From NCBI RefSeq assembly GCF_014640075.1, contig NZ_BMGG01000002.1:496001-560000 (forward strand): a stretch of DNA of 64,000 nt, written 5' to 3'. The stretch comes from Chelatococcus reniformis (lineage in GTDB: Bacteria; Pseudomonadota; Alphaproteobacteria; Rhizobiales; Beijerinckiaceae). The notes below the pieces were generated by a model that was not told the DNA's origin, did not search any database, and saw only the letters and a program-made list of their open reading frames with translations. Position numbers and translations under genes: made by a program. This document shows positions 1 through 64,000 of the stretch, one piece after another; positions within the stretch are counted from its first letter, which is position 1; every line of letters starts with the position of its first letter.

Positions 1-21
1 CTCGATGCCGCCGACGAGTAG
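1..21 (+). CDS. C-terminal tail of an upstream gene (partial)
   Basis: The first frame reads six codons (LDAADE) to a TAG at 19-21, followed by a hairpin, which fits the tail of a gene entering from the left. In related Rhizobiales the gene before yajC is often an ATPase, but six residues cannot identify it. Confidence 0.3.
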   Translation, partial: LDAADE

Positions 22-29
22 CCGGCCGC

Positions 30-59
30 CGTCACGGCGTCCGCCGGGGAGCCGTGACG
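30..59 (+). terminator. Hairpin before yajC, possible terminator
   Basis: CGTCACGGC (30-38) pairs with GCCGTGACG (51-59), a perfect 9-bp stem with a 12-nt loop. It starts 9 nt after the putative upstream stop. The following sequence is only weakly T-rich, so termination is uncertain. Confidence 0.35.
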
Positions 60-187
60 CAATGCGCTTTCGTTGTGTCGACCGGGCTGGGCCGGCGTTG
101 CTTTCGCGGGCTCGGGCGCTATAGTCCGCGCCAATTCTCATTCATCACGCGGGCAAATGTCCGCCAGACGTTCCGGGGAGCGCCTTC

Positions 188-523
188 GTGTTTACGCCCG
201 CCTACGCTCAATCCACGCCATCTGCTGGCGGCAGCACCGATCTTCTTATCCAGCTCGTCCCGTTTCTGCTGATTTTCGTCATCATGTATTTCCTGATCCT
301 GCGGCCGCAGCAGCGGCGTGCCAAAGAGCATCAGCAGATGATGAAGAGCATCCGCCGGAACGACACGGTCGTCACATCGGGCGGCATCATCGGCAAGGTC
401 ACCAAGGTGGTCGATGAGAGCAGCGAAGTGGAGGTCGAGATCGCCGACAACGTACGCGTGCGCGTCCTGCGCTCGACCATCAGCGAGGTGCGGGCCAAGG
501 CCGAGCCGGTCAAGGCGGCGTGA
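188..523 (+). CDS. yajC: Sec translocon accessory subunit YajC
   Basis: Single-pass inner-membrane protein of 111 residues that joins SecD and SecF next to SecYEG. A short N-terminal segment precedes one strongly hydrophobic helix (about residues 18-40) ending in the family's hallmark LILRPQQ, followed by a cytosolic domain with the typical GGIIGKV turn. The start is GTG at 188, chosen because GGGGAG lies 7 nt upstream; there is no better ATG. It opens the yajC-secD-secF run, with 122 nt to secD. Size and order match the family. Confidence 0.95.
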   Translation: MFTPAYAQSTPSAGGSTDLLIQLVPFLLIFVIMYFLILRPQQRRAKEHQQMMKSIRRNDTVVTSGGIIGKVTKVVDESSEVEVEIADNVRVRVLRSTISEVRAKAEPVKAA

Positions 524-645
524 TCGCAACCTGGAACGGATCGGCGCGAGCTCGCCGATCCGATATGGAGTGTGCCGGCATGGTGCCGGGCAGGCGCTGC
601 CTCGCCCGCCAAGCTCCAGTACGGTAGGTCGAAAGACACAGAGAC

Positions 646-2259
646 ATGCTTCGTTATTCGACCGGCAAGATCGTCGCCATTCTCGCCTTGACGTTCCTCG
701 GCTTCCTCTATGCCGCGCCGAACCTGTTCTCCAAGGAGACGCGGACCGCGATTGCCGCCGCGACGCCGTCGTGGTTGCCGGAGTGGATCCTGCCGCACAA
801 GGCCGTGGTCCTCGGCCTCGACCTGCAGGGCGGCTCGCACGTGCTGCTCGAGGTCGACAGCAACGACCTGATCCGCACCCAGGTCGCCACCATGCGCGAC
901 GACGTGCGCCGCATTTTGCGCGAGCAGAGGGTGACGCCCCAGGGCGGCATCACCACCACGCCGCGCGGCGTCCAGTTCCGGGTCGCCAGCGATGCCGACC
1001 GTGAGAAGGTGCTGCCGCGCCTGCGCGAGCTGGCGCAGCCCATCGGCAACGCGCTCCTCGGTCAGACCGGCACCCAGACCATGGAGGTGACGACCGGCGA
1101 CGGCGGCTTGGTGCAGCTAACCTTGACCGAGGCCGGTGTGCGCGACCGCATCAGCCGCGCCCTGGGTCAAGCGATTGAGGTGTTGCGCAAACGCGTCGAT
1201 CAACTCGGCACCACCGAGCCCAATATTCAGCGCCAGGGCGCCGACCGCATCCTGGTGCAGGTGCCGGGCCTCCAGGATCCGCAGCGGCTCAAGGACCTGC
1301 TCGGCAAGACGGCCAAGCTGCAGTTCCGCTTCGTCGCGGAAGGCGGCGGCTCGCCCGGCGAGGTCGACATGCTGCCCTCCAAGGACAACAACGGCCAGCC
1401 GGTGCCGGTGGAGAAGCGGGTCATCGTCGAGGGCGAGGACCTGGTCGACGCGCAGCCGGGCTTCGACCAGCGCACGTCCGAGCCGATCGTCAACTTCCGC
1501 TTCAATGTAAGAGGTGCGCAGAAGTTCGGTCAGGCCACCTCGGAGAACGTCGGCCGGCCGCTGGCCATCGTGCTCGACAACGAGGTCGTCTCGGCGCCGC
1601 GCATCATCAACCCGATCACCGGCGGCTCGGGGCAGATCTCCGGGCGATTCACCGTGGAGCAGGCCAATGATCTGGCGCTGCTGCTGCGGGCCGGCGCGCT
1701 GCCGGCCAAGCTCACGGTGGTCGAGGAGCGCACCGTCGGGCCCGGGCTCGGCAGGGACTCGATCGAGGCCGGCAAGACCGCGACCTATGTGGCCACGGTG
1801 TTCGTCGTGCTGTTCATGTTCATCACCTACGGGCTGTTCGGCCTCTTCGCCAACATCGCGCTGATCGTGCACGTGGTGTTCATCTTCGCCCTGATGTCGC
1901 TGCTGAGCGCCACGCTGACGTTGCCCGGCATCGCCGGCATCGTCCTCACCATCGGCACCGCGGTCGATTCCAACGTGCTGATCTACGAGCGCATCCGCGA
2001 GGAGGCGAAGGCCGGGCGATCGATCATCTCGGCGATCGATGCCGGCTTCAACCGCGCCTTCGCCACCATCTTCGATTCGAACAGTACCATGGCGATCGCC
2101 GCCCTGATCCTGTTCCTGCTCGGGTCGGGGCCGGTGCGCGGCTTCGCCGTGGTCTTCCTGCTCGGCATTCTGACGACCGTGATCACCGCGGTGACGATGA
2201 CCCGCATGATGATCGCCCTGTGGTACCGGATCGCGCGGCCCAAACAGCTGCCCTTCTGA
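646..2259 (+). CDS. secD: Protein translocase subunit SecD
   Basis: RND-type component that uses the proton gradient to assist late steps of Sec export and membrane-protein insertion. The 537 residues show an N-terminal membrane helix (about 7-27), the conserved LGLDLQGGSH motif (about 56-65), a large periplasmic P1 region, and a C-terminal block of membrane helices with GTAVDSNVLIYERIREE. Length is normal for alphaproteobacteria. It is followed after 68 nt by secF in the usual order. A hairpin in that gap may adjust SecF dosage (inference). Confidence 0.97.
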   Translation: MLRYSTGKIVAILALTFLGFLYAAPNLFSKETRTAIAAATPSWLPEWILPHKAVVLGLDLQGGSHVLLEVDSNDLIRTQVATMRDDVRRILREQRVTPQGGITTTPRGVQFRVASDADREKVLPRLRELAQPIGNALLGQTGTQTMEVTTGDGGLVQLTLTEAGVRDRISRALGQAIEVLRKRVDQLGTTEPNIQRQGADRILVQVPGLQDPQRLKDLLGKTAKLQFRFVAEGGGSPGEVDMLPSKDNNGQPVPVEKRVIVEGEDLVDAQPGFDQRTSEPIVNFRFNVRGAQKFGQATSENVGRPLAIVLDNEVVSAPRIINPITGGSGQISGRFTVEQANDLALLLRAGALPAKLTVVEERTVGPGLGRDSIEAGKTATYVATVFVVLFMFITYGLFGLFANIALIVHVVFIFALMSLLSATLTLPGIAGIVLTIGTAVDSNVLIYERIREEAKAGRSIISAIDAGFNRAFATIFDSNSTMAIAALILFLLGSGPVRGFAVVFLLGILTTVITAVTMTRMMIALWYRIARPKQLPF

Positions 2260-2276
2260 CCTGACATTGACGCGTT

Positions 2277-2305
2277 CTCGCCGGGCGGCTCAGGCCGCCG
2301 GCGAG
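2277..2305 (+). other. Hairpin in the secD-secF gap
   Basis: CTCGCCGG (2277-2284) pairs with CCGGCGAG (2298-2305), an 8-bp GC stem in the 68-nt gap. No T tract follows, so it may be an mRNA-stabilising or attenuating structure rather than a full terminator. Confidence 0.35.
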
Positions 2306-2327
2306 GGTTCTGAGAGGCCCTAAGATC

Positions 2328-3302
2328 GTGCGCCTGCTACGTATCGTCCCGGACAACACGCGCTTTCGTTTCGTCCGTTTTCGGCGGTTCAGCTTCCCGT
2401 TTTCGGCCCTGGTGTCGCTCGCCACGGCCATCCTGCTGCTGACGGCCGGCCTTCACTTCGGCATCGACTTCACCGGCGGCACGCTGATCGAGCTGCAGGC
2501 CCGCAACGGCCAGGGCAACGCCGCCCAGGTGCGCGAGATCGCGCACGGCTTCGGCGTCGGCGAGGTCGAGGTGCAGGAGTTCGGCAGCGAGGGCGGCGTC
2601 TCCCTGCGCGTGCCGGTGCAGCCGGGCGGCGAGCAGGCGCAGGGCGCGGTCGTGCAGAAGGCGCGTGCGGCGTTCGACAAGGATTACGAGTTCCGCCGGG
2701 TCGAGACCGTCGGCCCGCGCGTGTCCGGCGAGCTGGTGCAGTCGGGGACGCTCGGCGTGGTGCTGTCGATCCTCGCCGTCATGGCCTATCTGTGGTTCCG
2801 CTTCGAGCTGCAGTTCGCCATCGGCGCCATCATCGGCACGATGCACGACATCGTGCTCACCATCGGCTTCTTCCTGATCACGCGCATCGAGTTCAACATG
2901 ACCTCGATCGCGGCGATCCTCACCATCGTCGGCTATTCGCTGAACGAAACCGTCGTCGTCTTCGACCGCACGCGCGAGCTGTTGCGCCGCTACAAGTCGA
3001 TGCCGGTGGAAGAGTTGCTCGACCTGTCGGTCAACTCGACCCTGTCGCGTACCGCCATGACCGCGACGACAACGGCGCTGTCGCTGCTGGCGCTGGTGCT
3101 GTTCGGCGGCGACGCCATCCGTGATTTTGCCGTCGTGATGCTGTTCGGCGTGATCGTGTGCACGTACTCCGCGGTGTTCATCTCGTCACCGTCGCTGATC
3201 TATCTGGGGGTGAAGGCCTCCAATCGGGTGGCGGCGGAGGCCGACCAGGGCGCGGTGAAGAAGCCCGCGGCGCGCACGGGGCCCGCCGGTGCCGCGCCTT
3301 GA
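2328..3302 (+). CDS. secF: Protein translocase subunit SecF
   Basis: Partner of SecD, 324 residues. After a first membrane helix comes the FGIDFTGGTLIEL motif (about residues 44-56), a short periplasmic domain, and five C-terminal helices with the conserved YSLNETVVVFDR signature. GTG start at 2328 with GAGAGG about 11 nt upstream. A C-terminal Ala/Pro-rich tail follows the last helix. The stop overlaps the proposed TTG start of the next gene, implying translational coupling. Confidence 0.97.
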   Translation: MRLLRIVPDNTRFRFVRFRRFSFPFSALVSLATAILLLTAGLHFGIDFTGGTLIELQARNGQGNAAQVREIAHGFGVGEVEVQEFGSEGGVSLRVPVQPGGEQAQGAVVQKARAAFDKDYEFRRVETVGPRVSGELVQSGTLGVVLSILAVMAYLWFRFELQFAIGAIIGTMHDIVLTIGFFLITRIEFNMTSIAAILTIVGYSLNETVVVFDRTRELLRRYKSMPVEELLDLSVNSTLSRTAMTATTTALSLLALVLFGGDAIRDFAVVMLFGVIVCTYSAVFISSPSLIYLGVKASNRVAAEADQGAVKKPAARTGPAGAAP

Positions 3303-3688
3303 GCAGCGCAGGGGCGGACGAGGGCCGCTTCCTGCCGGGCCGCCATCTGCTTGATGCCTATGGCAATCACGGCTTCCGCTTCGGTGGCATGTCGCACCGC
3401 GGCTCGATCCTGGCACTTCCCTCGGGCGTCCGCGCCTGGCACGTCACAGCTATCGCCGAGCTTGACGCCCACAGCCTAGCGGACGTGCTGGCCGAGGCGT
3501 CCGCGATCGAGTTGATGCTGTTCGGCACGGGCACCGAGCTCGTGCCCTTGCCGGCATCGCTGCGGGCACTGCTCCGCGAGCACGGCATGGCCGTCGACGT
3601 AATGCCGACATCGGCTGCTGCCAGAACATACAACGTGTTGGTGGCCGAGGAGCGCAAGATCGGCGCCGGCCTGATCGCGGTGGAGTGA
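3299..3688 (+). CDS. Mth938-like (NDUFAF3-type) protein
   Basis: Small soluble protein of about 129 residues of the Mth938/DUF498 family. Mitochondrial NDUFAF3, a complex I assembly factor, belongs to this family. Visible family features are DAYGNHGFRFGG near the N-terminus, the central LMLFGTGTEL strand, and the C-terminal RTYNVLVAEERKIGAGLI, which resembles NDUFAF3. The start is inferred: TTG at 3299 overlaps the secF stop as TTGA, whereas longer in-frame starts run far into secF. The next gene, 9 nt downstream, is an NDUFAF6-like protein, so an assembly role is plausible but not shown. Confidence 0.85.
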   Translation: MSSAGADEGRFLPGRHLLDAYGNHGFRFGGMSHRGSILALPSGVRAWHVTAIAELDAHSLADVLAEASAIELMLFGTGTELVPLPASLRALLREHGMAVDVMPTSAAARTYNVLVAEERKIGAGLIAVE

Positions 3689-3697
3689 CGAGGGCGC

Positions 3698-4558
3698 ATG
3701 GCGGCGGCATCTGAGCCCGAGCGGCTGGAGGCGGCATTCGGCCACTGTCAGGCGCTGCTGCGCGAGGGTGACCGGGACCGCTATCTGGCCATCCTGCTGG
3801 CACCGCCCCACAAGCGCGCTCATCTCTCCGCGCTGTATGCCTTCTCGCTCGATGTCGCACGGATTCGCGAGGTCGCCGCGCAGGCGCTGGCCGGCGAGAT
3901 CCGCCTGCAATGGTGGCGCGACGCGGTGATGGGCGATGCAAGGGGGGAGGTGTCGGCTCACCCGATCGCCGCCGCGCTGCTCGCCACCATCGCCGCCTTC
4001 AGGCTGCCGCCACAGGCGTTCCTCGACCTGCTGGATGCGCGGACCTTCGACCTCTACGACGACCCGATGCCGACGGTCGCCAGCCTCGAAGGCTATTGCG
4101 GCGAGACCTCCTCGGCGCTGCTGCGGCTCGCCAGCTTCGTGCTGGCCGACGGACGCGACCCGGGCGGCGCCGATGCCGCCGGGCATGCCGGCGTAGCTTA
4201 TGCCATCGCCGGCTTGTTGCGCGCCTTTCCCTGGCACGCCCGCCGTGGGCAGGTCTATCTGCCGGCGGACGTGCTCGATCGCCACGCCGTCAGCCGCAGC
4301 GAGGTGGTGAGCGGTACGGACAGTGATCGCCTGCGCGCGGCGCTCGCCGACATGCGCACGCTGGCGCGACGACACTTCGCCCAGTACGTCAAGACGCTGC
4401 CGACCCTCCCGCCGGTGGTGCGCATGGCGCTGGTGCCGGCCGCCGTGGCGCCGCTCTACCTCGACCGCATGGAGGCGCCGCGCTACGATCCCTTCGGGAC
4501 GGTGGTCGAGGTGCCGCAATGGCGTCGCCAGTGGCGGCTATGGCGAGCCGCCCGATAA
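3698..4558 (+). CDS. Squalene/phytoene-synthase-fold protein, NDUFAF6-like
   Basis: 286 residues with the trans-isoprenyl-diphosphate synthase fold (HLSALYAFS, LQWWRDAV, GYCGETSSALLRLAS). Both Asp-rich catalytic motifs are missing: the first reads DVARIREV where enzymes have DxxxD, and the second reads LRAFPWHARRGQVYLP where enzymes have a DVGED-like segment. The LRAxPxH...VxLPxD pattern instead resembles mitochondrial NDUFAF6, a complex I assembly factor. It directly follows the NDUFAF3-like gene and secDF. It is probably not a carotenoid or hopanoid enzyme, although automated annotation would call it phytoene synthase. Confidence 0.85.
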   Translation: MAAASEPERLEAAFGHCQALLREGDRDRYLAILLAPPHKRAHLSALYAFSLDVARIREVAAQALAGEIRLQWWRDAVMGDARGEVSAHPIAAALLATIAAFRLPPQAFLDLLDARTFDLYDDPMPTVASLEGYCGETSSALLRLASFVLADGRDPGGADAAGHAGVAYAIAGLLRAFPWHARRGQVYLPADVLDRHAVSRSEVVSGTDSDRLRAALADMRTLARRHFAQYVKTLPTLPPVVRMALVPAAVAPLYLDRMEAPRYDPFGTVVEVPQWRRQWRLWRAAR

Positions 4559-4626
4559 CCGGGGCTGCGTCCCGCCGAATGGCCGTCGCTGCGGGCGACG
4601 CAACCTCCGCAATCGCCTAACGTGAG

Positions 4627-4700
4627 GCGCTCCAGACTCAAAAGGTGATGAGCATTCGGCCCATCGGATGGTTGCCATCCATCCACGGGCAAGTGCTCTA
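4627..4700 (+). repeat. Dispersed repeat family B, copy B1
   Basis: Contains GCGCTCCAGA, a TCAAAAGGTGATGAGCATT segment and a hairpin-forming right half ending GTGCTCTA, all shared in diverged form with copies near 7748 and 50470. It lies between convergent genes (3698-4558 plus, trmFO minus). Its right-end TAGAGCAC, read on the minus strand, supplies the trmFO stop codon at 4698-4700. Confidence 0.65.
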
Positions 4701-6155
4701 CGGCGCGACCGGGCGCCCCGCCAGCCACGCTTCCAGGTCGTTACGAGCCCGGTCGGTCAGAGCCTGCTTCTTGGCCCGCGCCTTGTCCTTGCCGCGCAAG
4801 CGTTTGCCGCCGTCCGCACGCGGGGCCCGCTCCAGGGGTGGGAACAGGCCAAAATTGACGTTCATCGGCTGGAACGACGGCGGGCCCTGGTCGAGCGTCT
4901 CGACGTGGCCGCCGGTGATGTGGTTGAGCAGCGCGCCGAGCGCGGTCGTGGCCGGTGGTGGGGTGAAGGGCTGCGCCAAGCGGGCGGCAGCGGCTGCACT
5001 CCCAGCCAGCAAGCCCATGGCGGCGCTTTCCACATAGCCTTCACAGCCGGTGATCTGGCCGGCGAACCTGAGCCGTGGCTCGGCCTTGAGGCGGAGCGCG
5101 CCGTCGAGCAGGCGAGGGGAATTGAGGTAGGTGTTGCGGTGCAAGCCTCCAAGCCTCGCAAATTCGGCGCCCGCAAGGCCTGGAATCGAGCGCAGCAGGC
5201 GCACCTGATCGGCGTGTTTCAGCTTGGTCTGAAAGCCCACGAGATTGTAGAGCGTGCCCAGCGCGTTGTCCTGGCGCAGTTGTACGACGGCGAAGGGCTT
5301 TTCGTGCGGCGCATGGGCGTTGGTGAGCCCGACGGGCTTCATCGGCCCATGGCGGAGAGTTTCGCGCCCGCGCTCGGCCATGACCTCGATCGGCAGGCAA
5401 CCGTCGAAATAGGGAGTCGAGGCCTCCCATTCCTTGAAGCTGGTCTTCTCGCCCGCGATCAACCCGTCGATAAAGGCATTGTACTGCTCCTGCGACAGCG
5501 GACAGTTGATGTAGTCGGCGCCGGTGCCGCCAGGCCCCGGCTTGTCGTAGCGCGACTGAAACCAGGCGACCGACATGTCGATACTGTCGCGGTAGACGAT
5601 CGGCGCGATGGCGTCGAAAAAGGCCAGCTGGTCGGTGCCCGTGAGCCCCCGGACCGCTTCGGCCAGAGCCGCCGAGGTGAGCGGGCCAGTCGCGATAATC
5701 ACCTCGTCCCAATCCGCCGGAGGCAGCGCCTCGATCTCGCCGCGCGCGATGGTCACGCCCGGGTGCCGGGCCAGGGCCGCGGTGACCGCGGCCGAGAACC
5801 CGTCGCGGTCGACGGCGAGGGCACCGCCAGCCGGCACCTGATTGGCATCGGCGGCGCGCATGATCAGTGAGCCGAGCCGCCGCAGTTCCTGATGCAGCAG
5901 GCCGACGGCGTTGAACTCCGCGTCGTCCGAGCGGAAGGAATTGGAACAGACGAGTTCGGCCAGGCCCTCGGTCTGGTGCGCCTCCGTCGTCCGCGCGGGC
6001 CGCATCTCGTGCACGACGACGGGGACGCCCGCTTGTGCAAGCTGCCAGGCGGCCTCGCTTCCGGCCAGCCCGCCACCGATGACGTGTACCGTGCGCAAAT
6101 GTTCAGCAGGGGAAGTGGACGACGGAGGTCTAGGGAGGGCGCCGGGTTCGGTCAT
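4698..6155 (-). CDS. trmFO: Folate/FAD-dependent tRNA (uracil-54-C5)-methyltransferase TrmFO
   Basis: Makes ribothymidine at U54 of tRNA with methylenetetrahydrofolate as carbon donor and FADH2 as reductant. The 485 residues open with an FAD-binding [10 protein letters not shown] (about 27-36), then the family's [20 protein letters not shown] block with a conserved Cys near 70, and the C-terminal [18 protein letters not shown] with the second conserved Cys. An in-frame TTG lies one codon upstream; ATG at 6155 is preferred. It stands alone, convergent with the gene to its left. Its TAG stop falls within a dispersed repeat. Confidence 0.96.
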
Positions 6156-6460
6156 CAAACTCTATCGGAAGGGAAATTGAGCGCGCCAGCTGGGCCGACG
6201 GGACGAGCGCAGGAAAGCATCACGCGAACCGCGTCGCAAGCTTCGGCAGCGGGGCAGCCACACTTGGCAGAACGCTGTAGTGCGTGGCGCAATAGCGCGC
6301 GGCGAGCGGCTTGGCGGCGCATCGTGACGGATCCAGTTGCCCGCTCGCAGTCGAGTTCAGAAAATCAGCCCGCGAGCCGCGCTATGGATGCTGTCCAAGC
6401 AAGGTTCACTCAGTCAGAGCGATCACTCACCTCTCGCTAAACGGAAACTTTAAACGGCAA
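6156..6460. other. Intergenic stretch without recognised gene
   Basis: Lies between the divergent-facing trmFO start and the terminator of the minus-strand DUF1127 gene. No ORF here has a convincing start or family motif, and no copy of either repeat family was seen. It must hold the trmFO promoter, but I cannot place it. Confidence 0.5.
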
Positions 6461-6482
6461 ACGCCCGCCAATGGGCGGGCGT
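6455..6482 (-). terminator. Intrinsic terminator of the DUF1127 gene
   Basis: ACGCCCGCC (6461-6469) pairs with GGCGGGCGT (6474-6482), a perfect 9-bp stem with a 4-nt loop. Read on the minus strand it is followed by TTGCCGTTT. It sits 30 nt after the DUF1127 stop. Confidence 0.8.
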
Positions 6483-6511
6483 TACTGCGGCATCGGTGCG
6501 CTGACCGACGA

Positions 6512-6667
6512 TCAGGCGACGCTTTGTCGCTTGGCCACGAACGGGATGTCCCACCGGGCGATGCCCAGGTCCTCGAGTTCGCGGTCGGTCAACCGGGACA
6601 GCTCGTTCACCGTCTCCCGGTATCTACGCCAATTTCTGATCTTTGCGACGATAAAGCCCAAAAGCAT
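6512..6667 (-). CDS. DUF1127 (YjiS-like) small protein
   Basis: 51-residue basic protein ending in the DUF1127 pattern (RNWRRYRETVNELSRLTDRE then LEDLGIARWDI). The family is abundant in Rhizobiales and usually near 45-60 residues. Some members in other alphaproteobacteria have been linked to phosphate/carbon balance and RNA turnover; this member's role is unknown. The start at 6667 is fixed by AAGGAG 7 nt upstream; longer in-frame starts lack a ribosome site. It has its own terminator, so it is monocistronic. Confidence 0.88.
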   Translation of the reverse strand: MLLGFIVAKIRNWRRYRETVNELSRLTDRELEDLGIARWDIPFVAKRQSVA

Positions 6668-6984
6668 GACCTGCTCCTTTTTGCGGCGCTGGAGCGAGCC
6701 AGAGCCGGAAATATACGCACACACACAAGGTTGAGGCCCGTATATAAGTGATACCGTGCGGAAAAAGATGTGCGCTGCAGCACATTGCGTGGGCTATTGG
6801 TGCAGGATCAGGCTTGCGATGAACGCATGGCTGCGGAGAAGACGGCGTTTTGATATGTCTCGTACGCGGCCCTGATCATCGGCGGCTCGACCGCATTCCT
6901 GCACGGCACTCGACCTTCCGCCGTCGTGCCCCTATCTTCTATCCATCGCGCAAGGCCTTGAACCTTGCAGCGTGGAGGTACGTG
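6668..6984. promoter_or_regulatory. Divergent control region between DUF1127 and Fe-S carrier genes
   Basis: 317 bp with no convincing gene. It holds an AT-richer core around 6710-6770 and an imperfect palindrome TGTGCGCTGCAGCACA near 6766-6781 (TGTGC/GCACA arms) that could be an operator. Which of the two divergent genes it serves cannot be told. Confidence 0.35.
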
Positions 6985-7368
6985 ATGGCCAATGCCACCA
7001 AGTTCAAGCTGATGACCCTGACAGACGCAGCGGCAACCCGCGTGCGCGAGATCATGGGGAACTCCGACCGTCCCTTCGTCGGCCTCCGGGTCGGCGTGCG
7101 CAACGGCGGGTGCGCCGGCATGGCATATACGATGGAGTATGCCGAGGCGATCGAGCCGCGTGACGAGGTGGTCGAGGACAAGGGCGTTAAGCTCATCATC
7201 GACCCAAAGGCGGTGCTGTTCCTGCTGGGCACCGAGATGGACTTCAAGGTCGACAAGCTCGCGTCGACCTTCGTCTTCAACAACCCCAATCAGACCTCGG
7301 CCTGCGGCTGCGGTGAGTCGGTGGCCATCGCGCCAGCCAAGGCGGACGCCCTCGCCGCCACCGCCTGA
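6985..7368 (+). CDS. A-type iron-sulfur carrier protein (IscA/SufA/ErpA family)
   Basis: Carries Fe-S clusters to apoproteins. The 127 residues contain the three family cysteines: one in NGGCAGMAY (about 41) and the C-terminal ACGCGES pair (about 105 and 107). ATG at 6985 is chosen because GGAGG lies 6 nt upstream; the longer frame upstream has no ribosome site or homology. It is not linked to other isc or suf genes here. The next gene follows after 2 nt. The ten-residue Ala-rich tail is unremarkable. Confidence 0.93.
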   Translation: MANATKFKLMTLTDAAATRVREIMGNSDRPFVGLRVGVRNGGCAGMAYTMEYAEAIEPRDEVVEDKGVKLIIDPKAVLFLLGTEMDFKVDKLASTFVFNNPNQTSACGCGESVAIAPAKADALAATA

Positions 7369-7370
7369 CC

Positions 7371-7751
7371 ATGGACGACGCGGCGATCCAGGATCTGTTC
7401 GAGGGGATCGGGCAGGTTCGCACGCGGCGTATGTTCAGCGGCTGCGGCGTTTTCGTGGGCGACGCCTGTTTCGCCCTGGCGCTGCGCGGCGAGCTCTACC
7501 TGAAGGTCGACGCGGCGAGCGAGGCGTTGTTCCGGGCCGCGGGGTCCACGCCGTTCACCTATTCGCGCCAAGGTCGCGAGGTTTCTCTCGCCTTCTGGCG
7601 TCTGCCGGATGAGGCGCTGGACGAGCCCGATGCCGCGGCCCGCTGGGGACGGATCGCGCTGGACGCGGCGCGGCGCGCCAAGGCGGCCAAACACAAACCT
7701 GCGCGCCGGCCCGCCGGCAGGGTGTCAGCCGGGCGAGCCTCGCGCCGCTAG
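7371..7751 (+). CDS. TfoX N-terminal-domain protein
   Basis: 126 residues beginning with a TfoX_N-like domain (TRRMFSGCGVFVGDACFAL, then LYLKVD and FTYSRQGREVSLAFWRLPDE) and ending in a basic Lys/Arg/Ala tail (about 98-126). It lacks the TfoX C-terminal domain, so a competence-regulator role like Haemophilus Sxy should not be assumed. It is two nucleotides downstream of the Fe-S carrier gene, probably co-transcribed. Its TAG stop lies in the CTAG end of repeat copy B2. Confidence 0.85.
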   Translation: MDDAAIQDLFEGIGQVRTRRMFSGCGVFVGDACFALALRGELYLKVDAASEALFRAAGSTPFTYSRQGREVSLAFWRLPDEALDEPDAAARWGRIALDAARRAKAAKHKPARRPAGRVSAGRASRR

Positions 7752-7866
7752 CGCTTCGCAATTGGGTGGAACCACCCGATCGCAAGGAAGCGCTCCAGAT
7801 TCAAGAGACGATGAGCATTTCTCTGCCATTGGATGGCCTCGTCCAATGGCAAAATGCTCGAGCGCT
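7748..7866 (+). repeat. Dispersed repeat family B, copy B2 (most complete)
   Basis: Begins CTAGCGCTTCGCAATTGGG and forms two hairpins. The left is built from AGCGCTTCGC...GGAAGCGCT. The right is GAGCATTT...CCATTGGATG, a short loop, then CGTCCAATGG...AAAATGCTC. The first CTAG contains the TAG stop of the TfoX-domain gene. About 105 bp separate it from the next start. Confidence 0.75.
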
Positions 7867-7972
7867 CAGGCCCTCTCGACAGTTTGCGCACGATGCGGGA
7901 CGTCCCAGTCGACGCATCTGCCCCCCGCGCAGTCCGCTTGCGCCTCCGCTCGCTGCGGGGCATGACTGTTCC

Positions 7973-8758
7973 ATGAGCACATCTCCCGAAACCTTTCGAC
8001 AGGCCGCCACGGTGATTCTCCTTCGCGACGCGGAGGAGGGGCCGGAAATCTTCATGGTGGTCCGCCACCATCAGATCGACTTCGCGTCGGGAGCCCTGGT
8101 CTTTCCGGGTGGCAGCCTGGACCCGGATGACCGGCGCATCGCCGAGCGGGCCGAGTGGCGCGTGGACGTACCCGGCGCCGACGCGGCAGCGATGACATTC
8201 CGAGTCGCTGCGATCCGCGAGGCATTCGAGGAGTGTGGGGTGCTGCTTGCCCGTCGCGCCGGCGCCGGCAGCCTGCTGCCGGCCGGAGAACTCGCGGCTA
8301 TCGACAAGGCCCACCGTCAGGCGCTCTGCGCGGGCACCATCAGCTTTGCCGCGATCATCGACGAGGAACGGCTGGTGCTGGCGACGGACCTGCTGGAGCC
8401 GTTCGCGCATTGGATCACGCCCGTCGGCATGCCGAAGCGGTTCGATACGCATTTCTTCCTGGCCGTCGCGCCGGAAGACCAGGCGGCTCTGCACGATGGC
8501 GGCGAAGCAGTGGATTCCACCTGGATCACGGCATCCCAGGCGTTGAGCGAAGCCAAGGCTGGCCGCTACACGCTGGTCTTTGCGACCGAGCGCAATCTGT
8601 ACAAGCTCGCGCCGCACGGTTCGGCGGGGGAGCTTCTGGCCGCAGCGCGGAGCTCCGACATCGTCACCGTGCAGCCGGAGATCGTGAAGACGCCGACGGG
8701 ACGCCAGCTCCACATTCCGGCCGCCGCCGGCTATGGCGGTGACGTCTTCGAGTTCTGA
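7973..8758 (+). CDS. Nudix hydrolase, NUDT19-like
   Basis: 261 residues. An N-terminal TVILLRD strand is followed by FPGGSLD and a Nudix-type core IREAFEECGVLLA (about 82-94) with the REx2EE metal-binding acids. Spacing between the GG and the REAFEECG part is longer than in the classic box, as in the NUDT19 subgroup that cleaves CoA and acyl-CoA; the substrate here is not known. ATG at 7973 is the last start before the conserved domain; the longer frame would read through the upstream repeat. Ribosome site is weak. Confidence 0.85.
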   Translation: MSTSPETFRQAATVILLRDAEEGPEIFMVVRHHQIDFASGALVFPGGSLDPDDRRIAERAEWRVDVPGADAAAMTFRVAAIREAFEECGVLLARRAGAGSLLPAGELAAIDKAHRQALCAGTISFAAIIDEERLVLATDLLEPFAHWITPVGMPKRFDTHFFLAVAPEDQAALHDGGEAVDSTWITASQALSEAKAGRYTLVFATERNLYKLAPHGSAGELLAAARSSDIVTVQPEIVKTPTGRQLHIPAAAGYGGDVFEF

Positions 8759-8788
8759 CGCCGCGACGTCAGACGCCAGGCCCGCCCC

Positions 8789-10309
8789 TCAGGTGAGCGT
8801 ATCCTCGCTCTGCGGGGCCTCGGCCATGGTCTCGTCGGCGACGGGCTCGCCCTTGTCCGCCGGCGCCTTGGGCAGACGCACGGGCCTCAGCAGAAACGCC
8901 GGCACGTGGTCGCCGAGGCCGACCGGTGTCCATTCGTCGTCGTGCCGGCGGCGATCGCGGTCGCGATCCCGTCCAGGCGAACGCTCGCTGCGGTCGCTGC
9001 GGCTGCTGCGCGGCGGTTCGTCGAACGGCGCTGCCGCGGCCGTCGGTGCGGCGGGAGCATCGAGGCCGTCGTCGGCACCGTCGCGTCCCTTGCGATCGCG
9101 CCGGCCGGTCTTGCGCGCGGGCTTGCGCTCATCCCGATCGCGGCCGCGGCCACGACGGGGGGCTACCGGAAACTCCGCCTCGGCGAGGGACGGGCCCTCC
9201 CACGGCGTCTCCTGGCCCTTCAGCTTGGTGATCGCCTCCAGCGCGCGCTCGTCGCCCGGCGCGACGATCGTGTAAGCCCAGCCGGTCCGGCCGGCACGCC
9301 CCGTGCGGCCGATACGATGGACGTAGTCCTCCGGGTGGTGAGGCACGTCGAAGTTGAAGACGTGGCTCACGTCGGGGATGTCGAGGCCCCGCGCCGCGAC
9401 GTCGCTGGCCACCAGGAGCTGCACGTCGTTGTTGCGGAAGCGGTCCAGGGCCTGCGTGCGAGAGCGCTGGTCCATGTCGCCGTGCAGGCCGACGACGCTG
9501 AACCCGTGGCGCTCCAGCGAGCGCTGCACCAGCGCCACGTCTCGCTTACGATTGCAGAAGATGATGCCGTTCTTGAGATCGGCTGCCTCGCGGATGAGCC
9601 GGCGCAGGGTCTCGCGTTTCTCGTGCGCCTCGCCACCCGAGGCCACCAGGTGCTGAGTGATCGTGGCAGCAGCGCTGGCTGGCCTCGCCACCTCGATTCG
9701 CGCCGGGTTGCTCAGGAAATTGTCGACCAGCTGCTGAATCTCCGGCGGCATGGTGGCCGAGAAGAACAGCGTCTGGCGCGTGAACGGCACCATACGACAG
9801 ATGCGCTCGATGTCGGGGATGAAGCCCATGTCGAGCATGCGGTCGGCTTCGTCGATGACCAGCACCTCGATGCCGCTGAGCAGCAGCTTGCCGCGCTCGA
9901 AATGGTCGAGCAGCCGCCCGGGCGTCGCGATGAGGACGTCGACGCCGCGCATCAGCTTGGCGTCCTGGTCACCAAACGAGACGCCGCCGATGATCAGGGC
10001 GACGTTGAGCCGATGGTTGGCGCCATAGCGGATGAAGCTCTCCTCCACCTGCGCGGCAAGCTCGCGCGTCGGCTCGAGGATCAGGGTGCGCGGCATGCGC
10101 GCCCGGGCCCGTCCTGTTTCCAGCAGCGTCAGCATGGGCAGCGTGAATGCCGCGGTCTTGCCGGTGCCGGTCTGCGCGATGCCCAGCACGTCCCGCCGCG
10201 CGAGCACATGCGGAATCGCTTGCGACTGGATGGGGGTCGGTTCGGTGTAGCCAGAAGATTCGACGGCCTGAAGGACTTTGTCGCTGAGGCCGAGTTCGGT
10301 AAATGCCAT
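8789..10309 (-). CDS. DEAD-box RNA helicase, RhlE-like
   Basis: ATP-dependent RNA-remodelling enzyme of 506 residues. In order: Q motif GYTEPTPIQ, Walker A AQTGTGKT, motif Ia EPTRELA, DEAD in VIDEADRMLDMGF, SAT in FFSATMP, motif V DVAARGLDIPDV and motif VI HRIGRTGRAGRTG. After about residue 385 comes a low-complexity tail rich in Arg, Asp and Ala, typical of RhlE-type tails that bind RNA or partners such as RNase E. The exact orthologue (rhlE versus others) is not certain. It ends convergently against the Nudix gene. Confidence 0.95.
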   Translation of the reverse strand: MAFTELGLSDKVLQAVESSGYTEPTPIQSQAIPHVLARRDVLGIAQTGTGKTAAFTLPMLTLLETGRARARMPRTLILEPTRELAAQVEESFIRYGANHRLNVALIIGGVSFGDQDAKLMRGVDVLIATPGRLLDHFERGKLLLSGIEVLVIDEADRMLDMGFIPDIERICRMVPFTRQTLFFSATMPPEIQQLVDNFLSNPARIEVARPASAAATITQHLVASGGEAHEKRETLRRLIREAADLKNGIIFCNRKRDVALVQRSLERHGFSVVGLHGDMDQRSRTQALDRFRNNDVQLLVASDVAARGLDIPDVSHVFNFDVPHHPEDYVHRIGRTGRAGRTGWAYTIVAPGDERALEAITKLKGQETPWEGPSLAEAEFPVAPRRGRGRDRDERKPARKTGRRDRKGRDGADDGLDAPAAPTAAAAPFDEPPRSSRSDRSERSPGRDRDRDRRRHDDEWTPVGLGDHVPAFLLRPVRLPKAPADKGEPVADETMAEAPQSEDTLT

Positions 10310-10499
10310 GGGCTCTGTCGGGTACGTCTGCGGGCCGTCGTTGTGATCAGCACGAAATGGGCCACCGCTGAGGGAGGCCGGCAGGGCGCAGCGCCGCGCC
10401 GGAATATGGGGAAAAGTCGCGGATTGTCAATTATCTGGTTCTGCGGGCGCGCGACGAGGGCGCGGCCCATGCTGGCTGGCGACGCCGCGGCTGGCGAGC

Positions 10500-10766
10500 C
10501 TACCTGACCTGAACCAATCCGCACGGATTGAGTTCCAGCGAGGCGGCCCGCTGGGCCAGTCCGCCTGCCGCGGCCACGGCTGCACGGCCGGCCCCTTGAG
10601 CGGCGTTTGGGGGTTCGCTCGTGAGCCAGTGTTGCGCATCACCGGGCGACAACGTGGAGAACAGCCAGCCGACGGCGAGCAGCGACACGAAGGTGACGGC
10701 CATGGCGGCCTTCGCCAGGGTGCCTGCGACACCGTGATCCGCCCGACCCAACAGCCGCAAGGTCAT
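10500..10766 (-). CDS. Possible small membrane protein, unknown
   Basis: 88-residue frame with one hydrophobic helix (about residues 17-38, AKAAMAVTFVSLLAVGWLFS) and an Ala/Gly-rich tail. It sits alone between parE and the helicase on the same strand. I recognise no family. The only Shine-Dalgarno-like sequence (TTGGAGC) touches the ATG, which weakens the call. It may be spurious. Confidence 0.4.
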   Translation of the reverse strand: MTLRLLGRADHGVAGTLAKAAMAVTFVSLLAVGWLFSTLSPGDAQHWLTSEPPNAAQGAGRAAVAAAGGLAQRAASLELNPCGLVQVR

Positions 10767-10830
10767 GCTCCAAGGGGAGCGTCTGTCCCCGCACGCATCC
10801 TGGCACGCTCAGGTTAATGAGCTGTTCCTC

Positions 10831-12882
10831 TTAGATGTCGAGCTCCTCATCGGAGGCAAAAGCCGCCCGCTCCTGGATGAAAGCAAAGCGTGCTTCGGGC
10901 TTGTTGCCCATCAAGCGCTCGATGGTGTCGGCGGTCGACGGACGCTCTTCGTCGATCACATGGACGCGGAGCAGCGTGCGGCGGGCCGGATCCATGGTGG
11001 TTTCCTTGAGCTGATTGGCCATCATCTCGCCGAGCCCCTTAAACCGTCCGACCTCCACCTTTCGCCCCTTGAACTCGACGGCGATCAGCCGATCGCGATC
11101 GGCCTCGTCGCGGGCGTAGAGCGTCTTGCTGCCGCTGCTGACGCGGAACAGAGGCGGAACGGCGAGATACAGGTGTCCGTTGTCGATCAGCCGCGGCATC
11201 TGGCGGTAAAAGAAGGTGATCAGCAGCGAGGCGATGTGGGCGCCGTCGACATCGGCGTCCGTCATGATGATCACCTTTTCGTAGCGCAGGTCCTCGTCGC
11301 GGTATTGAGTGCCGGTGCTGCAGCCCAGCGCCTGGATCAGATCGGCGAGCTGCTGGTTCTGCGCGAGTTTGTCGCGGCCGGCCGAGGCGACGTTGAGGAT
11401 CTTGCCGCGCAACGGCAGTATCGCCTGGGTCTGGCGGTTGCGTGCCTGCTTGGCGCTGCCGCCGGCGGAATCGCCTTCGACGATGAAGATCTCAGAGCCG
11501 GCGGCGCCCGCCGCCGTGCAGTCCGCGAGCTTGCCGGGCAGGCGCAGGCGCCGCGTGGCGGTCTTGCGGGCGACCTCCTTCTCGGCCCTTCGGCGCAGCC
11601 GCTCCTCGGCCCGCTCGATCGTCCAGTCGAGCAGGCGGAGCGCCTGTTGCGGCGCCGCGGCGAGCCAATGGTCGAAGGCATCGCGAAGCGCCGCCTCGAC
11701 GATGCGTGTCGCCTCGGCGCTGGCCAGCTTGTCCTTGGTCTGCCCCTGGAACTCGGGTTCGCGGATGAACACCGATAGCATCGCGGCGCACGACACCATC
11801 ACATCCTCGGCGGCGATCTGGGCGGCACGCTTGGCTTGGCCGATGCGTTCGGCGTGGTCGCGCAGGCCGCGCAGCAGCGCCAGGCGCAGGCCCTGCTCGT
11901 GGGTGCCGCCCTCCGCCGTCGGGATCGTGTTGCAATAGGAGTGGATGAAACCGTCGGCATTGGCGAGCCAGGCGATGGCCCATTCCAGTGAGCCGTGGCC
12001 CCCGGGCTTCTGAATCTTGCCGGCAAAGACCTGGTCGGCGACCAGCACGGTGCCCTCGATCTCGCGTGACAGATAGTCCTTGAGGCCGCCTGGAAACCGA
12101 AAGCTCGCCTCCGCCGGCACGTTGTCGATGCCGGCGAGCAGGGCAGGCGCGCAGCGCCAGCGAATTTCGACACCGCCGAACAGGTAGGCTTTCGAGCGGG
12201 CCATCTTGAACAGGCGGCGTGGGCTCAGATGCGCCGAGGCGCCGAAGATCTGCGGGTCGGGATGAAACCTCACCGTCGTGCCGCGGCGATTCGGAGCCCG
12301 TCCCACGGTCTCGATCGGCCCGAGCGGCAGACCGCGCGAGTAGGCTTGCCGATAGACGGTCTGGCTGCGGACGATCTCCACCTCCAGCCGGTCCGAAAGC
12401 GCATTGACCACGGAGATGCCGACGCCGTGCAGGCCGCCGGACGTGTCGTAGACCTTGGAATCGAACTTGCCGCCCGAATGCAGGGTGGTGAGAATGACCT
12501 CGAGCGCCGACTTCTTGGGAAACTTGGGGTGCGGATCGACGGGAATGCCGCGCCCGTTGTCCGTCACGCGCACGAAGCCGCCAGCCTCCAGTTCGACCTC
12601 GATGAAGGTGGCGTGGCCGGCCACGGCCTCGTCCATCGCATTGTCGATCACCTCGGCGAACAGGTGATGCAAGGCCTTCTCGTCGGTGCCGCCGATATAC
12701 ATTCCGGGCCGGCGCCGCACCGGCTCCAGCCCCTCGAGCACCTCGATGGAGGCCGCCGTGTAGTTGCCTTCACCGGCTGTCTGCGGCACCGCGGGTGGCT
12801 TGGCCTGCGGCGGCGTCGCCGCCTTCGCCAGCGGCTTGCGGACGGCCGCCGCGCCCCCAAAAAGATCGTCTCTGCTCGCCAT
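10831..12882 (-). CDS. parE: DNA topoisomerase IV subunit B (ParE)
   Basis: ATPase subunit of the decatenating type II topoisomerase. The 683 residues show the GHKL ATPase signatures IDNAMDEAVAG, DNGRGIPVD and the GGLHGVGISVVNAL lid, then the TOPRIM motifs IFIVEGDSAGGSA and IMTDADVDGAHI. The length fits ParE (about 630-690) rather than alphaproteobacterial GyrB (about 800). The first 40 residues are a Pro/Ala-rich extension. The neighbours are not replication genes. Confidence 0.94.
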   Translation of the reverse strand: MASRDDLFGGAAAVRKPLAKAATPPQAKPPAVPQTAGEGNYTAASIEVLEGLEPVRRRPGMYIGGTDEKALHHLFAEVIDNAMDEAVAGHATFIEVELEAGGFVRVTDNGRGIPVDPHPKFPKKSALEVILTTLHSGGKFDSKVYDTSGGLHGVGISVVNALSDRLEVEIVRSQTVYRQAYSRGLPLGPIETVGRAPNRRGTTVRFHPDPQIFGASAHLSPRRLFKMARSKAYLFGGVEIRWRCAPALLAGIDNVPAEASFRFPGGLKDYLSREIEGTVLVADQVFAGKIQKPGGHGSLEWAIAWLANADGFIHSYCNTIPTAEGGTHEQGLRLALLRGLRDHAERIGQAKRAAQIAAEDVMVSCAAMLSVFIREPEFQGQTKDKLASAEATRIVEAALRDAFDHWLAAAPQQALRLLDWTIERAEERLRRRAEKEVARKTATRRLRLPGKLADCTAAGAAGSEIFIVEGDSAGGSAKQARNRQTQAILPLRGKILNVASAGRDKLAQNQQLADLIQALGCSTGTQYRDEDLRYEKVIIMTDADVDGAHIASLLITFFYRQMPRLIDNGHLYLAVPPLFRVSSGSKTLYARDEADRDRLIAVEFKGRKVEVGRFKGLGEMMANQLKETTMDPARRTLLRVHVIDEERPSTADTIERLMGNKPEARFAFIQERAAFASDEELDI

Positions 12883-13021
12883 CGATATGTGTTGATCCTG
12901 ATTCGTTCCAACCGACTATGCCACGACGGACCGCCCGCCGCGATGCGTCGCCTGCGCATGCGAACGGGCGACGAAGATAGGCGGGCGGGGCGCTCCAACA
13001 GTGGCACCCTGCCGAACGGCC

Positions 13022-13495
13022 TCAGCCGTTCCCGTCGTCCCCGGCCACGCCGAGCCACCGCTCGACCGCGCGTTCGAACGGGCCACCGAAGATGAGCAGC
13101 GCGAACGTGATTGCCAAGCCCACGAGCACGATGTTCCATGCCGCCAGGCCACAGGCGATGCCCAGCGCCGCGCAGATCCATACGGTTGCAGCTGTGGTGA
13201 GGTTGTGGACCGCGAGGCGATCCGGTCGGCGCAGGACCACACCGGCTCCGATGAAGCCGACGCCGGTGAGCACTCCCTGGATGATGCCTTGCACGACGCG
13301 GCTCAGCGCATCGCTGTTGTCCTGGATGCCCGGCAGGTGGACGACGGACACGCAGACGACCGCCGCTCCGAGCGAGACCAGCGACAACGTGCGCATGCCG
13401 GTCGGCTTGCCCTTGAGATCGCGGTTGAGCCCGATCGCCATACCGACCAGGGTGGCGGCCAGCAGGCGCAGCACGACGTCTTCGACCTCGGCCAT
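13022..13495 (-). CDS. MgtC/SapB-family membrane protein
   Basis: 157 residues with four or five membrane helices. The family core is clear: AATLVGMAIGLNRDLKGKP near the N-terminus, GMRTLSLVSLGAA, and GVGFIGAGVVLRR in the middle. MgtC proteins modulate F1Fo ATPase and are tied to low magnesium and acid survival in pathogens, but many family members have no assigned role and the regulatory C-terminal domain is absent here. ATG at 13495 is set by GGGGGGAGG just upstream; a longer frame to 13639 lacks a site. Confidence 0.88.
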   Translation of the reverse strand: MAEVEDVVLRLLAATLVGMAIGLNRDLKGKPTGMRTLSLVSLGAAVVCVSVVHLPGIQDNSDALSRVVQGIIQGVLTGVGFIGAGVVLRRPDRLAVHNLTTAATVWICAALGIACGLAAWNIVLVGLAITFALLIFGGPFERAVERWLGVAGDDGNG

Positions 13496-13673
13496 GCGTC
13501 CTCCCCCCGCGGCGTAAGTCTCGGATGTGCGATCTAGCACGTAGCGCCCCCGCGAGGGGAGCGATCGCTCGATGCTGGGCTCAGTGCGCGGAGCACTGAC
13601 GATGGCACATGCGCTCCTGCTCGCAGCGGTGCCGGCCATACGATTTCACGGCAATGTTCGGCGGCTGCGGCGC

Positions 13674-13707
13674 AAGGAAAGGGCCGGGCGCTTGCGCGTC
13701 CCGGCCC
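13674..13707 (-). terminator. Intrinsic terminator of glnB-glnA
   Basis: GGGCCGGG (13681-13688) pairs with CCCGGCCC (13700-13707), and AAGGAAA at 13674-13680 reads as TTTCCTT after the stem on the minus strand. It lies about 30 nt past the glnA stop. Confidence 0.85.
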
Positions 13708-13735
13708 ATGACAAACGTACCGAAAGCCCGGCCGA

Positions 13736-15148
13736 TCAGACCGAGTAGTACATCTCGAACTCGACCGGATGCGGCGTCATCTCGAAACGCATGACCTCGG
13801 CCATCTTCAGCTCGATGTAGCTCTCGATGAAATCATCGGTGAACACGCCGCCGGCCTTGAGGAAGGCGTTGTCCTTGCGCAGGCTGTCGAGCGCCTCGCG
13901 CAGCGAGCCGCAGACGGTCGGGATCTTCTTCAGCTCCCGCGGTGGCAGATCGTAGAGATCCTTGTCCATCGCCTGGCCCGGATCGATCTTGTTGAGGATG
14001 CCATCGAGGCCGGCCATCAGCATCGCCGCATAGGCGAGGTAGGGGTTCGCGGTGGGGTCCGGGAAGCGGACCTCGACGCGCTTGGCCTTGGGGTTGGCCG
14101 TCCACGGAATGCGGCACGAGGCCGAGCGGTTGCGGGCCGAATAGGCGAGCAGCACCGGGGCCTCATAGCCCGGCACCAGGCGCTTGTAGGAGTTCGTCGA
14201 GGGGTTGGTGAAGGCGTTCAGCGCCTTGGCGTGCTTGATGATGCCGCCGATGTACCACAGGCACTCCTGGCTGAGGTCAGCGTATTTGTTGCCGGCAAAC
14301 AGCGGCTTGCCACCCTTCCAGATCGACATGTGCACGTGCATGCCCGAGCCGTTGTCGCCGAACACGGGTTTGGGCATGAACGTTGCCGACTTGCCGTAGC
14401 TGTGGGCAACCTGGTGGATGCAGTACTTATAGATCTGCATGCCGTCGCCCATGTGGGTCAGCGTGTCGAACTTCATGCCGAGTTCGTGCTGGGCGGAGGC
14501 GACCTCGTGGTGGTGCTTCTCCACCTTGACGCCCATCGACGCCATGGCAGCCAGCATCTCGCCGCGCATGTCCTGGGCGCTGTCGAGCGGCGGCACCGGG
14601 AAATAGCCGCCCTTGGTGCCGATGCGATGGCCGAGGTTGCCGCCCTCGTAGTCCGTGTCGCCGTTGCTCGGCAATTCGGACGCATCGAGCTTGAAGCCGG
14701 TGTTGTAGGGATCGGCCTTGAAGCGCACGTCGTCGAATACGAAGAACTCGGCCTCGGGGCCGACATAGATCGTATCGCCGATGCCGGTCGACTTCAGGAA
14801 GGCCTCCGCCTTCTTGGCGCAGCCGCGGGGGTCACGACCATAGGCCTCGCCGGTCGAGGGCTCGAGAATGTCGCAGACGATCGAGAGCGTGGGAGCGGAG
14901 AAGAAGGGGTCGAGCGCCGCCGTGGTCGGGTCCGGCATCAGCACCATGTCCGACTCGTTGATGGCCTTCCAGCCAGCGATCGAGGAGCCATCGAACATCG
15001 TGCCTTCAGCGAAGATGTCCTCGTCCACCAGCGAGACGTCGAAGGTGACGTGCTGCCACTTGCCGCGCGGGTCGGTGAACCGGAAGTCGACATACTTGAT
15101 GTCGTCGTCCTTGATCATTTTGAGCACATCATGAGCGCTCTTCGTCAT
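13736..15148 (-). CDS. glnA: Glutamine synthetase, type I
   Basis: Condenses ammonia and glutamate to glutamine with ATP; a cytosolic dodecamer. The 470 residues include [10 protein letters not shown], the metal-binding [12 protein letters not shown], and [17 protein letters not shown]. The adenylylation Tyr sits in [11 protein letters not shown] (about 398), so activity is expected to be controlled by GlnE-type adenylylation. GGGGA precedes the ATG. It follows glnB by 59 nt on the same strand, the standard alphaproteobacterial glnBA operon, and ends at a clear terminator. Confidence 0.98.
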
Positions 15149-15207
15149 CAGAATCCCCTGTTGCTGCTCGCTGATGGATAAAGGCCTGCGGACGCAATCT
15201 GCGACCT

Positions 15208-15666
<459 letters not shown>

Positions 15667-15778
15667 TCACAATTGCACAAATTGGCGCCATGCGTTCGAT
15701 ATTTGAGCAGATGCACGCGGTTAGGACCGCCGAGAATACCAGAAGCGCCTGCTCCGGCGCCGCATGAAAGGGCTGACG

Positions 15779-17278
15779 ATGGGCCTTGAGCTCCTCCTGA
15801 ACGCGGAGATGCGACGTGCGGACGCAATGACAATCGCCGACGGCACGCCAGGCCGCACGCTGATGGAGCGGGCCGGGGCGGCGGTGACCGCAGCGGTCGC
15901 GCGGCGTTGTGCTGCCGGCGAGAGGGTTCTGGTCCTGTGCGGGCCCGGCAACAACGGCGGCGACGGATTTGTGGCCGCCCGCTTGCTGGCGGCGCGGGGC
16001 CATCAGGTCAGCTTGGCCTTGCTCGGCGACGGCGCGGCGCTGCGCGGCGACGCGGCCCTCGCCGCGGCGGAGTGGACCGGGCCGGTCGCGGCGCCGGGAT
16101 CCGTGGCCGTCGAGGCGGCCGGCCTCATCGTCGATGCCCTGTTCGGGACGGGCCTCGGCCGCGACCTCGACGGCGAGGCCCTGGCCCTCGTCGAGCGGAT
16201 CAACGCCAGCGGCCGGCGGGTCGTCGCCGTCGACATCCCGTCCGGCATCAACGGCGACAGCGGCGCCGTCTGCGGCGCGGCCGTCAGGGCCACCCACACC
16301 GTGACCTTTGCGCGCCGCAAGCCGGCGCACCTGCTGCTGCCGGGCCGGGTGTACTGCGGGACCGTCGAGGTGGCCGACATCGGCATCACCGATGCCACGG
16401 TGGCTGCGTGCGCCAGCGACGCCTTCGCCAATGCCCCGCCGCTTTGGCGGGGCCACATCCCCGTGCCGTCGATCGAGGGGCACAAGTACAAGCGCGGCCA
16501 CGCGCTCGTCGTGTCCGGCGGGCCCACCGCCACGGGCGCTGCCCGCCTCGCGGCGCGCGCGGCGCTCCGTGCCGGCGCCGGTCTGGTGACGGTCGCCTCG
16601 CCGCCGGACGCCGTGATGGTCAACGCGGCGCATCTCACGGCGATCATGTTGCGCCCGATGGAGGGAGCGGCGGGCCTTGCGCGCCTCCTGGACGACAGGC
16701 GCTTCAACGTCCTGCTGATCGGTCCCGGCGCCGGCGTCGGCCAGGCGACAGCAGACCTCGTCGCGATCGCCGGCGGCCGCCAGCGGTCCCTGGTGCTCGA
16801 CGCCGACGCACTGACGAGCTTCGCCGGCAATGCCGCGGGGCTGCGGCAGGTGGTGGCGTCGTGCCACCCCGCGGCGGTCATCCTCACCCCGCACGGCGGC
16901 GAATTCGCCGCTCTGTTCAAGGCTGAGGACGAGGTCGTCAGGGCGCCCACCAAGCTCGACCAGGCACGCCGCGCGGCCGCAGTGACGGGCGCGGTGGTGG
17001 TGTTGAAGGGGGCCGATACGGTGATCGCCGCCCCCGACGGTCGCGCCGCCATCAACGAGAACGCGCCGGCCTGGCTCGGAACGGCGGGCTCGGGCGATGT
17101 TCTGGCGGGCATTGCCGCGGGGTTGCTGGCGCAGGGAATGAATGGCTTCGAGGCCGCCGCCGCCGCGGTCTGGATGCACGGCGAGGCGGCTACTATGTTC
17201 GGACCGGGGCTGATCTCCGAAGATCTGGCGGAGGTCCTGCCCAAGGTCCTGTCGCGCCTGATGGGCGCGACAGCGTGA
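15779..17278 (+). CDS. nnrD/nnrE: Bifunctional NAD(P)HX epimerase/ADP-dependent dehydratase
   Basis: Repairs hydrated NADH and NADPH. The N-terminal half is the YjeF_N epimerase (CGPGNNGGDGFVAARLL about 55-71, VDALFGTGLGR). The C-terminal half is the ribokinase-like ADP-dependent dehydratase (YKRGHALVVSGG, LTPHGGEF, GTAGSGDVLAGI about 438-449). At about 499 residues it is a full-length fusion. Two starts are possible (15764 and 15779); 15779 is preferred for AAAGGG six bases upstream. It faces away from glnB, sharing about 230 bp of control region. Confidence 0.95.
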   Translation: MGLELLLNAEMRRADAMTIADGTPGRTLMERAGAAVTAAVARRCAAGERVLVLCGPGNNGGDGFVAARLLAARGHQVSLALLGDGAALRGDAALAAAEWTGPVAAPGSVAVEAAGLIVDALFGTGLGRDLDGEALALVERINASGRRVVAVDIPSGINGDSGAVCGAAVRATHTVTFARRKPAHLLLPGRVYCGTVEVADIGITDATVAACASDAFANAPPLWRGHIPVPSIEGHKYKRGHALVVSGGPTATGAARLAARAALRAGAGLVTVASPPDAVMVNAAHLTAIMLRPMEGAAGLARLLDDRRFNVLLIGPGAGVGQATADLVAIAGGRQRSLVLDADALTSFAGNAAGLRQVVASCHPAAVILTPHGGEFAALFKAEDEVVRAPTKLDQARRAAAVTGAVVVLKGADTVIAAPDGRAAINENAPAWLGTAGSGDVLAGIAAGLLAQGMNGFEAAAAAVWMHGEAATMFGPGLISEDLAEVLPKVLSRLMGATA

Positions 17279-17389
17279 CGGTGCAGCCCTCGCGGGCTGT
17301 GTGATGTACATGGCGTCGCCGCAATCGCGATCCATGTCCTTAACCGCCGAGCGCCGTCCCGGCCGCGCGGCAGCGTGTGTGGAGCTATG

Positions 17390-17737
17390 ATGACCCGCGT
17401 TCCTTCGTTTCCTGCCTGGCTGGCGCTCGGCGTCTTCGCCGTCGCTACCCCGGCGGCCGCTCAGACGACGCTCTCGACCCCGAGCTGGGATGCGCCTGCC
17501 GGCATCGCCCCCGGGGACGGTGCGGCTAAGCCGAGCCCAGGCAGGGCCGCGCGAGGCCAGGCCACCAAGCAGCGCAACGCTCAGCGGGAGCCGCTACCTT
17601 CGCCGAGCGGTGGATCGATGCGAAAGATCGACCGCAGCGAGATCGACATGTCCGGCACCGGCACCGAGCGGAAAGGGCCGTCCTCCTTCCAGCCGATGCT
17701 GCGCAACGGCGGTGTCGGCTTGGGCACCGCCTTCTAA
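17390..17737 (+). CDS. Small secreted protein, unknown
   Basis: 115 residues with a clear signal peptide (about 1-25, ending TPAAAQ), a low-complexity Pro/Ala/Gly/Arg middle, and a more conserved-looking tail (MRKIDRSEIDMSGTG, then RKGPSSFQPMLRNGGVGLGT). No domain is recognised. ATG at 17390 is chosen over nearby GTG/ATG starts because GGAG lies 5 nt upstream. The TAA stop is embedded in the end of the adjoining MITE-like element, so the original C-terminus may have been altered. Confidence 0.65.
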   Translation: MTRVPSFPAWLALGVFAVATPAAAQTTLSTPSWDAPAGIAPGDGAAKPSPGRAARGQATKQRNAQREPLPSPSGGSMRKIDRSEIDMSGTGTERKGPSSFQPMLRNGGVGLGTAF

Positions 17738-17890
17738 GAGCCCGTCTGGAAATGTCGGGCGATCGGTCCGACGGGTCTCTTCACGCTCTGGTGTGACGGC
17801 GATCTTGCCGATATCGGCTGCGATCGCCTCCTGCCAGAGCGCAAATCCCGCGACGGCCCTCCGCCGCCCAATTCCCAAACAGGCTCTTAG
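17734..17890. mobile_element. MITE-like element with IS5-type ends
   Basis: 157 bp bounded by inverted ends: CTAAGAGCCCGTCTGGAAAT at the left and, read from the other strand, CTAAGAGCCTGTTTGGGAAT at the right. GAGCC...-type ends are seen in IS5-group elements (family knowledge). No transposase is encoded, so it is a non-autonomous or decayed element. It lies between convergent genes, and its left end carries the stop codon of the small secreted protein. Confidence 0.6.
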
Positions 17891-17930
17891 CTGGGATCGG
17901 CACGGCCGCGCGCGAGCCTTGCGGCTCCGC

Positions 17931-19430
17931 TCAGGTGACCTCGAACCAGCACGCGAGGCCGCCGCTCAACCGTTCCAAGATCGTCGAGCCGATCATCCAG
18001 TGTCCGGGCGTCTCGGCGACGAAGGCGATGCGCGCCGTGGCCCGAGGTGGAATCGGGATGGTGTCGAGCCAATAGGGCTCCCAGCCATCGTCGAAATTGT
18101 GCAGCAGCCGCACATGGTGGCCGTGCACGTGCATCGCCTGCACGAAGGGGGTCCGGTTGACCAGGGCAAGGGCGACCGGGCGGCCGGCCTTCACCGAGAG
18201 CACCGGCTTCTTCGGCGCGTCAGGCCACGCGACCTTGTTGACGGTCCAGGCGCGCGCGGCGTCGGGCAGCGACGGGCCGGCCCCGGATTGCAGCGCCGCC
18301 GGATCGAGACCGCCCTCGATTATCAGTTCGGCGCGCGCCGCCGCCTGCAGGGCGATGGCTTCCGGCAGCCGACTGCGCGGCAACGGTGACAGCGGCGCGC
18401 CGGCGAGCGGCGAGGGGGCGCCGGTCGTGGTCAGCACAAGCGCCGGGACGCCAGGCCCCAGCGCCACGAGCACGGCGCCGCTCCGGCCGGGCTCGCCGGG
18501 CGCCTCCACGGCCAGGTCCAGCCGTGTGCCCGGCATCAGGGAGATCGCGCCGCGCGCCGGCTGGAACACCTCCGACGGCCGGCCATCGACGGCGATGACA
18601 TGGACCCGCAGGTCCTCGAAGCGAAGCGTCAGGGGGCGGGCATTGGCCGCATTGAGCGCCCGCAGGCGCAGCCGCGCCCCGGGGGCCACCTCGAGCCGCT
18701 GCGGCGGCTCCTTGGAGTTCACCGTCAGCCAATTGCCCAGGCGGCCGCCGAGACCGACCTCCGCCGCATCGCCGAAGCTCGTGCGGACCTGATCTGCGGG
18801 ATCGAGCGCCCAATCGTCCAGCACCAGCCCGACATCGTGATCGAACGGCGGGGGCGTAGCCTCGTCGACGATGAAGAGCCCGTAGAGCCCGCGCTCGGTC
18901 TGTTCGGCGGCCAGGGCGGGTACCAGGGGCCGGTACCAGAACGTGCCCGCGTCCGGGGTCGGGAAGGCGATGTCGAAGACGGCTCCCGGCGCCACCGCCG
19001 TCTGGGTCAGCCCGCCGACCCCGTCCATGGCGTTGGGCAGATGGACGCCGTGCCAGTGCAGCGTCGTCGGCTGGGCGAGCTTGTTGGCGAAGGCGAGGCG
19101 CAGGCTACCGCCCTGCTTGGCTCGGAGCGTGGGCCCCGGCACGGCGCCGCCGTAGCACCAGACCTCGGTCTCGGGCGCCGGCGGTGGCTTGAGCCGCAGC
19201 GTACCGGGAGCCGCCGCGAGCGCCCCAGGGCCGGTCGCGGGCGCAATCGCCGGGGGCGGCGCCGACGCGGGTCGGCCTTCGTGCGGCAGCACCTCCCAGT
19301 CCGGCTCGCTCACCTCCTCAGCCCGCACCTTGCCCCGCGGCGCCAGGATCACCGTCGCGGCGAGCCCGAAGGCGAGCTGGCGGCGGCTGAAGCCAACGGG
19401 TTGCACCCTCTGCTGCCGCTGTTCGTCCAT
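17931..19430 (-). CDS. Degenerate multicopper-oxidase-fold exported protein
   Basis: About 499 residues with a twin-arginine signal (FSRRQLAFGLAATVIL, about 14-29), so exported folded by Tat. Three cupredoxin domains are recognisable. HWHG (about 125-128) and MHVHGHH (about 440) are kept. The second motif reads GTFWYRPLV without its histidines, and the last reads HWMIGSTILERLSGG where oxidases have HCHxxxH, so the type 1 Cys and several type 3 ligands are gone. A laccase or cuprous oxidase function is therefore doubtful; FtsP/SufI is a known copper-free relative. ATG at 19430 has GGAG upstream; 19451 is an alternative. Confidence 0.85.
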   Translation of the reverse strand: MDEQRQQRVQPVGFSRRQLAFGLAATVILAPRGKVRAEEVSEPDWEVLPHEGRPASAPPPAIAPATGPGALAAAPGTLRLKPPPAPETEVWCYGGAVPGPTLRAKQGGSLRLAFANKLAQPTTLHWHGVHLPNAMDGVGGLTQTAVAPGAVFDIAFPTPDAGTFWYRPLVPALAAEQTERGLYGLFIVDEATPPPFDHDVGLVLDDWALDPADQVRTSFGDAAEVGLGGRLGNWLTVNSKEPPQRLEVAPGARLRLRALNAANARPLTLRFEDLRVHVIAVDGRPSEVFQPARGAISLMPGTRLDLAVEAPGEPGRSGAVLVALGPGVPALVLTTTGAPSPLAGAPLSPLPRSRLPEAIALQAAARAELIIEGGLDPAALQSGAGPSLPDAARAWTVNKVAWPDAPKKPVLSVKAGRPVALALVNRTPFVQAMHVHGHHVRLLHNFDDGWEPYWLDTIPIPPRATARIAFVAETPGHWMIGSTILERLSGGLACWFEVT

Positions 19431-19671
19431 GGCTGTCTCCGCGGGCGCCACCGGTCCGGTGGACCTGGCTCGATCGGCGCTGCCTTAACGTGCTTTGCAG
19501 GCGCCGGGGAGAGGTCCGCCACCTTTTCGCCTCGTGGCTTGCAGATTGTGAACGGTGTGTGTCGCATGCCGTCGCGGCTGGCGCGATTGCCTTATTTTTT
19601 TGATGCGGCCACGCGCGGCATGATATAGAGCCGCGTCTTCGGTCATGGGGACGGCTGGGTGCTGTCCGCCG

Positions 19672-19756
19672 GCGGGCGTGGCGGAACTGGTAGACGCGCT
19701 GGATTTAGGTTCCAGTGATTAACCTCGTGGGGGTTCGAGTCCCTCCGCCCGCACCA
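19672..19756 (+). tRNA. tRNA-Leu (UAG anticodon)
   Basis: Acceptor stem GCGGGCG/CGCCCGC, anticodon stem CTGGA/TCCAG with loop TTTAGGT giving anticodon TAG, a long class II variable arm, T-loop GGTTCGAGTCC and encoded CCA. Length 85 nt fits leucine. It lies 70 nt before tig. Confidence 0.97.
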
Positions 19757-19825
19757 CACGCCGAGACGTGCCACACGAGACATTACATATCCGAATCACG
19801 AGCGGCAGGACGTTAGAGTTTCATC

Positions 19826-21190
19826 ATGCAGGCGACCCAAACCATTTCCGAAGGGCTGAAGCGCGAATTCAAGGTGGTCGTGCCGGCGGCGGAACTCGAG
19901 GACAAGCTGTCCAGCCAGCTGTCCGGACTGAAGGACAAGGTCCGGATCAACGGCTTCCGCCCGGGCAAGGTGCCGCTGTCGCATCTGCGCCGCCTCTACG
20001 GCCGTTCGGTCATGGTGGACGTGGTCCAGAACACCGTCAACGAGGCCAACCAGCAGATCGTCTCGGATAATCAGTTCCGCCTCGCGATGGAGCCCAAGGT
20101 CAGCCTGCCGGAGGCGCGTGAGGACATCGAGGCCGTGATGGAGGCCAAGGCGGACCTCGCCTACACCGTGGCGCTCGAGGTGCTGCCGTCGTTCGAGCTG
20201 GCGGACCTGTCGTCGGTGGAGGTGACGCGGGAGGTGGCGGAGGTTTCCGACGCCGAGCTCGACGAGGCGCTGACGCGCATGGCCAAGCAGAACCGCTCGT
20301 TCACCGCGCGGGACGAGGGCGCGGCCGCCGAAGCGGGTGACCGGGTCACGATCGATTTCGTCGGCAAGATCGACGGCGAGCCCTTCGAGGGCGGCACGGG
20401 CCAGGATATTCCGGTGGAGATCGGGTCGGGCTCGTTCATCCCCGGCTTCGAGGAGCAGCTCATCGGGGCCAAGGCAGGCGACGAGCGGGTGGTCAAGGCC
20501 ACGTTCCCCGACGACTACAACGCCGCGCAGCTCGCCGGCAAGGCCGCTGAGTTCGACGTCACCGTCAAGGCCATCGAGGTTCCGGGCGAGCTCAAGATCG
20601 ACGACGATCTCGGCAAGGCGTTCGGCATGGAGAACCTGGAGGCGCTGCGCAACGCTGTGCGCGACCGTGTCGGCGTTGATTTCACCGCCCAGTCACGGCG
20701 CAAGCTGAAGCGGCAGCTGCTCGACCAGCTCGACAAGCTCTACACGTTCGATCTGCCGCCCACTCTGGTCCAGCAGGAGTTCGACGGGGTCTGGCAGGGC
20801 GTCGTCGGCGAGATGACGCGCGCCAAGCGCAGCTTTGCCGACGAGGGGACCACCGAGGAAGAGGCCACGGCCGAATATCGCAGGATCTCCGAGCGCCGGG
20901 TCCGCCTCGGCCTGGTCCTTGCGGAAATCGGCGACAAGGCCGATATCAAGGTCAATGACGACGAGATCACCCGCGCCCTGGTGGAGCGGGCCCGCCAGTT
21001 CCCCGGCCAGGAGAAGATGGTCTGGGAGTTCTACCAGAAGAACCCTGAAGCCCTCGCCGAAGTCCGCGCTCCGATCTTCGAGGAGAAGGTTGTCGATCAT
21101 CTGCTGACCCAGGCCAAGGTCACCGACAAGCCCGTCTCGAAGGAGGAGCTGTTTACCGACGAGGAGGAGAAGGAGGGCGCGAAGGCCTGA
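19826..21190 (+). CDS. tig: Trigger factor (ribosome-bound chaperone/PPIase)
   Basis: 454 residues. The N-terminal ribosome-binding domain ends with [18 protein letters not shown] (about 48-65, containing the family's GFRxGKxP signature). The central FKBP-type domain has [19 protein letters not shown], and a long helical C-terminal arm ends in an acidic/Lys tail (EEEKEGAKA). It shields nascent chains at the ribosome exit. It leads the tig-clpP-clpX-lon group, though the 334-nt gap to clpP suggests a separate promoter there. Confidence 0.97.
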
Positions 21191-21524
21191 CGGCGATCAC
21201 CCGTCGAGCTTTAGCATCAATTTCACCTATGCTCGTTTTTTAAGCTGTCTCTGCCCGGAGATGTGCTTATCTGATGGGCGATATGCCTAGAGCGTGCGCC
21301 GACGGCCTCGAGCCCAAGCACGTGCGCTCGCCCCTCCGTCCGGAGTGGGTCGTACGGCTTCGAAGGGTCTCTCAACCTGTCGGGCATGTCTTGCAGCGTC
21401 GGCGGCCTCGTTGCGGCCGGCGCAGCCGGGTCACGATCTTGGTTTCGGTATCACCGGAGCCACATCATCGTGATCCGGGACACCTGATCCGGGGTAATCC
21501 CCGCGGCCGACTGGAGAGCACGTG
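21191..21524 (+). promoter_or_regulatory. tig-clpP intergenic region with a weak terminator
   Basis: No gene is convincing here. CGAGC and GCTCG flank a loop and are followed by TTTTTT (near 21205-21242), a weak terminator for tig. The rest presumably carries the clpP promoter; I could not place -35/-10 or heat-shock boxes with confidence. Confidence 0.4.
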
Positions 21525-22151
21525 ATGATGAGAGACCCGCTGGACGTCTACGCCAACACGCTGGTGCCGATGGTCATCGAGACCTCGAACCGCGGTGAGC
21601 GGGCGTTCGATATCTACTCCCGGCTGCTGCGGGAGCGCATTATCTTCCTGACCGGGCCGGTGGAGGACTATACCGCCTCCCTGGTGGTGGCGCAGTTGTT
21701 GTTCCTCGAGGCCGAGAACCCAAAGAAGGAGATCTCCTTCTATATCAACTCGCCGGGCGGCGTCGTGACCTCCGGCCTGTCGATCTACGACACCATGCAG
21801 TTCATCCGTTGCCCGGTGTCGACCCTGTGCGTGGGCCAGGCCGCCTCCATGGGCTCGCTGCTGCTGGCGGCCGGGGAGTCCGGCCAGCGCTTTGCCCTGC
21901 CCAACGCCCGCATCATGGTGCACCAGCCTTCCGGCGGCTATCAGGGCCAGGCGACCGACATCCTCATCCATGCGCGCGAGATCGAAGCGCTCAAGCGCCG
22001 CCTCAACGAGATCTACGTCCGCCACACCGGCAAGACCATGGACAACATCGAGCAGGCCCTGGAGCGAGACAACTTCATGACCGCCGATGCGGCCAAGGAG
22101 TTCGGCCTGATCGACCAGGTGCTCGAAAAGCGTCCCGAGGCGGCGGCCTGA
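21525..22151 (+). CDS. clpP: ATP-dependent Clp protease proteolytic subunit
   Basis: Serine peptidase that forms the tetradecameric chamber of ClpXP/ClpAP. 208 residues, with the active-site Ser near 108 in [11 protein letters not shown] and His near 133 in [12 protein letters not shown] at 21525 follows GGAGAG by about 6 nt; GTG at 21522 and ATG at 21528 are also in frame. clpX follows after 298 nt, so the pair may be transcribed separately or through a hairpin. Confidence 0.97.
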
Positions 22152-22449
22152 GGACGACGGTTGAGCGGACACCTCGATCGGCCGGCCTCGGCCGGCCGGT
22201 CCCTCCCGACCCCGGAGGCGCCTCGCCACGCATACGGCCATCCGAGCCCGGGACTGCGGCAAGCCGTCCCGCTCGCTTTGATCATGATATGGCCGCATGT
22301 TTGCATGAGGACTCCCATTCGCATCCGTGCGGATGGGGAAGGGGTAAACCCTTTTCAGGATTGGCGCCCACTAGGCCAAGTCCTTACGATGACCATATGA
22401 TGACGACGGGATCCATCGGATTCGGTCCCTGTCGGATTGGAGACGGACC
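22152..22449 (+). promoter_or_regulatory. clpP-clpX intergenic region with strong hairpin
   Basis: CGGCCGGCC (22179-22187) and GGCCGGCCG (22190-22198) form a very stable stem just after clpP. No T tract follows, so it may block 3' exonucleases or terminate partially. The right part must hold the clpX promoter. No ORF in the gap looks real. Confidence 0.4.
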
Positions 22450-23712
<1,263 letters not shown>

Positions 23713-23742
23713 TCGTCTGCGGCGCTGCGGCCCGCAGCTGAG

Positions 23743-23763
23743 CCGGCCGCGCCGTGCGGCCGG
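23743..23763 (+). terminator. Strong hairpin after clpX
   Basis: CCGGCCGC (23743-23750) pairs with GCGGCCGG (23756-23763) around a 5-nt loop, about 30 nt after the clpX stop. There is no clear T run, so it may be a partial terminator. Confidence 0.45.
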
Positions 23764-23791
23764 TGGTCCCTCGAAATGCGCCGTTCCGGCG

Positions 23792-23835
23792 CGTTTCAAG
23801 TCCGATGCCGTGTCGCCGCAGGTGTGCTTGAAACG
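23792..23835 (+). promoter_or_regulatory. Inverted repeat with CTTGAAAC upstream of lon, possible heat-shock element
   Basis: CGTTTCAAG (23792-23800) is mirrored by CTTGAAACG (23827-23835). The second arm matches the CTTGAAA -35 box of sigma-32 promoters, with GGGCCACTT about 14 nt downstream as an imperfect -10. It lies about 170 nt before the lon start. Heat control of lon is known in other bacteria; the assignment here is inference. Confidence 0.35.
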
Positions 23836-24005
23836 GCCACCGTGTAGGGCCACTTCAGGTCGACGCGACGACATCGGCACGCTCATTGCGAGGTGCCGGA
23901 CAGCGTGCCGGCCGCAACCGTCGGACGACGGGACGTGTGCTTGGCAATCCGTCCATCGGCCCGCCTTAAGGGGGGCGTTGGATGCCAATGAAAGGACGTG
24001 GGTCC

Positions 24006-26432
<2,427 letters not shown>

Positions 26433-26457
26433 TTTCAGCGCCCTGAGGAAACCAGGA

Positions 26458-26490
26458 GGGCTCCGGCTTCGTGCCGGAGCCCTTTTTGTC
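26458..26490 (+). terminator. Intrinsic terminator after lon
   Basis: GGGCTCCGGC (26458-26467) pairs perfectly with GCCGGAGCCC (26473-26482) around a TTCGT loop, followed by TTTTTGT. A textbook rho-independent terminator. Confidence 0.95.
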
Positions 26491-26722
26491 GTTTTAAGGG
26501 CTGAGAACCGTTGTATTTCTTGGGATTCAGAGCACTTCGGGGGTTGCGCTCCCTTCGGCTTCAGGTCAAACGGGCATGTCGACCCGGCTGCGCGTATTCC
26601 CTGCGTGCACCGGGACGCTGGCTCGATCGGCCGGCCGCAGCTCTGCACCGGCGCGTCGAGTCGTGATGAGACGATCGGACGAATGCTGCCCACCTGCAGC
26701 CTTCGCAGTTGGAGGACGAGGA

Positions 26723-26998
26723 ATGAACAAAGGCGATCTTGTTGCGGCCGTGGCCGACAAGGCCGATCTCAGCCGTGCTCAGGCCGGCGAGGCTGTCGAG
26801 GCGACGTTCGCAGCGATCACCAGCGCCCTCAAGAAGGGTGAGGAAGTGAAGCTGGTCGGCTTCGGCACCTTCTCCGTCGCCGACCGCGCGGCTGGCACGG
26901 CCCGCAACCCGCGGACCGGCGAGACCATCAACGTCCCGGCGTCGAAGGCGCCGAAGTTCAAGGCCGGCCAGGGCTTGAAGGACGCGGTCAACGGCTGA
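26723..26998 (+). CDS. hupB: DNA-binding protein HU
   Basis: Nucleoid protein that bends DNA as a dimer. 91 residues with MNKGDLVAAVADKADLSRAQ at the N-terminus, KLVGFGTFSV in the middle and the DNA-binding arm RAAGTARNPRTGETINVPAS. ATG at 26723 has GGAGG and GAGGA upstream. It follows lon in the usual alphaproteobacterial order but is separately transcribed, given the lon terminator. Confidence 0.96.
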   Translation: MNKGDLVAAVADKADLSRAQAGEAVEATFAAITSALKKGEEVKLVGFGTFSVADRAAGTARNPRTGETINVPASKAPKFKAGQGLKDAVNG

Positions 26999-27007
26999 TC
27001 GAGGTTG

Positions 27008-27030
27008 GCGGAGCGGGCTTCCCGCTCCGC
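27008..27030 (+). terminator. Hairpin after hupB
   Basis: GCGGAGCGGG (27008-27017) and CCCGCTCCGC (27021-27030) form a perfect 10-bp stem with a CTT loop, 10 nt after the hupB stop. No T tract follows. Confidence 0.6.
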
Positions 27031-27136
27031 ACCCTCGCTCATGACGCGGGGAGGGCCCGGCCGGACGTCGCGGTCCGGATGGCCGCGCGTCACCGGGCCG
27101 CCAGGCCGACCGACGGCGAGAGCGTGCGTTCGCCAG

Positions 27137-27242
27137 CTAGAGCGTTTTCGAGCGAAGTGGACGCCGGTTCGCGTGAAGAAAACGCGACAATTCAAACAGA
27201 TAGATCATTTCGGCGATTCGAAGAAACGCGGAAATGCTCTAG
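27137..27242 (+). repeat. Dispersed repeat family A, copy A1
   Basis: 106 bp bounded by CTAG at both ends: CTAGAGCGTTTTCGAGCG at the left, GGAAATGCTCTAG at the right. It can fold into two hairpins (GCGTTTTC/GAAAACGC and CATTTC/GAAATG). Its core AAGTGGACGCCGGTTCGCGT is identical in copies A2 and A3. It lies between hupB and tRNA-Val. Confidence 0.9.
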
Positions 27243-27416
27243 CGTCTGGTTGCGTTGCGCCGGTTGGGGGTCTGAACGCGGCGTATGCCTGCAGCGGCTC
27301 GGCCGGCGCCTTGCGCCGGTCCGCCGGGCTGCTAAACAAAGACGCCGACGCGCGGCTTGCCCGCCGACGATGGGCAGGCTCGGCCAGACCGTCCCCGGTC
27401 CTCGGGGGCGCGCAGC

Positions 27417-27492
27417 GGGCGGTTAGCTCAGTTGGTAGAGCATCTCGTTTACACCGAGAGGGTCGGCGGTTCGAGCCCGTCACCGCCCACCA
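27417..27492 (+). tRNA. tRNA-Val (UAC anticodon)
   Basis: Acceptor GGGCGGT/ACCGCCC, D-arm TAGCTCAGTTGGTAGAGCA, anticodon loop TTTACAC giving TAC, T-loop GGTTCGAGCCC and encoded CCA; 76 nt in all. It stands alone. Confidence 0.97.
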
Positions 27493-27497
27493 CCACG

Positions 27498-27576
27498 CTA
27501 GAGCGCTTCGCATTTGGATGGGATTATCGCAAATGGGGCAGAAGGCTCGTAATCCTTACCTTAGATCCGAGCGCCT
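27498..27576 (+). repeat. Dispersed repeat family B, partial copy B4
   Basis: Begins CTAGAGCGCTTCGCATTTGG and continues ATTATCGCAAATGG, resembling the left half of copy B2. The right half is diverged or missing. It starts 6 nt after tRNA-Val and lies before the convergent diguanylate cyclase gene. Confidence 0.55.
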
Positions 27577-27639
27577 CTTGTTCGCTTGGGGAAATCCCGC
27601 GACGGCTCTGGCGTCCCCGTCGCGCCAGGACATCCCTCA

Positions 27640-28833
27640 TCAGAAGAACATCTCGGGTCGGTCATCGTTGCCGCCGCCGTCCGGCAGCAAGGACGCGATC
27701 AAGGCTCGGTTGCGGCCGGCTCGCTTGGCCGCATACAGACTTTTGTCGGCGCGACCGATCAGGTCCCACAGCGGCTCCCGCCGGTGGCGTTCCGCCACGC
27801 CGAAGCTTGCCGAGAGGGCTTGTCCGTCCGGACCACGCAAATGCGCGGAGGCGAGGGTCTGCCTGATGCGTTCGGCGAGGGCATGGGCCTGATCGCCACG
27901 GGCGCCGGGGACCACGATGGCGAACTCTTCGCCGCCCAGGCGGCCGAGCACGTCGGCCTTGCGGACGCTCGACCGTAGCAGCCCTGCGAACGCCTGCAGC
28001 ACCTCGTCCCCGGCGGCGTGGCCGAGTTGATCGTTGACGTTCTTGAAGTTGTCGATATCCGCGAGGATGACGCTGATCGGCCCCTCGTCGCCGTCGAAGA
28101 TGGCGAGCGCGCCACGGTCGAATCCGCGGCGATTAGGCAGTTTGGTCAACGGATCGGTCTCGCCCTCCTTCTCGAGGGAATCGATCAGGTCGAACGCCGT
28201 GGCACCGAGCACGGCGAGCGCCAGAGCGACACCGAAGAAGCTCAGCGACAGATGCAGGGCAAACCAGAAGGGCGTCCTGGCGAATGCCGCCGCGGTGCGG
28301 GGTAAATCGACGCCCGCGGTCAACAGCGTCCGGGGGATGAAATGCGCCGCGAAGATGAAGAAGGTCCAGAACAGGATTTTGTCGGCGATGCTGCCGCGCA
28401 GCAGCACCGTCAGCCGCAGCGCCGCGAGCAGCAGAATTAGGCCGAAGCCCAGGTTCTGAACGTAGACGCGGGCCAACAGTGCGGGCTCGACATAGGTGAA
28501 GTACCATATGAGGCCGAGCATGCCGGCGAAGGCGGCAGCGTGGAACCACCACCCCGCGCGCAGGCCGCTGCGGCGGAGCAGCGCCTCTCCCACCATCTGC
28601 ACCGCGAGCGCATAGGGAATCGTCGAGACGACCGCATTCGCCCGACCGCGCGGCAGGGCGAAGACCTGCGAGCAGACGCCGATCGCAAATAGCAGGCATG
28701 CGCCTGCAAACAGCAGAAGGTGCGAGCGCCGCCTGTCGAACGTCCAGGCACCGACAAAGCCGATGGCCATGATGACAATGACGCCTGGCCCGATCAGAAT
28801 CGCCGGATTGGCCGGAAGGATGGGCTGCCACAC
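27640..28833 (-). CDS. Membrane-bound diguanylate cyclase (GGDEF)
   Basis: Predicted to make cyclic di-GMP. 397 residues: an N-terminal half with about seven membrane helices (1-215) of no recognised sensor family, then a GGDEF domain with DPLTKLPNRRGFD, DIDNFKNVNDQLGH and an active-site GGEEF near residue 302. The product-inhibition I-site RKAD stands five residues before GGEEF. The catalytic residues look intact. No EAL domain. The start is GTG at 28833; an ATG 21 codons in is possible. Confidence 0.92.
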   Translation of the reverse strand: MWQPILPANPAILIGPGVIVIMAIGFVGAWTFDRRRSHLLLFAGACLLFAIGVCSQVFALPRGRANAVVSTIPYALAVQMVGEALLRRSGLRAGWWFHAAAFAGMLGLIWYFTYVEPALLARVYVQNLGFGLILLLAALRLTVLLRGSIADKILFWTFFIFAAHFIPRTLLTAGVDLPRTAAAFARTPFWFALHLSLSFFGVALALAVLGATAFDLIDSLEKEGETDPLTKLPNRRGFDRGALAIFDGDEGPISVILADIDNFKNVNDQLGHAAGDEVLQAFAGLLRSSVRKADVLGRLGGEEFAIVVPGARGDQAHALAERIRQTLASAHLRGPDGQALSASFGVAERHRREPLWDLIGRADKSLYAAKRAGRNRALIASLLPDGGGNDDRPEMFF

Positions 28834-29047
28834 GGCCGCGATTCTCTACGGTGCCCGGCGCGGAACAGCCTCCGGCCGCTCCGGCGCGCGCAAGAGGGTG
28901 CTCCACCGGTACCGATAGCCGCACGGCACTTGCCAGCGCGGGGCCGCGATCATAGCTGCGCAACTGATGGGACAGGCCCTGACATCGGCGAGGAACAAGC
29001 GCATCCCGGCCGTGAAGCTGGATGCATATCGCGGATTGTCGGGAATA

Positions 29048-29124
<77 letters not shown>

Positions 29125-29654
29125 GAGCGGGCCGAGGCCCCGTGGGAGACCGTGCGTTTAAGGGCGCCCCCCTTCCGTGTCAAGAAGGGTTTCGCGCGAA
29201 GGTGGATGGCGACGACGGCTCCTGTGGATGATGCGAGACACGAGGGATCGGCCTTGCGCCAGGGGCGGGGGCCGCACCCATACAAGATGCGGCGGCGCCA
29301 CTGGAGGCGACTCGGCATCTCCCATTTTCCGCAATTGCGGGCCTGCGGCGCTCGGTCGCTTGCCAGCCGCCGGGAAGGGCCGCTAGGCACAGGGTACGTA
29401 GACACCGCCGGCTGCCGCCGCGAAGCGGTGCCGGGGCCGTTCGCGGCAGGACTGCGCCGATGCCGCCGGACGGGAAGCCGCTCCCGGAGGAGCCACTTGC
29501 GCCCTTGGGAACCGTGGGATAAGCGTGCCTTCGCAGGTGCGAACTGTTCCAAGGTGATGACGCGCTGGCGCCGCTCGAGGCTGCCATGGCGCCTTCAATT
29601 CGGACCGGTTATCACCGGTGGCCTGATGTTCGGGCAAGTTGGATGGGGTGACGG
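29125..29654. other. Upstream region of the nuo operon, no gene seen
   Basis: 530 bp between tRNA-Asp and nuoA. The frames that cross it have no family motif and look like chance GC-rich frames. Neither repeat family occurs here. It should contain the nuo promoter, presumably in its right part, but I cannot define it. Confidence 0.5.
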
Positions 29655-30020
29655 ATGCACAATTTGCTCGCCGACTACCTACCCCTCCTGATCTTCATCG
29701 GCGTCTCCCTGGTCATCGGACTGGCTCTGCTCATCGCGCCGTTCGTGGTGGCCTATTCGCAGCCGGACGCGGAGAAGCTGTCGGCTTACGAGTGCGGGTT
29801 CAACGCCTTCGATGATGCACGCATGAAGTTCGATATTCGGTTCTACCTCGTTGCCATCCTGTTCATCATCTTCGACCTCGAGGTCGCCTTCCTCTTCCCC
29901 TGGGCCACGGCCTTCAAGGAAGTGGGCGTGTTCGGGTTCTGGTCGATGATGGCCTTCCTGGCTGTGCTGACCGTGGGCTTCGTCTATGAGTGGCGGAAGG
30001 GAGCGCTCGAATGGGATTGA
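29655..30020 (+). CDS. nuoA: NADH-quinone oxidoreductase subunit A
   Basis: Membrane-arm subunit of complex I, 121 residues, three helices, with the conserved loop [16 protein letters not shown] (about 36-51; its Cys lies near the quinone site) and the acidic [11 protein letters not shown] in helix 2. ATG at 29655 follows GGGGTGACGG. The end overlaps the nuoB start by 10 nt, implying coupled translation. First gene of the nuoA-N operon. Confidence 0.97.
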
Positions 30021-30592
30021 TCGAGAACCGCACGCCGGTTGTCGCCCCGGCGCCTAAAGGGATCATCGATCCGAACACCGGCAAGCCGCTCGGTGCCAAC
30101 GATCCGTTTTTCACCGGCCTCAACGACGAACTGGCTGACAAGGGCTTCCTGGTCACGGCGACCGACGACCTCATCCAGTGGGCGCGCACCGGCTCGCTCA
30201 TGTGGATGACGTTCGGGCTGGCCTGCTGCGCCGTGGAGATGATGCAGGTCTCGATGCCTCGCTACGATGTGGAGCGCTTCGGCTTCGCGCCCCGCGCCAG
30301 CCCGCGGCAGTCGGACGTGATGATCGTCGCCGGCACGCTCTGCAACAAGATGGCCCCCGCTCTGCGCAAGGTCTACGACCAGATGCCCGAGCCCAGGTAC
30401 GTCATCTCGATGGGCTCGTGCGCCAACGGCGGCGGCTACTATCACTACTCCTATTCGGTCGTTCGCGGCTGTGATCGGGTGGTTCCCGTCGACATTTACG
30501 TCCCGGGCTGCCCACCCACCGCCGAGGCACTGCTTTACGGCGTGCTCCTTCTCCAGAAGAAGATTCGCCGCACCGGCACCATCGAGCGCTGA
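30011..30592 (+). CDS. nuoB: NADH-quinone oxidoreductase subunit B (cluster N2)
   Basis: 193 residues. Holds the last Fe-S cluster, N2, which passes electrons to quinone: the tandem Cys pair is in [11 protein letters not shown] and the others in [10 protein letters not shown] and [14 protein letters not shown] at 30011, preceded by GGGAG, overlaps nuoA. The first 25 residues are a variable lead. 156 nt separate it from nuoC, with no gene in between. Confidence 0.97.
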
Positions 30593-30748
30593 GCGCGACA
30601 ACGTCGGGCGAGACAACAGCCCGAGGGGCGGCATCCCGCCCGACCGACGACGGGGCCGCGACGCGCGCGGTCCCGCCCGCATGGTAAGATCCGAATGACG
30701 TGCCGGGACGGCCGCGAGCGGCGCGGCCGCGGCGCAAGAGGACGAGAG

Positions 30749-31378
30749 ATGGCAGAGGCAAGTGTCGACCTGGCCGCATACGGCGAACAGATCGTCGCCA
30801 AATGCCCCAATCTGGCCGTCGGGAGCGAGGTCGCGTTCGACCAGCTCACGCTTCATGCCACCCCCGCGCAGATCGTCCCGCTCGTCGCGCATCTGCGCGA
30901 CGATCCCGCGCACGCCTTCATCTGCCTGATCGACATCTGCGGCGTGGACTATCTCGAGCGCGAGCGGCGCTTCGATGTCGTCTATCACCTGCTGTCGCCG
31001 AAGCACAACCGGCGCGTGCGGATCAAGGTCCAGACCGACGAGACGACGCCCGTGCCGTCCCTCGCCGCCCTGCACCCGGCGGCCGATTGGTTCGAGCGGG
31101 AAGCCTACGACCTCTACGGCATCGTCTTCTCGGGTCACCCGGACCTGCGCCGCATCCTGACCGATTACGGCTTCGAGGGCCATCCACTGCGCAAGGACTT
31201 CCCGCTCACCGGCTTCGTCGAGGTGCGCTACGACGACGAGCAGAAGCGTGTGGTCTACGAGCCGGTCGTGCTGCGCCAGGAATTCCGCAGCTTCGACTTC
31301 CTGTCGCCTTGGGAGGGCACCGACTACGTGCTGCCCGGCGACGAGAAGGCCAAGAGCGGCGCGGCGGGGGGCGGATGA
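30749..31378 (+). CDS. nuoC: NADH-quinone oxidoreductase subunit C
   Basis: 209-residue hydrophilic subunit at the base of the peripheral arm (30-kDa family). The signature [20 protein letters not shown] followed by [18 protein letters not shown] is complete. ATG at 30749 follows GAGGACGAG; a longer frame from 30695 has no site. The stop overlaps the start of the GFA-family gene as ATGA, so that gene is translationally coupled to nuoC. Confidence 0.97.
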
Positions 31379-31809
31379 TGGCAGCTCAATCGCCCATGTC
31401 CGGTCGGTGCCTCTGCGGCGCCATCCGCTTCACGGCGACCCCTATCAAGATGGAGATCGACGCTTGCCATTGTGGCGCCTGCCGACGCTGGTCGGCGGGG
31501 CCGTTCATGAGCGTGAGCTGCGGGGACACGCTGAGCATCCAGGATGAGAGCCAGCTCCGGGTGTTCCGCTCATCGGATTGGGCGGAGCGAATCTCCTGCA
31601 CCAACTGCGGCGGCGCGCTGTTCTGGCGGCTCACCGGCGGGGGGTTCGTTGCGGTTGCCGCTTTCGCTTTCGATGATCCGAGCCGCTTCGCGTTCACCGA
31701 GGAGATCTTCGTGGACGAGCAGCCGGTGAGCTACGCCTTCGCCAACGAAACCCATCGGATGACCGGGGCGGAGGTCGTCGCAGCCATGCAGGCCAAGGAA
31801 GGGAACTGA
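31378..31809 (+). CDS. GFA/CENP-V-type zinc protein inside the nuo operon
   Basis: 143 residues of the GFA fold, named after a glutathione-dependent formaldehyde-activating enzyme. The zinc-binding cysteines are all there: CLCGAIRF (about 12-19), CHCGACRRW (about 32-40) and [10 protein letters not shown] (about 80-89). GGGGGG six bases upstream supports ATG 31378; ATG 31375 is also in frame. It overlaps the nuoC stop and ends 2 nt before nuoD, so it is embedded in the operon. This is not one of the fourteen complex I subunits. Substrate unknown. Confidence 0.9.
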
Positions 31810-31811
31810 CC

Positions 31812-33002
31812 GTGGCCGAACATCAGCTCCGCAACTTCTCGATCAACTTCGGGCCTCAGCACCCGGCTGCGCACGGCGTGCTGCGCCTGGTGCTGGAACT
31901 CGACGGCGAGGTGGTCGAACGGGTCGACCCGCACATCGGCCTGCTCCACCGCGGCACGGAGAAGCTGATCGAGTACAAGACCTATGCCCAGGCTGTCCCG
32001 TATTTCGACCGGCTCGACTACGTCGCGCCGATGAACCAGGAACACGCCTTCTCGCTCGCGGTCGAGAAACTGCTCGGCATCGAGGTGCCGCGGCGTGGTC
32101 AGTTGATCCGCGTGCTCTATTCCGAGATCGGCCGGCTGCTGTCGCACCTGCTCAACGTCACCACCTTCGCCATGGACGTGGGCGCGCTCACCCCGCCGCT
32201 TTGGGGCTTCGAGGAGCGCGAGAAGCTGATGGTGTTCTATGAGCGAGCCTCCGGCGCGCGCATGCATGCCAACTACTTCCGGCCCGGCGGCGTGCATCAG
32301 GACCTGCCGCCTAAGCTCATCGACGACATCTGGGATTTCTGCGATCCGTTCCTCAAGGTGTGCGACGACCTAGATCGCCTGGTGACCGGCAACCGCATCT
32401 TCAAACAGCGTACCGTCGACATCTCGACCATGACGCTCGACGAGTGCTGGGCGTGGGGCTTCTCGGGGGTCATGGTGCGGGCCTCGGGCGCGCCGTGGGA
32501 CCTGCGCAAGGCGCAGCCCTACGAGTGCTACGAGGAGCTGGAGTTCGACATTCCTGTCGGCAAGAACGGGGACTGCTACGACCGTTACTGCGTGCGCATG
32601 GAGGAAATGCGCCAGTCGGTGCGGCTCATGAAACAATGCCTGGAGAAGCTGCGTGCGGCGGACGGGCAGGGGCCGGTGTCCACTCCGGACAACAAGATCG
32701 TGCCGCCGCACCGGGGCCAGATGAAGCGTTCGATGGAAGCGCTGATCCATCACTTCAAGCTCTATACCGAGGGCTACCACGTGCCCGCCGGCGAGGTATA
32801 CGCGGCGGTCGAGGCGCCGAAGGGCGAGTTCGGCGTCTACCTGGTGTCGGACGGGACCAACTCGCCCTACCGGTGCAAGATCCGCGCGCCTGGCTTCGCG
32901 CACCTGCAGGCCATGGACTACATGTGCAAGGGTCACATGCTCGCCGACGTGTCGGCGGTGCTGGGCTCCCTCGACATCGTGTTCGGAGAGGTGGACCGGT
33001 GA
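31812..33002 (+). CDS. nuoD: NADH-quinone oxidoreductase subunit D
   Basis: 396 residues, 49-kDa family, forms the quinone-binding cavity with NuoB. Signatures seen: [20 protein letters not shown] near the N-terminus with the quinone-site His, [12 protein letters not shown], and [18 protein letters not shown] at the C-terminus. The start is GTG at 31812, 2 nt after the GFA-gene stop. Length is standard. Confidence 0.98.
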
Positions 33003-33040
33003 ACGGCCGTGTCCGCATGCGTAAGGGACGAGCATAGGTC

Positions 33041-33973
33041 ATGTCGGTTCGTCGACTAGCTCCTGCCGAAATTCAGCCGCCGAGCTTCGCCTTCTCGGCC
33101 GAGAACGCCGTGTGGGCCGGCCACCAGATCGCCAAGTATCCGGACGGCCGCCAGGCGTCGGCGGTGATCCCGCTATTGTGGCGCGCCCAGAAGCAGGCCG
33201 GCGGCTGGGTGCCGCAGAAGGCCATCGAGCATGTCGCCGAGGTGCTCGGCATGGGCTATATCCGCGTGCTCGAGATCGCGACCTTTTACACCATGTTCAA
33301 CCTGGTGCCGGTCGGGCGCCACTTCGTCCAGCTCTGCGGCACCACGCCCTGCATGCTGCGCGGCGCGCAGGAGCTGCGCAAGCAGCTGGTCGGGCGCATT
33401 GGCCCTGAGAAGACCGTCTCCGCCGACGGTGAGTTCTCCTGGGCCGAGGTCGAGTGCCTGGGTGCCTGCTGCAACGCGCCGATGGTGCAGATCAACGACG
33501 ACTTCTACGAGGACCTGACGCCCGAGTCGCTGGACAAGCTTCTCGACGACCTGGCCGCTGGCCGGCCGGTTAAGATCGGGCCGCAGAATGGCCGCGTGTC
33601 GTCGGAGCCCGAGGGTGCCGTCACTACGCTGACCGATAGCACGCTCTACGACGGTTCCGTCGTCGGCGCCTGGCGCACCCGCTTCGAGCAGGAAGAAAAG
33701 GCCAAGGCCGAGGCCGCCGCGGCGGCGGCTGCTGCCCAGGCCGAGGCGGAGGCTGCCAAGGCCCAGCCGGCAACGCCGGCGACCACCCGTCCGGAACAGA
33801 AGGCGTCCGACTCGCCGGCCAAGCGCGTGGCCGAAGGGCTGCCGCCGGTACCCGCAGCGGCCGATCATGCGGCGTCGGCAGCAACCGCGCCCGAGCAGCA
33901 GGAGCGGGTGCGCGGCGGCTCCGAGGCGCCCGCAACGGACGCCGGCAACACCGGCGACAAGCCGAAAGGGTGA
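33041..33973 (+). CDS. nuoE: NADH-quinone oxidoreductase subunit E, extended
   Basis: Thioredoxin-fold 24-kDa subunit carrying the [2Fe-2S] cluster N1a next to FMN. Ligands are in QLCGTTPCMLRG and VECLGACCNAPM (C-x4-C and C-x3-C). Of 310 residues only the first 200 or so are the conserved domain. The rest starts with a charged/Ala-rich helix (RFEQEEKAKAEAAAAAA) and turns into an Ala/Pro/Thr-rich tail. Extended NuoE is known in other alphaproteobacteria, but tail sequences vary widely. Confidence 0.96.
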   Translation: MSVRRLAPAEIQPPSFAFSAENAVWAGHQIAKYPDGRQASAVIPLLWRAQKQAGGWVPQKAIEHVAEVLGMGYIRVLEIATFYTMFNLVPVGRHFVQLCGTTPCMLRGAQELRKQLVGRIGPEKTVSADGEFSWAEVECLGACCNAPMVQINDDFYEDLTPESLDKLLDDLAAGRPVKIGPQNGRVSSEPEGAVTTLTDSTLYDGSVVGAWRTRFEQEEKAKAEAAAAAAAAQAEAEAAKAQPATPATTRPEQKASDSPAKRVAEGLPPVPAAADHAASAATAPEQQERVRGGSEAPATDAGNTGDKPKG

Positions 33974-33979
33974 ACGGTC

Positions 33980-35281
33980 ATGCTTGCCGATAAGGACCGC
34001 ATCTTCACCAATCTCTACGGCCTGCATTCGCCGGGCCTGGCGGAGGCGCGCAAGCGCGGGGCGTGGGATGGCACCAAGTTTCTGCTCGACATGGGGCGGG
34101 ACTGGATCACCGACGAGATGAAGAAATCGGGGCTGCGGGGCCGCGGCGGCGCAGGCTTCCCGACCGGCCTCAAATGGTCGTTCATGCCGAAGAAGTCGGA
34201 CGGGCGGCCGAGCTATCTCGTCATCAACGCCGACGAGTCGGAGCCCGGGACCTGTAAGGACCGCGAGATCCTGCGGCACGATCCGCATCTCTTGATCGAG
34301 GGGGCGATGCTCGCCTGCTGCGGCATGGGTGCCCACGCCGCCTATCTCTACGTCCGCGGCGAGTTCATCGCCGAGCGGGAGGCCTTGCAGGCCGCCGTCG
34401 ACGAGGCGTATGCCGCCAACCTCATCGGGCCTAACAACATCCACGGCTATCCGTTTGATTTCTATGTTCATCACGGTGCTGGCGCCTACATCTGCGGCGA
34501 GGAGACGGCGCTGCTCGAGAGCCTGGAGGGAAAGAAGGGAATGCCGCGGCTGAAGCCGCCGTTCCCCGCCAATATGGGCCTCTACGGCTGCCCGACGACG
34601 GTCAACAACGTCGAATCGATCGCCGTCGCCGGCACCATCCTGCGCCGCGGCGGCGCCTGGTTCGCCGGCATCGGCACACCCAACAATACCGGCACCAAGC
34701 TGTTCTGCGTTTCGGGCCATGTGAACAAGCCCTGCAACGTGGAAGAGGCGATGGGCCTCACCTTCCGCGAACTGATCGACCGCCATTGCGGCGGCATCCG
34801 CGGCGGCTGGGACAACCTTCTTGCCGTCATTCCCGGCGGCTCGTCGGTGCCGCTGGTGCCCGCCGCCGACATCATCGATTGCGTGATGGACTTCGACACG
34901 CTGCGCAACATGAAGAGCGGCCTGGGCACCGCGGCCGTCATCGTCATGGACAAGTCGACCGATGTCGTGCGCGCCATCGCGCGGTTGTCGTACTTCTACA
35001 AGCACGAGAGCTGCGGTCAGTGCACGCCGTGCCGGGAGGGCACCGGCTGGATGTGGCGCGTCATCACCCGCATGGCCGAGGGGCGTGCCCAGAAGCGCGA
35101 GATCGACATGCTGCTCGACGTGACCAAGCAGATCGAGGGTCACACCATCTGCGCCCTCGGCGATGCGGCGGCTTGGCCTATCCAGGGTCTGATCCGCCAT
35201 TTCCGCGGCGAGATCGAGCGCCGCATCGACAACTATGCGGCGAACCCGCACAGCGACCCCGTGCTGATGGCGGCGGAATAG
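33980..35281 (+). CDS. nuoF: NADH-quinone oxidoreductase subunit F
   Basis: 433-residue flavoprotein that oxidises NADH. The FMN/NADH site is seen as [15 protein letters not shown] (about 53-67) and [19 protein letters not shown]. Cluster N3 ligands are in [12 protein letters not shown] (about 345-356) with a further Cys in [13 protein letters not shown]. It starts 6 nt after nuoE. A 101-nt gap to nuoG follows without a gene. Confidence 0.98.
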
Positions 35282-35382
35282 GCCATGGCACGGAAAGCCC
35301 ACCCGTTGTTCGCGTCGACCGATACGGTCGTTCATCCGTGCGGTCCCCGTTTACTGCCGAACGGCGCCTGAGGTTCAGCGAG

Positions 35383-37470
35383 ATGCCCAAGCTCATCGTC
35401 GACGGCAAGGAGATCGAGGTTCCAGCGGAACACACGCTGCTGCAGGCGTGTGAGGCCGCTGGCGCGGAGATTCCCCGCTTCTGCTTCCACGAGCGGCTGT
35501 CGATCGCCGGCAACTGCCGCATGTGCCTGGTCGAGGTGAAGGGCGGGCCGCCCAAGCCGGTGGCCTCGTGCGCCATGGGGGTGCGCGATCTGCGCCCGGG
35601 ACCGAACGGCGAGCCGCCGGAGGTGTTCACCCGGACTCCCATGGTAAAGAAGGCCCGCGAGGGCGTGATGGAGTTCCTGCTCATCAACCACCCGCTGGAT
35701 TGCCCGATCTGCGATCAGGGCGGCGAGTGCGATCTGCAGGACCAGGCCATGGCCTATGGTGTCGACACCTCGCGTTTCCACGAGAACAAGCGGGCAGTCG
35801 AAGACAAGTACATCGGCCCGCTGGTGAAGACGTCGATGAACCGGTGCATTCACTGCACCCGCTGTGTCCGCTTCACCTCGGAGGTCGCCGGCGTCGGCGA
35901 TCTCGGCGCCATCGGTCGCGGCGAGGACATGGAGATCACCACCTACCTCGAGCACGCCATGGCGTCCGAGCTGCAGGCGAACGTGATCGACCTCTGCCCC
36001 GTGGGCGCGCTGACCTCCAAGCCCTACGCGTTCAAGGCCAGGCCGTGGGAGCTCACGAAAACCGAATCCGTCGATGTCATGGACGCGGTCGGCTCTGCGA
36101 TCCGCATCGACGCCCGCGGCCGAGAGGTGATGCGCATCCTGCCGGTCATCAACGACGACGTGAACGAGGAGTGGATCTCCGACAAGACCCGCTTCGTCTG
36201 GGACGGCCTCAAGACCCAGCGCCTGGACCGGCCTTACGTGCGCGAGGGCGGCCAGCTCAGGCCGGCCTCGTGGGGCGAGGCGTTCCAGCGGATCGCGGCC
36301 AAGGTCAAGGAGGCCGCACCGGACCGCGTCGGCGCCATCGCCGGTGACCTCGCCGCGGCCGAAGAGATGTTCGCGCTCAAGCTGCTGATCGATGCGCTGG
36401 GGTCGCCCAATCTGGATTGCCGCCAGGACGGGACGGTGCTGCATCCCGAACTGGGGCGCGCCAGCTATCTCTTCAACGCCACCATCGTCGGCATCGAGGA
36501 GGCCGACGCCATCCTGATGGTCGGCAGCAACCCGCGCCGGGAGGCGCCGGTTCTCAACGCCCGCATCCGCAAGCGCTGGCGCATGGCTGGCGGCCTGCCG
36601 ATCGCCTATGTCGGCGAGCAGATGGACCTCACCTACCGGGCCGAGCGGCTCGGGGCCGGCACGCAGACGCTGGGCGACCTGGTGAACGGCGCGCACGGCT
36701 TCGCCGACGTGCTAAGGAAGGCCGAACGGCCGCTGATCATCGTCGGCCAGGGCGCGCTCAGCCGTCCGGACGGTGCGGCGATCCTGGGTCTGGTCGCCAA
36801 GCTGGCGCAGGCGACGGGCGCGGTGAATGACGGCTGGAACGGACTGTCGATCCTGCATACGGCGGCGGCCCGCGTGGGCGGCCTCGATCTCGGTCTGGTG
36901 CCCGGTGAGGGTGGGTTGGATGCCCGCGCCATGGCCGAGGCCGGTGCACTCGACATGCTGTTCCTGCTGGGCGCCGACGAGATTGACGTCGCGCCCGGCG
37001 CGTTCGTCGTCTACCAGGGCACGCACGGTGACCGTGGCGCGCACCGGGCCGACGTGATCCTGCCGGGAGCCGCCTATCCCGAGAAGTCGGGCCTGTTCGT
37101 CAATACAGAGGGCCGGGTGCAGCGGGCCGACCGTGCCACCTTCCCGCCGGGCGATGCGCGCGAGGACTGGGCCATTCTGCGCGCGCTGTCGGAGCATCTC
37201 GGGCATCGCCTGCCGTTCGACGACCTGGGCGCGCTCAGGCGGCAACTGGTGGAGGCCAAGCCGCTGTTCGGGGCGATCGACGAGATCGCGCCGGGCGAGC
37301 CGCTCGATCTTCCGGCAGTGGCGGCGCGGGCCGGCGACACCCTGGACGTCGCCCAACTGGCGAGCCCTGTCGACGATTTCTACCTGACCAACCCGATCGC
37401 ACGCGCCTCGGCCATCATGGCGGAATGCTCGGCGCTGGCGCGCGGCAACCTCCCGCTGGCCGCGGAGTAG
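35383..37470 (+). CDS. nuoG: NADH-quinone oxidoreductase subunit G
   Basis: 695-residue 75-kDa subunit. The ferredoxin-like N-terminus binds N1b ([20 protein letters not shown]); next come [14 protein letters not shown] and [12 protein letters not shown] for N5 and N4. A molybdopterin-oxidoreductase-like C-terminal domain follows, without cofactor. Start ATG 35383 with GAGG upstream. The extra N7 cysteines of some bacterial NuoG (a CxxCxxxC in the third domain) were not seen. nuoH begins 11 nt downstream. Confidence 0.97.
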
Positions 37471-37481
37471 GAGGCATCCCC

Positions 37482-38534
37482 ATGGATTTCTGGAACGGCC
37501 TCCTCAACGTCCTGCTGATCGCGCTGCAAAGCGTGGTGCTGCTCGTCGTGCTGCTGCTGCTGACGGCCTATTACCTGCTGGCGGACCGCAAGATCTGGGC
37601 GGCCGTTCAGCTGCGGCGCGGCCCCAACGTGGTCGGCGCCTTCGGCCTGCTCCAGTCGTTCGCTGACCTGCTCAAGTTCGTGCTGAAGGAGCCGATCATT
37701 CCGGCCGGCGCCAACAAGACGCTGTTCCTGTTGGCGCCGCTGATCACCGGCGTGCTGGCGCTGTCGGCCTGGGCCGTCATCCCGTCGGCCAACGGCTGGG
37801 CGGTGGCCGACATCAATGTCAGCACGCTGTACATCTTCGCCGTCTCCTCGCTCATGGTCTACGGCACCATTATGGCGGGGTGGGCGTCCAACTCGAAGTA
37901 TCCGTTCCTGGCGGCGCTCAGGTCGACGGCGCAGATGGTGAGCTACGAGGTCTCGATCGGCTTCGTCATCATCACCGTGCTCTTGTGCGCCGGCACCCTG
38001 AACCTGACCCAGGTGGTGCACGCCCAGGAGACGCGCGGGCTGGCATCCCTGATCGGCCTGCCGTGGCTCACCTTCCTCAACTGGTACATCTGGCCGCTGC
38101 TGCCGATGTTCGTGGTCTTCGTCATTTCGGCGCTTGCCGAGACCAACCGCCCCCCGTTCGATCTGGCAGAGGCCGAATCCGAGCTCGTTGCCGGCTTCAT
38201 GGTCGAGTATTCGTCGACGCCCTACCTGCTGTTCATGCTGGGCGAGTACATCGCCATCCTGACCATGTGCGCGCTCGGCACCATCTTGTTCCTCGGCGGA
38301 TGGTCGGCCCCCATCGCGGTGCCGCCGTTCACCTGGATCCCTGGTATCGTCTGGTTCCTGCTGAAGCTGACGCTGATGTTCTTCATCATCGCCATGGCCA
38401 AGGCGATGGTGCCCCGCTACCGCTACGACCAGCTGATGCGCCTGGGCTGGAAGGTGTTCCTGCCCCTGTCGCTCGCCATGGTGGTGCTGGTCGCCGCGTT
38501 TCTGCAGCTGACCGGCTTCGCCCCGGGGCACTAG
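37482..38534 (+). CDS. nuoH: NADH-quinone oxidoreductase subunit H
   Basis: 350-residue, eight-helix subunit joining the two arms and lining the quinone tunnel. Conserved parts: [20 protein letters not shown], the acidic loop [20 protein letters not shown], and [15 protein letters not shown] near the C-terminus. ATG 37482 is preceded by AGGAGG. It is followed not directly by nuoI but by a small extra membrane gene. Confidence 0.97.
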
Positions 38535-38629
38535 CGTCCGGGGGCAGGACGGGAGGCGGCTTTGGGACGGGTAGGGTGCAGACCGGGGCGGGGAGCGGCC
38601 GTGCTGGCGCCGTCAGAGCTGCCGTTCTG

Positions 38630-38884
38630 ATGGACGTATTCTCGCCGGCGTCGCTCACGGGCGCCGCGATCGGGCTGGCGATGGGCGCGATCCAGTATGC
38701 GATTGCGCGCATCGTCATCGACAGGATCATCGAAGCGGCGCGCTCCGAGGAGGGGCCGGCCGATGATGAAGCTGATTTCGAGCGGCGGCTTGGCCTGGTG
38801 CGCAAGCGGCTGTTGGTAGGATCGATCGTCGTGCTGCCGGTTTCGGGTTTCGTGCTCGGCCACCTCGTCGGCACGCATCAATGA
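38630..38884 (+). CDS. Small membrane protein between nuoH and nuoI, unknown
   Basis: 84 residues with two hydrophobic segments (about 9-30 and 60-80) around a charged, acidic middle ([19 protein letters not shown]). It starts 95 nt after nuoH and ends 13 nt before nuoI, on the same strand, so it should be co-transcribed. No family recognised and no similarity to any complex I core subunit. The ribosome site is weak, so the start is unsure. Its size and topology would suit a supernumerary subunit or assembly factor, which is speculation. Confidence 0.65.
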
Positions 38885-38897
38885 ACGGAGAGTGAGC

Positions 38898-39386
38898 ATG
38901 TCACTCCGACAGAGCGTATCGTCGCTGTTCCTGATGGAATTCGCGTCGGCCTTCATGCTGTCGATGCGATACTTCTTCCGCCCCAAGGCGACGCTCAACT
39001 ATCCCTTCGAGAAGGGGCCGGTGTCGCCCCGCTTCCGCGGCGAGCACGCCTTGCGCCGTTATCCCAACGGCGAGGAGCGCTGCATCGCCTGCAAGCTGTG
39101 CGAGGCCATCTGCCCCGCCCAGGCGATCACCATCGAGGCGGGTCCGCGCCGTAACGACGGCACGCGGCGGACCACCCGTTACGACATCGACATGGTGAAA
39201 TGCATCTATTGCGGCATGTGCCAGGAGGCGTGCCCGGTGGATGCCATCGTCGAGGGGCCGAACTACGAGTTCGCGGTCGAGACCCGCGAGGAGCTCTACT
39301 ACGACAAGGAGAAGCTCCTGCGTAACGGCGACCGTTGGGAACGCGAGATCGCGCGCAACATCGCGATGGACGCGCCCTACCGCTGA
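38898..39386 (+). CDS. nuoI: NADH-quinone oxidoreductase subunit I
   Basis: 162 residues, TYKY family, carrying two [4Fe-4S] clusters (N6a, N6b) in [12 protein letters not shown] and [15 protein letters not shown] 38898 follows GGAG by 7 nt; a GTG two codons earlier is less likely. The N-terminal amphipathic helix docks on NuoH in the family. The gap to nuoJ is 185 nt, with no gene. Confidence 0.98.
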
Positions 39387-39571
39387 TCAGGCGCGCCGCA
39401 TCGGTGCGGCGCAAACGCAACACGGCCGGGACTTCCGATTCGACGGGCGTTCGCGGCTGCTATAGAGGGCGCGCTTGGACGCGGGCCTGCTTCGGCGCCG
39501 ATCCGGCCCGAGGGGGCGCCCGCTTCAGGGGCACAGCACGCCGTCCGCTGGGCGGCCGAGGGTGAAGTCGG

Positions 39572-40186
39572 ATGACCGGCGCAGCAGTGTTCTTCTACCT
39601 CTTTTCCGCTGTCGCGATCGCCTCCGCGTTCATGGTGATCGCGTCGCGCAATCCCGTCCATTCGGTCCTGTTCCTGATCCTCACCTTCGTCAATGCGGCC
39701 GCCTTGTTCATCCTGCTCGGCGCCGAATTCCTCGCCTTCATCCTGGTGGTGGTCTACGTCGGCGCGGTGGCGGTGCTGTTCCTCTTCGTGGTGATGATGC
39801 TCGACGTGGACTTCACGGAGCTTCGCCAGGGCTTCCTGCAATATCTGCCCGTGGGCGCGCTGATCGGCGTCGTCTTCCTGGCTGAGCTGGTGCTGGTGAT
39901 TTCCACCTATCTGATCGATCCGCAGCTCACACGGACCGTGACGGCGCCGATCCCGCCGGCCGACCAGGTGACCAACACCGCGGCCCTCGGGCGGGTGCTC
40001 TACACCGACTACCTCTTCTATTTCCAAGGCGCCGGCATGGTGCTGCTGGTGGCGATGATCGGCGCCATCGTGCTGACGCTACGCCACAAGCCGAATGTGC
40101 GCCGCCAAGACATCAGCCGGCAGGTGGCCCGCACGCCGGCCACCGCCATCGAGGTGCGGAAGGTTCCCTTCCGCCACGGCATCTAA
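39572..40186 (+). CDS. nuoJ: NADH-quinone oxidoreductase subunit J
   Basis: 204 residues with five membrane helices (ND6 family). Conserved features: [20 protein letters not shown] and the third helix [19 protein letters not shown], which contains the pi-bulge region of the family. A C-terminal cytosolic tail of about 45 residues follows. GAGGGTGAAG lies upstream of ATG 39572. nuoK starts 11 nt after. Confidence 0.96.
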
Positions 40187-40197
40187 GGAGGCGCGCC

Positions 40198-40506
40198 ATG
40201 ACCATCGGCCTCGGTCACTACCTCAGCGTCGCCGCCGTGCTGTTCACCTTCGGGGTGTTCGGCATCTTCCTCAATCGGAAGAACGTCATCGTCATCCTGA
40301 TGTCGATCGAGCTCATCCTGCTTTCGGTCAACATCAACCTGGTGTCGTTCTCGACCTTCATGGGCGACATCGTTGGCCAGGTGTTTGCGCTGCTGGTGCT
40401 CACGGTGGCGGCCGCCGAGGCGGCCATCGGGCTCGCCATCCTGGTCGTGTTCTATCGCAACCGCGGCTCCATCGCGGTCGAGGACATCAACATGATGAAG
40501 GGCTGA
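40198..40506 (+). CDS. nuoK: NADH-quinone oxidoreductase subunit K
   Basis: 102-residue, three-helix subunit (ND4L). The helix 2 glutamate is in [17 protein letters not shown] and the helix 3 glutamate in [18 protein letters not shown]; both are key for proton transfer in the family. GGAGG is upstream. 162 nt separate it from nuoL, without a gene. Confidence 0.97.
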
Positions 40507-40668
40507 GCGCGACCGCGCGAGCAGCCTCTCGCTAACCGGCCCGCACCTCGGGCCCAGGCCAACCGCGCGCCTGCGTGCGGATGGTGCCCACCTCCTCAGC
40601 CGCTTCGATCGCCGCCCGCGCTGGGCGCGCGGTCGCCGCCCACCCGTCAACGCGCACGAACGGCCGCC

Positions 40669-42747
40669 ATGTATCACGCGATCGTCTTCCTTCCGCTCGT
40701 CGGTTTCCTGATCGCAGGCTTCTTCGGCCGGCTCATCGGAGCGCGCGCCAGCGAGGTGGTGACGACCTCGCTGCTCGCGGTTTGCGCCGTGCTGTCCTGG
40801 ATCGCCTTCGTCAACGTCGGCTTCGGGTCGGGCACCACGCACGTGCAGGTAGCCCCGTGGATCACCTCGGGCGACCTCGTGGTGAACTGGGCGTTCCGCA
40901 TCGACACGCTGACGGCGGTGATGCTGGTGGTGGTCAACACCGTCTCGTTCCTCGTGCACCTCTATTCCATCGGCTACATGCACGAGGATCCGGCGCGGCC
41001 GCGCTTCTTCGCCTACCTGTCGCTGTTCACCTTCGCCATGCTGATGCTGGTGACGGCCGACAACCTCGTGCAGATGTTCTTCGGCTGGGAAGGCGTCGGC
41101 CTGGCGAGCTATCTGCTCATCGGCTTCTGGTACGAGAAGCCGTCGGCCAACGCCGCTGCCATCAAGGCCTTCGTCGTCAACCGCGTCGGCGATTTCGGCT
41201 TCGCGCTGGGCATCTTCATGGTGTTCGCCCTGTTCGGGACCGTGGCCTTCGATCAGATTTTCCCGCATGCGGCGACCGTCGCCAAGCAGACGGTGCACTT
41301 CATCGGCTTCGACTGGAACGCCATGAACATCACCTGTCTGCTGTTGTTCATGGGGGCCATGGGCAAGTCGGCGCAGTTCCTGCTGCACACCTGGTTGCCG
41401 GACGCCATGGAGGGTCCGACGCCGGTGTCGGCGCTCATTCACGCCGCGACCATGGTCACCGCCGGCGTGTTCATGGTGGCGCGCCTGTCGCCGCTGTTCG
41501 AGTACGCGCCGGTGGCTCTCATCGTCGTCACCGTGATCGGCGGCACGACGGCGTTCTTCGCCGCCACGATCGGCCTGGTGCAGAACGACATCAAGAAGGT
41601 CATCGCCTATTCGACCTGCTCGCAGCTCGGCTACATGTTCGTGGGGCTGGGCGTCGGCGCCTACTCCGCCGGCATCTTCCACCTGTTCACCCACGCCTTC
41701 TTCAAGGCACTGCTGTTCCTGAGCGCGGGCTCGGTGATCCACGCCATGCACCATGAGCAGGACATGCGGCACATGGGGGGCCTGCGAAAATACATCCCGT
41801 TCACCGCCGCCATGATGGCGATCGGCAACCTGGCGCTGACCGGCTTTCCCTTCACGGCCGGTTATTTCTCCAAGGACGCCATCATCGAAGCCGCCTACGC
41901 CTCGCACACGCCCGGGGCGGCCTATGCCTTCATCATGACGGTGGTCGCCGCGGCGCTGACCTCGTTCTACTCCTGGCGCCTGTTCTTCATGACCTTCGAG
42001 GGCAAGGCGCTGTGGAGCGGCGCCGGTCACGGCGATCCGGCGCACGCCCGCGCCGATGAGGCGCACGCGGCCCCTGCCTCTGCCGCAGCGCACGGGGATG
42101 GGGCACACGGCGCGGCCGCGAGCCATGGTGCCGCGCACGGTGCCGACGACGACCATGGCCACGGCCATGGTGCCCACACGCCGCACGAGAGCCCGCTAGT
42201 GATGCTGATTCCGCTCGCCGTGCTGGCCGTCGGTGCGCTCTTCGCCGGCTACATCTTCAGGTCCGCCTTCATCGGCGAAGGCCACGACGCCTTCTGGAAA
42301 GAGGCGCTGTTCACGGGGCCTGACAACCACATCCTGCATGCGATGCACGAGGTGCCGGGCTGGGTCGCGCTGTCGCCGTCGGTGGCCATGCTGATCGGTC
42401 TGGCCATCGCGGTGTGGTTCTACCTCGCCGACCCCCGCAAACCGCGCGAACTCGCCGCCAGCCAGCCGCTCGCTTACAACTTCCTGCTCAACAAGTGGTA
42501 TTTCGACGAGCTGTACGACTTCCTGTTCGTGCGGCCGGCGAAGCGGCTCGGCCGCTTCCTCTGGAAACGCGGCGACGGCTGGCTGATCGACGGCTTCGGG
42601 CCCGACGGTATCTCGGCGCGGGTCGTCGACGTCACCGACCGGACGGTGCGCCTGCAGAGCGGATACCTCTACCACTATGCCTTCGCCATGCTGATCGGGG
42701 TCGCCGTGCTGGTGACCTGGTACCTCGTCGGGGGGGGAGCACGCTGA
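40669..42747 (+). CDS. nuoL: NADH-quinone oxidoreductase subunit L, with His-rich insert
   Basis: 692-residue antiporter-like subunit at the far end of the membrane arm. The quinone-oxidoreductase signature region is clear ([57 protein letters not shown]), and the long lateral helix follows towards the C-terminus. Between helices, at about residues 450-507, lies a low-complexity stretch with twelve histidines mixed with Ala, Gly and Asp. The end overlaps nuoM by 1 nt. Confidence 0.97.
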
Positions 42748-44258
42748 TGTTCGGGTTCGGCATCCTCTCCGGCCTCATCCTGGTGCCGCTGGTCGGCGCG
42801 GCGTTCATCCTGACGCTGCGCGGCGATGACGCGGCGGTGCAGTCCAACGCCCGCTGGGCGGCGCTTGCCACCACCGTCGTCACCCTGCTGCTTGCGCTGG
42901 TCGCCTGGTCGCGCTTCGATGCCGGCAGCGCCGCGTTCCAGCTGATCGAGACGCACCCCTGGCTGGCCGACAAGATCCAGTTCAAGCTCGGCGTCGACGG
43001 TTTCTCGATGCCCTTCGTGGTGCTGACGGCCTTCCTGATGCCGTTCTGCATCCTCGCCTCGTGGGTCTCGATCGGCTACCGCGTCAAGGAATACTTCGTC
43101 GCCTTCCTGGTGCTTGAAGCCACGATGATCGGCGTCTTCGTCTCGCTCGACCTGGTGCTGTTCTATCTGTTCTTCGAGGCCGGCCTGATCCCGATGTTCC
43201 TGATCATCGGCATCTGGGGGCATGACAGGCGCATCTACGCCAGCTTCAAGTTCTTCCTCTACACGCTGCTCGGCTCGGTGCTGATGCTGCTGGCCATCAT
43301 GGCGATGTACTGGGAAGCGGGCACCACCGACATCCCGACGCTGCTGGCCCACAAGTTCCCGGCCAACATGCAGTACTACCTGTGGGTCGCCTTCTTCGCG
43401 TCCTTCGCGGTGAAGATGCCGATGTGGCCGGTGCATACCTGGCTCCCCGACGCGCACGTGGAGGCGCCGACCGCGGGCTCGGTGATCCTGGCCGGGATCC
43501 TGCTCAAGATGGGCGGCTACGGCTTCATCCGCTTCTCGCTGCCGATGTTCCCGGAGGCGTCGGTCTATTTCGCCCCGCTCGTCTTCGCCCTCTCCGTGGT
43601 CGCGATCATCTACACCTCTCTGGTTGCGCTCATGCAGGAGAACATCAAGAAGTTGATCGCCTATTCATCGGTGGCGCACATGGGCTTCGTCACCATGGGC
43701 ATCTTCTCGATGACCGAGCAGGGCATCCAGGGCGCCATGTTCCAGATGGTGTCGCACGGCCTGGTGTCGGGGGCGCTGTTCCTCGCCGTCGGTGTGATCT
43801 ACGACCGCATGCACACCCTGCGCATCGACGCCTACGGCGGCCTGGTGCAGCGCATGCCGCTCTACGCCACGGTGATGATGGTGCTCACCATGGCAAATGT
43901 CGGCCTGCCGGGCACCTCCGGCTTCGTCGGCGAGATCCTCACCCTCATCGGCACCTTCCGCGCCAACACCTGGGTGGCGTTCTTCGCGACGAGCGGCGTG
44001 ATCCTGTCGGCGGCCTACGGGCTCTGGCTGTACCGGCGCGTCATCTTCGGCGTCATCGAGAAGGACAACCTGCGCAACATCAAGGATCTCAACGCCCGTG
44101 AGCTGGTCGTCTTCGTGCCGCTGGTGGCCCTGATCATCTGGTACGGCGTCCAGCCCAACTACATCCTCGATGTCTTCGCGGCGCCGACCGCCGAACTCCT
44201 CAAGAGCACCCAAGCTGCGCTGTCCGCCGTCAAGACGGCGGCGGTCGCCATCCATTGA
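42747..44258 (+). CDS. nuoM: NADH-quinone oxidoreductase subunit M
   Basis: 503-residue antiporter-like proton-pumping subunit (ND4). Conserved pieces: [20 protein letters not shown] with the key Glu, [18 protein letters not shown], and [23 protein letters not shown] 42747 overlaps the nuoL stop (TGATG). nuoN follows after 7 nt. Confidence 0.97.
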
Positions 44259-44265
44259 GGTCCGT

Positions 44266-45711
44266 ATGACCGCCGCGATGCTTCCGAACCTTCACGTCAT
44301 CCTGCCCGAGTTGATCCTCGCGGTGGGCGTGCTCGGGCTGATCCTGCTCGGCGCGTTTCAGGGCGAGCGGTCCGCGCCGCTTGTCGGCGGGGCGACGCTG
44401 GTGCTGCTGGTGGCGGCCGGCATCGCCGTGGCGATGCAGCCCGGCGAGCGAACGGTCGCCTTCAACGGCGCCTTCGTCGTCGACAATTTCTCGCGCTTCA
44501 TGAAGATCCTGGCGCTGGTCGGCGCCGTCGGCGCCCTGATCCTGGCCTCGGACGACTTCAAGCGGCGCAGGCTCACGGCCTTCGAGTACCCGGTGCTCGT
44601 CACCCTGTCGACGCTCGGCATGCTGGTGATGATCTCGGCGAACGACCTAATTTCGCTCTACATCGGGCTGGAGCTCCAGTCGCTCGCCATCTACGTCATC
44701 TGCGCCTTCGACCGCGACAACACCCGGTCGACGGAGGCGGGCCTGAAGTATTTCGTCCTCGGCGCGCTCTCCTCGGGCATGCTGCTCTACGGCGCCTCGC
44801 TGATCTACGGCTTTTCCGGCACCGTGTCGTTCAGCGGCATCGCTACCGCGATCCAGGGGCAGCAATCCACCGGCATCATCTTCGGCCTCGTCTTCCTGTC
44901 GGCTGGCCTTGCCTTCAAGATCTCCGCGGTGCCGTTCCACATGTGGACACCCGACGTCTACGAGGGCGCGCCCACGCCGGTGACCGCCTTCCTCGCCACC
45001 GCCCCCAAGGCGGCGGCGATGGCGATGACCATCCGCGTCTTCGTCGGCGCCTTTCCGGGCATCACGCCGCAGTGGCAACAGATCGTGGTCTTCATCGCCA
45101 TCGCCTCGATGGTGCTGGGCTCGTTCGCGGCCATCGGCCAGCGCAACATCAAGCGCCTGATGGCCTATTCCTCGATCGGTCACATGGGCTATGCGCTCGT
45201 CGGCCTGGCGGCCGGCACGGCGCAGGGCGTCAATGGCGTGCTGATCTACATGGCGATCTACGTCGCCATGACGCTCGGCACCTTCGCCTGCCTGCTGTCC
45301 ATGCGGCGATCCGGGGTGCTGATCGAGGAGGTCGGCGACCTTGCCGGCCTGTCGCGGCACCATCCGGTGCTGGCTTTCCTGTTTTCGATGCTGATGTTTT
45401 CGCTGGCCGGCATCCCGCCGCTGGCCGGCTTCTTCGCCAAGTTCTACGTGTTTGCCGCCGCCATCCAGGCGGGGCTCGCGACGCTGGCCGTCATCGGCGT
45501 CGTCGCCAGCGTCATCGGCGCGTTCTACTACCTGCGCATCGTCAAGCTGATCTACTTCGACGAGCCGACCGAGGCCTACGAGCCGATGCCCGGGACGGTG
45601 AAGTTCATCCTGGCGCTGTCCAGCATCGTGACGCTGCTGTTCTTCGTCGTGCCGGCGCCGCTCGTCGGTGCGGCCGGGGCGGCGGCGAGATCGCTGTTTC
45701 CGGCGGGATAG
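44266..45711 (+). CDS. nuoN: NADH-quinone oxidoreductase subunit N
   Basis: 481-residue antiporter-like subunit (ND2), last of the fourteen. Seen are [40 protein letters not shown] and [23 protein letters not shown] 44266 has TGAGG just upstream; the longer frame begins within nuoM. It closes the nuo genes; birA starts 90 nt later on the same strand, so read-through is likely. Confidence 0.97.
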
Positions 45712-45800
45712 GCGGGATTTGTGTCATCGCGGGTTTGAAGTTCCCGAACGCGGATGCGATGAGAGGGTTGGAACCTTTCATCCTTCACACTCGGGTCCTG

Positions 45801-46598
45801 ATGCAGTTTTCTCTGGCGCCGCAAGCTGAAGCGGCGGGGTACTCCCTTCTCGCGTTCGACTCGATCGGATCGACCAACAGCGAAGCACTCGACCGGGCCC
45901 GGCAGGGAACGCCGGGGCCACTGTGGGTGGTCTCTCCCCACCAGCGCAGCGGGCGGGGGCGCCGCGGCCGCGCGTGGGAAGGGCCGGCGGGTAATCTCGC
46001 CGCGAGCCTGCTGCTCGACGTCACCTGCGATCCGTCGGTCGCGGCGACGCTGGGCTTCGTCGCCGGGCTTGCGGTCGAGCAGGCCCTGCGCATCAGTCTG
46101 CCAGCGCTGGAGCACGGCAGCCGACTGAGGCTCAAATGGCCCAACGACGTGTTGCTCGACGGGGCCAAGCTGGTCGGCATCCTGCTCGAGAGCGAGATGA
46201 TGATGGGCGGCCGCCGCATCGTCGTCGTGGGCATTGGCATCAATGTGGTGGCCTATCCGGAGAACGCGCCGTACCGGGCGACGTCGCTGGCAGCGAGCGG
46301 CGCCCACCTGAGCGCGCCGAGCCTGTTCGAGACGCTGTCGGCGACCTGGCTCGCCTGCCACGCGCAGTGGCGCAATGGCGATGGGCTGCCGGAGATTCGC
46401 CGGCAATGGCTGACGCGCGCCGCCGGTGTCGGCGAGGCGGTGGCCATCAATACCGGAAGCGAAATCATTCGTGGCACGTTCGAGACGATCGACGATGCCG
46501 GCCAGCTGATCGTCAGGCAGGCGGACGGATCGCTGAAGACCATCACCGCGGGCGACGTGCATTTCGGTGCCGCCGCGACCGCCAAGGATCCATCGTAG
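45801..46598 (+). CDS. birA: Biotin-[acetyl-CoA-carboxylase] ligase
   Basis: Attaches biotin to the BCCP subunit of acetyl-CoA carboxylase and other carboxylases. 265 residues: the biotinyl-AMP loop SGRGRRGRAWEG (about 50-61), LKWPNDVLL (about 111-119) and GIGINVV. There is no N-terminal helix-turn-helix, so it is a ligase only and not a repressor. The start is uncertain: ATG 45801 fits relatives, ATG 45759 is in frame; neither has a good ribosome site. Confidence 0.94.
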   Translation: MQFSLAPQAEAAGYSLLAFDSIGSTNSEALDRARQGTPGPLWVVSPHQRSGRGRRGRAWEGPAGNLAASLLLDVTCDPSVAATLGFVAGLAVEQALRISLPALEHGSRLRLKWPNDVLLDGAKLVGILLESEMMMGGRRIVVVGIGINVVAYPENAPYRATSLAASGAHLSAPSLFETLSATWLACHAQWRNGDGLPEIRRQWLTRAAGVGEAVAINTGSEIIRGTFETIDDAGQLIVRQADGSLKTITAGDVHFGAAATAKDPS

Positions 46599-46599
46599 A

Positions 46600-48273
46600 A
46601 TGACCGCACCCCACGACAGCCTGGTCTTCGTTCCGCTCGGCGGCCTCGGCGAGATCGGCCTGAACGCGGCTCTCTATGGCTTCGGGCCGCGGGCCAATCG
46701 CCAATGGATCCTGGTCGACTGCGGCGTCAGCTTCGCCCAGCAGGAGCACATGCCGGGGATCGACCTGATCTACCCCGATCTCGGCTTCCTGGAGGCGAAG
46801 CGCTCGAACCTGCTCGGCATCATCATCACCCACGCGCACGAGGACCACATCGGCGCTCTCGTCGAGCTGTGGCCCCGCCTCAAGGCGCCCGTTTATGCCA
46901 CTCCCTTCGCGCTCGGCCTGCTCGAGGCCCGGCGGCTGTCGGAGCCGAATGCCCCCAAGATTCCGCTCAAGGAAGTCCGGCAGGGCGGCAACCTCACGCT
47001 CGGGCCGTTCGACATCGAGTTCGTCGCCATGTCGCACTCGATTCCGGAATCGAACGCCCTTGCCATCCGCACGCCGCTCGGCCTGGTCGTCCATTCCGGC
47101 GACTGGAAGCTCGACCCGACGCCGGTGGTGGGACAACCGACCGACGAGGAGCGGCTGCGCGCGCTCGGCGACGAAGGCGTGCTGGCGCTGATCAGCGACT
47201 CCACCAACGTGGTGCGCGAGGGCGTGAGCCCGAGCGAGCAGGAGGTGGGCAAGGCGCTGGCCGATGTCATCCGCGAATCGCCGCAGCGGGTCTGCGTGAC
47301 CGCGTTCGCCTCGAACGTGGCACGCATCCGCTCGGTCGCCGAGGCGGCGGCGGCGTGCGGCCGCGAGGTGGTCGTCGTCGGCCGCGGCATGGAGCGGGTC
47401 ATCGAGGTGGCGGAGGAATGCGGCTACCTGTCCGGTCTGCCGCCGTTCCGCTCGCCCGAGTCCTTCGGCTACCTGCCGCGCGATAAGGTGGTGGCGCTGC
47501 TGACCGGCAGCCAGGGCGAGCCCCGCGCGGCCTTGTCGCGGATCGCCACCGACGACCATCCGGCCATCGGCCTGTCCCCGGGCGACCGCGTCGTGTTCTC
47601 GTCCCGCACCATTCCCGGCAACGAACGGGCCGTGGGCGAGATCATCAACAGCCTGGTCAAGCAGGGGATCGAGGTCGTCACCGACCGCGATCACCTGGTG
47701 CACGCCTCCGGCCATCCGCGCCGCGGGGAGATGGAAGCGCTCTACGGGTGGCTGCGGCCGCGCATCGCCGTGCCCGCCCATGGCGAAGCGCTGCATCTGA
47801 CCGAGCATGCGCATTTCGCCAGCAAGTGGGGGACACCGCGCGTGGTGCGCGCCTTCAATGGCGACATGGTGCAGCTCGCGCCCGAGACGGCCACGGTGGT
47901 CGAGAAGGTCCCGGCCGGGCGCCTGTTCCGGGACGGCGACATCGTCATCGCCGCAGGTGAGCCGGCCATTGCCGAGCGGCGGCGGCTGGCCTTCGCCGGC
48001 ATCATCTCCATCGCCATCGCCGTCGACGACCGCGGGGCGCTGATCGGCGAGCCGGAGATCGCCATCAGCGGGCTGCCATCAAAGACCCGGGAGGGCGAGG
48101 CCATGGCCGACATCGTCGCCGACGCGGTGGACGACGCGATCGACAACCTGCCGCGCCCCAAGCGCCGCGACCCGTCCGCCTTCGCCACCGCCGTCGAGCG
48201 CGCCGTGCGGGCGGAGGTGCGCCAAGTGTGGGGCAAGAGGCCCTTCTGCCACGTGCTGGTCGTGAAGGACTGA
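46600..48273 (+). CDS. rnj: Ribonuclease J
   Basis: Metallo-beta-lactamase-fold RNase with 5'-3' exo and endo activity, used by alphaproteobacteria for rRNA and mRNA processing. 557 residues: the zinc motif HAHEDHIGAL (about 78-87), HSGDWKLDP, the beta-CASP region with SDSTNVVREG, and the C-terminal PAHGEALHL. ATG 46600 starts 1 nt after the birA stop. The gene pair is standard in Rhizobiales. Confidence 0.96.
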   Translation: MTAPHDSLVFVPLGGLGEIGLNAALYGFGPRANRQWILVDCGVSFAQQEHMPGIDLIYPDLGFLEAKRSNLLGIIITHAHEDHIGALVELWPRLKAPVYATPFALGLLEARRLSEPNAPKIPLKEVRQGGNLTLGPFDIEFVAMSHSIPESNALAIRTPLGLVVHSGDWKLDPTPVVGQPTDEERLRALGDEGVLALISDSTNVVREGVSPSEQEVGKALADVIRESPQRVCVTAFASNVARIRSVAEAAAACGREVVVVGRGMERVIEVAEECGYLSGLPPFRSPESFGYLPRDKVVALLTGSQGEPRAALSRIATDDHPAIGLSPGDRVVFSSRTIPGNERAVGEIINSLVKQGIEVVTDRDHLVHASGHPRRGEMEALYGWLRPRIAVPAHGEALHLTEHAHFASKWGTPRVVRAFNGDMVQLAPETATVVEKVPAGRLFRDGDIVIAAGEPAIAERRRLAFAGIISIAIAVDDRGALIGEPEIAISGLPSKTREGEAMADIVADAVDDAIDNLPRPKRRDPSAFATAVERAVRAEVRQVWGKRPFCHVLVVKD

Positions 48274-48311
48274 TCGCCCGGCGGTCGCGCGCAGCCGGGT
48301 TCAGGGCGTCG

Positions 48312-48358
48312 GAGCATTGGCTGCGATCGGACGGCTTCGTCCGATTGCGAATTGTTCG
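48312..48358 (+). repeat. Family B right-half hairpin, copy B5
   Basis: GAGCATTGGCTGCGATCGGA, a GCTT loop and TCCGATTGCGAATTG match the right half of copy B2 in layout: GAGCATT, an inverted repeat of a GGA(T/C)G word, then a closing arm. The inner stem runs 48324-48347 with one G-T pair. It lies in the rnj-mce gap. Confidence 0.5.
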
Positions 48359-48421
48359 CGTGCGCGGCAAGAAGGGGAATACCTCCGGCCCACGCCGGGA
48401 CTGCTTCACGGGAGAGGATCA

Positions 48422-48826
48422 ATGATCGGCCGGCTCAACCACGTCGCCATCGCGGTGAAGGACATCGCATCTGCGACGAAGGTCTACCAGAACACCTTGG
48501 GCGCCAAGGTCACCGATGCGGTGCCGCAGCCCGATCACGGGGTCACCACGGTGTTCGTCGAACTGCCCAACACCAAGATCGAGCTGCTCGAGCCGCTGGG
48601 CGCCGATTCGCCGATCGCCAAGTTCCTGGAGCGCAATGCCGACGGCGGCATCCATCACATCTGCTACGAGGTCGACGACATCATCGCCGCGCGCGATCAG
48701 CTGAAGGGGCAGGGCGCGCGCGTGCTCGGCACCGGCGAGCCGCGTATCGGTGCCCATGGCAAGCCGGTGCTGTTCCTGCACCCGAAGGACTTCTGCGGCA
48801 CGCTGGTCGAGCTCGAGCAGGCATGA
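48422..48826 (+). CDS. mce: Methylmalonyl-CoA epimerase
   Basis: Interconverts (R)- and (S)-methylmalonyl-CoA in propionate breakdown. 134 residues of the VOC fold: RLNHVAIAVKDI at the N-terminus (metal His), the ELPNTKIELLEPLG core, GGIHHICYEVDD and VLFLHPKDFCGTLVELEQ with the later metal ligands. ATG 48422 follows GGAGAGGATC. The methylmalonyl-CoA mutase is not in this window. Confidence 0.95.
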   Translation: MIGRLNHVAIAVKDIASATKVYQNTLGAKVTDAVPQPDHGVTTVFVELPNTKIELLEPLGADSPIAKFLERNADGGIHHICYEVDDIIAARDQLKGQGARVLGTGEPRIGAHGKPVLFLHPKDFCGTLVELEQA

Positions 48827-48842
48827 CCCCCCCGGCCGTTCC

Positions 48843-49073
48843 ATGAGCGTCACGCTTGCGATCGGGCTCTATATCGTCATCTGGTGGACGGTGCTGTTCG
48901 CCGTCCTGCCGTTCGGCGTGAAGAGCCAGACGGAGGTCGATGCGGTGGTCGGCGGCACCGAGCCGGGGGCGCCGACGGCGCCGCGGCTCTGGCTCAAGGC
49001 CCTGGTCACCACGGTGGTCGCCGCCGCGGTGTTTGCGGTCGCCTATTGGGCCATCGTCACCATCGAGCTCTGA
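48843..49073 (+). CDS. DUF1467-family small membrane protein
   Basis: 76 residues with two membrane helices (about 2-25 and 50-73) and the family's [19 protein letters not shown] segment. Role unknown. In Rhizobiales it is usually found between mce and proS, as here. The start lies 16 nt after the mce stop, so it is probably co-transcribed. Confidence 0.88.
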
Positions 49074-49150
49074 CCGCCCGGCTTGTCTTTTTGCCGCAGC
49101 CGTTGTTGGTGTGCGGTCGCGTTTCCAGAGTTCTGCCGCGCCGAGGTCTC

Positions 49151-50473
49151 ATGCGTCTCTCCCGCTATTTTCTGCCGATCCTGCGCGAGACCCCGAAGGA
49201 AGCGGAGATCGTCTCGCACCGGCTGATGCTGCGCGCCGGCATGATCCGTCAGGAGGCGGCCGGCATCTATGCCTGGCTGCCGCTGGGCCTCAAGGTGCTC
49301 AACAAGATCACGGACATCATCCGCGAGGAGCAGAACCGGGCAGGGGCTGTCGAGCTCCTGATGCCGACCATCCAGCCGGCGGAGCTGTGGCGCGAGTCGG
49401 GCCGCTACGACGCTTACGGCAAGGAGATGCTTCGGATCTCGGATCGGCACGAGCGCGAGATGCTGTTCGGGCCGACCAACGAGGAGATGGTCACCGAGAT
49501 CTTCCGCGCCTATGTGAAGTCCTACAAGGACCTGCCGCTCAACCTCTACCATCTGCAATGGAAGTTCCGCGACGAGATCCGGCCCCGGTTCGGCACCATG
49601 CGCTCGCGCGAGTTCCTGATGAAGGACGCCTATTCCTTCGACCTCGACCAGGCCGGCGCCCGCCACGCCTACAACCGCATGTTCGTCGCCTATCTGCGCA
49701 CCTTCGCGCGCATGGGTCTCAAGGCGATCCCGATGAGGGCCGATACGGGGCCGATCGGCGGCGATTTGAGCCACGAGTTCATCATCCTCGCCGACACGGG
49801 CGAGAGCGAGGTGTTCTGCCATCAGGACTACCTCGGCTTCGCCGTGCCGCCGGCCGACACGGATTTCGAGGACGCGGCGGGCCTGCAAGGGCTCGTCGAT
49901 CATTGGACGTCCCGCTACGCGGCCACGTCCGAGATGCACGACGCCGCAGCGTTCGAGGCGGTCGATGCGGCAAGCCGCGTGTCGGCCCGCGGCATCGAAG
50001 TCGGCCACATCTTCTATTTCGGCACCAAATATTCTGCTCCCATGGGCGCCACGGTGACCGGGCCGGACGGTCAGGAGCGGGCTGTGCACATGGGTTCCTA
50101 CGGCATCGGCCCGTCGCGCCTCGCCGCGGCGCTGATCGAGGCCGGCCACGATGACGACGGCATCATCTGGCCGGACGAGATCGCGCCGTTCCATGTCATG
50201 CTGCTCGATCTCAAGACCGGAGACGGTGCCACCGGGGCCGCGTGCGATACGCTCTACAAGGCGCTGACGCTGCGCGGCCTCGACGTGCTCCACGACGACC
50301 GCGACGAGCGCGCCGGCGCCAAGTTCGCCACCGCGGACCTGATCGGTATTCCCTGGCAGGTCCTGGTCGGACCCAAGGGGCTGGCCAGTGGCAAGGTGGA
50401 GCTGAAGCGCCGCGCCACCGGCGAGCGCGAGCTGCTGTCGATCGAGGAGGCGGTGGCGCGTATCGCCGGCTAG
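49151..50473 (+). CDS. proS: Prolyl-tRNA synthetase (short alphaproteobacterial type)
   Basis: Class II enzyme charging tRNA-Pro. At 440 residues it lacks the editing insertion domain of the longer bacterial type, which is usual for alphaproteobacteria. Motif 2 is seen in [19 protein letters not shown] and motif 3 in [14 protein letters not shown] 49151 begins [19 protein letters not shown] as in relatives. The TAG stop is part of the CTAG at the start of repeat copy B3. Confidence 0.97.
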
Positions 50474-50565
50474 TGCATTCTGCCATTGGACGAGGTCGGC
50501 CAAGGGCGCAGAAATGCGCATCGTCTTTCGAAGCCGGGGCGCTTCCACCCAAGCCTCAAGCGCTC
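50470..50565 (-). repeat. Dispersed repeat family B, copy B3
   Basis: Read on the minus strand it runs AGCGCTTGAGGCTTGGGTGG ... GACGATGCGCATTTCTGCGC ... CTCGTCCAATGGCAGAATGC, colinear with copy B2. Its CTAG end at 50470-50473 contains the proS stop codon. It abuts copy A2. Confidence 0.7.
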
Positions 50566-50670
50566 TCGATCGTTTTTGAGCGAAGTGGACGCCGGTTCGC
50601 GTGAAGAAAACGCGACAAAACAAACAGATAGGGCAATTCAGCGATTCGCAGAAACGCGGAAATGCTCTAG
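50566..50670 (+). repeat. Dispersed repeat family A, copy A2
   Basis: Starts CGATCGTTTTTGAGCG, keeps the core AAGTGGACGCCGGTTCGCGT and GAAGAAAACGCGACAAAAC, and ends GAAACGCGGAAATGCTCTAG. The left CTAG is missing where it joins copy B3. Lies in the proS-lolC gap. Confidence 0.9.
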
Positions 50671-50826
50671 GGGAGGGCTCGGCCCGGCGGCTTCGTATTT
50701 TCGCCGTCATGTCCTAGCTTTCTCTGTCGGTCCGTGGGCCGGCCGGAATCACCGCTGGCGTCGCGGCCCGAGCCGGGCGGCCCCTGGTCCCGGTCCGCCG
50801 CTGCGCAGAGCTGAACCGAGGAGTGC

Positions 50827-52107
50827 ATGGCGAGTCCATCCGGAGAACCTGCTGCGACTCGTCCCTTCGCGCCATTCGAGTGGATGATCGCCTGGCGCTA
50901 TCTGCGCGCGCGCCGCAAGGAAGGCTTCATCTCCGTCATCGCCGGCTTTTCGTTTCTCGGCATCATGCTCGGGGTCGCGACGCTGATCATCGTCCTGTCG
51001 GTGATGAACGGCTTCCGCCATGAGCTGCTCGCCAAGATCATCGGCATCAATGGCCATATCTTCGTGCAGGCGCTCGACCGCCCGCTGACCGATTTTGTCC
51101 AGCTCTCCGAGGCGTTGGCCAAGGTACCCGGCGTCAAGCTCGTGGTGCCGATGGTGGAAGGGCAGGCGCTGGCGTCGTCGCCGTCCGGCGCCAACGGCGT
51201 GCTGGTGCGCGGCGTGCGCGAGGCCGACCTGCACAATATCGACTATGTCTCGGCCAATCTGCGGGAAGGGACGATCGAGGGCTTTGATACCAAGGGCGGC
51301 GTGATCATCGGCAAGCGACTCGCCGACAGCCTCGGATTGCACGCCGGCGACACCATCACGCTGGTGGCGCCACGCGGCGCCGCGACGCCCTTCGGCACCG
51401 CCCCGCGCATCAAGTCGTATCCGGTCAACGGCGTCTTCGAGATCGGCATGTCGGAGTTCGACGGCACCTTCGTCTACATGCCGTTGGCCGAGGCACAGGC
51501 CTATTTCAACCGCGCCGACGACGTCAGCGTCATCGAGGTCTACATCGCCGACGCCGATCAGGTGGACGGCGTGCGCCAGGCGATCGAACGGGGCATCGAC
51601 CGCCAGCTCATGCTGACGGACTGGCGCACGCGCAACCGCACCTTCTTCGGCGTGCTCAAGGTCGAGCGCAACGTCATGTTCCTGATCCTGCTGCTGATCG
51701 TGCTGGTGGCTGCGCTTAACATCGTCTCGGGCATCATCATGCTGGTCAAGGACAAGAGCGCCGACATCGCCATCCTGCGCACGATGGGCGCGACGCGCGG
51801 CGCCATCATGCGGATCTTCCTGATCACCGGGGCGGCCATCGGCGTCGTCGGCACGTTGGCCGGGCTGGTGCTTGGGCTGCTGCTCTCCTGGAACGTCGAG
51901 GCGATGCGGCAATTCCTGTCGAACATGCTGGAGACCAATCTGTTTCCCGCCGAGTTCTACTTCCTCAGCCGGCTCCCGGCGGTGGTCGATCCGGGTGAGG
52001 TGATCACCGTGGTGATGACCGCCTTCGTGCTGTCGCTGCTCGCCACGCTCTATCCGAGCTGGCGGGCCGCCAAGCTCGACCCGGTCGAAGCCCTGCGCTA
52101 CGGCTGA
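50827..52107 (+). CDS. lolC: Lipoprotein-releasing ABC transporter permease (LolC/LolE family)
   Basis: Inner-membrane permease that extracts outer-membrane lipoproteins for LolA. 426 residues: N-terminal [20 protein letters not shown], a first helix (about 33-60), a periplasmic domain of about 220 residues, and three C-terminal helices with [20 protein letters not shown] and [19 protein letters not shown]. Only one permease gene is here, so a homodimer is likely, as in other alphaproteobacteria. It overlaps lolD by 1 nt. Confidence 0.95.
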
Positions 52108-52805
52108 TGGCCTTGAGCGAGTCCGATCCCCCCGCCCTGTTCCTGTCGAAAATCGAGCGGTCCTACGCCGAAGGCGAAGGTGCGCTCCAGATCCTGCGTG
52201 GAGCCGACCTCGCCATCTGGCCGGGCGAGATCGTCGGCCTGGTCGCCCCCTCGGGCACCGGCAAGTCGACGCTCCTGCATGTCGCCGGCCTCCTGGAAAA
52301 GCCCAACGGGGGCGAGGTCTACATCGGCGAGCAGCCGACCGTAGGGCTCGACGACGACGGCCGCACGCGGCTGCGGCGGACCGAAATCGGCTTCGTCTAC
52401 CAGTCGCATCATCTGCTCCCGGAGTTCTCGGCTCTGGAGAACGTCGTCATCCCGCAGATGATCACCGGCCTGAACAGGCAGGAGGCCGCGGCGCGCGGCA
52501 GCGAGCTGCTGGGCTTCCTCGGCCTCGGGCAGCGGCTCACCCACCGCCCGGCGGAGCTGTCGGGCGGCGAGCAGCAGCGGGTCGCCATCGCCCGCGCCGT
52601 GGCCAACGCCCCACGCCTGCTCCTGGCGGACGAGCCGACCGGCAATCTCGACCCCGGCACCGCCGAGCACGTCTTCACGACACTGCTGCAGCTGGTGCGG
52701 GCCACCGGGCTCGCAGCCCTGGTGGCCACCCACAACCTGACCCTGGCGGCACAGATGGATCGCCGGGTCACCATTCGCGACGGGTTGATCGTCTCGGCCG
52801 ACTGA
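52107..52805 (+). CDS. lolD: Lipoprotein-releasing ABC transporter ATPase LolD
   Basis: 232 residues with all ABC motifs: Walker [14 protein letters not shown]-loop [10 protein letters not shown], signature [14 protein letters not shown], Walker [13 protein letters not shown] and the H-loop ATHNL. The family's [18 protein letters not shown] is a good LolD marker. Translationally coupled to lolC (TGATG). Confidence 0.96.
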
Positions 52806-52868
52806 GCGCGACGCAAGAGCAGCAGAAACGATTCGTTAACGGTCCTGAAGCGGCAGCGCGTCTTGCGC

Positions 52869-52918
52869 TTGTCGAAAGAACAAAACAAGAACATATTGCA
52901 TTTGTTCGCTTTCGGGAG
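52869..52918 (+). promoter_or_regulatory. LexA (SOS) box within a promoter
   Basis: GAAC-AAAACAA-GAAC at 52878-52892 is a perfect direct repeat of the alphaproteobacterial LexA operator (GTTC-N7-GTTC read on the other strand). It lies inside the 17-nt spacer of a plausible promoter, TTGTCG at 52869-52874 and CATATT at 52892-52897, an ideal place for repression. GGGAG (52914-52918) is the ribosome site of the next ORF. Confidence 0.7.
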
Positions 52919-52925
52919 TCCTCAC

Positions 52926-53024
52926 ATGACCCATCTCATCCTTCGTGGCGCGGCCGAGCTCGCCGCCTTGTCGCTGTTCGTTGCCATGATCGGCTTGTGG
53001 GCGGGGATCGCTGCCGGTGCCTGA
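52926..53024 (+). CDS. 32-residue single-pass membrane peptide, predicted SOS-regulated
   Basis: Reads MTHLILRGAAELAALSLF, then VAMIGLWAGIAAGA. One hydrophobic helix covers about residues 9-30 with a short positive/polar N-terminus, suggesting N-in topology. GGGAG stands 7 nt before the ATG. A LexA box lies 34 nt upstream. Size, membrane helix and SOS control recall SidA of Caulobacter, a 29-residue SOS-induced division inhibitor, but I cannot claim homology. dnaE starts 132 nt downstream on the same strand. Confidence 0.7.
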   Translation: MTHLILRGAAELAALSLFVAMIGLWAGIAAGA

Positions 53025-53156
53025 GCGCTGGGCGCGCGGCGCGACGCCGTGGCCCGGTTCCATCCACAGGAGAGGCGCTGGCGAAGCTTCAGCGCCGCGC
53101 CCGGACGGCCGATACTCGGCCAGGGGCCCCGCCTGTGACCGGCTCCGGGAGCGACC

Positions 53157-56615
<3,459 letters not shown>

Positions 56616-56730
56616 GCGCCCGAGCGCCGGCGACTTTGCGCCTGCGCCCGTTGCTGCTACACCGCCACAACCTGTGCGCCCACCGTGCCCACGGCGCGGA
56701 GCGCTACAACCGCAGATAGCCCGAGCCTGC

Positions 56731-57228
56731 ATGACCCGAACCGCCCTCTACACCGGCTCCTTCGATCCGGTCACCAACGGCCATATCGACGTGGTGCGCG
56801 CCGCCTGCCGCCTGTTCGACAAGATCGTCATCGCCATCGGCGTTCATCCCGGCAAGTCGCCGCTGTTTACGGTGGAAGAGCGCGCGGCGATGCTCCGTGA
56901 GGAATGCGGCTCGCTGGCGGCGCAGACCGGGACGATCCTCGACGTCGTGACCTTCGCCGGACTGGCGGTTGACGCCGCCCGCGCGGCGGACGCGGGCAGC
57001 ATCGTGCGCGGCCTGCGCGACGGGACCGACCTCGACTACGAGATGCAGATGGCGGGCATGAACGGGGCGATGGCGCCGGACGTGCTGACGGTCTTCCTGC
57101 CCGCTTCGCCCGCCGTCCGCCCCATCACGGCCACCTTGGTGCGCCAGATCGCAGCCATGGGCGGCGACGTGTCCTCGTTCGTGCCGCCGAGCGTGGCGGC
57201 CAAGCTCGCAGAGCGAGCCCGGCGCTAG
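56731..57228 (+). CDS. coaD: Phosphopantetheine adenylyltransferase
   Basis: Penultimate step of CoA synthesis: 4'-phosphopantetheine plus ATP to dephospho-CoA. 165 residues with the nucleotidyltransferase motif [14 protein letters not shown] (about 6-19), [14 protein letters not shown], and [14 protein letters not shown], where most bacteria have an SSTLVRE-like motif. ATG 56731 begins at the conserved N-terminus. It leads a coaD-ppi-ppi-queA-tgt run typical of the order. Confidence 0.96.
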
Positions 57229-57412
57229 GGCCTGGCTGTGCACCCGATCGGGAAGCGCGCCGCGCGTCGGGAGGCCCGAACCGGGCGGCCGCGCAACGGT
57301 GCTCATGTCGCGCATTCGCGGACCGACACAAGTCGCTCGCACGAATAGCTAAAGTCCGCCATGGCTCGCGCGGGGCCTTCCGGTCAAATCATGCACTCAA
57401 GGGAGTTCGAAG

Positions 57413-57964
57413 ATGAAGCGCCTGTTGGTTCTGTTTGCGATCCTCGCCGCAAGCGTGGTGCCGCTCGGTTCCGCCTCGGCCCAGAAGGCCGATCTCAAGG
57501 ACACGCTCTATCTCGAAACCAAGGACGGCCGCATCGTCATCAAGCTGCGGCCGGATCTGGCGCCCAAGCACGTGGCTCAGATCGAGGCGCTGGCCAAGCG
57601 CAAGTTCTATGATGGAATCGTCTTTCACCGGGTGATCGGCGGCTTCATGGCGCAGACCGGCGATCCGACCGGGACCGGTGCGGGTGGCTCGGATCTTCCG
57701 AACATTCCTGCGGAGTTCACCGCGACGCCGTTCCAGCGCGGCACCGTGGGCATGGCCCGCTCCAGCGAGAAGGACTCGGCCAACTCGCAGTTCTTCATCA
57801 TGTTCGACCGCACGCCATCGCTCGACAACAACTACACCGTCGTCGGCGAAGTCGTCTCGGGCATGGACGTGGTGGACAAGATCAAGAAGGGCGACTCCAG
57901 CCAGAACGGGCTCGTCAAGAGCCCCGACAAGATCGTCAAGCTGCGCCTCGCCACCGACAAGTGA
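57413..57964 (+). CDS. Periplasmic cyclophilin-type peptidyl-prolyl isomerase
   Basis: 183 residues with a signal peptide (MKRLLVLFAILAASVV... ending SASAQK, about 24) so acts in the periplasm. The bacterial cyclophilin core is intact: FYDGIVFHRVIGGFMAQTGD, the [10 protein letters not shown] block and a C-terminal NYTVVGEVVSGMDVVDKI. GGGAG precedes the ATG. The next gene encodes a similar enzyme without a signal peptide; the pair probably arose by tandem duplication. Confidence 0.94.
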   Translation: MKRLLVLFAILAASVVPLGSASAQKADLKDTLYLETKDGRIVIKLRPDLAPKHVAQIEALAKRKFYDGIVFHRVIGGFMAQTGDPTGTGAGGSDLPNIPAEFTATPFQRGTVGMARSSEKDSANSQFFIMFDRTPSLDNNYTVVGEVVSGMDVVDKIKKGDSSQNGLVKSPDKIVKLRLATDK

Positions 57965-58046
57965 ATGGGCGGCGCGCCCAGCTCACATCCGCGTTCACCT
58001 ACGACAACCGGTCGCGCTCCACTGCGCGACCTTGAAGGACCTGATC

Positions 58047-58514
58047 ATGAGCGATCCCGAAAACACCCTCATTCTGGAAACCACCAAGGGACGTGTCGTC
58101 ATCGGGCTGCGGCCAGACGTCGCCCCGCAGCACGTCGAACGGCTCAAGGTGCTGGCGCGGCAGGGCTTTTACGACAACATCGCCTTCCACCGCGTGATCG
58201 ACGGCTTCATGGCGCAGACCGGTTGCCCCAAGGGCACCGGCACCGGTGGCTCCGACCTGCCGGACCTCAAGGCCGAGTTCAGCGACGAGACGCACCAGCG
58301 GGGCACCTGCTCGATGGCCCGCACCAGCAACCCGAACTCCGCCAACTCGCAGTTCTTCATCTGCTTCAACGACACGCCGTGGCTCGACCGCCAGTATTCG
58401 GTGTGGGGCAAGGTCGAGGAAGGGATGGACAACGTCGACCGCATCAAGCGCGGCGAGCCGGTCAGCGATCCCGACCGGATCATCACCATGCGGGTCGCCG
58501 CCGACGTCGCCTGA
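58047..58514 (+). CDS. ppiB: Cytoplasmic cyclophilin-type peptidyl-prolyl isomerase
   Basis: 155 residues, no signal peptide. It shares the cyclophilin blocks with its upstream neighbour: [32 protein letters not shown] and [23 protein letters not shown] precedes ATG 58047 by 8 nt. 82 nt after the periplasmic paralogue and 13 nt before queA. Confidence 0.95.
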
Positions 58515-58527
58515 GCGGGCGATCTTC

Positions 58528-59625
58528 GTGAAGGTCGACCTGTTCGATTTCGACCTGCCGGAGGCGTCTATCGCGCTCCGGCCGGTCGAGCCGCGGGAGG
58601 CGGCCCGGCTGCTGGTCGTAGCAGGCAGCACTGCCTTCGACGACCGGGTGGTGAGCGACCTGCCGCACCTTCTCAGCCCCGGCGACCTTCTCATTCTGAA
58701 CGATACCAAGGTCATTCCGGCGCGCCTGGCGGGCACCCGCGAGCGCGCCGGACAGGTTGCTCGGTTCGAGGCGACGCTGCACCTGCGCAAGGCACCCGAT
58801 GCGTGGCTCGCCTTCGCCCGCCCGGCCAAGCGGCTCGAGCCCGGGGACCGGGTGCACTTCGGCGCCGCCACCGCAAGCCCCGCCTGCCACCTCGGCACGC
58901 TCGACGCGACTGTCGAAGGCAAGGGGGAGGGCGGTGAGGTGCGGCTGCGCTTCGATCTCGCCGGCGCCTATCTGGACGAGGCCCTGCATCAGGTCGGCGC
59001 CATGCCGCTGCCCCCCTACATCGCCTCCCGCCGCGCCGTCGACGAGCGCGACCAGACCGACTACCAGACCGTGTTCGCCAGGCAGGAGGGAGCGGTCGCC
59101 GCGCCGACCGCCGGCCTGCACATGACGGCGCCCCTGCTGGCCCGGCTCGCCGATCAGGGCATCGCCCTCCGCTTCGTCACCCTGCACGTGGGCGCCGGGA
59201 CATTCCTGCCGGTCAAGGCTGAGGACACCAATGAGCACCGCATGCACGCGGAATGGGGCATATTGCCCGCCGACACCGCAGCGGCGATCAATCGGACGCG
59301 CGCCGCCGGCGGCCGCATCGTCGCGGTCGGCACCACGTCCCTGCGCCTGCTCGAAAGCGCCGCCGCGAGCTTGCCCGACGGGGCGGAGCTCCAGCCCTGG
59401 TCCGGCGAGACGGCGCTGTTCATCACGCCGGGCTATCGTTTCCGCGCCGTGGACAGGCTGATGACCAACTTCCACCTGCCGCGCTCCACCCTATTCATGC
59501 TGGTCAGCGCATTCAGCGGGCTGACGACGATGCACGCGGCCTACCGCCATGCTGTCGCGACCGGCTATCGCTTCTATTCCTATGGCGATGCCTGCCTGCT
59601 CAGCCGCACGGACGGTGCGACGTGA
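58528..59625 (+). CDS. queA: S-adenosylmethionine:tRNA ribosyltransferase-isomerase
   Basis: Builds epoxyqueuosine on preQ1-modified tRNA, using the ribosyl part of SAM. 365 residues starting at GTG 58528, giving the usual [21 protein letters not shown]-terminus. Other family marks: [38 protein letters not shown] and [20 protein letters not shown]. The stop overlaps the GTG of tgt (GTGA), so the two consecutive queuosine steps are translationally coupled. Confidence 0.97.
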
Positions 59626-60746
59626 AGGGACCGTTCTCCTTTCAGTTGTCGGCGACCGACGGCGCGGCGCGGACCGGGCGCATCGCCACCGGCCGCGGCG
59701 AGATCCGCACGCCCGCATTCATGCCCGTCGGCACGGCGGCGACGGTCAAGGCCATGTATCCGGGGCAGGTGCGGGAGTTGGGTGCCGATGTCGTGCTCGG
59801 CAACGTCTACCACCTGATGCTGCGGCCCGGGGCGGAGCGGATTGCGGCGCTCGGCGGCCTGCATCGGTTCATGAACTGGCCGCATCCGATTCTGACGGAT
59901 TCGGGCGGCTTCCAGGTGATGTCCCTCGCCAAGCTCCGCCGCATCGACGAGCACGGCGTGACCTTCCAGTCCCATCTGGACGGCTCGCGCCACGAGCTGA
60001 CGCCCGAGCGATCGGTCGAAATCCAGGCCTTGCTCGGATCCGATATCCAGATGCAGCTCGACGAATGCGTGCGCATGCCCTGCACGCCGGAGGAGGCCGA
60101 GCGGGCCATGCGGCTCAGCCTGCGCTGGGCCGAGCGGTCAAAGGCGGCCTTCTCCCCGGTGCCGGGACGGGCGCTGTTCGGCATCGTGCAAGGCGCCGAC
60201 GTCCCCGATCTGCGCAGGGCGAGCGCCAGGGGCCTCGTCGATATGGGGTTCGACGGCTACGCGGTCGGCGGCCTTGCGGTGGGCGAGCCGCAGGAGGTGA
60301 TGATGGCGATGCTCGATGTCGTCGTCCCGCTGCTGCCGGCAGACAGGCCGCGCTACCTGATGGGCGTCGGCACGCCGGACGACATCATCGGCGCGGTGAG
60401 CCGAGGCATCGACATGTTCGATTGCGTGATGCCGACCCGGGCCGGCCGGCACGGCCTCGCCTACACGCGCCATGGCAAGGTCAATTTGAAGAACGCCCGC
60501 CATGCGGACGATGCACGGCCCCTGGACGAGACCTCGAGCTGCGAGGCGGCGCGCATCTACAGCCGCGCCTACCTTCACCACCTGGTGAAGGCCGGCGAGA
60601 TCCTCGGCATGATGCTGCTGACCTGGGTCAACCTAGCCTATTATCAGGAGCTCATGGCGGGCCTGCGCGGTGCCGTCGCCGAGGGCAGGCTCGACGCATT
60701 CATGGCGCAGACGCGCTTGGGGTGGTCAAAGGCCGACGAGAGCTAG
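59622..60746 (+). CDS. tgt: tRNA-guanine transglycosylase, with incomplete zinc site
   Basis: Swaps guanine-34 for preQ1 in GUN-anticodon tRNAs. 374 residues, GTG start at 59622. Substrate and catalytic regions are normal: [53 protein letters not shown], and [13 protein letters not shown] (with the Asp nucleophile region). The zinc site is altered: where the usual motif is C-x-C-x2-C, this reads [20 protein letters not shown], leaving one Cys and the later His. The TAG stop is part of repeat copy A3. Confidence 0.96.
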
Positions 60747-60849
60747 AGTATTTCCGCGTTTCTTTGAATCGCCGAAATGCTCTATCTGTTTGATTTGCCG
60801 CGTTTTCTTCACGCGAACCGGCGTCCACTTCGCTCAAAAAACGCTCTAG
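60743..60849 (-). repeat. Dispersed repeat family A, copy A3
   Basis: 107 bp, inverted relative to A1 and A2. Ends are CTAGAGTATTTCCGCG and AAAAAACGCTCTAG, with the shared core read as ACGCGAACCGGCGTCCACTT. It fills the whole space between convergent tgt and the DUF4864 gene; its left CTAG contains the tgt stop and its right end is 3 nt from the other stop. Both hairpins could act as a two-way terminator. Confidence 0.9.
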
Positions 60850-60852
60850 GAG

Positions 60853-61347
60853 CTATGCCTCCTGGGCGGGCATCTTGATCATCACGACGTTGGCAATGCG
60901 CCACTGGCCCGCCTTGCCTGCGTCGACGAGGAAGAAGGCCATCCATGGCTGCCCCGAGCTGTCGGAGATCTCGACCAATTGGGTGAGGCCGAACGATGTC
61001 TTCTTGAGCTCGCCGAAGGCCACGATGCGCGCATCGGCAATGGCGGGAAACTGCCTGTTAACGACCTTCAGGTAAGCTGTATCGGTGGTGAATTGCTTGC
61101 GAAGTTTCGGTGATACGACCGAAAACGCTGTCTTGGCGTCGGCCTGGCGCACGGCGTCGATCTGCCGGGCGATGACCTTCTGCACGGCGAGCGTCGAAGC
61201 CGGCTGGGCCCCGAGCGCTGACTGAGCCGGATGGCGAGGTGCGCTTGCGGCATCCGCACCCTGAAAGGCGAGGGAAACGCGGTCGGCGGCGAACACCGGA
61301 GTGACCATCAGCGCAGCAGCAGCGAACACCAGAGCGAACGGACGCAT
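60853..61347 (-). CDS. Exported DUF4864-like protein
   Basis: 164 residues with a signal peptide (MRPFALVFAAAALMVTPVFA) and a domain resembling DUF4864: VIARQIDAVRQADAKTAFSV, an LKVVNRQFPAIADARIVAF stretch and a C-terminal PWMAFFLVDAGKAGQWRIAN. Function unknown; the fold is thought to be NTF2-like (family knowledge, moderate). ATG 61347 has GGAG 9 nt upstream; ATG at 61365 is in frame. Convergent with tgt. Confidence 0.8.
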   Translation of the reverse strand: MRPFALVFAAAALMVTPVFAADRVSLAFQGADAASAPRHPAQSALGAQPASTLAVQKVIARQIDAVRQADAKTAFSVVSPKLRKQFTTDTAYLKVVNRQFPAIADARIVAFGELKKTSFGLTQLVEISDSSGQPWMAFFLVDAGKAGQWRIANVVMIKMPAQEA

Positions 61348-61547
61348 CGGACCGAACTCCATCAATCAAGGCGCACACGTACAGCTCGAGTGAGAATCAC
61401 GCTGACCTTCGCCTCCGTTCCATCGCTCCGCCGCATTGGTCGCGGCACTTGAGGGGAGCCATTGCCGGGAAGCTCGAACGCGCAATGCGCTTCGCCGCCT
61501 TTGGCCTGCTTTAACCGCCTGGAACGCCGATGAGGTCTTTTTCTGAA

Positions 61548-62633
61548 TTACCGCTCGCGCTGTGACATATACGTCAACATGTCGAATAAACTGTCAACAC
61601 CGCCAGAAGTTCCGCTTGCAATCGATGAAAGATTGTGCGTGAGCCGACCTGCGATCGGCAGGCGGTAGTGCAGGGGGTCCCAAAAGTTCGAGTCGTCCAT
61701 GGTGATCGGCGAGCGCAGCCGAAAATCCGCAGCTGCCGCTCCGTGCCTCGCCGCGAGCGCCGCGACGGCTGCCTTGCACGCCTGTTCGTGCGCTTGCGCC
61801 CCTGAGCCGGGGCGCGGCTGTACGGCAATATGGGCCGGCGGGAAGGCGAGCACGACGCGGGTGGTGGGCGGCAGCTGCGTCAGGAGCGCATCGAGCCAGG
61901 CGAGGGCCGGGAAACGCCACGCGGCGCGCTCGGCGGCCGACGGCGTGATTGCCGGAACCACGGGAGTCACGTCGGGGGCGCCGGCCCAGATGTGCGCTTT
62001 GGCGCGGGCGAGATCGTAGGTCGCCTCCGGCGGCGTGAAGACCTCGTAGCCGTCGGCGCGGATGCGCTCACGCGCCAGGCCGAGCCGTCGTGCGGCGACC
62101 CGGGTGGCGATTTCCAGGCTCTTCAGGTCGAATTCGTGCCCGAGGTCGGCAAGGCTCACCTCGTCGTAGAGCCACGGGGGAAAGCTGCGGAAGGTCAGCC
62201 GGTTGTCGGCGGCGTCCGCCGCGCACCAACTGGGGTCCAGCCCGAATATCAGGACTTTCGGCTCCTTGACGGTGCGCACGAAGAGCGATGCCAGTTGCAT
62301 CTGCTCCCAGGGTGTCGCCGCGTTCATGCCCAGGTTGGCGAAGCGGGCGCCGAGCAGCGATCCAAGCGCCGCAGGGTCCACGAGCCGCATGCTCGATGTG
62401 CCGAAGATGGCGGCATCGTAGCGCCCGCTGCGAACGATCTGCGGATACATGAAGCGCTGATTGAGATCCATGATCGGGGCCGGCGCCCGGCGGGGCGAGG
62501 CGAAGATCCCGTAGGGGTCGAGCGCCACGACGAAGCCGAACAGCGCGACGAGCGCGCAAATCCAGGCGGCGCCGAACCAGCGTAGAAAGCCGAGCCAGGA
62601 TGGGGCGGCAGCCGGACTTGCGATGGACGTCAT
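61548..62633 (-). CDS. Membrane-anchored SGNH-like protein, unknown
   Basis: 361 residues: one N-terminal membrane helix (about 17-38), then a large soluble domain on the periplasmic side. IFGTSSMRLVDP (about 76-87) resembles an SGNH block I with Ser, and NFWDPLHYR near the C-terminus resembles the block V Asp-x2-His pair, as in AlgX/DltD-like proteins that act on polysaccharide or teichoic esters. No glycan cluster is nearby, so a substrate cannot be named. It starts 71 nt downstream of the small secreted gene (62704-63042) on the same strand and is probably co-transcribed with it. Confidence 0.75.
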   Translation of the reverse strand: MTSIASPAAAPSWLGFLRWFGAAWICALVALFGFVVALDPYGIFASPRRAPAPIMDLNQRFMYPQIVRSGRYDAAIFGTSSMRLVDPAALGSLLGARFANLGMNAATPWEQMQLASLFVRTVKEPKVLIFGLDPSWCAADAADNRLTFRSFPPWLYDEVSLADLGHEFDLKSLEIATRVAARRLGLARERIRADGYEVFTPPEATYDLARAKAHIWAGAPDVTPVVPAITPSAAERAAWRFPALAWLDALLTQLPPTTRVVLAFPPAHIAVQPRPGSGAQAHEQACKAAVAALAARHGAAAADFRLRSPITMDDSNFWDPLHYRLPIAGRLTHNLSSIASGTSGGVDSLFDMLTYMSQRER

Positions 62634-62703
62634 GATGCAGGGTTCGCGGCCAGCCCGACGGGCGCCGGGTCTGGAGCGTGCAGAACGGTCGGCCGCAGGA
62701 TGA

Positions 62704-63042
62704 TCAGTACTTGATGATCTTGTTGTGGCGCGCCGGGCCTCTGCCGCAGCGGTACGCCACCCCGGTCACCGATGACCAATCGTGGCCGTTCTTGCGCAGG
62801 TAGAGATCCGTGCCGCCGAGCGCCACGGTCCGGCCGATCATCGCGTCGAGCGCCTGGTCGAAGGCGGCATCGGTGTAGACGGGCTCGCTCACCACGCGGA
62901 CCTTCCGGCAGTGCATGATGTCGTAGGAGTTGTCCCAAACCGGGATCGCCGGCCCCGGGTGGCCCGGCAGCAACGGCGTCCACGCCGAGAGGCCGACGAG
63001 CAGGCCGAGGGCGCCCAACGCCTTGATCGCTTTCAACGCCAT
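62704..63042 (-). CDS. Small exported protein, unknown
   Basis: 112 residues with an N-terminal hydrophobic signal (MALKAIKALGALGLLVGLSA), no lipobox Cys, and a domain with two cysteines (YDIMHCRKVRVVSEPVY and GVAYRCGRG). The Cys spacing and GVAYRC end recall DUF4156/RcsF-type small envelope proteins, but the match is weak. The start at 63042 is chosen as the ATG nearest the signal peptide. The next gene is the SGNH-like protein on the same strand. Confidence 0.6.
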   Translation of the reverse strand: MALKAIKALGALGLLVGLSAWTPLLPGHPGPAIPVWDNSYDIMHCRKVRVVSEPVYTDAAFDQALDAMIGRTVALGGTDLYLRKNGHDWSSVTGVAYRCGRGPARHNKIIKY

Positions 63043-63200
63043 CGCCACCGGCTCCACTGCTGCTCCGATCCGAACTCCGGACTCGTCATGCTTCTGCCTA
63101 TCGCCCGGCCGCAGGCAAGTCGAGTGTCGGGATGTGACACTTGCGCAGTTTTGCAGGAGCCAGGTGCAGCCCACGTGTCGCTCCGCCCTGCCGGGTGACC

Positions 63201-64000
63201 TCATGGGGCCGGGGCATGCTCCTGTCGCCGGGGGCCGGGCAGCAAGGCGAAGGCGGCGGCCCCGGCGACCGCGATGGCCGCCAGCGAGAGATAGGCCGCG
63301 GTGACCGGGTCCGCCCCGTGGTTCGAGGCCAGCGCCGCGGCGAGGCCCGACAGCCATTGGACGATGGCCACGCCGGCGAACATCGACATGGTCAATGCCG
63401 ACAGGGCGCGCCCTTGCGACTGGGGTGGATAGGCGGTGCGCGTATCCGCGTATTGCAGGATGGTGAAACCGCCCTGAAGCGCCATCGTCACCGCGATGGC
63501 GATGGCGGCGACAGGGCTGGCCGCCGGGCAGAGCCCCAACGCGGCGATCAGCGCAGCCAGCAGCAGCGTGCAGGCGAAGATGACCCGGCGGCGCAGCCGG
63601 GGGCCCGGATCGAGCCGGCCGAACAGGGCCGGGCCGAGCATCATGGCGACCGACATGATCAGCACGACGTTGCCGGCGCTGACCAGGCTGAAGTCGTACC
63701 GCTCGGTGAACAGCGGCACCAGCCAGAGGCTCCGGATTGCCATGACGACCGCGTAGGTAATGCCGCCGAGGATCAGAATGGCCGGCGCCTGCCGCATGGT
63801 GATCACGGCAAACAACATGCGGAAGGAGGCACCCAGGCTTTCGGTGGCGTCAGCGCCCCGCTCGGGATCGCGCTCGACCAGCAGCCCACACGCGAGGACC
63901 GCCAACGCCGACAGCGCCGCGAGGACGAGGAAGCCCGCCCGCCACGACCACAGTTCGACCAGCCAGGCGAGAGGCGTCGCGGTCATCAGCGTGCCGATAC
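63201..64000 (-). CDS. Major facilitator superfamily transporter (partial, C-terminal part)
   Basis: The frame stays open to the right edge, so the N-terminal part lies outside. About 266 residues are visible, with about eight membrane helices and an MFS-like cytoplasmic loop (FGRLDPGPRLRRRVIF) between the halves. The substrate cannot be told. The C-terminus ends in a short basic tail (PGPRRQEHAPAP). Confidence 0.85.
   Translation of the reverse strand, partial: IGTLMTATPLAWLVELWSWRAGFLVLAALSALAVLACGLLVERDPERGADATESLGASFRMLFAVITMRQAPAILILGGITYAVVMAIRSLWLVPLFTERYDFSLVSAGNVVLIMSVAMMLGPALFGRLDPGPRLRRRVIFACTLLLAALIAALGLCPAASPVAAIAIAVTMALQGGFTILQYADTRTAYPPQSQGRALSALTMSMFAGVAIVQWLSGLAAALASNHGADPVTAAYLSLAAIAVAGAAAFALLPGPRRQEHAPAP

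Follow-up and report, generated by a model that had tools for sequence, protein, structure and literature searches.

The window analysed here is a 64,000-nt stretch of the Chelatococcus reniformis genome. Its forward strand carries a lolC-type permease gene (50827..52107; PF12704, MacB_PCD, and PF02687, FtsX), a lolD-type ABC ATPase gene (52107..52805; PF00005) and dnaE, encoding the DNA polymerase III alpha subunit (53157..56615; PF07733, DNA_pol3_alpha, over cut-off). Between lolD and dnaE, on the same strand, we identified a 32-codon ORF (52926..53024, with the stop codon at 53022-53024) encoding the peptide MTHLILRGAAELAALSLFVAMIGLWAGIAAGA. From the ORF itself, its relatives and a helix model, we regard it as a putative gene for a SidA-like single-helix peptide. 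Direct reading of the forward strand upstream of it reveals a -35-like hexamer TTGTCG (52869..52874), a -10-like hexamer CATATT (52892..52897) 17 nt away, and a GGGAG ribosome-binding site (52914..52918), 7 nt after which the ATG begins at 52926. The promoter spacer holds an exact match to the motif GAAC-N7-GAAC (GAACAAAACAAGAAC, 52878..52892, forward strand), a predicted LexA-type operator whose last base is also the first of the -10-like hexamer. A generic sigma-70 promoter scan returned no promoter and left the TTGTCG/CATATT pair unscored. The ORF is separated from dnaE by 132 nt, and no terminator-like site was found between them.

The initial annotation of this DNA had pointed to a perfect GAAC-N7-GAAC within the 17-nt spacer of TTGTCG/CATATT followed by GGGAG, and to a 32-codon ORF between lolCD and dnaE. 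The motifs are read at just these positions, and the coordinates and the Pfam assignments of the neighbours bear out the location. It had also regarded the gene as easily missed, in keeping with the absence of any match for the window peptide in Pfam, NCBIfam and PHROGs.

In three hand-picked groups of relatives with members of equal length, the in-frame pN/pS ratio is 0.13 (11 Bradyrhizobium-type sequences), 0.27 (15 Rhizobiaceae-type) and 0.43 (8 Methylobacterium-type), as against 0.93-3.37 for the two other frames in the same groups. The third codon position is the most variable in all three. Judged from these alignments, the ORF frame is under purifying selection. An AlphaFold2 single-sequence model of the window peptide consists of one helix (residues 2-31, mean pLDDT 93.9). 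The pN/pS ratios and this predicted structure support the earlier description of a real coding frame with a single hydrophobic helix.

Conservation at dnaE loci

The best 80 of 590 dnaE matches, nearly all from Hyphomicrobiales, make up a set of named loci, whose dnaE exhibits 56-76% identity over the best segment. An iterated profile, with these sequences included, finds the family peptide in 72 of the 80. Four loci with less than 300 nt upstream of dnaE were set aside (L033, L036, L037 and L055), L036 and L037 having both peptide and box. Among the remaining 76, all with more than 450 nt, 70 have the peptide, and 65 carry an exact box no more than 450 nt from dnaE. In a shuffle control on 75 loci (without L038), the exact box was observed in 64, versus a mean of 1.0 and a maximum of 4 after shuffling; none of these 75 has a box without a peptide. 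The five peptide loci with no exact box in range exhibit either an exact box farther out (L035, L059) or a one-mismatch box (L046, L077, L079). Members come from Bradyrhizobium, Rhizobium, Sinorhizobium, Methylobacterium, Microvirga, Bosea, Ancylobacter and Stappia, among others, and identity to the window peptide ranges from 14 to 72% across 44 relatives. Conservation of both peptide and box in related genera had been proposed as a check of the initial annotation, and the search found no loss of either at this level.

The GAAC-N7-GAAC motif alone is not significant, with 2 matches in the window versus 1.4 expected and 126 matches genome-wide versus 92 for the reversed pattern. These counts being not far above chance, we rejected the box as sole evidence; its significance derives from its conservation at dnaE loci. 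The seven-base spacer is A-rich over the 76 exact boxes of the 80 named loci, as it is in the window. The other exact match in the window (11146-11160) has a G+C-rich spacer and is probably a chance occurrence. LexA is encoded in the genome, and the same motif precedes both lexA (GAACACAGCAAGAAC) and recA (GAACAAAAAAAGAAC).

Nine Bradyrhizobium-type loci (L043-L045, L048 and L050-L054) exhibit a GAAC-N7-GAAC and a GTTC-N7-GTTC facing each other, 3 bases apart, before the peptide (for instance L044:2640-2672), an arrangement that suggests a putative double LexA operator. On contig C9 of genome G000, a GAAC-N7-GAAC site (85313-85327) is followed on the same strand, about 3.4 kb further on, by a dnaE2-like second dnaE-type polymerase gene (81184-81951). 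This is presumably the arrangement to be expected of an SOS imuA-imuB-dnaE2 operon.

Copies away from dnaE

The peptide is absent at dnaE in six of the 76 named loci (L023, L040, L047, L070, L096 and L097). A search of these six genomes with the family alignment located a similar peptide elsewhere in four, behind an exact box at L291, L292 and L294 and behind a one-mismatch box, read by eye, at L293; the same search found no family peptide anywhere in the genomes of L040 and L047. The profile E-values are 3.2e-6 (L291), 0.005 (L292), 0.08 (L293) and 0.36 (L294), the last two being weak, so that we accept L293 and L294 on account of their box and frame. Genome G010 is a comparable case, with a peptide and an exact box at L106 and none at its dnaE locus (L152).

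A second copy of the peptide occurs in two sister genomes, G001 (L149:13012-13110) and G002 (L150:11274-11366), surrounded by genes for an integrase, a CI-like repressor, a phage sliding clamp, and primase or replication proteins. In L149 a GAAC-N7-GAAC (GAACAAAATGTGAAC) lies upstream of the small-gene operon and is the sole such site in 19.9 kb. In L150 the site upstream of the small-gene operon (GAACGTAAAGAGAAC) is on the other strand, and it may be due to chance because four such sites occur in 19.9 kb. With the G001 phage copy as query, the window peptide shows 72% identity, as against only 55% for G001's own chromosomal copy. When 248 genomes from the family of the window were searched with this query, four matched at E≤0.01, and G001 and G002 alone had a second copy; diverged copies escape a query as short as this. 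No match to the prophage copy was found in annotated phage genomes. These prophage sequences raise the appealing possibility that phages make use of a brake on host division.

Relationship to SidA

A dnaE search of 385 genomes of the class gave 283 matches, for 110 of which (the 30 best and 80 from further down the list) the upstream region was examined. One of these regions, L250, contains a 29-aa peptide behind a box, with an ABC ATPase on one side and dnaE on the other. A search of the family of L250, designated f88, produced matches in 83 of 99 genomes (E≤1). In the best 30 f88 loci the peptide is invariably 29 aa long (once with a GTG start) and is accompanied by an exact box in 23 and a one-mismatch box in the other seven; the strict dnaE motif lies downstream in 24 and a lolD-like ATPase motif nearby in 16. 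All seven distinct f88 peptides submitted match NF033228, the SidA model, at 44-71 bits for a cut-off of 35. In the class-wide scan described below, two of the three f88 genomes, G335 and G122, fall below that cut-off (21.4 and 18.1 bits).

In the f88 genus g351 an inosine-uridine nucleoside hydrolase adjoins the peptide (L268; PF01156, E = 6.8e-79), its motif being present in seven of nine g351 loci and not in L280 and L283. This agrees with Caulobacter, whose sidA is CCNA_02004 (PMC10769358) and whose CCNA_02005 is an inosine-uridine nucleoside hydrolase (PMC3667746); in the older numbering, Caulobacter dnaE bears the designation CC1926 (PMC1839093). We infer that f88 corresponds to the Caulobacteraceae and, from the f88 loci, that sidA adjoins dnaE in Caulobacter. 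If f88 is indeed this family, SidA and the window gene share their position, and the location is a likeness rather than a difference. As far as the compared loci tell, the lolD/dnaE context unites the window gene with SidA. The initial annotation had taken the site between lolCD and dnaE as setting a new effector apart from SidA, a claim that is not supported, since peptides scoring as NF033228 occupy the same spot behind the box in f88.

The same annotation had noted that the peptide differs in sequence from SidA, and here it was right: the window peptide has no match to NF033228 at its curated cut-off of 35 bits and scores -0.4 bits on a profile of the f88 peptides. Eleven peptides from outside f88 (nine chromosomal without the prophage copy) were also compared with NCBIfam, and only that of Ancylobacter shows NF033228 (E = 0.04, below the cut-off). 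The connection appears at the level of peptide sets. A profile of the 72 named-set peptides gives a median of 10.4 bits on 30 f88 peptides, with control maxima of 6.6 on 614 natural transmembrane windows and 1.5 on reversed peptides, and with a median of 0.1 on 600 shuffled f88 peptides, one of which reached 10.2. In the reverse direction, the f88 profile gives a median of 6.8 on the named peptides (5% point -1.1); the natural controls reach 6.1 at most, and one of 1440 shuffles reached 13.9. Given the single shuffles at 10.2 and 13.9, it is the score distributions that are convincing, not individual scores.

The sequence comparisons thus support homology to SidA for the peptide set, as does position; for the window peptide taken singly they give no such support. 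That peptide stands outside NF033228 as the curated cut-off defines it; an orthologue is what its synteny, its operator, its length and its predicted helix suggest. With position, operator and intermediate sequences taken together, it looks like an orthologue of SidA. Of the initial proposal of a novel SidA-like effector, the SidA-like character is supported by the sequence comparisons, while novelty apart from SidA is not, the peptide being best read as a diverged orthologue.

Distribution in Alphaproteobacteria

Scanned over the class, NF033228 passes its cut-off in one of 372 genomes (G412, a member of f88), so that the curated model misses most of the units described here. Among 14 control genomes it passes in one; the seven controls with matches include Caulobacter vibrioides. 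A 45-row profile reached E≤0.05 in only 11 of 289 genomes of the class. For a protein of this length such a profile lacks power, and dnaE served as the anchor instead.

We defined a unit, by rules set after seeing the data, as an exact box, a ribosome-binding site and an ORF of 24-48 aa with a hydrophobic stretch. Such a unit is found in 33 of the 110 class-wide regions upstream of dnaE (the window and three others of its order counted), spanning 16 families, and is missing from those of the other 77 dnaE loci; neither 30 rounds of shuffling nor the reverse strand yielded a single one. On the profile, ordinary helices do as well as several of the 33; with only 26-47 residues to compare, we refer to them as candidate SidA-like units that may be homologous. 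Judged from these loci, the range of the SidA-type family is wider than that of the curated family.

Discussion

Caulobacter SidA is an SOS-induced inner-membrane peptide of 29 aa that interacts with FtsW and FtsN; its overproduction is reported to block division, it does not prevent divisome assembly, and its action is bypassed by mutations in FtsW or FtsI (PMC4211646). In Bacillus subtilis, YneA also acts on FtsW (PMC13396833). We propose, with a probability of about 0.8, that the window ORF encodes an SOS-induced SidA-type inhibitor of septation driven by FtsW/FtsI/FtsN, and is a diverged orthologue of Caulobacter sidA. With LexA occupying 52878-52892, RNA polymerase would be blocked at the overlapping promoter. 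Upon damage, RecA on single-stranded DNA would bring about LexA cleavage, and the 32-aa peptide would be made and enter the inner membrane as one helix. By analogy with Caulobacter, it would then hold FtsW/FtsI/FtsN, the complex for septal wall synthesis, in an inactive state for as long as the damage persists, and cells would filament instead of dividing over broken DNA. The gene, its frame, the operator sequence, their conservation and the synteny with recognised SidA are observed here, as is a predicted single helix.

The 132 nt between the ORF and dnaE, in which no terminator-like site was found, suggest a different role: the ORF might be a leader peptide (uORF) whose translation adjusts expression of dnaE from a transcript common to both, the peptide being inert in trans. 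There is a parallel in Sinorhizobium meliloti, where a translated short ORF, sORF25, lies in the dnaE1 5' UTR, and some 5'-UTR short ORFs have been suggested to act as uORFs (PMC10117765). However, the amino-acid sequence itself is conserved, and in Caulobacter it is the SidA protein that acts on the divisome (PMC4211646). Moreover, boxed peptides occur elsewhere in four of the six genomes lacking the copy at dnaE and in G010, and prophage copies lie away from dnaE in two genomes. Relocated copies with their own box argue against a dnaE leader and for a trans-acting product. Since such copies are not always on the dnaE transcript, we rejected the leader-peptide explanation, which we consider very improbable.

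TisB is a depolarising peptide, and the ORF could likewise encode an SOS-induced membrane peptide with another target, either of the TisB-like depolarising kind or a modulator of another membrane enzyme. The high divergence (14-72% identity among the 44 relatives) would suit such a change of target, but the position and operator common to recognised SidA and the family-level profile link to the f88 peptides make it unlikely. A chance ORF beside a chance GAAC-N7-GAAC could be envisaged from the motif frequency alone, about 1.4 expected per window. It is refuted by the conservation of both frame and box and by the 33 of 110 class-wide units with none in the shuffled or reverse-strand controls, and its likelihood is practically nil.

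Beyond a diverged SidA in the window genome, one may speculate that SidA is an ancestral SOS division checkpoint across Alphaproteobacteria, with rhizobia, Bradyrhizobium, Methylobacterium and their relatives retaining it next to dnaE as a microgene. Temperate phages would have captured it and, by carrying it in early operons close to an SOS-type box, would halt division of the host during induction. We hold this broader scenario tentatively, at slightly less than even odds. For model symbionts and methylotrophs, the analysis offers a single, precisely defined candidate gene, and the large, diverse set of SidA-like helices could reveal which residues contact FtsW.

Among known systems, the closest is SidA itself (CCNA_02004; NF033228, div_inhib_SidA), which resembles the window gene in being a tiny predicted single-helix peptide with a LexA-type direct-repeat operator. 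The window gene lies directly upstream of dnaE, as sidA would and as the SidA-scoring f88 peptides do, and 16 of 30 f88 loci have the lolD-like motif. In contrast, the window peptide is 32 rather than 29 aa long and too diverged for NF033228. YneA, SosA and ChiZ are likewise small membrane division inhibitors, induced by SOS or DNA damage, but are found in other phyla; YneA and ChiZ are described as unrelated genes (PMC4211646), and low-confidence models place SidA on FtsW TM7, on the opposite side from YneA (PMC13396833). Caulobacter DidA is also a small membrane division inhibitor with a related mode of action, but is 71 aa long, SOS-independent and FtsN-binding (PMC4211646), unlike the 32-aa window peptide with its LexA-type operator.

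Finally, sORF25 of S. meliloti, detected as translated by Ribo-seq (PMC10117765), is also a short ORF before dnaE, and at the nearest locus in our set, Sinorhizobium sp. 6-70 (L089), both peptide and box occupy this place. The passages of that report on which we draw propose no LexA or division role for sORF25 (PMC10117765). Its position points to identity with the SidA-like peptide. In that case its Ribo-seq detection suggests that a SidA-type peptide is translated outside Caulobacter, and sORF25 would thereby gain a likely role.
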